Virus record (IMG/VR): IMGVR_UViG_3300037504_000175
Span: 1 to 38,256 of that record
Reading direction: 5' to 3' (one strand)
Source of the DNA: a virus
Length of the DNA stretch: 38,256 nt
Position 1 is the first letter of the stretch. The number at the start of each line of letters is the position of its first letter. The notes below the pieces were generated by a model. That model saw only the letters and a list, made by a program, of their open reading frames with translations. It searched no databases and was not told the origin of the DNA. The translations under genes and the position numbers were made by a program. Below are positions 1 through 38,256 of the stretch, piece by piece.

Positions 1-212
1 CCTTGACCCGTGACCAGGGGGTAAATCCTTCGTAGGGTCTTCATTAGGCGGCGGTGGAGGAGTAGGTTCAGGATACGGCCTTGGATCCCTTGACCCGTGA
101 CCAGGGGGTAAATCCTTCGTAGGGTCTTCATTAGGCGGCGGTGGAGGAGTAGGTTCAGGATACGGCCTTGGATCCCTTGACCCGTGACCAGGGGGTAAAT
201 CCTTCGTAGGGT
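1..212 (-). repeat. 87-bp in-frame tandem repeat
   Basis: Copies start at 1, 88 and 175 (period 87 bp, 29 codons); the third is partial. They encode the Pro-rich unit of the overlapping CDS. Adjacent copies look identical or nearly so, which implies recent expansion. A diverged copy of the same unit lies at about 640-700. The array may extend beyond the window start. Confidence 0.9.
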
Positions 213-2076
213 CTCCCGTAGTCTGCTTCGGCGGTTCATAGCCTATCATAGATGACGTTGGCAATGTGGATGCAGGATTACTCATGGATGCTCTTGCATT
301 AACCGGCTGTCCAAGCATAGAGCCTTGTGCCGGTGCTGTCATACTGGCTCCTGTAGTACTACCTAATGCCTGATTTGACGTATTACCTTGTAGCGTATTG
401 TTCGGAAGATGCGTCATCGCTGTTGCGCTATTAAGTAATTGATTCATATCGCCAATGTTCATACCGAAAACAGCTGATTCCCTTTGCATATCTCCAATAG
501 CAGGGTTCACATTCACCGGTTGATTTTGTTGGTCTGGTGCACGGCCTGGTTGTTCTATCGGTGATGGAAATGCAGGATTTTGCATAGGTGGCCGTGTAGG
601 TGTTTGCTGTGGCGGCGGTGGAGTCGTGTCTAAAAACGGATCCCTTGACCCGTGACCAGGGGGCAAATCCCTCGTAGGGTCTCCCGTAGTCTGCTTCGGC
701 GGCTCATATCCTATCATAGATGACGTAGGATTGTTATGTAGAGTTCTACTCGGCTCCGGCGGTTCATAGCCTATCATAGATGACGTAGGTGATGGAAATG
801 CAGGATTTTGCATAGGTGGCCGTGTAGGTGCATCTGGTGGCAATGTGCCTGCTAATCCTTCTATAGCACTCTGCAATAATCCACGTAATGGTCTGTATCT
901 ATCGCCCCTTCTAACAGACATTAGTGTGCCACCCATGCCACTATATGCCATGTCACGAGATGTGGCGTTAGGATTGCTTACAGACATCAATGTGCCACCC
1001 ATACCGCTGTACGCTGCACCATTAAGTGTCCCACCTATACCTTCTTGTGCAGCCCTCTCTAATTCATCACCTTCTCCACCTACTGTTATATTACCATACA
1101 TATCCTGCACACGCTGTGCTTCATTTGTATCTCGCCAATTTCCAAAAGCGCCCGAAAAAAGCGGGTCATTAGGGTCTGGCGTATAAAGTTGAAAATTGTA
1201 TTCAGGTATTTGAAATTCTGGTGTTTCAGGGCCTTTCCACAGCGGATTATTAATATCTATCTCTGGTATATCAGGCTCATAAGTATACTCTTCGGCATAT
1301 TCCTCACCGCCGACATCACCGCCAGGTGTGCCGTCACCACCGCTACCTGACGTTCCGGTCAATCTTTCAATTTCAGTTTGTCTATCGACCCCCGAAGAAA
1401 TATCTTCAGGATTATAATCATATGCGTTTTGTATTTTGGTAGGATCGGCTTGATAAAGATCGCCAATAATCTTTATGTATTCTTCATCGGGGTCTTCTCC
1501 CATAATTAACTGACTTCGTACGGTTTTTTCGCCTAAACTATCTTCTGCATAATTAGCAGCTTTTGTAGCATCAAGTATTTCTTGAGGACTATATCCTTCT
1601 CGCTCCATCCATCGCCCTAAATCGCCTTCTTTGGCAAGATTGCCCCCAGCTTCTGCATATCGGGTCAAGGCTCCACGAATAGTATCCCAGCCAGTTGGAG
1701 CGCCATACGCATCTATGCTTTCACCCGTTTCCACATTGAACCGTGTTGCTGCCCTGTCATATGCAGCTATTTCATCTTCTGTGCCTTTACCTGACGCTAC
1801 ACGTTCATACGCATCATATGCACTATCTAAACTCTGTAAATAATCTGTAGCTTGTTCAGACGTTATATCGCCACTTTCATACATAGCAATAGCTTCGTCA
1901 GCAGTAGCAGGTATTGCCTCATTATTGGGTGACGGTATAAATAAGTCTTCAGGGATAAATTCACTGATTACATAATTTGTAAAATTACCTATGTTCTGTG
2001 CTCGCTCTTTAACTTGCGGATTATCAAGTGATTCCTCGTAAAAATCCTGAGCGGCACTAGGTGTAAAGAAAGCCAT
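1..2076 (-). CDS. Proline-rich repetitive phage protein (3' end outside window)
   Basis: An open frame of 692 codons begins at ATG 2076 and runs off the window without a stop. GAGGTA lies 8 bases upstream of the start. The N-terminal ~400 residues are acidic and look globular or helical; a GSGGDGTPGGDVGGEE linker follows, then repeated GYSGMGGTLMSV-like segments, and the last ~280 visible residues are low-complexity, rich in Pro, Gln and Asn, with tandem repeats containing DPTKDLPPGHGSRDP and EPTPPPPPNED. It is the last visible gene of the late operon, downstream of the adaptor and nozzle genes, so a virion, ejection or tail role is plausible by position only. I do not recognise the family. 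The repetitive tail may be exposed or disordered. Confidence 0.8.
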   Translation of the reverse strand, partial: MAFFTPSAAQDFYEESLDNPQVKERAQNIGNFTNYVISEFIPEDLFIPSPNNEAIPATADEAIAMYESGDITSEQATDYLQSLDSAYDAYERVASGKGTEDEIAAYDRAATRFNVETGESIDAYGAPTGWDTIRGALTRYAEAGGNLAKEGDLGRWMEREGYSPQEILDATKAANYAEDSLGEKTVRSQLIMGEDPDEEYIKIIGDLYQADPTKIQNAYDYNPEDISSGVDRQTEIERLTGTSGSGGDGTPGGDVGGEEYAEEYTYEPDIPEIDINNPLWKGPETPEFQIPEYNFQLYTPDPNDPLFSGAFGNWRDTNEAQRVQDMYGNITVGGEGDELERAAQEGIGGTLNGAAYSGMGGTLMSVSNPNATSRDMAYSGMGGTLMSVRRGDRYRPLRGLLQSAIEGLAGTLPPDAPTRPPMQNPAFPSPTSSMIGYEPPEPSRTLHNNPTSSMIGYEPPKQTTGDPTRDLPPGHGSRDPFLDTTPPPPQQTPTRPPMQNPAFPSPIEQPGRAPDQQNQPVNVNPAIGDMQRESAVFGMNIGDMNQLLNSATAMTHLPNNTLQGNTSNQALGSTTGASMTAPAQGSMLGQPVNARASMSNPASTLPTSSMIGYEPPKQTTGDPTKDLPPGHGSRDPRPYPEPTPPPPPNEDPTKDLPPGHGSRDPRPYPEPTPPPPPNEDPTKDLPPGHGSR
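233..831 (-). repeat. Dispersed in-frame repeats (SSMIGYEPP and RPPMQNPAFPSP units)
   Basis: The unit encoding SSMIGYEPP occurs near 236, 703 and 763. A second unit of about 43 bp encoding RPPMQNPAFPSP occurs at about 561 and 789. The repeats are in frame with the CDS and interleaved with single-copy sequence, so this is internal duplication within one gene, not a mobile element. Confidence 0.8.
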
Positions 2077-2134
2077 AATTTACCTCATTCTACGGTTTAC
2101 TTGCTCAACCATTTCTCGCCTCAATATCTATTCG

Positions 2135-3025
2135 TTATTCGGAATTAGTTTCGTCTGCTTTAATTCGTGGATTCAACATTGCGAGTTCCATCGTTACTTG
2201 ATTGTTATAATATTGTGAAAGTTGCGGTTTATTTACAATAGCAAATAATTCAGCCGCAGCAAGGCTTATCTCATATTCATGAAACGTGGGGTTGAGTTCG
2301 CTTGTTATGCCTGATAAGTTGCTATATTTGAATGTGTCAGTTATAAATCGTATCTGATTACCCGTCGCAAATGTGCCACTTGATGACGGTGAGACTGTCA
2401 CGAGGCGGTCGTCTGAACCGCCTGCATAATCATAGTCTGTTATTACATGATATTCTTCTTGTTCAACATGATATATAACCGTTCCATTGTACGTATCGTC
2501 AGTAGCCGCTATGCCTGTAAACGAATCAAGCGAAAACTGTGTCGCACTTGCACCGGCACTCAATGCAGTTACATCAAAGTTGTAATACGCATCATCCGGA
2601 ACTTTCATGTATCGCACATCTATGGCTGTAATTGTAGTCGGCAAAACCTTTATCGAGTCTGCGAACAGATAATATGTTGGTTGTCCATAATACCCTGCTG
2701 TAGATGCCGCCGCGTCCCTGAAATAGTCACGGGTATCACCTGTAACCATCCAGTCTCCGTCATTCTCCTTGACACCGAGTATACCCGTTTTACCTCGCAA
2801 TACATTATACGATAAATCGCTTAATGATAACGATCCGGAAGTAAGTGACTTGTTCTCATCTGTGTATGCTAATGTGTCCTCAAGATATGGCAATGGTATA
2901 AGCCGTGCCAATTTGTACCGTGCGTTATTCAGCGCATCTACATATGGTTCTACCGTATCGAACTTGCCACTATCATCATCTTCTAATCTACGCCGTAACT
3001 GCTCTACCTGCTCCGATATAGTCAT
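2135..3025 (-). CDS. Phage head-tail adaptor-like structural protein
   Basis: 296 residues. A charged helical N-terminus (MTISEQVEQLRRRLEDD) precedes a beta-rich middle with an SxGxSATQFSLDSFTGI segment, typical of small Ig- or adaptor-like phage proteins, and a helical C-terminus (EISLAAAELFAIVNKPQLSQ). Its start almost abuts the stop of the nozzle-like gene, so the two are probably co-transcribed. Position among virion genes and fold character suggest an adaptor or connector component; this is inference. A similar Gly/Ser beta insert is found in the 7378-8343 protein, suggesting related architecture. Confidence 0.6.
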   Translation of the reverse strand: MTISEQVEQLRRRLEDDDSGKFDTVEPYVDALNNARYKLARLIPLPYLEDTLAYTDENKSLTSGSLSLSDLSYNVLRGKTGILGVKENDGDWMVTGDTRDYFRDAAASTAGYYGQPTYYLFADSIKVLPTTITAIDVRYMKVPDDAYYNFDVTALSAGASATQFSLDSFTGIAATDDTYNGTVIYHVEQEEYHVITDYDYAGGSDDRLVTVSPSSSGTFATGNQIRFITDTFKYSNLSGITSELNPTFHEYEISLAAAELFAIVNKPQLSQYYNNQVTMELAMLNPRIKADETNSE

Positions 3026-3026
3026 G

Positions 3027-6000
3027 TTAGCTCTTCTCCGCTTCTAATATAATTTCATGTATTTCAAGATCATTAGTAGATGCACTATTTTCTTCGACCT
3101 CAATACTAAACTTCTCACCATTTGCTCGTATTGGCTTACGTACTCGTGTTATAGATGAAGATGCGGGGTATGATATAACACGGCTTGTTGGAATTATGTT
3201 GCCTGAATATGTATAAGTGTTTATGCCATATACAGTTGTGAAAGATTCGTCTTCAGTATACACAGTACCGTTATAAGAAACACTATCACTTAACACAGTG
3301 TATGATATGCCACCGACAAGGTCACCACTAGCAACCGTAGTCTCGCCATCTATATAGATACGCATTGTTAATGCTGCACCTGATTTGTAATTCAACCACA
3401 CATAACGTATAGTTTCAGGGCGTTCGTATGATATTACAAAGCGTTTTGATTTTATTTTACCTGTTGTTTGCCCTTGAGCTACACTCTCATCAAGCGTATA
3501 TATACGATAATCCGAATCATTATAAAATGCACGCCCAATTGCCTGCCCGTTCTCATCTTCAGTCATCAGGTCAATATCAAGGTCGCTTGTTATCTCACGC
3601 CATCTATTCTTATTTATATCATATGCCCAATATTCAGAACCAAGTTCAAATACCATTTCGGCTTTAGAAGGATCAAATATAGACTCTACATTCTCTTTCT
3701 GTGTACGTGTAAGGTCATTGAACACGTCATATATAGGGTCTGATATACGCGCCTGCTTGATTTGTGATGCATCAGCTTCAGCAAGGTCATTCGGATTTAA
3801 TCTATATATACCATCCTCATATATCACATAAAGATTATTGGTCTGGTCATTATATCCTTCATCGGCAAGGTTGCCAATACCGGCACGTGACTCGATTACA
3901 TTCCATGCAGCAGGGTTATCTGGCGCTGATTTTACATTTAGAATTATTAACGATTGTTCGTTCATGAATACAGGATTACCAAACAAGTCAGCAATTCCGG
4001 TCTCATCACCTTGTGCGTTTAAACGTATAAAGTTACTTACAGGTGTTACGTCGTACTGCTGTAACTCACTGTACACCAACGAGTTATCACGTTGTTCGTT
4101 TTCACCGCCAGGGTCAAGAACAACATCACCGTACTGGAATAGCCTGTTTGCAATAATCTTACCATAACGCCCGTTAACCTTTATTGATGTTTCGCCTTCA
4201 AGCGGTGAAGCTGCACCTTCAATAAGGTTGTTGTCGAATACAGCAGCACGTATATCATTATACACCTTTTCTTTAGCGTTGTATATTTGCTCAATATGAG
4301 CGCCTGTAAGGGCTACGTTGTATAGCGATACTTCATCAAGTGTACCCTCTCCATATGACGAAACACCGTTCCATCCCATCATCATCACACCATCATATAC
4401 ATTACCAAAACTTAACGATTTCACAGCCACCGAGTCGCCGTCAATATAATATTTGACAACGCTATTATTGTGGGTGATAGCAAAATGATGCCATGTACCA
4501 TTGACCTTATCAGCATCGACCGTGTGTGTCACGCCGCCACCAGTGTTTGTAAAATAATCCCACCCGCGATCATCTCCTATCCATGATGAAAACAAAGAAG
4601 AAGAACCGTCACTTTTATGTATAAAGGGACTATGTGTGTCCTCTGATCTGTTGTATCGCATCCAATACGATAGAGTAAGTTGATCTTCAATTCCTAATGG
4701 ATTAGTACCTATTCGGATATAGTCATCTGTACCGTCAAAATACTTTGCTGAGCCGGTCGTGCCCGCTGTGTCGGCAGCATTGTAGTTTCGACCATTGTTG
4801 CCGTTGTTTGTATTATCATATGCCGTACTGTCATCAAAGCTCCAATATGCCACTAACCCATCATCGTATTCCTCATACCAATACGTACCATCAGCCGCCC
4901 CCATAATGACGTGATAATGATCACGGAATCCCTCATCTATAGTAGCGTCTATCTGTATTGCTTTCTCAAAGTTACGTGTTGTTGCATATTCAGGGGTTTC
5001 ATCATGGAACACTGTACCAGTCGTAGTCGCCGAATACGGTTCATTAATCGTTATCGTGCGTTGAGAAGTCGAATCAACCACATACAGCGTATCAGTGTAT
5101 GTTGCCGCAAAATTAATGTATAATACATCGCCAATTTCGAGATGCCCGAGTCCAAGCCCCCACAATGTTGCTCTACCCGCACTATTTGTCACCGAATCGA
5201 ATGTTGCATCGGCAATATTAATATCGTCTATATCAATCACACCACCGTAAAGCGTGTTGTTTTCTACGTTGTTTTCTGTTATAACAACATCGTCACCCGA
5301 ATACATACCGGTAGAATCACCGTCAACAGACGTATTTACAGACGACACTGTTCTGTATAATACCCATGCATCAGACCAGTTGCTCTCAAAATCAGTGTTG
5401 CAGTCGGTCGAATCCGCATCAATGTAAAATATATCGTTACCTGTTCCATCAGGATTTTCAATCTTAATACTATTTACACCGTCATGGATAGTATATGTAG
5501 TCCCTGCTGAAGTAGTAAAGCTATACGATGATAATGCTGGGATATAGCATGCTCTATCACCACTTGATGCTTTAACACTGTCACGATATGGCACAGTGGG
5601 TCTGAAACGCAATCTATCGACAGTTATGAGCTTATTGTACCCTGTGAGGTTATCCGATGAACGGTATAGTACATTAGATGTAATACGTTCATTCACATCA
5701 GCCGTATCACCTATATCTACAGTGAGTTTACCCATAGCTCCATCGCCAAGCTGTGCGGAAAATGGTACGCCGACAAGCCCCTCTTCAATACCGTCATATT
5801 GTGCGGAAAAGCGATAGAATACAGTGTCATCCATTGTGCCGGTGTGTGTTAGCTCATCGACAGTCACGTCAAATGTAGGCGTTTCAGGTGTAGCGGTATC
5901 ATCATAAAAATCAGCAGTGGGGATGTATAGGCTATCGAATAGTGTACGGTCAATGTAGCCGTACCAGATAGGTTTCGCTTCGTTACCGCTTATTTCGCCT

Positions 6001-7373
6001 ACATCACCTGGGAGTATGCGTAATATTTCATTGGCTTGGAATATTGGGTTGCTGGCGTCTTTGTGGTAATAGGTTTGATTTAAGTTTAGAGAGTCAAGTT
6101 CCCCTGAATTAATGGCTTGATATACTAAAACTGAACCGGCAGATGTTATTACAGGCATAATCACGCTATGGTTACCATCAAATTTGTTGCTGTCATATGT
6201 ATAAAGATTATCCGCGCTATCGGCATAAGTAGCTGTATTGGCATACAAAAAAGAAGACTTACGGAATCTTGTCGCATAAACGGTATCGCCCTCTAACGTG
6301 TAAAAAGACGAGACAAATCCAACTTCTTGAAAGTAACGATAGCTTAATCCGTCATCTGTGCTTATATATATGTCGCTGCCTGATGTAGAACCTAAGTATA
6401 TTACAGATGTGCTTGTATCTTCGTAAATAGCATCTATCTGTGCAGCAATTGACTCATCATCAATCGTTGTCCATGACAACCCATCGTCAGTAGACCTATA
6501 CATATTATAAGACGCATCACCACTTAAAATAGTGCCGGAGCTTAGTTGTTCGAGTGAGGTAATACTATAACCTGTACTTAAAACAGTTTCAAAAGTATAA
6601 CCATCATCTGTTGAACGATAAATGTTTCCTGATAAATCAGCAGCTAAAAGAGTGTTTGAGCTGGTATAGAGCAACTCATCTATGTCAATATTATTACCAA
6701 AAGCATCGTATCTAATAGCAAATGTTTTTCCACTATCTGTGCTCGCAAACAAAACACCATATTCAATGGGGAATGCCTCTATATTTTCACCACCGACAAA
6801 TATTGTCGCTTCATCTTTACTCTCAATAGCTCCCCAAATGTAATCGATAGCTCCACTAATCTGGTACAACACCGTATCAGATGTTGCACCATAATCAGTA
6901 GACCTGAATACGCTAGCAGCATACAGCCCATAGATATAACCGCTACCAACATATATTATTTCTTTACCAAATCCATTTGGGTACGTGGGTGCAGATGTAG
7001 AGGTGAAAGATAGGCCCCCATCATCAGAATATTTGTAAACTGAATTATGTTGCGGTATGACAAAAATTAATGTATCACTTATTGCTTCTGAATCAACGCA
7101 GAAACCACCTAAATTAGTGGAGTCATTAAAAACTTCAAACCATCGCGCATTTAATTTTGTTCCCCACCCAAACGTCTTCTCAAGTACACTCCCCGTTGTT
7201 GACCGCATGTTCTCCATTTCCTGAAATACTTCAGGCGGTAAGTCTTCAGGGTCATCAAACGTGTTTACACCGGCAAATTGCTTTATACTCAAAGCAATTG
7301 TATCACCGTATACTATTGCAACGGTTATAAATAGCGCAATAATTATATATGTTATAGCGATGTTTTTACGCAT
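3027..7373 (-). CDS. Giant nozzle-like tail protein with BNR repeats and LamG domain
   Basis: 1448 residues from ATG 7373, chosen because GGAGA precedes it and it begins 5 bases after the upstream stop; a longer frame to 7430 overlaps that gene. Residues 1-23 form a signal-peptide-like hydrophobic segment (MRKNIAITYIIIALF...). The next ~50 residues (IKQFAGVNTFDDPEDLPPE) and the C-terminal third (NSLVYSELQQYD, EQSLIILNV, NNLYVIYEDGIYRLNP) resemble podovirus nozzle/stabilisation proteins. Between them lie about five Asp-box (BNR) motifs such as STDSGKTF and STDDGYTF in the first ~370 residues, and a LamG/concanavalin-like domain (GLVAYWSFDDS ... GTLDEVSLYNVALTG) at about 850-1050. It probably forms the tail tip with glycan-binding modules. 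The domain mosaic is odd for a nozzle protein. Confidence 0.75.
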   Translation of the reverse strand: MRKNIAITYIIIALFITVAIVYGDTIALSIKQFAGVNTFDDPEDLPPEVFQEMENMRSTTGSVLEKTFGWGTKLNARWFEVFNDSTNLGGFCVDSEAISDTLIFVIPQHNSVYKYSDDGGLSFTSTSAPTYPNGFGKEIIYVGSGYIYGLYAASVFRSTDYGATSDTVLYQISGAIDYIWGAIESKDEATIFVGGENIEAFPIEYGVLFASTDSGKTFAIRYDAFGNNIDIDELLYTSSNTLLAADLSGNIYRSTDDGYTFETVLSTGYSITSLEQLSSGTILSGDASYNMYRSTDDGLSWTTIDDESIAAQIDAIYEDTSTSVIYLGSTSGSDIYISTDDGLSYRYFQEVGFVSSFYTLEGDTVYATRFRKSSFLYANTATYADSADNLYTYDSNKFDGNHSVIMPVITSAGSVLVYQAINSGELDSLNLNQTYYHKDASNPIFQANEILRILPGDVGEISGNEAKPIWYGYIDRTLFDSLYIPTADFYDDTATPETPTFDVTVDELTHTGTMDDTVFYRFSAQYDGIEEGLVGVPFSAQLGDGAMGKLTVDIGDTADVNERITSNVLYRSSDNLTGYNKLITVDRLRFRPTVPYRDSVKASSGDRACYIPALSSYSFTTSAGTTYTIHDGVNSIKIENPDGTGNDIFYIDADSTDCNTDFESNWSDAWVLYRTVSSVNTSVDGDSTGMYSGDDVVITENNVENNTLYGGVIDIDDINIADATFDSVTNSAGRATLWGLGLGHLEIGDVLYINFAATYTDTLYVVDSTSQRTITINEPYSATTTGTVFHDETPEYATTRNFEKAIQIDATIDEGFRDHYHVIMGAADGTYWYEEYDDGLVAYWSFDDSTAYDNTNNGNNGRNYNAADTAGTTGSAKYFDGTDDYIRIGTNPLGIEDQLTLSYWMRYNRSEDTHSPFIHKSDGSSSLFSSWIGDDRGWDYFTNTGGGVTHTVDADKVNGTWHHFAITHNNSVVKYYIDGDSVAVKSLSFGNVYDGVMMMGWNGVSSYGEGTLDEVSLYNVALTGAHIEQIYNAKEKVYNDIRAAVFDNNLIEGAASPLEGETSIKVNGRYGKIIANRLFQYGDVVLDPGGENEQRDNSLVYSELQQYDVTPVSNFIRLNAQGDETGIADLFGNPVFMNEQSLIILNVKSAPDNPAAWNVIESRAGIGNLADEGYNDQTNNLYVIYEDGIYRLNPNDLAEADASQIKQARISDPIYDVFNDLTRTQKENVESIFDPSKAEMVFELGSEYWAYDINKNRWREITSDLDIDLMTEDENGQAIGRAFYNDSDYRIYTLDESVAQGQTTGKIKSKRFVISYERPETIRYVWLNYKSGAALTMRIYIDGETTVASGDLVGGISYTVLSDSVSYNGTVYTEDESFTTVYGINTYTYSGNIIPTSRVISYPASSSITRVRKPIRANGEKFSIEVEENSASTNDLEIHEIILEAEKS

Positions 7374-7377
7374 ATAA

Positions 7378-8343
7378 TCAATATCTCCGTTTGTTCGGGA
7401 CAAATTGTAACGGTCTACTCTCTGAATCAAGCGTCATTATATCACGTTTTGTTTTCATAGCCATTGGTATAACGTGTGACTGAAATGCCTGTATGCTTTG
7501 AGGTGACATTGCACTTGCAAATTCAGGGTACACCTCTACAGCCAAATTAAACTTAAGGCATCGTATCCATTCATCAGGGAAATCTGCATCCGTATCAGTC
7601 CCTTTGAATATATCAATCGGCATCCTCGCACTCAACCGTAACTGCTGATTACTCACATTTGACGGTCTCCATACGTATAGCGTACCATTTGTTATCGTAG
7701 GGTCATAATATACCTGTAGTGTTGTGCCTTCTGTATATTTGTCAAATTGCTCGAAATATCTATCGTCTGAAACAACCTCAATTAATATCTCATCGTCTGC
7801 TGACCGTCTACGTGTCGCATCGTATATATCTATAGGCCTATTAATAATAGTTGTATATGCGTATACCTCATTGCCCGATGCGGTATCTCCTGTCAAAGAT
7901 GCTGTCAACGTTATTGTTGATCCTGATGGCGCTCCATTTACCGTAGTCCATTGTATAGTGTTATCGTCTAACACAATACCTATATTGTCACCGTCTGATA
8001 TTCCTGTTATACTATCTACAGTTATTGTCGAATCACCCGAAGAAGCAGCAGCGCTCAACTCTGTCTCTACAAACGATTCTGTGGCATGGTCTCCTGTCGG
8101 GCCGAGACTATATGACTGCTTATTACCTTTTTGCAGAAACACATATATATCTTTAACTTGCCATCTGCCAACACCTGTTTTTTGCCAATGCACTATCATT
8201 TGATTTAATGCATCTACAATATTCTTATATTTTTCAGGCGATACGGCACGAGTAGCTTCATCATCACCGAGTAGTAAACGCAGTGCACCATTGACTATCG
8301 TATTTGCTGTTTTTGTTAAAGTTACCTCACCGGAAGTAGCCAT
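7378..8343 (-). CDS. Head-tail adaptor / gp4-like tail accessory protein
   Basis: 321 residues. The N-terminus is helical (TANTIVNGALRLLLGDDEA ... ALNQMIVHWQKTG), as in P22 gp4-like packaged-DNA-stabilising adaptors. A beta-rich insert at about 95-155 (STITVDSITGISDGDNIGI) follows, then a conserved-looking C-terminal part (RPIDIYDATRRRSADDE, PDEWIRCLKFNLAVEV). It sits immediately upstream of the nozzle-like gene, which matches the gp4 to gp10 order of short-tailed phages. The assignment rests on motif memory and synteny, not on a search. Confidence 0.65.
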   Translation of the reverse strand: MATSGEVTLTKTANTIVNGALRLLLGDDEATRAVSPEKYKNIVDALNQMIVHWQKTGVGRWQVKDIYVFLQKGNKQSYSLGPTGDHATESFVETELSAAASSGDSTITVDSITGISDGDNIGIVLDDNTIQWTTVNGAPSGSTITLTASLTGDTASGNEVYAYTTIINRPIDIYDATRRRSADDEILIEVVSDDRYFEQFDKYTEGTTLQVYYDPTITNGTLYVWRPSNVSNQQLRLSARMPIDIFKGTDTDADFPDEWIRCLKFNLAVEVYPEFASAMSPQSIQAFQSHVIPMAMKTKRDIMTLDSESRPLQFVPNKRRY

Positions 8344-8350
8344 TGTATTA

Positions 8351-8929
8351 TTATCCTATCTGTACGCGGTCAGGACAGCCGACCTCTATATTGCCGTTTG
8401 TTGCGCTTCCTACCCACACCGATGTAACAGTGTAAAACGCTTTTCGAGTGTATTCTGTTTGACCTGCACCTGGGCCTCGTATCGACTCTTGCACGTCACC
8501 GTTACCTGAATCTTTTCCTTTGATTAATATATCGTATGTATTATTATCATTATCTGAATATACGGAAACTCGCCGTGATGTAGGCATTGTAGCCACTCCA
8601 CCACTGGCGAGTGCTCCGTTTATCGTTAAAGTGCCGCTCGCTGCCGTGCTTTGAGCTTGGCATATACCGTCTCTGTCTGCACCTGTTTCTGTTGTTACAG
8701 CTTCCGGACGTGCCTTTTTTATGATGACATGTGTATTCCGTAAGTCAATCTCTAATAGTGGGTCTTTCGGATCGTAGTTCTTTGCTACTACCTGTTTCCC
8801 ATCCCATGTTTCAAGACGTTCTTCTATCGGATATACTTTACCATCTACATCATCTACGAACAGAGCCTTCTGTTTCGGTACGACAAAGCCTTTACTTGGT
8901 TTATGCCCTTTCGACACTTTATCTGACAT
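8351..8929 (-). CDS. Unknown virion-associated protein
   Basis: 192 residues, 7 bases upstream of the adaptor gene and in the same operon. A basic, lysine-rich N-terminus (MSDKVSKGHKPSKGF) is followed by a segment on DPKDPLLEIDLRNTHVIIKK and a beta-rich C-terminal half with Gly/Thr-rich strands (TLTINGALASGGVATM). Composition and position suggest a small structural or decoration protein. I do not recognise a family. Confidence 0.6.
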   Translation of the reverse strand: MSDKVSKGHKPSKGFVVPKQKALFVDDVDGKVYPIEERLETWDGKQVVAKNYDPKDPLLEIDLRNTHVIIKKARPEAVTTETGADRDGICQAQSTAASGTLTINGALASGGVATMPTSRRVSVYSDNDNNTYDILIKGKDSGNGDVQESIRGPGAGQTEYTRKAFYTVTSVWVGSATNGNIEVGCPDRVQIG

Positions 8930-8940
8930 TGGTTATGTTG

Positions 8941-9717
8941 TTACCTTTCTTGGAATGCACCGATGTTGTCTATCCACATATGAGCCGTTTCGGCGCTTGA
9001 TGTGTCCCAACGGGCTATGACACCAAATATTGCTGCCAAATCCTCGTCAAAAGGCACATTGCTTGTGTCTACAGAACCTACCATGTCACCCGACAGGTAC
9101 GCCTGTACAGACGCCGCACCATCATAATAAAATCCGATGTCATAGTATGTACTATCTGATGCTGTGGTCACCGATACCGTAGAACCTGTACTGTCATCGT
9201 ATACGGCAAGTACAAGGCTTGTTCCGATACCCTTGTGAAAATAAATGCCATCACGGACTACGCCAAGACTGTCTGTGTTTGTCTCTAATGCGAAATCATA
9301 AATTCCGCAAAAGAACTCGGTGCTATCTACATCACCAATCTTTACTCGCGATGTGAACCACACCTCTTTACCAGAGTTAAACTGAAAATTGTCTTTTGAC
9401 GTCTGTATCAAATATGTAGAACGATACGCCGTAGAGGTATCGGCCTGCACAAGCAGTTCACCGTATTGATTGTCTTGCAATGCAAGAGTCTTCGCGGCTA
9501 CCTGCGATACACTATCCCAGTCCGCAAGTGTAAAGAAATAGAAATCTTCATAAAAACCACTTACGTCATTCGGATTACTTGTCATGAAATTACCGAACAA
9601 GTCAGTCTGATCATCTGTACTAATTCCGTTAGGGAAACGAGTTGTAAGGTCTCCCGCAAAAACAATACTGGACAACAACATAACCACAATAACGGCATAC
9701 AACGGTAAATGCTTCAT
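8941..9717 (-). CDS. Secreted-type beta-sandwich protein in virion operon
   Basis: 258 residues. The first 21 form a clear signal peptide (MKHLPLYAVIVVMLLSSIVFA, then GD). The mature part alternates beta strands with aromatic and Asp/Ser-rich turns (ADWDSVSQVAAKTLALQDNQYGELLV, EVWFTSRVKIGDVDSTEFFCGIYD), which suggests a concanavalin-like jelly roll. It lies between the coat and adaptor genes. A signal peptide on a gene in the head module is unusual. Possibilities are a protein that rides on the virion surface or one exported before lysis; function unknown. Confidence 0.65.
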   Translation of the reverse strand: MKHLPLYAVIVVMLLSSIVFAGDLTTRFPNGISTDDQTDLFGNFMTSNPNDVSGFYEDFYFFTLADWDSVSQVAAKTLALQDNQYGELLVQADTSTAYRSTYLIQTSKDNFQFNSGKEVWFTSRVKIGDVDSTEFFCGIYDFALETNTDSLGVVRDGIYFHKGIGTSLVLAVYDDSTGSTVSVTTASDSTYYDIGFYYDGAASVQAYLSGDMVGSVDTSNVPFDEDLAAIFGVIARWDTSSAETAHMWIDNIGAFQER

Positions 9718-9785
9718 TGTAATGTCCTTTCATTAATGTAAGCGGCTATATCTAATACGCAGTATAGCCGCTTACGTGTTATGGG

Positions 9786-10700
9786 TTATGCACCAGGCGA
9801 GCCGTAACCGCCACGGTGATCGCTGAGACTGTATGCAACGCGGAATGTCATTTTATAGCGAAGGTCTTCTGAAGTAAACGAGGTATCACTCGAAATCTCA
9901 TTGTCCCTACGGTTGACCCACTCGAAGCCGCTCGGTGAATCTGTGACAATAAACCATGCATCAGGATCAGTTAGGTAGTCCCAAATGATATAGTCTTTGT
10001 ATGCCTTGTAGTCACGAAGTGCATTGGTATCATTGTTTGCTGTACCACTACGCTGCTGTGATTCCAAAATACGTGCAATATCAAACTGAAGTTCAGGCGG
10101 TACTACAACATGTTTAGGGCGAATCATGGCGAGTTTATGACCTTCGTCACGATACCCACGAATGTCAATAAATGCCTGCTCAAGACTTGCCTCTGTAAGG
10201 TCGGCTGCAACACTGGGTTCATTAGCCCATGTACCGTCACCGTCCATATAGGGAATGTCATCAGCAAACGCTTCTTTACCGCTACCGTAAGTGTAAGACG
10301 AGTCAAACCCGTTGTTAAATACGTTAGCAGACAACGTCTCTTTAGATGCCCGTGCTGAACGCCCAAGCTCTTCAGACCGTCTCATGATGACCTCTTTATA
10401 CATATTATCTTCGATCTCTTCACGACTGCATGCGAAACCTTTAGCATATGTCTCAGGCTGTACATGAAGGATGTGACCCTGTTTCATGCCTTCAAAGGGA
10501 ATATGTTCCCCTTCACCTTTTTTGACAGCAAGTCCTAATCCTGTGTGCCCTGCATACACTTCAGCGCTTCTTGTAGAATCTTTCTTTTTGTATACTTTAG
10601 GATGTACAAGTTCGTTCTCTTTGTATCCTATACCTGTCCATTTTTCAACAACTGGAAACATCCCAATTGCAAAATCAGAAGTTACAATAAGTTGTGACAT
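9786..10700 (-). CDS. Major capsid (coat) protein
   Basis: 304 residues. It forms the icosahedral shell. Identification rests on the position after the scaffold gene, the length, and HK97-like features: an N-terminal TSDFAIGMFPVVEKWTGIGY segment, an E-rich helix (SREEIEDNMYKEVIMRRSEELGRSARASKE), and a C-terminal DLRYKMTFRVAYSLSDHRG strand region. It has a near-perfect ribosome site (GAGGAGGTGA) 6 bases before ATG, the strongest seen in the window, as expected for the most abundant product. I infer the HK97 fold from context. Confidence 0.8.
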   Translation of the reverse strand: MSQLIVTSDFAIGMFPVVEKWTGIGYKENELVHPKVYKKKDSTRSAEVYAGHTGLGLAVKKGEGEHIPFEGMKQGHILHVQPETYAKGFACSREEIEDNMYKEVIMRRSEELGRSARASKETLSANVFNNGFDSSYTYGSGKEAFADDIPYMDGDGTWANEPSVAADLTEASLEQAFIDIRGYRDEGHKLAMIRPKHVVVPPELQFDIARILESQQRSGTANNDTNALRDYKAYKDYIIWDYLTDPDAWFIVTDSPSGFEWVNRRDNEISSDTSFTSEDLRYKMTFRVAYSLSDHRGGYGSPGA

Positions 10701-10726
10701 ATCTGTTTCACCTCCTCAAGGTTGTG

Positions 10727-11284
10727 TTATACACCAGCAGTATCAGTGTCAAATTGGTGAATGTTAAAAGTACACACAACCAAAGGTGATGTACTAGAAA
10801 TATCGTTGCCCTTTTCTTGATACAACCCAAGTAGTTTAAGTGTAAGCGAATTAGTGGTGGCCGCTTCTGAAGCATCAATTCCGTGTCCAGACGTACCGTT
10901 TGCCGTGTCACCGCTAGCTATAAGCGGCTTACAATTATACATAAGCTCGCTGCTAGTCAGTGCGCCATCTGCCTGCGCTACAAGTTTAGGGCGCATGTCA
11001 AAGTTAACAATAGGGTATACCGCATCTGTTGACGCTCCGTACTGTGAACCAGAATCAAGCGCCTTTTCAGGCCGGTTCCTAAATCCAACAACAACGCCAC
11101 AAATAACGTCAGAGACTCCTGTAATAGGTGTTACATCAGGATAATACCCTGTAGACTCAGTTCCGCCCGCGAGCTTCACTAGGTCACCTTGCATTATTTG
11201 TTCGCCCGTGCAGTAGCATGTCCGCAGGTGGCCATCTGGGTTGCCACTTGTAAATGACCCTACTACTTTAAATCCGTTAGCCAT
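10727..11284 (-). CDS. Capsid decoration-like protein
   Basis: 185 residues, directly upstream of the coat gene. The sequence is beta-rich and small-residue-rich with a central VIVGVVVGFRNRP-type segment (observed ICGVVVGFRNRPEKALD) and a Cys pair near the N-terminus (CYCTGEQIMQGDLVKL). Small proteins next to coat genes commonly cement the capsid lattice, and the GDLVKL motif recalls DUF2190-like decoration proteins. This is a contextual inference. Confidence 0.5.
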   Translation of the reverse strand: MANGFKVVGSFTSGNPDGHLRTCYCTGEQIMQGDLVKLAGGTESTGYYPDVTPITGVSDVICGVVVGFRNRPEKALDSGSQYGASTDAVYPIVNFDMRPKLVAQADGALTSSELMYNCKPLIASGDTANGTSGHGIDASEAATTNSLTLKLLGLYQEKGNDISSTSPLVVCTFNIHQFDTDTAGV

Positions 11285-11290
11285 TTGAAA

Positions 11291-11860
11291 TTACTCCTTA
11301 GAACGTCTACGATCCAAATCGACATCGTGTTCTTTCTTCTCATAAAACCCTTCGCCTTTTGGACTTATAGACTCATTTAAATCCTTCATTTTTTCTTTAC
11401 GTTCATTACGTTTCCGCTTTGTATATATATCTTCAGGTTGTACCATTAGATACAAATATCGTTCTTCATCAGAACTTGCAGGCTTACGTACATATGCCGC
11501 GCCTTCATCGGGGACATCTTCCGTAGCCATTGAAAGGTTGCCTTTAAATTGTTCGCGTAAATCTGTAGGGAGTTCAAGAACGCGCCAGTTCTTTTTTTCA
11601 GCGTCATTGATTCTAAACCCTTCATCCTTTACCCATCTGGCTGTATATCCTTGTTTCTTGATATAATCAGCTATCTCATCGGGTAGACGTAGCTTACCCA
11701 TCGTAGCCATAGGTTTAAGGTTTGGGTTATCCCATTTCATCGATCTGAACCGCTTGCTTGTCCGCGGCGCACTATCCATGCGTGATTCACTGCGATTTAC
11801 GCTTTCGTGATTGTTTGTCTCGTTCACTTTTTCACGTGTTCCTGTTTTAGATCGTGCCAT
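11291..11860 (-). CDS. Basic/acidic head-module protein of unknown function
   Basis: 189 residues with extreme charge. The first ~45 residues are basic and Asn/Ser-rich (likely disordered), residues ~55-140 look globular (LRLPDEIADYIKKQGYTARWVKDEGFRIND), and the last 50 are a charged helix ending in DLDRRRSKE. It lies between scaffold and decoration genes. The folded segment resembles small proteins common near phage scaffold genes. An assembly or DNA/RNA-contacting role is possible but unproven. Confidence 0.6.
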   Translation of the reverse strand: MARSKTGTREKVNETNNHESVNRSESRMDSAPRTSKRFRSMKWDNPNLKPMATMGKLRLPDEIADYIKKQGYTARWVKDEGFRINDAEKKNWRVLELPTDLREQFKGNLSMATEDVPDEGAAYVRKPASSDEERYLYLMVQPEDIYTKRKRNERKEKMKDLNESISPKGEGFYEKKEHDVDLDRRRSKE

Positions 11861-11886
11861 TGCTTTCGCTCCTGTACTTTAATTTA

Positions 11887-12942
11887 TTATTTTAAGAAAC
11901 TTTTCGGTATCGAGTCATTGTGTTCATACATTTTATTTATATATTCTTGCTTGTCAGTAATCCCTGTCGCATTCATGCCTGCCTCAATTATTTGTTTACC
12001 AACGTCATTCAAGTCATCATAACTTATTGTGTTTTTGCTACCTGAAGACCCTCTACGCTTTGAAGGTATAGCAGGCGATTTAGGTTTACTTTTACTTTTG
12101 GACTTTTTACCAGAATCAGTTTCATTGTCATTGTCTGTGTCGTCATTTTTAGATTGTAATGTTTTAAGTTTACGTTTGATGATGGGGTCATTTTCTTTCT
12201 CTGCATCAAGTATGGCGAGCAGATCATCTATCCCATATTCGGGATTTTCCATAACAATCTTCTTAAATAGCTTGTTTGCCGCTATTTTTTCCGTACCATC
12301 ATACCAGTCTGCATTTTGTTCCTGCCACTCCATCATCTTTTCTTTTTCATCATCAGTCCACCCAGTATCATCATTCTGTGGTGCTGGAGGAGCCTGTTTG
12401 TACTGTTTGCGCAAATCCATCTGTTGCCGCTCAACTTGGCGTACTTTATTGACGTCTCCCTCTTCGATGTACCTATTACGCAATGATTCTAACTGTCTGT
12501 CTTTCTCTGTAAGCTGTCGATTGAACGCATCAATCTGCTCACGTATTACTTGCTGACTCGCTAACTGCTGATCTCGGAGCGTTTTTTCCATACGGTCTAG
12601 TTTTGATGCCAGCCTGTCACGTGTCTTTTTTGTCTGTTTCTGCTGTACAGCCAACTCTTTGATGTAATCCGGTGCGTTGAGCTTACCTTCAGGTTGCCAT
12701 CCCATTTTCTTGGCTATACCTTCTACAGTATTCTCCTCATCATCAACTGATGCATCTTCACTGGCGTCCTCTATAGCCTTAATGCCATCCTCTACGCTCA
12801 TTTCGTTGTTAGATTCTGTAGCATCATTCTTTTCGTTATTTTCGCCAGCTTCTTCTGTAGGCTCATCCACCGTACTTTTAACTGATCTGTTTGTGCCGTT
12901 ACCTAATGTAAACTCTTCTTGTCCTTGTACTTCTATCTTCAT
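11887..12942 (-). CDS. Scaffolding protein
   Basis: 351 residues, very acidic N-terminus (residues 20-75 rich in E, D and N), a long coiled coil at about 95-175 (QKQTKKTRDRLASKLDRMEK ... QLTEKDRQLESLRNRY), and a basic C-terminal half with a KKSKSKSKPKSP stretch. This acidic/coiled-coil/basic pattern, upstream of the coat gene, is typical of podovirus scaffolds that direct procapsid assembly and then leave. Its ATG overlaps the stop of the GroES-like gene (ATGA), so the two are translationally coupled. Confidence 0.75.
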   Translation of the reverse strand: MKIEVQGQEEFTLGNGTNRSVKSTVDEPTEEAGENNEKNDATESNNEMSVEDGIKAIEDASEDASVDDEENTVEGIAKKMGWQPEGKLNAPDYIKELAVQQKQTKKTRDRLASKLDRMEKTLRDQQLASQQVIREQIDAFNRQLTEKDRQLESLRNRYIEEGDVNKVRQVERQQMDLRKQYKQAPPAPQNDDTGWTDDEKEKMMEWQEQNADWYDGTEKIAANKLFKKIVMENPEYGIDDLLAILDAEKENDPIIKRKLKTLQSKNDDTDNDNETDSGKKSKSKSKPKSPAIPSKRRGSSGSKNTISYDDLNDVGKQIIEAGMNATGITDKQEYINKMYEHNDSIPKSFLK

Positions 12943-13325
12943 TTTTTATCCTCGCTTTTCACTCCGTGATATACCGTGACTATATCCTCAGAATTAATTG
13001 TTCTGTAGGTATCCTCGAAATATGGTAGCCGAGAGCCTGCCCACTTTGCAAATGCTACAATATCTCCTACTTTAACCTCTTGCTCTTCGCCTTCTTTAAG
13101 GTTTAACCAACCGGAATCTCTGCCGATGTCTATTACCTCGCCAATGCTACTACTATTGATCTCTTTTTCTACAGCAGAACGTGGCATAACTAAGCTTGTA
13201 CCGCTATATATATAATCACCTGACTCTGTGAGAGCTTTTGCCTCGTTACCGTCTCTATCAAGCGATATAGGGCGTATAATTACCCGTGTACCAACTGCTT
13301 TAGGAGTGCTTCCCTTTATATTCAT
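12939..13325 (-). CDS. GroES-like co-chaperonin
   Basis: 128 residues with the Cpn10 layout: VGTRVIIRPI at the N-terminus, a mobile-loop region (about 28-50), GEVIDIG, then EVKVGDIVAFAKWAGSRL and the terminal NSEDIVTVY strand. GroES family members bind GroEL; phage versions such as T4 gp31 adapt the host chaperonin for coat folding. It is coupled by an ATGA overlap to the scaffold gene and lies upstream of the coat gene, which fits that role. The mobile loop has extra acidic residues and differs from the bacterial IVL consensus. Confidence 0.8.
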   Translation of the reverse strand: MNIKGSTPKAVGTRVIIRPISLDRDGNEAKALTESGDYIYSGTSLVMPRSAVEKEINSSSIGEVIDIGRDSGWLNLKEGEEQEVKVGDIVAFAKWAGSRLPYFEDTYRTINSEDIVTVYHGVKSEDKK

Positions 13326-13443
13326 CTTTTGCCTTTCCTGATTTCGCTATTTTCTCTACTTTTTTAGGTTTTTTGCTGAAAATTCGCTCCCAATTAGATG
13401 CATATATATCATTTTGCGGATGTGTTATTATCCTGTTTGGCAT
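13300..13443 (-). CDS. Small basic protein (47 aa)
   Basis: ATG 13443 is preceded by GAGGTAAAG at good spacing and the frame ends at TAA 13302-13300. The product starts MPNRIITHPQNDIYASNWER and continues with a very basic tail (KKPKKVEKIAKSG). It overlaps the 3' end of the upstream gene by 35 bases and the start of the GroES-like gene by 26, as is common for coupled phage genes. Without it there would be an 83-base gap between two tightly packed genes. Function unknown. Confidence 0.6.
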   Translation of the reverse strand: MPNRIITHPQNDIYASNWERIFSKKPKKVEKIAKSGKAKDEYKGKHS

Positions 13444-13765
13444 TTTTCTTTACCTCATCTTTTGTGTTTGCTTTACCTACTGGCTCTTTTGTCGCTTCAT
13501 CCTTTTTTGTGGGTGCGTGCGTAGGCTTTGTCTTGCCTCTATCCGGTACATACAAGACATCTCCAGCCTTATTAACTACAGGTTTACCATCAAGCAAGTA
13601 AACATTGTATGTGATATTGCGTTTTACTCCGTTTACATCTTTCTTGAACCGCTCAAGCTCTTCAGGAATATCTGAATCGTTGTTAATGTTTACCCATCGT
13701 GCATCTTCATCAATACTTACAGGCCAATTCTGTTTCTTTAGTACTGCTGTCTCACGCTTAATCAT
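13409..13765 (-). CDS. Unknown head-module protein
   Basis: 118 residues. A folded N-terminal half (VSIDEDARWVNINNDSDIPEELERFKKD ... YNVYLLDGKPVVNKAGDVLYVP) is followed by a Lys/Thr/Pro-rich disordered tail ending NNTSAK. It lies 2 bases after the preceding gene's stop and continues the portal operon. I do not recognise a family. Confidence 0.6.
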   Translation of the reverse strand: MIKRETAVLKKQNWPVSIDEDARWVNINNDSDIPEELERFKKDVNGVKRNITYNVYLLDGKPVVNKAGDVLYVPDRGKTKPTHAPTKKDEATKEPVGKANTKDEVKKNAKQDNNTSAK

Positions 13766-13767
13766 TG

Positions 13768-14025
13768 TTATGCTCCCATTTTAAGTATTATATCAATTGC
13801 GTTTCGTAGTCCTTTTAGCTCGGATAGATATGCAAGGCTCCCTTCTGCGTCTTCCGCTTTACTGGTTGCAGTTTTCAATTTGGATTCCCATTTGCTGCAC
13901 AATTCATATAGTAACTGTTCAGTTTGTTCACTGTTCTTCCATTCAAGCCATTGGTCGTGTGATAACTCTTTATAATTTACCTTCTTAAGCACCTCTATTG
14001 GGTGCTGTAGGGTTCTGCTGCCCAC
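13768..14025 (-). CDS. Small helical protein overlapping portal 3' end
   Basis: 85 residues if GTG 14025 is the start, giving a 41-base overlap with the portal gene; a second GTG near the portal stop would give about 74 residues. The sequence is helical and charged (LSHDQWLEWKNSEQTEQLLYELCSKWESKL ... ELKGLRNAIDIILKMG), which suggests a small coiled-coil protein. The start remains uncertain because neither GTG has a strong ribosome site. Function unknown. Confidence 0.55.
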   Translation of the reverse strand: MGSRTLQHPIEVLKKVNYKELSHDQWLEWKNSEQTEQLLYELCSKWESKLKTATSKAEDAEGSLAYLSELKGLRNAIDIILKMGA

Positions 14026-16387
14026 TTTGTTGTGCCCCCATCTGTTGTTGTCGCTGTTGTTGCTGCTGTTGTTGTGCTATCATTTGTTGTCTCTGTAGTT
14101 CCAAACGCTCTTCTTCTAAATCTTGCTTGTGAATACGCTCTAACATGTTATGAGCACGTTCGAGAGTCCGCATGTACATCTCATTCTGTTGTCCAATCTC
14201 TTCAGACTCAGCCTCGGCTTCTGTCTTTTGTGCCTCGGCAAGAGTTTTAAATATATCAGCTTTAAGCTGCATAAGTTCTGTATCGAACTTTCTTTCCTTG
14301 AGTGCGACTTCTCGCCCAGCGATTTGAGCTTTTTGAGCATCGACCTGCACCTTGCCCATATCGGCCTTTGCTTTTTCCATCTCTGCTTCGGCCCGCAAAT
14401 CCTTCGGTGGCGGATTCAAACCCTGTAGCATATTTGATATTTGTTCCATCATCTGTTGCTGCTGTGGTACCTGACCGCTTTGCATCAGTTGTCCGAAATA
14501 CTGCATAAGTGACTGTGCCACCTGATTCATTTGAGGTGTTTGTAATAAATCTTCATAATCAGGTATATCCATAGCCTCAAGCACACGCTTGACAGATTCA
14601 AATTGATTTAATCCAGGTATTTGCAATAACTGTTGTGCTTTGGATATTTTAATGAAGTCGCTTGCCGTATTCGGATCGCTTACAGGGACAATGTCTATAC
14701 CACTTTGCTCAAAATCATCTCGTACATTTATTTGCGGGTTATTAGATAATTGAGGTTGCTGTTGCTGCTGCATACCCTGCATACCCATACGCTGTGCATT
14801 ATTGTCATTATTTATTTCATTTCTTATATCATGAAACTCTCGATACATATTCTCTTTAAGGTACTTCCCTTCGAGATTATATATCATTTTAAATTCTTGT
14901 GTTAATCCTGCATACAGGCGTTTGTTTATGGCTGTGAAGAATTGTAGTGACTGCTCAATCATATTCACAGTAGTCGTAGCGGGCACACCAGGAGGTGGCG
15001 TTTGTCCCATAATTGCGTCTGTAATAGAAATAAGGCGATTCGAATTATCAATTAAGAATTGCGTGAGACTAAACATTACCTGTGATGGTGTAGGTGTAGG
15101 GCGCGGCATAAACATTTGGTTTATTGCTAAATCATCAACATCATCTACGGCGTGCCACTGGTCTATGCTACTCGGTATTTCTCCACTTTTCTTTTCACCA
15201 TCTATTCTGACTCCACGTTTATAAAACCCACCGCCTGCATTTTGTGAATATGCGGCATCCATGAGACTGTTCAATGCCTCATTAATCATCTGGTTTGTTT
15301 CACTTAACAACATACCATAACCTATGCCAAGCCTTTGATTCGGCATAGGATTAGGCAAGAAAATGTATTCGACATAATAATTTATAGGGTTAATCTTATA
15401 AATATCACCTGTTTCCTGATTACGCTTCACATCAGTTCTTTCGAATCTAGGCTCTATACGAACCACAGTCTTGCTTTCTTTTTCTACAGTAATCAGGTAT
15501 GGTTCTTCATATCCATCGTTGTCTAGGTCGTAAAATGTTTGTTGCTCAATAAATGTTTTTGTGTCATATTCAGGCTTATTTGATTCTGTGTCATAACTAT
15601 CTGAACCATAAGGCCTATCATATTTACCATCAAGCATCACATCATACCATGCACCAGACTTCATATGGCTTTGCACTTCATTGCACGTGTAATCGAAAAC
15701 GTGAGAGATGCGGCGTACGTCAGTTATATGTGACTGATCTTCGTTGTTAATTATGACGTCTTCAATCGTGAGAAACCGTGGATTAACGATCTCATCTATT
15801 GAGTCATAAGCTACTTTGCGGTACGTTGTGCCGGTTATTGCCAACACATAATACATTTTGTCTGTGTCAGATTCCCATGCCTTGTATCTATGTAGTAGCG
15901 AATAATTTAGCCAAGACGATACCCGTTTTGCACGTGCCGCCTTACTACCTTTTAAATCCTCTCCATACTTACGCATCTTCACAATATTACTACCTTTTAT
16001 CATGTTGCCATAAGTACGAGATGAAAACTGAAGTGATGCCGTTGCAACCAACGGATAGTTTATGTTGGATGCATTAGGCCAAGGGTCACTTGACCGCCTA
16101 TTAGCCGTGAGAGTTGCAAGCTCTATAGCTTCCTCATTCTTTTTCATGTGTTCGCTACGGCTTGCATCGTCATCTTCATAACCACTTACAACACAAGACC
16201 CTATATCGCTTAGTGTGTCAGGCTTAAGCAAAGGAGCAAGATTATCTATATCAGCAATCTCTTCTACCGAAGCCGTAATATAATCCTCACGTTCGGTACC
16301 GTCATACCCCATGCGCTGGAACTCCGCCTGTTGACCTGTCATTACTTCCAAAGGTTCAGGTGGCGGATTAAAATCAAGTCTATTCAT
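13985..16387 (-). CDS. Portal protein
   Basis: 800 residues. It forms the dodecameric DNA entry channel at one capsid vertex and docks the terminase. The N-terminal region has the podovirus/SU10-type pattern (DPWPNASNINYPLVATASLQF; WLNYSLLHRYKAWESDTDKMYYVLAITGTTYRKVAYD), the middle has QRLGIGYGMLLSETNQMINEALNSLMDAAYSQ, and the C-terminus is a long helical, Gln-rich tail (about 680-800, QQQQQQQRQQQ) similar to the barrel of long portals. The gene sits between the large terminase and scaffold genes. The name is confident from length, motifs and synteny. Confidence 0.85.
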   Translation of the reverse strand: MNRLDFNPPPEPLEVMTGQQAEFQRMGYDGTEREDYITASVEEIADIDNLAPLLKPDTLSDIGSCVVSGYEDDDASRSEHMKKNEEAIELATLTANRRSSDPWPNASNINYPLVATASLQFSSRTYGNMIKGSNIVKMRKYGEDLKGSKAARAKRVSSWLNYSLLHRYKAWESDTDKMYYVLAITGTTYRKVAYDSIDEIVNPRFLTIEDVIINNEDQSHITDVRRISHVFDYTCNEVQSHMKSGAWYDVMLDGKYDRPYGSDSYDTESNKPEYDTKTFIEQQTFYDLDNDGYEEPYLITVEKESKTVVRIEPRFERTDVKRNQETGDIYKINPINYYVEYIFLPNPMPNQRLGIGYGMLLSETNQMINEALNSLMDAAYSQNAGGGFYKRGVRIDGEKKSGEIPSSIDQWHAVDDVDDLAINQMFMPRPTPTPSQVMFSLTQFLIDNSNRLISITDAIMGQTPPPGVPATTTVNMIEQSLQFFTAINKRLYAGLTQEFKMIYNLEGKYLKENMYREFHDIRNEINNDNNAQRMGMQGMQQQQQPQLSNNPQINVRDDFEQSGIDIVPVSDPNTASDFIKISKAQQLLQIPGLNQFESVKRVLEAMDIPDYEDLLQTPQMNQVAQSLMQYFGQLMQSGQVPQQQQMMEQISNMLQGLNPPPKDLRAEAEMEKAKADMGKVQVDAQKAQIAGREVALKERKFDTELMQLKADIFKTLAEAQKTEAEAESEEIGQQNEMYMRTLERAHNMLERIHKQDLEEERLELQRQQMIAQQQQQQQRQQQMGAQQSGQQNPTAPNRGA

Positions 16388-16841
16388 AGTCTATGTCATC
16401 CTGTTTGTAATATTTGAATAATGCTACGGCATATCCCAACGCTGCAACCGGAGGCGAATCTTCCTCGTTCAATCCTTTAGTGTCAAACTCACCAATATCA
16501 AGTAGCCTATCTTTTATGTGCCCATGAAAATACAGTCTTTTTGCAGTCGGGTCTTTTACATATGACCGTATAGCATCAATGTAAAATGACAAATTATCTT
16601 CTTTCGAAAACGGCGCCTTCGCATAATTTATTCGCGGCTTCATCAACTCGCGAGCAGCCTTATTGTATTCTCGTATTTGCTTGTTTCTACGCTTGTCTTT
16701 CTTTCCAATAAGTACATTTATCCCGAGCAATCCCTGCCATTCAGCAACAGTATCAAGCAACTCATCATAATTCAGTGACTCGTGGCTATCCAGTACATGC
16801 AAATTATAAACACGTTTTGCTGCCTGTATGGTTGTAGGCAC
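16380..16841 (-). CDS. Unknown protein between terminase and portal (start ambiguous)
   Basis: GTG 16841 gives 153 residues, but coding-like sequence continues upstream in the same frame to about 16970 (residues such as LDEERINIGRRVAAIAWPSE), with no ATG, GTG or TTG available there. The gene may use a rare start codon (ATC or ATA at 16970-16965) or be joined to the terminase frame by a -1 shift, since the frame is -1 to the terminase. The product has a basic helical stretch (KKDKRRNKQIREYNKAAREL) and ends by overlapping the portal start by 8 bases. Function unknown. Confidence 0.55.
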   Translation of the reverse strand: MPTTIQAAKRVYNLHVLDSHESLNYDELLDTVAEWQGLLGINVLIGKKDKRRNKQIREYNKAARELMKPRINYAKAPFSKEDNLSFYIDAIRSYVKDPTAKRLYFHGHIKDRLLDIGEFDTKGLNEEDSPPVAALGYAVALFKYYKQDDIDYE

Positions 16842-16963
16842 CTGATACTCAGTCTCTTCACCAAGAGCAACTACACATCCAGGCTGCTCACTTGGCCATG
16901 CTATAGCAGCTACTCTGCGGCCTATATTTATACGTTCTTCATCAAGTATGACACGTAATTCTT

Positions 16964-18355
16964 CTATGATAAGTCACACCCCCAGAAAACGTTCGATGAC
17001 ATTGTGTCTGAATACGCATAACGCAAAGCGTCTATACCGTGGTCATCCTTTTTAACAGGCCTCGGTAAAGTGTTCCCATCGCTGTCTTTATCCCACTGAT
17101 ACGTATTCAATTCATGTATGAGCCACGTCAATGATTCATCCACTACAATCTCTTTCTGCTGCAAATATTGTATCCCGTGGTTCACCGAGTCTTTGCCTTT
17201 TTTCGCTGGCACCGCCGATATGCCGAGCGATCTTAATTCCTCAATTGATTTTGGTTCGGCGTTATCGCATAAGACTCTACGTTTCGCAATGTAGTCTTCA
17301 AGTTTTTCTGCAAGCGCAACATTTGTCAATCCTTTTTGCTGGAACCCATCTACGATATATATAGTGTCACCTTCTTTTACGGTCTTAACAAGGCATGCTG
17401 GGTCTCTTGCAAAACCAAAGTCTAACCCATTACGGTAGACTGAAGTAAACTTTTTACCAGAAAGATTCTCTACTCGCCAATTTGTAAATATTACATCGCC
17501 GAGAACACCCCAATTACCATACTTGTAAACATCTCGGTAATACTGGTTGCCGTCTTCCTCAAGTTCGTCAAAATACTCTAAATCGTCAGTAGCAAGAAAC
17601 TTGTTATTGAGATACGTTGTTTTTACAATAATGATACGCTTATTCTCGTAAAACCCCGCCTCTTCATGACTTTTTTTCCACGTATCCTTAAAAAAGGTCT
17701 TATATATCCAATGGTTCTTATATATCGGATTAAACGATAATATTATCCGTTTTGTTAACTCGGGCTTTTCGTATTCAAACGCCCGTTCATCATCTTTCAC
17801 CTTTACAAGTTCATCATCGTTTTTTTCATTGACTTCTTGCGTTTCGTATCGTATATTGTTATCATGGTCATCATATATCAATCCGCGAAGTCGAGTACGA
17901 AGAGTATCGTAATCTTCTTTAGATACCTCGGTAGCCTCCTCGATCCATATATCTGTTACTACACCATGACGAGGACGTAACGACTTAACGCGGGCTACAT
18001 CCTCAAGGCCATTAAATAGCATCTGACGACCGTTTACCTTACACGTTATTGTTTTATTCGACTCGTGTATATCGAATAAGCCAGCAACTTTGAACTGGTC
18101 TATAGCCTGCTTAACCTCATTGAATACAGACTCGCCTACTCTATTACCTACCTTACGCAATATTAAATAATTGCGAGGCTTGAGTAGTACGTCCATAACA
18201 GCACGTTGTGCAAGAAAAACTGATTTTCCCGAAGATGACCCGCCGAAAAATATCTGTGTCTTTTGTGGAGCTTCTAGGTAGGGGACATAGACGTCATTGA
18301 ATATGCGAGCGTCTATAGTCATATCCGTTACTTTTTCTTTCTTATTTCTTGGCAT
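16964..18355 (-). CDS. terL: Terminase large subunit (packaging ATPase/nuclease)
   Basis: 463 residues. It translocates DNA into the procapsid and cuts it. Walker A is GGSSSGKS at 38-45, Walker B-like VVTDIWIEEATE at about 132-143 with the catalytic Glu, and the RuvC-like nuclease domain starts with GLDFGFARDP (D312). The C-terminal KKDDHGIDALRYAYSD supplies the further nuclease Asp. The pattern matches PBSX-type (Terminase_3) large subunits. The small terminase is encoded separately, 3.6 kb upstream, an unusual distance. A second Met at residue 12 is an alternative start. Confidence 0.92.
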   Translation of the reverse strand: MPRNKKEKVTDMTIDARIFNDVYVPYLEAPQKTQIFFGGSSSGKSVFLAQRAVMDVLLKPRNYLILRKVGNRVGESVFNEVKQAIDQFKVAGLFDIHESNKTITCKVNGRQMLFNGLEDVARVKSLRPRHGVVTDIWIEEATEVSKEDYDTLRTRLRGLIYDDHDNNIRYETQEVNEKNDDELVKVKDDERAFEYEKPELTKRIILSFNPIYKNHWIYKTFFKDTWKKSHEEAGFYENKRIIIVKTTYLNNKFLATDDLEYFDELEEDGNQYYRDVYKYGNWGVLGDVIFTNWRVENLSGKKFTSVYRNGLDFGFARDPACLVKTVKEGDTIYIVDGFQQKGLTNVALAEKLEDYIAKRRVLCDNAEPKSIEELRSLGISAVPAKKGKDSVNHGIQYLQQKEIVVDESLTWLIHELNTYQWDKDSDGNTLPRPVKKDDHGIDALRYAYSDTMSSNVFWGCDLS

Positions 18356-18403
18356 CTGTCTTCTTTATTTAATTATTATCTATTATTATTAACTTATTTA
18401 TTC

Positions 18404-18544
18404 TCACTTGCGTTTCTTTTGCGCATATATAGCTTTCTGCTGCTTGCGTGCCGATGACTTACTATTATGCATACCGTATACTTCATTCCCATCAGTTACT
18501 TTCCACTTGTTCTTATTTCTTACTTTTCTTATCTTTATTGGCAT
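18404..18544 (-). CDS. Small basic phage protein (46 aa)
   Basis: ATG 18544 to TGA 18406-18404. The product begins MPIKIRKVRNKNKWKVTDG and ends QQKAIYAQKKRK. This pattern (basic start, a Lys/Trp-rich strand, and a C-terminal helix with AIYA) is common among tiny conserved phage proteins. It overlaps the 3' end of the upstream gene by 32 bases, leaving about 50 bases before the terminase gene. Function unknown. Confidence 0.65.
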   Translation of the reverse strand: MPIKIRKVRNKNKWKVTDGNEVYGMHNSKSSARKQQKAIYAQKKRK

Positions 18545-24902: not shown

Positions 24903-25688
24903 ATGTTTGCGATTGAAGAACACACAATTGAAACACTCGAAAACCAATGGGGTTGTGCAAGTATTTTCCTTGATGCAGAGCCTTATAATTACATGAACTT
25001 TGATACCTATTCGGGAATGGCGGGTGTGCTACACGACATCCGCAAAGATCCCGCTATATTGGACAAGAACGCTAAATATACGTACGCCGTAGCTGATGCG
25101 GTCGTACAAGCATCAGAGTTTTTCAAGGACATACCCGAAAACGAAGCACGCGAAAATGGAAATGGATATGTTAAGGAATCCTTACTTGATGCATTCAAGG
25201 AAAGCATACAACACAGTGTACCAGCATGGTACTTGTGTGATAGTGAAATTAAGTGGTCTATTGAATGGGCCGCTGAACAGTATTACAAGGTAGGAGCGCA
25301 TTACATTGCGCTATGGAAGAAGTTCCGCTTTAACATAAATCAGGCAACTTATGCGGAAGGATACGCATATGTTGATAGAAAAGCCATTATAAATATGCAA
25401 GGTGAAGAGTGGTTGAATAAACACTACTCTAAATCCAATGGCTTTGACGAGTATGCACATGAAATTATTTCCCGTGCTGTAGAGTGCGAAATAGATCAGT
25501 ACCGCGATTGGAAACTCGGCAAATGTTATGGGTATATTGTTGAGGACAAGGACGGTGATGTGATAGATGTATCTTGGGGCTATATAGGCGATGATGGCCT
25601 CAAGCATGCCACGCAAGTGTCACGGGAGATTTTCAATGCCCACGTCGATGAGCAAGAGGCCAAAACAGTGTTCGCCGAAATGGCGTAA
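24903..25688 (+). CDS. Largest early protein (261 aa, unknown)
   Basis: The start is ATG 24903 (MFAIEEHTIETLENQWGCAS), with AAAAAGGAC 8 bases upstream; an upstream Met extension lies in the leader. The C-terminal part contains GKCYGYIVEDKDGDVIDVSWGYIGDD, a pattern I associate with large families of uncharacterised phage early proteins. The middle is helical. The function is not known. Its end runs into the duplicated gene-end remnant and ribozyme 3. Confidence 0.7.
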   Translation: MFAIEEHTIETLENQWGCASIFLDAEPYNYMNFDTYSGMAGVLHDIRKDPAILDKNAKYTYAVADAVVQASEFFKDIPENEARENGNGYVKESLLDAFKESIQHSVPAWYLCDSEIKWSIEWAAEQYYKVGAHYIALWKKFRFNINQATYAEGYAYVDRKAIINMQGEEWLNKHYSKSNGFDEYAHEIISRAVECEIDQYRDWKLGKCYGYIVEDKDGDVIDVSWGYIGDDGLKHATQVSREIFNAHVDEQEAKTVFAEMA

Positions 25689-25712
25689 ATCGTTACTCGA
25701 CACAATGGAAGA
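25687..25712 (+). pseudogene. Remnant of the 66-aa protein gene's 3' end
   Basis: AAATCGTTACTCGACACAAT and GGAAGA match the end of the 23658-23858 gene (AAATCGTTACTTGACAAAAT, TGAAGA) with about 3 changes. It is directly followed by hammerhead 3, as the intact gene is followed by hammerhead 2. The cassette was duplicated together with its 5' flank. Confidence 0.65.
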
Positions 25713-25718
25713 GATATG

Positions 25719-25770
25719 ATCCGAAACCGGCTTCGGCCGGTCTACAGGTAGCTCCTGTACTGACGAGGAT
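25719..25770 (+). ncRNA. Type II hammerhead ribozyme 3
   Basis: ATCC (25719-25722), GAAA (25723-25726), stem III CCGGC-TTCG-GCCGG, GUC ending at C25742, stem I ACAGG-TAGCT-CCTGT, core CTGACGA (25760-25766) and GGAT (25767-25770). The core variant CTGANGA is permitted in hammerheads. Stem I has a one-base change (TAGCT loop) that shortens it. A CCGG hairpin follows, then the ribosome site of the 25830 gene. Confidence 0.85.
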
Positions 25771-25829
25771 ACCGGATCGCTACCGGCTGAACCATTCGGG
25801 AAAACCTAACAGTTGAGAGGAGTAATAGC

Positions 25830-26339
25830 ATGGCAGGTTACGCAGGATACTCAAGATCGAACAACGCAATAGCCGCCGAGAATGAGGGGCGGTATCCGAT
25901 GACAAAGGGAAAGAAAATAGTCGCCAACTCACTCGGGGTCACACAAGCCGAAGCGCGGCGGCGGTTGGAAGAACAAGGGCCTTGCGAATATCATCATACT
26001 TCGAAATATTATAAGGCAACAAATTACTATGATGTTGCCGTATTAATAGCCGATGCACGTGGTATTGACTTGGATGATGCAATTGAACTAATCAATCCCG
26101 GATATCAAGACAGGGCAGCGCAAGAGGCCGCGCGGCTCAAGGAATACCGGCGAAAGTGCGAAAAAACGGCACAACGCGAAAAGCAAGAGCGGCGTACTGA
26201 GGTACTATCATGCGTTCACGATTGGACGCTGACCAAAAGCGGGAAAAATCGCCGGTGCACCAAGTGCGATATTTGCGAGAGCGAATATATTGCGATGGAA
26301 AAAGCGCACGGAACTACTACTGGTACACGAGAGGAGTAA
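25830..26339 (+). CDS. Conserved-type phage protein with C-terminal Cys motif (169 aa)
   Basis: ATG 25830 follows TGAGAGGAGTAATAGC. The opening YSRSNNAIAAENEGRYP is a pattern I recall from a widespread family of phage proteins. The middle is a basic coiled coil (QEAARLKEYRRKCEKTAQREKQERR) and the end has VHDWTLTKSGKNRRCTKCDICESEY with C-x2-C-x2-C. Possibly a nucleic-acid-binding protein. Function unknown. Confidence 0.7.
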   Translation: MAGYAGYSRSNNAIAAENEGRYPMTKGKKIVANSLGVTQAEARRRLEEQGPCEYHHTSKYYKATNYYDVAVLIADARGIDLDDAIELINPGYQDRAAQEAARLKEYRRKCEKTAQREKQERRTEVLSCVHDWTLTKSGKNRRCTKCDICESEYIAMEKAHGTTTGTREE

Positions 26340-26343
26340 GACA

Positions 26344-26586
26344 ATGAAAACATTCACCAGAGGAAACACAAAGATCACGTGTCATATACGGCGGGTGAAT
26401 TATGGTTACACTGGTTACATAGTTGCGTATGAATATGGCCGGCGTATGTGGCAAGAGTCATGCGAGATTGTCAGAGTCTACAAAAACGATGCATTGGATG
26501 ACGCTGCGAATCATGCCGTTGAGATATTCGAACTAAACGAACAATATCAGAACGCAATAAAAGCAACGGCAACGCCATCATCTTAA
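26344..26586 (+). CDS. Early protein (80 aa), paralogue of the 66-aa protein at 27388
   Basis: ATG 26344 follows ACGAGAGGAG, not the earlier Met in the overlapping frame. It starts MKTFTRGNTKITCHIRRVNYG and has YTGYIVAYEYGRRMWQ. The 27388 protein shows the same order (NITRIAKRTRHGYRGFVTVYEGGQVQK), suggesting two copies of a small AP2/integrase N-terminal-like beta domain. Weak similarity by eye. Confidence 0.6.
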   Translation: MKTFTRGNTKITCHIRRVNYGYTGYIVAYEYGRRMWQESCEIVRVYKNDALDDAANHAVEIFELNEQYQNAIKATATPSS

Positions 26587-26610
26587 TTAAACGATATGAG
26601 GAGTAATAGC

Positions 26611-26841
26611 ATGAACAATTTACCGAACCAACGCAGAACTCTCGTCACGCCATTGACTGTAACATTCAAAACCTCTTTATGTGAGATAAGAACCGGGGCT
26701 GCTAGTGTCGTGTGGGAGAATGACGCAGGCGTACAATGGTATGAGGTTACTACTGAAAACAAATCAGGAGTGCCGGTTGAGTGCACTGTATCACCGGAAC
26801 AGGTTGTAAATGTGAAGCTTGTCAAGCAACATCACAATTAA
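26611..26841 (+). CDS. Early protein (76 aa)
   Basis: ATG 26611 follows ATGAGGAGTAATAGC. Beta-rich (RTLVTPLTVTFKTSLCEIRTGAASVVWENDAGVQWYEVTTENKSGVPVECTVSPEQVVNVKLV), consistent with a small all-beta fold. No family recognised. Confidence 0.6.
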   Translation: MNNLPNQRRTLVTPLTVTFKTSLCEIRTGAASVVWENDAGVQWYEVTTENKSGVPVECTVSPEQVVNVKLVKQHHN

Positions 26842-26854
26842 ACGATATTCGATT

Positions 26855-26916
26855 CTAACGGCATTTTTCATCATTAGGCATATGTAGACACTACTTAATG
26901 TTTGAAATGCCGTTAG
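26855..26916 (+). other. 12-bp intergenic stem-loop
   Basis: CTAACGGCATTT (26855-26866) and AAATGCCGTTAG (26905-26916) are perfect complements around a 38-base loop, which can itself pair CATTA with TAATG. It sits 54 bases before the 26970 start codon. It could be a transcript-ending or leader structure. A related CGATTCTAA motif precedes the 19820 element. Confidence 0.6.
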
Positions 26917-26969
26917 GATTGATTAGAACGATGATTAAGCACATTGCAAATGCTGAAAGGAGAAGTAAA

Positions 26970-27386
26970 ATGTTAAATAATCAGATTGATGCAAGCACAA
27001 GCGTGAACGATGTCACTATTCCCGACACAGATAAATACACGGAAATAGTTATCCCTGATGAGGATGTTTCGTTCAGACTGTACGATGTTGACAGTGTATT
27101 TGCACTGTACAAGGCATTAACCAAGCATATTAAAAGCTTCGACAGGATAATAGCAGAAGACATAGATATAGACTTCGCTTTGGACGAAGCACGTGGTGTG
27201 ATAGTTGACGAGGATCGCGACACGATTTACGTATGGTATGGTAAAGGATTTGTGACACTTTATCATATGAATTTTGAGCAAAAAAGATATATCCTTGAAC
27301 CACAAGAGGGCATAAAGAACTATAACGAGTTTGAGGAAATCGTTCGCGATGACATTGAGTTCATGAAACAAGAGGAGGAGCAATAA
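26970..27386 (+). CDS. Early acidic protein (138 aa)
   Basis: ATG 26970 follows GAAAGGAGAAGTAAA; the upstream Mets at 26898 and 26931 overlap the stem-loop and are less likely. It is strongly acidic with EIVIPDEDVSFRLYDVDSVFALYKALTKHIKSF and a DEDRDTIYVWYGKGFVTLYHM segment related to the 24092 protein. The end is acidic and helical (FEEIVRDDIEFMKQEEEQ). Confidence 0.6.
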   Translation: MLNNQIDASTSVNDVTIPDTDKYTEIVIPDEDVSFRLYDVDSVFALYKALTKHIKSFDRIIAEDIDIDFALDEARGVIVDEDRDTIYVWYGKGFVTLYHMNFEQKRYILEPQEGIKNYNEFEEIVRDDIEFMKQEEEQ

Positions 27387-27387
27387 A

Positions 27388-27588
27388 ATGAACAAAACGA
27401 ACATTACCCGAATAGCAAAGAGGACACGCCACGGTTATCGTGGATTTGTCACGGTGTACGAGGGCGGTCAAGTACAAAAAACGATTGGGACGAAGCTGAA
27501 CCGCCACACACCTGTAGAGGCGTTACACGATGCCGAGATGTTGAGGCGGGAACTACTCGAAGAATCAGGAATAGCACAAGTCAAGTAA
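27388..27588 (+). CDS. Small basic early protein (66 aa)
   Basis: ATG 27388 lies one base after the upstream stop, with AAGAGGAGGAG inside the preceding gene's end. Basic (NKTNITRIAKRTRHGYRGFVTVYEGGQVQKTIGTKLNRHT) with a helical C-terminus (ALHDAEMLRRELLEESG). It resembles the 26344 protein and the small beta domain that precedes integrase catalytic regions. Function unknown. Confidence 0.6.
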   Translation: MNKTNITRIAKRTRHGYRGFVTVYEGGQVQKTIGTKLNRHTPVEALHDAEMLRRELLEESGIAQVK

Positions 27589-27596
27589 CGAATTAA

Positions 27597-27634
27597 GCCC
27601 TATATTATATATATAAATATTAATTATATAGGGC
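27597..27634 (+). terminator. GCCC...GGGC stem-loop after the 27388 gene
   Basis: GCCCTATAT pairs with ATATAGGGC (about 9 bp) around an AT-rich loop. It follows the stop of 27388-27588 by 8 bases. There is no U-run, so it may be an RNA 3'-end stabiliser or a processing site. The GCCC/GGGC base recalls the repeat hairpins at 24333 and 24733. Confidence 0.45.
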
Positions 27635-27684
27635 AAGATAATAATAATAGATTAAGTATAAGTAAGTGATGTAATATATAAACA

Positions 27685-27760
27685 TGATACGAATATCGAC
27701 GTGTAAGATTTACGTGTCGATATATGATACGAATATCGACATGTAAGAGTTACGTGTCGG
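27685..27760 (+). repeat. Tandem 40-bp repeat with paired hairpins
   Basis: Two copies start at 27685 and 27725. Each contains a 10-bp hairpin: CGACGTGTAA-GAT-TTACGTGTCG (27697-27719) and CGACATGTAA-GAG-TTACGTGTCG (27737-27759). The G-to-A change in the second arm turns a G-U into an A-U pair, keeping the stem. The repeat lies in the 5' leader of the 27788 gene, suggesting an operator pair or RNA regulatory element. Confidence 0.65.
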
Positions 27761-27787
27761 CGGTATCAACAAGAAAGGAGTAATAGC

Positions 27788-28000
27788 ATGAGTACATTAA
27801 CAGCACAAGTCAAGCAAGACATTATCGATTATGTTGAGCGCAATGGCATTGACCGGCTTGATTATGATGACATTGCAGACATGATAACCGAAGCGTTCCC
27901 CGATATAGACACGAACCGTGATGCATTTTGGGAATTTATGGATGACAACGGATGGTTTGATCCGGATTGGTGCGAACCTGTTAAGGAGAATGAACAATGA
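27788..28000 (+). CDS. Acidic protein (70 aa)
   Basis: ATG 27788 follows GAAAGGAGTAATAGC. Acidic (DRLDYDDIADMITEAFPDIDTNRDAFWEFMDDNGWFDPDWCEPV). An acidic, DNA-mimic-like composition is notable but common in phages. The next gene overlaps by ATGA. Confidence 0.6.
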   Translation: MSTLTAQVKQDIIDYVERNGIDRLDYDDIADMITEAFPDIDTNRDAFWEFMDDNGWFDPDWCEPVKENEQ

Positions 28001-28200
28001 ACTGTATAACCTATACCGCATCGACAAAGCGCACGGCATGCGGTCATATGCCGAAAGTAATTGTAAAATCACGCGGGAAATATTTGCACACTTTTATTCC
28101 TGCATCGAACGGGGGATACGCAGAGCGCAAGCAAGCTCTTGAGCACGCTAACGAAATGGTTGCCGAAGCGCAAGCGACCGGCGTGCTGCCTGAACTGTAA
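27997..28200 (+). CDS. Small basic protein (67 aa)
   Basis: Start ATG 27997 overlaps the upstream stop by ATGA, a coupled pair. Basic strand-rich N-terminus (TASTKRTACGHMPKVIVKSRGKYLHTFIPASNGG) with a helical end (ERKQALEHANEMVAEAQATG). Function unknown. Confidence 0.6.
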   Translation: MNCITYTASTKRTACGHMPKVIVKSRGKYLHTFIPASNGGYAERKQALEHANEMVAEAQATGVLPEL

Positions 28201-28248
28201 GTTATTGTCTCGCAACGTAATTAATTATGCTAATTACGAAAATTAGTA

Positions 28249-28277
28249 TTGACATTGACGAATATTATTTGTATCAT
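28249..28277 (+). promoter_or_regulatory. Sigma70-type promoter
   Basis: TTGACA (28249-28254), 17 bases, TATCAT (28272-28277). It is in the 116-bp gap before the 28317 gene, which starts the block with the membrane proteins and the radical SAM gene. The spacing is ideal; the -10 box is imperfect. Confidence 0.6.
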
Positions 28278-28316
28278 TAGCATAAGTCACACATTTTAAC
28301 AGAAAGGAGAAAAAGC

Positions 28317-28463
28317 ATGGCAGCACTACTTACAATAATTGACGCCGTCACGTACTGCGCTGTTATGGCGGTGATAGGGATTGCTATTTACTCATTACAG
28401 GCGTTTATTTTCTTGCGGGTAAGTGACTTCATTACTAGTGTAAATAAAAAGGATGCTGAATAA
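28317..28463 (+). CDS. Small membrane protein (48 aa)
   Basis: ATG 28317 follows GAAAGGAGAAAAAGC. Residues 4-34 form a hydrophobic helix (LTIIDAVTYCAVMAVIGIAI). The stop TAA overlaps the next ATG (TAATG). Tiny phage membrane proteins of this size may affect lysis or the host envelope; no specific role can be claimed. Confidence 0.6.
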   Translation: MAALLTIIDAVTYCAVMAVIGIAIYSLQAFIFLRVSDFITSVNKKDAE

Positions 28464-28711
28464 TGAAACGATTCGCACCGAAGGAGTCGATTGTAAGCGC
28501 GTTTAAGCGCGAAGGTAGGCAACCTATCACACACAAGGAGAAGATGGCTCGTGAGGCGTTTAAACATCATCTACAGGTACATGTAGGACGTGATAGCATA
28601 TTCTATCGTGATACAACATACGGTACATGGACAAGAGCGGGCGGTATCGATGAATTGTGTAAACAGGAGATGGAAAGGAGAATGTCATATGAACACAATA
28701 TACGAACCTAA
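28463..28711 (+). CDS. Basic small protein (82 aa)
   Basis: It starts on the TAATG overlap and runs into the radical SAM gene by 23 bases, so translation is coupled on both sides. Basic (MKRFAPKESIVSAFKREGRQ) with a helical middle (EKMAREAFKHHLQVHVGRD). Function unknown. Confidence 0.6.
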   Translation: MKRFAPKESIVSAFKREGRQPITHKEKMAREAFKHHLQVHVGRDSIFYRDTTYGTWTRAGGIDELCKQEMERRMSYEHNIRT

Positions 28712-29456
28712 AGGTAAAGCGCGGGAATACAGTCCGCTTGCGCTTAATATATACAAGGGCTGCTCACACGGCTGCTCGTACTGTTACGTCAATAAAATAC
28801 CCGGGATGTCCACCGGCGTGGAAGTCAAGCCAAGGGAAGGGCTGATCCCGGAACTCAAAAAGTACCTTGAGAAACATTCACCAATCACCGAGCAGGTCAT
28901 GTTATGCTTCACTTGTGACCCGTTCCCAATTGGATACAATCACACGCCTACATGGGCTGTGCTTGAGCTATTCAAGAAATACGATGTGCCGACAGCAATT
29001 CTCACAAAAGGCAAGTTTAAGACGAGTTGTAATACTGATATTTTGAAAAGCCTCAATTGTAAAGTTGGGTATACGCTATCATCTTGCAGCCCGAAATGGC
29101 TTGAGGAAAACGAGCCGCGCTCATTACCGTATGACAGGAGACTGGATTATTTACGAGGCATGAAAGAGTTTGATAACATCCGCACATGGGCATCACTCGA
29201 ACCGGTGATTGATCCGGTACAGGCAATCGACATCATTAAAGATACTCATGAGTTTGTAGATGAGTATCAGATCGGCAAGTTGAACTACAAGAAAACAGAC
29301 ATCGATTGGGAGAAATTTACCCATGATGTAGTAATGTATTTGCGATCTATCGATAAGCCGTTTTACATCAAGAAGTCGCTACAGAAATATATGCCTGAAG
29401 GTTTTTTTGAGCCGCACGAAATCGACCATGATTATTTAACGGTGAAAGGAGAATAA
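28689..29456 (+). CDS. Radical SAM protein (SplB-like)
   Basis: 255 residues from ATG 28689, chosen because AAAGGAG lies 8 bases upstream. The radical SAM cluster motif is C-x3-C-x2-C at residues 25, 29, 32 (KGCSHGCSYCYV). It would bind a 4Fe-4S cluster and S-adenosylmethionine. The overall plan (YEPKGKAREYSPLALNIYKGC, LCFTCDPFP, SLEPVIDP) is that of the Rv2578c/spore-photoproduct-lyase-like proteins common in phages. The substrate is unknown: DNA repair or modification of a nucleotide or protein are both possible. Confidence 0.85.
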   Translation: MNTIYEPKGKAREYSPLALNIYKGCSHGCSYCYVNKIPGMSTGVEVKPREGLIPELKKYLEKHSPITEQVMLCFTCDPFPIGYNHTPTWAVLELFKKYDVPTAILTKGKFKTSCNTDILKSLNCKVGYTLSSCSPKWLEENEPRSLPYDRRLDYLRGMKEFDNIRTWASLEPVIDPVQAIDIIKDTHEFVDEYQIGKLNYKKTDIDWEKFTHDVVMYLRSIDKPFYIKKSLQKYMPEGFFEPHEIDHDYLTVKGE

Positions 29457-29457
29457 C

Positions 29458-29874
29458 ATGATAACTATTATCGTATCAGTATTGGTTGGCATGATATTCA
29501 TGCTTATCATTTTGAGATTTGTTGAGTATAATCGGTCTTCTGATTACTCGGGAGATGTGGTAGAAGACGAACAAGATGTTGCAGCAGAAGAAGATACAGA
29601 AGAAGAACAAGATGCGTGTCTCTGTCATTGTGACCTCGACTATGTAGATTTGTTAACTTATGCAGCAACAGGCATAAATATACCGTTAAAATGTGTCAAT
29701 TGCGACACATTTATTATGATGGTAAACTGCATAAAACGCGAAAAAAAGTACCAAGAAGAGTTAAGGGAGATGGAGAAAAGGGAATACATTGCGATACAGC
29801 GTGGCAAGCATGTACTATCGTCTTTAGGATTTGCATTTTTTGATGAAGAGGAGGGACAACAAAATGAAATTTAA
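29458..29874 (+). CDS. Membrane-anchored protein with cysteine motif (138 aa)
   Basis: One N-terminal transmembrane helix (MITIIVSVLVGMIFMLIILRF), an acidic linker (VVEDEQDVAAEEDTEEEQD), then C-x-C-H-C and C-x2-C (CLCHCDLD; LKCVNCDTF), and a charged helix. It follows the radical SAM gene by one base. The end overlaps the pentapeptide gene by 11 bases. It may sit on the inner membrane facing the cytoplasm. Confidence 0.6.
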   Translation: MITIIVSVLVGMIFMLIILRFVEYNRSSDYSGDVVEDEQDVAAEEDTEEEQDACLCHCDLDYVDLLTYAATGINIPLKCVNCDTFIMMVNCIKREKKYQEELREMEKREYIAIQRGKHVLSSLGFAFFDEEEGQQNEI

Positions 29875-30385
29875 CGACGTTTTGACTGAAGAGAAGTACA
29901 AAGCGCATCAGTTGTGGATAGAGACGGATCGAAAAAAAGGTGAGAGGTTAAACCTGAGCAATGCCGACCTGCGCTATGCCAACCTGACTAATGCCAACCT
30001 GCGCCGTGCCGACCTGACTAATGCCAGCCTGGCTGATGCCAACCTGACTGGTGCTAATCTGACTGGTGCCTACTTGTTTGGTGCAGATCTGCGCGATGCT
30101 GACTTGTTCGGTGCCGACTTGCGCGGTGCCGACCTGCGCCGTGCCAACATGTTCGGTGCCGACTTGCGCGGTGCCGACCTGTCTGGTGCCAACATAGACT
30201 TATCCTGTTGGCCTTTGCGGTGCAGCTCATTTGATGCCACAGTGGACAAAAATATTGTTGCACAGTTAGTGTATCATGTATGCAGATTAAATTGCGATGA
30301 TGAAGAGGTGCAGAAAGCACAGCATTCATTGAAAGAACTTGCAAGTCAGTTCCACCGTGTTGGAAAAGGTGTCGCTAAACCATGA
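29864..30385 (+). CDS. Pentapeptide-repeat protein, copy 1
   Basis: 173 residues from ATG 29864 (GAGGAGG upstream). Residues about 25-118 are tandem A(D/N)LxxA repeats (GADLRGADLRRANMFGAD), which form a right-handed quadrilateral beta helix. N-terminal (KFNDVLTEEKYKAHQLW) and C-terminal (SCWPLRC ... QFHRVGKG) caps match the paralogue at 37596-38132. Pentapeptide proteins can mimic DNA and inhibit gyrase (MfpA/Qnr type). That role is only a possibility here. Confidence 0.8.
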   Translation: MKFNDVLTEEKYKAHQLWIETDRKKGERLNLSNADLRYANLTNANLRRADLTNASLADANLTGANLTGAYLFGADLRDADLFGADLRGADLRRANMFGADLRGADLSGANIDLSCWPLRCSSFDATVDKNIVAQLVYHVCRLNCDDEEVQKAQHSLKELASQFHRVGKGVAKP

Positions 30386-30406
30386 GAAAACAGAAGGAGA
30401 AAACTA

Positions 30407-30580
30407 ATGGAGACTCAAATACTACGTATGTTACTACAATACCTTATGTATGTCATAGCGATAATGGCGATAGGCGGTATTGCCATACTCACCCAAATAT
30501 TGTTTAACGCTTGCGAGGATCACCGTATGCCCGATGTTGACCAGAAAATCAAAGAATACTTTGAGGAGAACGACAAATGA
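30407..30580 (+). CDS. Small membrane protein (57 aa)
   Basis: ATG 30407 after GAAGGAGAAAACTA. A hydrophobic helix at about 8-30 (LLQYLMYVIAIMAIGGIAIL), then a charged tail (DQKIKEYFEENDK). The stop overlaps the next start (ATGA). First of three coupled membrane proteins. Confidence 0.6.
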   Translation: METQILRMLLQYLMYVIAIMAIGGIAILTQILFNACEDHRMPDVDQKIKEYFEENDK

Positions 30581-30738
30581 AACAAATATTATTCATCATG
30601 TGGACAGTATCAAATATAATAGTACCTTTAATACTGTTTTTGGCTGCTTCAGTACATGGTATTGATACTATATTGTGGGCGATTGTATGTTACCTGTACG
30701 GTCGAATTATTGGCGAAATTGAAGGAAGGATGGAGTAA
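30577..30738 (+). CDS. Small membrane protein (53 aa)
   Basis: Starts on the ATGA overlap and ends on TAATG of the next gene. Two hydrophobic segments (ILFIMWTVSNIIVPLILFL and DTILWAIVCYLYGRII). Coupled translation with neighbours suggests equimolar membrane subunits. Function unknown. Confidence 0.6.
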   Translation: MKQILFIMWTVSNIIVPLILFLAASVHGIDTILWAIVCYLYGRIIGEIEGRME

Positions 30739-30875
30739 TGATTGACGTTAATATAGTTCTATTCACATTAGTTGGGTTGTTCGGTGGCGCTACGATATTC
30801 TTATTGTTTGAGTATGCTGCATTGTGGAAAGAGATTGAACGGCATAATATGGAGTATCACAAAGAGCTGTTATAA
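30738..30875 (+). CDS. Small membrane protein (45 aa)
   Basis: Starts on TAATG overlap; one transmembrane segment (VNIVLFTLVGLFGGATIFLL), then an acidic helical tail (EYAALWKEIERHNMEYHKEL). The last of the three coupled membrane ORFs. A holin-like role is conceivable but there is no endolysin beside it in this window. Confidence 0.6.
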   Translation: MIDVNIVLFTLVGLFGGATIFLLFEYAALWKEIERHNMEYHKELL

Positions 30876-30915
30876 ATATATGATATGCTTATTGGTGCGA
30901 TGGAGGGTGAGCAAA

Positions 30916-31188
30916 ATGAAAACTGAATTGAGTGGTAACATACATGACTTCACATCGAATGTCATTAACACAATCGACAAAGAGTTAGCACGAAAAAACA
31001 ACCAGAACTTGTGTGAGACGTGTGTACATTGCAGCGCATACGAAGAATGTGATATATTGCAAGGTTACTGGAATGATGAACTTGAATATCGCAAGCGGGG
31101 GCTGTATCATCATGTTGTGATGGTTGAATGCAGCGAATATAAACGTGAGAAAGGAGCGACCAATGACAAAGACAAAACAGAAGCATAA
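30916..31188 (+). CDS. Cysteine-bearing small protein (90 aa)
   Basis: Start ATG 30916 with GAGGGTGAG upstream; the longer frame to 30772 is a shadow of the membrane gene. It has CETCVHCSAYEECDIL (C-x2-C-x2-C-x5-C) and a later Cys (MVECSEYKREKG), a pattern of small zinc or Fe-S binding proteins. It overlaps the next gene by 26 bases. Confidence 0.6.
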   Translation: MKTELSGNIHDFTSNVINTIDKELARKNNQNLCETCVHCSAYEECDILQGYWNDELEYRKRGLYHHVVMVECSEYKREKGATNDKDKTEA

Positions 31189-31333
31189 GTGTAAGATTTG
31201 CCACAACCCTATGACTATGAAAGAAGAAGGGTGGGCTGAACTCAATGAACGAAAATACGACTTATGGGAATGTGTAGATTGTGGATACCAGCAATCAATG
31301 CGCATAGTCAAAATGAAAGGGGCTCATAAGTAA
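31163..31333 (+). CDS. Zinc-ribbon protein (56 aa)
   Basis: ATG 31163 after AAAGGAG. C-x2-C pairs (KCKICHNPMTMKE and WECVDCGYQQ) form a classic zinc ribbon. Basic ends. Small zinc ribbons in phages often bind nucleic acids or host RNA polymerase; that is a general family statement, not seen here. Confidence 0.7.
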   Translation: MTKTKQKHKCKICHNPMTMKEEGWAELNERKYDLWECVDCGYQQSMRIVKMKGAHK

Positions 31334-31337
31334 TATT

Positions 31338-31736
31338 ATGTCGAAAACTGATGGATACATCCCCATGCAAGATGCTGTACGCCAATATGGTAGAGCATAT
31401 ACTACCTACCTGCATCACGTACAAAGAGGCAACATCAAAGGCAAAAAGGTTGGCGCACATTGGTTTATATCGCCTGACAGTATCGAAGAGTATTATTCGA
31501 GCGAGAAGAAAGGTATAGAATGGTACGAAGAGGTGGCACGAGCACTTATACCTATCATAAAAGACGGTGTAAATGTCTTTGTCCAAAGGTATAAAAACTA
31601 CATTGAATTATTTTTGCCGAACGACAACAAGCCTTGGAACTATAAAATGGCGCGGTATAAATTGAAGGTACGGGGCTTTGCGTATGCAAAAAGAAGGTCT
31701 AATGATGACGAAATTTGCTTCAGGAAGGAGATTTAA
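31338..31736 (+). CDS. Excisionase/MerR-type HTH protein (132 aa)
   Basis: N-terminal domain YIPMQDAVRQYGRAYTTYLHHVQRGNIKGKKVGAHWFISPDSIEEYY follows the helix_turn_helix_17 / excisionase pattern: helix, turn, recognition helix, wing with a Trp. It probably binds DNA as a regulator. The rest is basic. Located near the end of the plus operon, just before the strand switch. Confidence 0.7.
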   Translation: MSKTDGYIPMQDAVRQYGRAYTTYLHHVQRGNIKGKKVGAHWFISPDSIEEYYSSEKKGIEWYEEVARALIPIIKDGVNVFVQRYKNYIELFLPNDNKPWNYKMARYKLKVRGFAYAKRRSNDDEICFRKEI

Positions 31737-31737
31737 G

Positions 31738-31920
31738 ATGCAAGCGAAAAGAAAGACACCAGTGTGGGTCGTCTATGATGTATACGGTGAAGAAGTTATA
31801 GGGGTTTTCTCGCACAAAACATATGCTGACAGATATACAGTAGGGAATGAAGTGGAAAATGAATTTTATCCTCATTTTCAAACCACAAAACATTACATAG
31901 ATGAGCTAAATGATAAGTGA
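31738..31920 (+). CDS. Small protein (60 aa)
   Basis: ATG 31738 with AAGGAG 7 bases upstream; it begins one base after the previous stop. Aromatic beta-rich (TPVWVVYDVYGEEVIGVFSHKTYADRYTVGNEVENEF). Last gene of the plus cluster, followed by the terminator. Function unknown. Confidence 0.6.
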   Translation: MQAKRKTPVWVVYDVYGEEVIGVFSHKTYADRYTVGNEVENEFYPHFQTTKHYIDELNDK

Positions 31921-31977
31921 ATATGGCACAGAAATACCGCTAAACGCCACTCACATCGATTGTAAGCGGCTTTATAT

Positions 31978-32017
31978 GTGCAGGTCATAGTTAGGCATGG
32001 CTTGCACTTTTTTTATT
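31978..32017 (+). terminator. Rho-independent terminator
   Basis: GTGCAGGTCAT (31978-31988) pairs with ATGGCTTGCAC (11 bp with wobbles), an 8-base loop, followed by TTTTTTT. It ends the plus-strand transcript where it meets the convergent minus-strand genes. The T run also overlaps the end of the first minus gene (32013). Confidence 0.7.
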
Positions 32018-32237
32018 CCTCAAAATCGATTTCCCAATTAGTTGTCTCGTTATTTTTGATATTTTTCCATAATCTAATTTCTTGCTGATTGAGACGTTGG
32101 ATCATTAAGTAACATTGGCGGGCTGCAACTTTTGCATCGGCATGAGAAACATCTTCCTCGATATACATATCATATAGCTCTTGCTCTGTATAGTTTATGG
32201 GGTCATCAGGACAAAGTGTCCGGTGTTTTATCGGCAC
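32013..32237 (-). CDS. Small acidic protein (74 aa)
   Basis: 74 residues, with LYDMYIEEDVSHADAKVAARQCYLMIQRLNQQEIRLWK helical content. Its start overlaps the end of the next gene upstream by 10 bases. Function unknown. Confidence 0.55.
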   Translation of the reverse strand: MPIKHRTLCPDDPINYTEQELYDMYIEEDVSHADAKVAARQCYLMIQRLNQQEIRLWKNIKNNETTNWEIDFEE

Positions 32238-32518
32238 CTGATTTTACTCCTGTCTGAAAGCATTTTATTTATAGTTTTTGACGGTATCTCTAACATATCG
32301 CTTATATCATCTATATTTATGCCTTGCTTATATAGGTCTGTTATATCGTCTATTATGCATTGCTCCTTTTCTGTATCATCATCATGCGTCATATCATAAT
32401 GTATTGCGTTTAACAAACGTGCTTCTACATAGTTTGTCGGTGAATGTTCCATCGGTGCGTCAGGGTCAAGTGAATGAGAGCGTAGTTGCCAGTACGCTAA
32501 TTTAATTACTGCCTTCAC
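32228..32518 (-). CDS. HTH-like small protein (96 aa)
   Basis: GTG 32518 start with AAAGG upstream. The C-terminal part (DLYKQGINIDDISDMLEIPSKTINKMLSDRSKIR) has a helix-turn-helix pattern (ISDMLEIPSKTINKML). It overlaps the small Cys protein at its start. Probably a regulator of the right-hand module. Confidence 0.55.
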   Translation of the reverse strand: MKAVIKLAYWQLRSHSLDPDAPMEHSPTNYVEARLLNAIHYDMTHDDDTEKEQCIIDDITDLYKQGINIDDISDMLEIPSKTINKMLSDRSKIRCR

Positions 32519-32660
32519 GGTGGTTGCCTTTCTTAGATTCCCAATGATTACACAATATTATTCCTGTAGATTTACATGCTTTGTATTTTCCTCTATTATT
32601 GCAGTTGTGACAGGTACGTGGCGGGGTGTAATAATTGTGCTTCTGCATCATATCTATCAT
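32502..32660 (-). CDS. Small zinc-binding-type protein (52 aa)
   Basis: ATG 32660 overlaps the stop of the RuvC-like gene (ATGA), and the frame ends TAA 32504-32502. It has RTCHNCNNRGKYKACKSTGIILCNHWE, with C-x2-C-x8-C-x7-C, which suggests a zinc site. It also overlaps the next gene's start by 17 bases. Coupling and Cys spacing support a real gene; it is too short for standard ORF lists. Confidence 0.6.
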   Translation of the reverse strand: MIDMMQKHNYYTPPRTCHNCNNRGKYKACKSTGIILCNHWESKKGNHREGSN

Positions 32661-33124
32661 GTAATCCCCAAATCCATCATGGCATAATGCAGCAGCGCCA
32701 TTGCATCAGCCTCATTATCGTCAACAGGTTCTCTACCATATGTATCGGCAAACCATTTCATAACTTCAGTCTTTGATGCGTTGCCTTTACCGGTAACATA
32801 TTTCTTTATCTTTGATGTATGCACGGCACAACATTCTACTTTGTGCTTATAACACCATTCTTGTACACGTGTAGATAACCCTACGGCTATCTCTGTAGCG
32901 GCTCCACCTCTATGATGTGCACGCTCATAGTATACTGCATAAGGTTTGTTGCTGTCATTGCCCCATTCTCGGTCAAGCCATCCGTTAAAGCGCAGGAACA
33001 TCATACCGTTTGAGTCTCCACGCTTCTTCGTAAAACTCTCGACACCGCTTATTGGTTCCCGCTGTTCGGTATCGATCCATGCCCAGCCTGTTTTAGTAGC
33101 CGTATCAAGTGCCAGTATTTTCAT
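32657..33124 (-). CDS. RuvC-like Holliday junction resolvase
   Basis: 155 residues. Acidic active site: D7 in KILALDTATKTGWA, E67 in AVYYERAHHRGG, D140 in DDNEADAMALL. This is the RuvC fold and the family carries two or three catalytic Asp/Glu. It would resolve branched recombination or replication DNA before packaging. It is followed by the small zinc-type protein gene and preceded by a small membrane protein. Confidence 0.8.
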   Translation of the reverse strand: MKILALDTATKTGWAWIDTEQREPISGVESFTKKRGDSNGMMFLRFNGWLDREWGNDSNKPYAVYYERAHHRGGAATEIAVGLSTRVQEWCYKHKVECCAVHTSKIKKYVTGKGNASKTEVMKWFADTYGREPVDDNEADAMALLHYAMMDLGIT

Positions 33125-33303
33125 TTTTCTTCTCCTTTTAATTTATTATGTGTAATAGTAATATATACAAACATTATTAGATGCAAGCATGATGCAACAC
33201 AAAATACGTAGGAATACCAATGTTGTGTGGATACCGCAAACCACCCAAATAGTAGGGATAGCGTCATATTGCTTACCATTGCGTTAAGCTTGTCAATGTT
33301 CAT
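33121..33303 (-). CDS. Small membrane protein (60 aa)
   Basis: Overlaps the RuvC-like start by ATGA. Two hydrophobic segments (MTLSLLFGWFAVSTQHWY and SYVFCVASCLHLIMFVYITI) separated by a short turn, so possibly a hairpin membrane protein. GGAAGAGA precedes ATG. Function unknown. Confidence 0.6.
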   Translation of the reverse strand: MNIDKLNAMVSNMTLSLLFGWFAVSTQHWYSYVFCVASCLHLIMFVYITITHNKLKGEEK

Positions 33304-33365
33304 AGTTTATCTCTTCCATTGTCCTCTTTTCCAGTTCCTTCTGTGTCATATGACGGTCACAGCCG

Positions 33366-33500
33366 TTCGTGTCCTGAAGCTTATCGTGACATACCCCGAG
33401 GCAAGCCTCAAGGATTCCTAATTCATAGAAGGTTGCTTGCTATAATAGCCAAGTCTTACATCTTCTCCAAAGGCGTGAATTTCCCCTTGCCCAGGGGTAC
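33366..33500 (-). ncRNA. TnpB right-end RNA (reRNA) with guide
   Basis: In IS200/IS605 elements the TnpB guide RNA is the 3' end of tnpB plus the right end and the adjacent flank. Here the scaffold is 33386-33500, with the RE hairpin at 33394-33413, and the guide is the flank GATAAGCTTCAGGACACG, directly after TATGTCAC. The 5' border is approximate. Predicted from family rules and the border shared with the solo copy at 19183. Confidence 0.6.
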
Positions 33501-34681
33501 AAAATGCAAAATTTAATATATTCCTTGCAGCTAAAATGTCTCTGTCGTGTTTGGCTCCGCAGTTACAAGTCCAATGTCTGTCTTTGAGCAACAGTTTATT
33601 ATTAATGTAGCCACACTGATCACACATTTTGCTAGATGGGTCAAACCTTCCTATGGTTAAAACATGCTTACCGTACCAATCAGACTTGTAGTCAAGAAAA
33701 GTACGGAAAGTCCTCCATCCAACATCAGAAATACATTTAGCTAATTTGTGATTTCTAATCATGCCTGAAACATTTAAATCCTCAAGACACACCGCTTGGT
33801 TTTCGTCAATGAGTCTTTTGGATAGCTTGTGCAAAAAATCTTTCCGTTGATTAGAAATTTTTTCATGCATTTTTGCTAACTGCTTTCTCGCTTTATTTCT
33901 ATTTGATGAACCTTTTTTCTTCTTTGAAAGTTGTCTTTGTTTTCTTCGAAGTTTATTTTCTGATCGTTTAAGATGCCTTGGATTATCTACTTTTTCACTA
34001 GTAGATAGCGTTGCAAAATGCTTTATACCTAAATCAACACCAATACTATTACGCCGTTCAGGGCTGCACTTAACGGGCAATTCTTCATTATTCTCTACAG
34101 TAATAGAAGCAAAGTATTTACCAGAAGAAGTCATAGAAATAATCACAGTTCTTATTTTACCATCAAACTTACGATGAAACTTGCATTTTATTCCTTCTCG
34201 AAACTTCGCTACATACAATATATTATTTTCAAAATCAACCTTACTGTGTTGTGGAAATTGACATGATTGTTTTCTAAACTTCTTTTTAAATTTAGGATAC
34301 CTTGATTGCTTTTTAAAAAATCTTTGAAAAGCATTGTCAAGATTCCTAAAAGCCATTTGTAATGATTGTGAATTGACTTCTCTAAGCCACTCATATTCAG
34401 ACTTCATGTTTTTGAGTTCTTTAATAAGATCAAAACAAGAAGGTGATTTACCCGTATTCTGATAGGATTTGTTTTTCTTATCAAGCCCCCAGTTATATAG
34501 AAATCTCACGCATCCAAAATGCTTTACAAGAAGCTCTTGTTGTTTCTTATTAGGATATATTCTGTATTTGTATGCTCGTATCATAATGTTTATAGTATAA
34601 TAGATTTTCCTGTAAATGTCGAGTAATTTTTTAACTTATTTTACCAATTCATCCTCGGGGCAAGCCCACGAGGTTTTCTTG
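33386..34681 (-). mobile_element. IS1341-type element (IS200/IS605 superfamily) with TnpB
   Basis: Left-end hairpin at 34653-34673 and right-end hairpin at 33394-33413 (8-bp stem, CTTG loop). The left flank is TTAC (34685-34682), a typical IS605-family target, and the right boundary is fixed by the divergence from the solo copy at 19183. No TnpA (Y1) gene is inside, so the element would need TnpA in trans. No target duplication is expected. The element lies at the 3' end of the antirepressor gene. Confidence 0.8.
33418..34584 (-). CDS. tnpB: TnpB RNA-guided nuclease
   Basis: 388 residues. The N-terminal region (AYKYRIYPNKKQQELL) and HTH-like part precede the RuvC core: IGVDLGIKHFATLS with D184, VCLEDLNVSGM with E268, and the zinc finger C321, C324, C340, C342 with HDRDILAARNI (D347/D349). 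All catalytic residues are present and the reading frame is intact. TnpB uses a reRNA to cleave double-stranded DNA near a target-adjacent motif, the ancestor of Cas12. The canonical N in DRDxNAA is L here; it may not matter. Confidence 0.92.
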   Translation of the reverse strand: MIRAYKYRIYPNKKQQELLVKHFGCVRFLYNWGLDKKNKSYQNTGKSPSCFDLIKELKNMKSEYEWLREVNSQSLQMAFRNLDNAFQRFFKKQSRYPKFKKKFRKQSCQFPQHSKVDFENNILYVAKFREGIKCKFHRKFDGKIRTVIISMTSSGKYFASITVENNEELPVKCSPERRNSIGVDLGIKHFATLSTSEKVDNPRHLKRSENKLRRKQRQLSKKKKGSSNRNKARKQLAKMHEKISNQRKDFLHKLSKRLIDENQAVCLEDLNVSGMIRNHKLAKCISDVGWRTFRTFLDYKSDWYGKHVLTIGRFDPSSKMCDQCGYINNKLLLKDRHWTCNCGAKHDRDILAARNILNFAFCTPGQGEIHAFGEDVRLGYYSKQPSMN

Positions 34682-35408
34682 GTAATTTTATATAACGTGG
34701 TCTCCTTTTATTTATTTTTCTATTTTCAGGATATGTCATCTTACGGATTTCACGGTCAAATACCTTATCCAGAACGTCCATGTGGTATGTGCCTACGTGA
34801 CCGTATCTGTGGTCTTTCACACGGCCCGTACTATATCCCATTTCTTTTGAAAGTTTCTTTGCTTTTTTCCCACATTTCTGTGATTCGCGCAATGACGGAC
34901 TCAAACCGACACGCCGACAATATCCCAAAATTGTAAAGAATCCGTCACCATACTCATTGTGCTCGATGACATCCTTGATACGTTCGATTTCTTGCTGTTG
35001 CTGAAACTGTCGCTCTTCCAACACTTTGAACCCTTCAGCCATTTTCACAAGTATATCGCCAACTTTCGGCTGACCGGCTGAATACGATCCAGTCTTGCGT
35101 ATCGAAGGCAATACCTCTGATGTTACCCACTTTTTAAATCGTTTGGCTTCAGGTTTGCGGGATTGCAAGATAAGGCTGTATAATCCAGATTCATTAATAA
35201 TGCGTGTATCTTGTTGTCTACCAATGGAGTCGGTGATTGCAGTTATACTGCAGTCATCTTCATCTACCCTTTTAAGTGATTCTGTGATGTGCGACATGCC
35301 CAGCACATCACACACATCCTTGGCGACCCACCACGGGTTGCCGTCATCGTAAACTATCACACGCACGTCATTTGCTTCAAATTGAAATAATTGTATTCCG
35401 CTTTTCAC
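34641..35408 (-). CDS. BRO-family antirepressor with element-derived C-terminus
   Basis: 255 residues from GTG 35408 (AAAGGA 7 bases before); the frame upstream overlaps SSB and is non-native. The N-terminal BRO-N domain (QLFQFEANDVRVIVYDDGNPWWVAKDVCDVLG ... SGLYSLILQSRKPEAKRFKKWV) is typical of phage antirepressors, and the C-terminal domain has DGFFTILGYCRRVGL and GRVKDHRYGHVGTYH. The last 13 residues (PRKPRGLAPRMNW) are read from the IS left-end hairpin. Joining the flanks predicts an original end of ...RYIKLR and TAA, so the domain core is intact. Confidence 0.8.
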   Translation of the reverse strand: MKSGIQLFQFEANDVRVIVYDDGNPWWVAKDVCDVLGMSHITESLKRVDEDDCSITAITDSIGRQQDTRIINESGLYSLILQSRKPEAKRFKKWVTSEVLPSIRKTGSYSAGQPKVGDILVKMAEGFKVLEERQFQQQQEIERIKDVIEHNEYGDGFFTILGYCRRVGLSPSLRESQKCGKKAKKLSKEMGYSTGRVKDHRYGHVGTYHMDVLDKVFDREIRKMTYPENRKINKRRPRYIKLPRKPRGLAPRMNW

Positions 35409-35427
35409 TTTGTAATCCTTTCTTTTT

Positions 35428-35829
35428 TTAGAACGGCAAATCACCGTCTTCGTCAGGTTCAGGTTTACTTTCTTCTTTCTTATCCTGCTTCGGCTTCGCC
35501 TGTGACGCCTTTTCATTTTTCAATGTGAAATTAACAAACCCAAATATCATAAACTTTGTCTCGTTATGCTTATGTCCATCCTTGTCTGTCCATACATTAG
35601 GTATCGCCTTACCCTCTACGTGCAGCATGTCACCCTTTGCTGTATGCTGATCAATTAGTTCTGCTGTCTTGCCGAATGCAACACAGTTAGCGAACAATGC
35701 GTCACGGTCTTTCCCCTCATTGACAGCAAGAGTAAATGTGCAAACATCTTTGCCATTTGACGTGCTTTTCATCTCGGGATTCCGTACCATATTACCTATA
35801 AAAAATACTTTGTTAAACGAAAATGCCAT
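35428..35829 (-). CDS. ssb: Single-stranded DNA-binding protein
   Basis: 133 residues from ATG 35829. OB-fold pattern: FNKVFFIGNMVRNPEMKSTSNGKDVCTFTLAVNE, then FANCVAFGKTAELIDQHTAKGDMLHVEGKAI, and the acidic tail with a final Phe (EPDEDGDLPF), which recruits partners. A longer in-frame extension to 35967 is from the IscB element and is not real. The native ribosome site appears to be at 37380-37395 on the other side of the IscB element, so present translation start is poorly supported. Confidence 0.85.
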   Translation of the reverse strand: MAFSFNKVFFIGNMVRNPEMKSTSNGKDVCTFTLAVNEGKDRDALFANCVAFGKTAELIDQHTAKGDMLHVEGKAIPNVWTDKDGHKHNETKFMIFGFVNFTLKNEKASQAKPKQDKKEESKPEPDEDGDLPF

Positions 35830-37374
35830 AGAATTTAGGCACAGGGAACCACGGTGGCTTGCCCCGTGGGGGAATGTGCCTTCCTCCTTTCTACTAAAGT
35901 TGTTGTTCTTGCGCTTTTCCTCATACAGTTTTTCTTTATTTGAATTTGTCCGTTTATTATATTCCAAAATATATCACATATAGAAAAACGTCCATCTGAA
36001 CGTTTCCCCCTGACAAACCCAATACCTTTAGGTGTTTGAACGTAATCAAATTTTTTCAATCCAAACAGTTTACCAGTTGGTATTCTTTTCTCTGAACGGC
36101 TTCCTTTTGTTTGTTGATAATCACCTTTAGAAACATGTTTTTTGTAATAAACGTTATTAGATAAGTCAACAATTTCACCCCCTTCACAGCAAATTGCCAC
36201 AGCGTCATTATAATGAGTTTTTGGTAGTTTTAAAATTTGTTCTCTTTTGAATTTGGTTTCGTAACCAAATGTTTCTTCAAAACTACCAAACCGCTTTTTA
36301 AGTTGAGATTTTACAATTCCAACTTCAGTAGCGTCTTTTGTTTTGCTTCTTGTACCTTTGATTGTAAATTCTCCATTGTGCAACTTATCGTGACAAGATT
36401 CACACAACGTAATCAAATTATCTGTTGAGTTTGTCCCACCATTACTTCGAAATATAATATGATGAACGTGTAGTTTTCCTTTTTTATTACATTTTTTACA
36501 TTTGTAACCATCACGATGTAAAACATAAGCCTTTATATTATAAAATCCCTTTTGGTTTCCATTTTGATATTCCCACTTGCTAACCTCGGGATTAGATATT
36601 TTATGAATATCAAAACTTGCTGTTTCTACCACCCAGTTGCTTACTGGTAATATAGATTCAACAAACTTCTTTTCCCTTAGATGAGAATCGACTTTAGACT
36701 TAATGCTTGGAGCAAGTCTTCCTTTTTTCCGAGAAGAAGCTCTGTTTTGCCAACGTGGTTTTCTATATCTTGTTTTTCTACTGCGTCTGCTTCTACGATA
36801 CATTCTTCTTTGTTTCATCTTCTTCGAAACATCTTGCCTAATTTGAATTTCTGATTGATAAATTACTTTATCACAAGTTATTGCAGCACAACCAATTGTT
36901 TTACTACCCGTGTCCATTCCCGCTACCACTTCTTGTGTGTATTCGGTTGTATCAACAAGAAGTTTAATAGTAAACGGGGTTTTTCTGACCACTTTTGCTT
37001 TACCTCCTTTTAACAATAATCTTGCTATTACAGGTTCGCAAGGCATTAATGGTTTTGAGTTTTTGTTTATTACGTAAACTTTCATAAGTTAAATACTCCT
37101 AACTGTTAAATTAGGGTTGTGCGTATCCAGAGCATCGGAGTTGCACTGGAATCCGACTTCCCCTCGCAGGGTTAAAAAGCCTATGCAATTGAGGTTGACT
37201 GTCCCTACCATCACAGGACTGTTTACAGTGCCTCGAGAGTGCCACAAACTGGGGTGGCATTCGTGGGTCTCTATTTGCTTTTTAACGTTTACTAACAACA
37301 TTACCTCCAGTTAGTCTGCTGGTAACCTTGTGGCTTTTTTTCAAAAGCCACGGGGATTGCCCCGTGGTAGGTTA
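35830..37374 (-). mobile_element. IscB element (IS200/IS605-like)
   Basis: Hairpins near the ends, CCACGG GG CAATC CCCGTGG type at 37348-37367 and CCACGG...CCGTGG at 35849-35869, enclose omega RNA and iscB. Left flank AAGGAGAAAAGCAATG and right flank ATGGCATTTTCG share ATG, so the junction is placed at the ssb start codon; the exact border is uncertain by a few bases. No TnpA is inside. The element separates an FlbD-like gene from ssb. Confidence 0.75.
35835..37085 (-). CDS. iscB: IscB RNA-guided nuclease (HNH + RuvC)
   Basis: 416 residues. PLMP motif at 12-15 (NSKPLMPCEPVIARLLLKGG), RuvC-I D58 in GMDTGSKT, Arg-rich bridge helix about 90-125, RuvC-II E154 in VVETASFDI, HNH 186-240 with C196/C199, HH208-209 and C228/C231, and RuvC-III HYNDA (H291, D294). 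All catalytic residues are intact. IscB with omega RNA cuts double-stranded DNA and is the ancestor of Cas9. The last residues (QATVVPCA) are read through the right-end hairpin region. Confidence 0.93.
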   Translation of the reverse strand: MKVYVINKNSKPLMPCEPVIARLLLKGGKAKVVRKTPFTIKLLVDTTEYTQEVVAGMDTGSKTIGCAAITCDKVIYQSEIQIRQDVSKKMKQRRMYRRSRRSRKTRYRKPRWQNRASSRKKGRLAPSIKSKVDSHLREKKFVESILPVSNWVVETASFDIHKISNPEVSKWEYQNGNQKGFYNIKAYVLHRDGYKCKKCNKKGKLHVHHIIFRSNGGTNSTDNLITLCESCHDKLHNGEFTIKGTRSKTKDATEVGIVKSQLKKRFGSFEETFGYETKFKREQILKLPKTHYNDAVAICCEGGEIVDLSNNVYYKKHVSKGDYQQTKGSRSEKRIPTGKLFGLKKFDYVQTPKGIGFVRGKRSDGRFSICDIFWNIINGQIQIKKNCMRKSARTTTLVERRKAHSPTGQATVVPCA

Positions 37375-37390
37375 CATTGCTTTTCTCCTT
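37086..37390 (-). ncRNA. HEARO / omega RNA of IscB with flank-derived guide
   Basis: Directly upstream of iscB the minus strand has the layout of the HEARO motif: end hairpin at 37348-37367, a GCCACCCCAGTTTGTGGC hairpin, the GGCACTGTAAACAGTCC region, CTCCGATGCTCTGGAT with matching upstream segments, and a terminal CTAATTTAACAGTTAG hairpin just before ATG. In IscB the guide is the flank upstream of the left end, here the sequence ending near GGAGAAAAGCAATG. 5' border of guide is approximate. Confidence 0.8.
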
Positions 37391-37571
37391 CCTGCTTTTT
37401 TATCATTGCCTTTAGTTCTTCGTAGGTCTCTTTCACTTGCAAAGGAGCATAATCGACATGAATTGGATACAAAATCCGGCAAAACCCAGTATCCTCGATC
37501 AAGCCAATCTCATTTATGTTTATGACACATTTTTTGTCAATATCATCTGTCACCTCAATAAACTGACTCAT
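37341..37571 (-). CDS. FlbD-like small protein with truncated, element-derived tail
   Basis: 76 residues as read. FIEVTDDIDKKCVININEIGLIED and VKETYEELKAMIKKQ match the FlbD-type fold (I-E-V-T, N-x-I, V-K-E-T-Y-E-E), seen in small phage proteins too. The last 11 residues (CNLPRGNPRGF) are read from the IscB element left end. Natively the frame would run about 12 codons into ssb (native joint KQ then WHF...). The function of phage homologues is not known to me. Confidence 0.65.
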   Translation of the reverse strand: MSQFIEVTDDIDKKCVININEIGLIEDTGFCRILYPIHVDYAPLQVKETYEELKAMIKKQEGEKQCNLPRGNPRGF

Positions 37572-37595
37572 TGTTATTCCCCTTTGGGTTGTGCC

Positions 37596-38132
37596 TCACA
37601 GTTTATCGACATCATCACCAACACGGTGAAACTGATTCGCAAGCTCTTTTATCGCCGCCTGCGCTTTCTGCATTTCTTCATCATCACAATCCAACTGGAA
37701 AAAATGATAGGCGAGTTGTGCGGCAATGCGCTTGTCGACCTTGACATTAAACGATCCACACCACATAGGCCATACTGACATGTCAATGTTTGCACCGCAC
37801 AGGCGGGCATTCTGCATGTTGGCACCTGACAGGCATGCTCTGTACAAGTCTGCATTGTGCAAGTCGGCATATAACAGATTGGCACCAGTCAGGTTGGCAC
37901 CAAACATGTTGGCACCTGACAGGTCGGCTCTGTACAAGCCTGCATTGTGCAAGTCGGCATATAACAGATCGGCACCGCTCAGGTTGGCATGATACAACTT
38001 GGCACCAGTCAGGTTGGCATAGCGCAGGTTGGCATTGCTCAGGTTTAACCTTTTACCATCTTTGCCATCCGTCATTAACCACAACTGATGCGCTTCGTAT
38101 TTCTCTTCAGTTATTACATCGTTAAATTGCAT
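37596..38132 (-). CDS. Pentapeptide-repeat protein, copy 2
   Basis: 178 residues, paralogous to 29864-30385 but on the other strand. Caps: MQFNDVITEEKYEAHQLWL at the start and WPMWCGSFNVKVDKRIAAQLAYHFFQLDCDDEE at the end. The middle is A(N/D)LxxA repeats (SGADLLYADLHNAGLYRADL). Internal DNA repeats are visible (TGCATTGTGCAAGTCGGCAT near 37850 and 37940). AAGGAGTAAGTT upstream serves as ribosome site. Confidence 0.8.
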   Translation of the reverse strand: MQFNDVITEEKYEAHQLWLMTDGKDGKRLNLSNANLRYANLTGAKLYHANLSGADLLYADLHNAGLYRADLSGANMFGANLTGANLLYADLHNADLYRACLSGANMQNARLCGANIDMSVWPMWCGSFNVKVDKRIAAQLAYHFFQLDCDDEEMQKAQAAIKELANQFHRVGDDVDKL

Positions 38133-38142
38133 AACTTACTCC

Positions 38143-38256
38143 TTATTTATCTTTATTATAATCAAAAGGGTTGTCTGTGTCAAGGATATTAGACACCATA
38201 CCTTCAAGCTCTTCAAATTCGTCTTGAGTCATGTAGCTATAACATTTGTATTCTCC
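38143..38256 (-). CDS. Partial CDS, acidic C-terminus
   Basis: A 37-codon frame enters from the right edge and stops at TAA 38145-38143. The visible residues (GEYKCYSYMTQDEFEELEGM, DTDNPFDYNKDK) are acidic. It ends just upstream of the pentapeptide gene and is presumably co-transcribed. The start lies beyond the window. Confidence 0.6.
   Translation of the reverse strand, partial: GEYKCYSYMTQDEFEELEGMVSNILDTDNPFDYNKDK

What the first reader, a model, noticed from the sequence alone, without database searches (positions are those of the whole stretch)
35830..37390. IscB with HEARO/omega RNA inserted at the ssb start codon
A fully intact IscB with PLMP, RuvC and HNH residues and its omega RNA lies between the FlbD-like gene and ssb. 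The guide position holds sequence ending in the ssb ribosome site. It would direct cleavage to the ssb start of phages lacking the element, a conserved replication gene, a strategy used by homing endonucleases.
Basis: partly seen in the sequence, partly recalled or inferred. Interest (0 to 1): 0.75.

Follow-up and report, generated by a model that had tools for sequence, protein, structure and literature searches.

The report
RNA-guided IscB element before ssb
A phage carries a complete IscB mobile element (a small RNA-guided DNA-cutting enzyme and its guide RNA) inserted exactly at the start codon of its ssb gene, and 39 related elements show that this family often lands at gene start codons and seems to bring a replacement ribosome-binding site with it.

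Summary
On the minus strand a 1546-bp IscB/HEARO element (35830-37375) sits directly before the ssb start codon: omega RNA 37375-37152, then intact IscB (416 aa). The guide position (37376-37391, GAAGGAGAAAAGCAAT) holds the former ssb ribosome site. The flank after the element's right end begins ATGG, fitting the measured NTGA/NTGG target-adjacent motif (TAM) of sister IsrB nickases. The complex should therefore cut the uninterrupted junction and spare the occupied one. No empty-site phage was found, so this step is inferred.

Comparing 40 delimited elements changes the interpretation. All have ATGA/ATGG on the right. Half sit between a Shine-Dalgarno sequence and the start of an open gene, against 6.9% of control sites (p about 2e-13). 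Genes differ: ssb, recA, Toprim protein, tail ring, baseplate, transporter. So ssb is one case of a start-codon habit, not a dedicated ssb strategy. Most right ends also carry an AAGGAGG-type site about 55 nt before the target ATG; looping out the hairpin between leaves 4-14 nt. I infer that the element replaces the ribosome site it displaces. The element is a new member of a known kind; the portable ribosome site, if real, is the new part.

The parts
35830..37375 (-). whole IscB/HEARO element, 1546 bp
   Evidence: shared left end GTAACC and right end before ATGR in relatives of 1507-1658 bp
37376..37391 (-). guide position of the omega RNA (GAAGGAGAAAAGCAAT), the former left flank of the ssb start
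   Evidence: sequence 5' of HEARO model position 1; guide length of 16 is an assumption, effective guides of other IscBs are about 13-16 nt
37385..37390 (-). AAGGAG, former ribosome site of ssb, 9 nt before the ATG in the joined site
37152..37375 (-). HEARO (omega) RNA scaffold
   Evidence: Rfam RF02033, 90.6 bits; 51 of 76 predicted pairs have compensatory changes in 12 relatives
35835..37085 (-). iscB, 416 aa plus stop
   Evidence: NCBIfam guided_IscB 355 bits; Pfam RRXRR and HNH
35883..35889 (-). AAGGAGG near the right end, proposed portable ribosome site
   Evidence: enriched in right ends of relatives and read in different phases
35837..35881 (-). right-end hairpin
   Evidence: predicted -24.1 kcal/mol; same position in relatives
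35826..35829 (-). ATGG: start codon of ssb and proposed TAM
   Evidence: right flank ATGA/ATGG in 40 of 40 delimited elements; IsrB TAMs NTGA/NTG/NTGG
35428..35829 (-). ssb, 133 aa plus stop
   Evidence: Pfam SSB 76 bits
37341..37571 (-). upstream ORF of 76 aa; its part from 37375 down is element sequence. In the joined site it would end ...EGEKQYGIFV* overlapping the ssb start
   Evidence: no family match

Best explanation
This is a transposase-less IS200/IS605-type IscB (HEARO, OMEGA) element that inserted exactly between the ribosome site and the start codon of a phage ssb. Shown: full IscB, full omega RNA with covariation in relatives, exact ends, ATGG on the right, guide position holding the old ribosome site. 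Inferred: the IscB-omega RNA complex reads ATGG as its TAM and cuts alleles in which ribosome site and ATGG are still joined, that is element-free copies, so that repair from an occupied copy restores or spreads the element (retention, homing-like drive). The occupied copy is spared because the guide match is now followed by GTAACC. Also inferred: ssb is still translated because the right end supplies AAGGAGG with a hairpin that brings it near the ATG, and because the iscB stop lies 5 nt before that ATG (coupled re-initiation).
For: Domains and equivalog score; HEARO RNA and covariation; ends and element length; 40/40 right flanks ATGR, 20/40 with Shine-Dalgarno plus open frame against 6.9% of controls; flank joins restore frames in L004 and L016 and a stop/start overlap in L020; uninterrupted L020-type junctions in other Chlamydiae genomes; published TAMs; gene drive shown for TnpB. 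Right-end ribosome site: 72% of right ends have at least 6 matching bases against 5.1% of other ORF windows, iscB stop near the ATG in 25/40, three reading phases, looped-out spacing 4-14 nt in 28 of 28.
Against: No element-free relative of this phage was found, so guide match to a real empty allele is untested here. In the Chlamydiae relatives of the L020 site the guide-side 16 bases match at 15, but the TAM position reads ATAA, so that site would not be a good target today. No transposase is in the record. Cleavage and translation were not measured. For distant relatives the right end was placed by eye.
Confidence: 0.75

Rival explanations
1. A dedicated ssb homing element: the IscB has become tied to this conserved replication gene and spreads from phage to phage at ssb, as free-standing homing endonucleases do.
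For: Position at ssb; intact nuclease; the guide would target the ssb start.
Against: Relatives at 67-80% identity sit at other genes with other guides; ends are transposon-like with right-end hairpins; no second ssb insertion was found.
Confidence: 0.1
2. A passive passenger: the element transposed in with help of a transposase elsewhere and survives only because the start-codon position is harmless; the nuclease has no present role.
For: No Y1 transposase in the record or in the phage records of relatives; many start-codon positions are what survival alone would leave.
Against: IscB is intact and its catalytic blocks are conserved across relatives; the RNA shows compensatory changes. Both point to continued selection on the complex.
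Confidence: 0.15
3. The AAGGAGG block near the right end is a DNA signal for the transposase or a coding constraint, not a ribosome site.
For: It lies at a nearly fixed distance from the end next to a hairpin of the kind IS200/IS605 transposases bind; close relatives share the codons GAA AGG AGG.
Against: In other relatives the same bases are read in another phase, so protein sequence does not explain them; looped-out spacing is in the ribosome-site range in all 28 tested.
Confidence: 0.4

Closest known systems
IscB/HEARO (OMEGA) elements: Rfam RF02033, NCBIfam NF040563 (e.g. OgeuIscB)
   Same: Nuclease domains, omega RNA 5' of the gene, guide taken from the left flank, TAM on the right flank
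   Different: Shorter protein (416 aa against about 496 for OgeuIscB); TAM here ATGG/ATGA, unlike the NWRRNA-type TAM recalled for OgeuIscB in detail; sits in a phage at a start codon
IsrB nickases (PMC9581776)
   Same: 3' TAM of the type NTGA/NTGG and related RNA
   Different: IsrB lacks HNH; this protein has HNH
TnpB of IS200/IS605 elements and its gene-drive role (PMC11870625)
   Same: Guide records the insertion site; element-free copies are cut
   Different: TnpB has its RNA at the 3' end and the TAM at the left; different nuclease family
Free-standing phage homing endonucleases
   Same: Cut element-free alleles of phage genes (general knowledge)
   Different: They recognise DNA by protein and keep to one site; here the RNA guide changes with each insertion

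Membership tests
IscB/HEARO element | RuvC-HNH nuclease of the IscB family | tested here: met
   NCBIfam guided_IscB 355 bits, cutoff 175; Pfam RRXRR, HNH; PDB IscB matches
IscB/HEARO element | HEARO/omega RNA directly upstream | tested here: met
   Rfam RF02033 90.6 bits, full length; covariation
IscB/HEARO element | defined ends and a target motif on the right flank | tested here: met
   ATGR right flank in 40/40 delimited elements, equal lengths
IscB/HEARO element | RNA-guided cleavage of the empty site | not testable with these tools
   needs biochemistry
IS200/IS605-type transposon, autonomous | Y1 transposase TnpA in the element | tested here: not met
   no PF01797 match in the record
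site-specific homing endonuclease at ssb | same site occupied in some relatives and empty in others | tested here: inconclusive
   no close ssb relative found; relatives of the element lie at other genes

The most novel reading that the evidence does not exclude
IscB/HEARO elements are adapted to sit at gene starts: their TAM is the start codon, their guide is the ribosome site, and their right end carries a portable ribosome-binding site with a loop-out hairpin plus a stop codon placed for coupled translation. They could then occupy important phage genes (ssb, recA, tail ring) without silencing them while cutting unoccupied copies.
Probability: 0.45. Interest if true: 0.7.

Novelty: new member of a known kind. 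Interest (0 to 1): 0.55.

Why it matters
It gives a testable reason why IscB elements can live in compact phage genomes: a TAM that coincides with start codons, and ends that appear to restore translation of the gene they split from its ribosome site. If true, guide and TAM together act as a targeting rule for gene starts, and the right end is a small mobile translation signal.

Tried and rejected
Empty site for the window's ssb: blastn against phages, ssb, terminase and upstream-ORF searches of viral contigs, exact junction pattern, ssb against phages and plasmids: nothing close. Empty sites for other elements: L004, L109, L087 and L084, L019 and L016: none; only L020 worked. 'FlbD-like' label: no Pfam support. 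Self-targeting: the best other NTGR site in the window has four mismatches to the 16-nt guide. Insertion at ATGA/GTGA in the original HEARO paper is recalled, not read (not held). Loci whose right or left end I could not place (L085, L090, L096, L098, L102, L108, L110) or that were partial or duplicate (L010, L011, L021) were left out of the count of 40.

Full report
Check of the observation. On the minus strand the order is: a 76-aa ORF (37571-37341), HEARO RNA (37375-37152, Rfam RF02033, 90.6 bits), IscB (37085-35835, 416 aa) and ssb (35829-35428). IscB scores twice NCBI's equivalog cutoff (355 against 175 bits) and aligns with solved IscB structures through the PLMP, RuvC and HNH blocks. 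The record is a 38-kb IMG/VR virus with a terminase, a weak portal match and head proteins, so it is a phage.

Ends and guide. Twelve relatives in viral contigs (67-80% identity) include nine that share the left end GTAAC(C/T)TACC or GTCAACTACC directly after unrelated flanks and a right end directly before ATG. This fixes the window element at 35830-37375, 1546 bp; the delimited relatives measure 1507-1658 bp. Joining the flanks restores an open frame through the junction in L004 and L016 and, in L020, a stop codon of the upstream gene overlapping the start of a phosphate transporter. The joined L020 site occurs uninterrupted in other Chlamydiae genomes at about 80% identity. In L052 the 16 guide-position bases differ at one, but the TAM position reads ATAA instead of ATGA. 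So the relatives show an uninterrupted junction and confirm the ends; they do not show a present-day target. For the window the joined sequence is GCAGGAAGGAGAAAAGCAAT|ATGGCATTTTCG: AAGGAG nine bases before the ssb ATG.

TAM. The right flank is ATGA in 36 and ATGG in 4 of 40 delimited elements. Published assays of the sister nickase IsrB give NTGA, NTG or NTGG, 3' of the target (PMC9581776). The ssb start ATGG fits. After insertion the guide match is followed by GTAACC, so the occupied copy has no TAM there, and no other NTGR site in the window has fewer than four mismatches to the 16-nt guide. I recall that the original description of HEARO noted ATGA or GTGA targets, but that paper was not held, so this is a lead only.

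Start codons in general. I rebuilt the empty site of all 40 elements and asked whether the ATG has a Shine-Dalgarno match of at least four bases in the 15 bases ending 3 nt before it, and an open frame of at least 50 codons. This is so in 20 of 40, against 6.9% of 4684 other ATGR sites in the same DNA (p about 2e-13). Downstream genes include RecA, a Toprim protein, a Dam methylase, RlaP, a GpP-like baseplate protein, a crAss tail ring, an excisionase and a phosphate transporter. Thus ssb is one case of a family habit. Whether the habit reflects the TAM alone or also selection against harmful insertions cannot be told from these data; both are likely, and insertions inside genes (L004, L016) exist.

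The right end. Right ends carry a hairpin, as expected for IS200/IS605-type ends. Just upstream of it, 51-62 nt from the ATG in most elements, lies AAGGAGG or a close variant: six or more matching bases in 72% of right ends against 5.1% of other windows of the same ORFs. In different relatives these bases are read in different phases (22, 7 and 1 in the three phases, one after the stop), so protein sequence does not explain them. With the hairpin looped out the distance to the ATG is 4-14 nt in all 28 elements tested. The iscB stop falls within 6 nt of the ATG, in some overlapping it as ATGA, in 25 of 40, against 10 of 80 in the other frames. The block is present also where the ATG opens no gene, so it belongs to the element and not to the site. 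I infer a portable ribosome site and coupled translation; a DNA-level role at the transposon end remains possible.

Mechanism. No Y1 transposase is in the window or in the phage records with relatives, so movement would be in trans. The nuclease is intact and its RNA covaries (51 of 76 predicted pairs have compensatory changes). The most likely role is cutting of element-free alleles followed by copying from the occupied one, as shown for TnpB in plasmids (PMC11870625). This step is inferred; no cutting was tested and no element-free relative of this phage was found.

Limits. For distant relatives the right end was placed by eye after the hairpin, so the perfect ATGR count is partly guided; close relatives with a shared right-end sequence do not have this problem. 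Relatives are not independent samples, while the tests treat them as if they were. The guide length of 16 is an assumption taken from other IscBs.

Noticed in passing
window 33418-34584 (-): A second OMEGA nuclease: a 388-aa IS200/IS605 TnpB (NCBIfam guided_TnpB 356 bits), also without a Y1 transposase in the record, with hairpin-like ends on both sides. Its guide position and target were not worked out.
   Followed up: partly
window 37596-38132 (-): A 178-aa pentapeptide-repeat protein directly upstream of the 76-aa ORF.
   Followed up: no
L002, L003, L005 against L004, L007, L016, end of iscB: The last 15 or so codons of iscB run through the right-end hairpin in two different reading frames in close relatives, yet stop at the same place 4-5 nt before the target ATG: the hairpin DNA and the stop position are kept, the peptide is not.
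   Followed up: partly
L078 4260-5312: A related IscB element sits directly before the start codon of a full-length phage recA (Pfam RecA 259 bits), another replication/recombination gene.
   Followed up: partly
L020 4001-5252: A decayed copy of the element (frameshifts and stops inside iscB) remains exactly at the DUF47-like/phosphate transporter junction of a Parachlamydiales genome.
   Followed up: yes
window 3027-7430 (-): A 1467-aa protein with a Laminin_G_3 lectin-like domain and a weak sortilin-like stretch, possibly a tail or host-binding protein.
   Followed up: no
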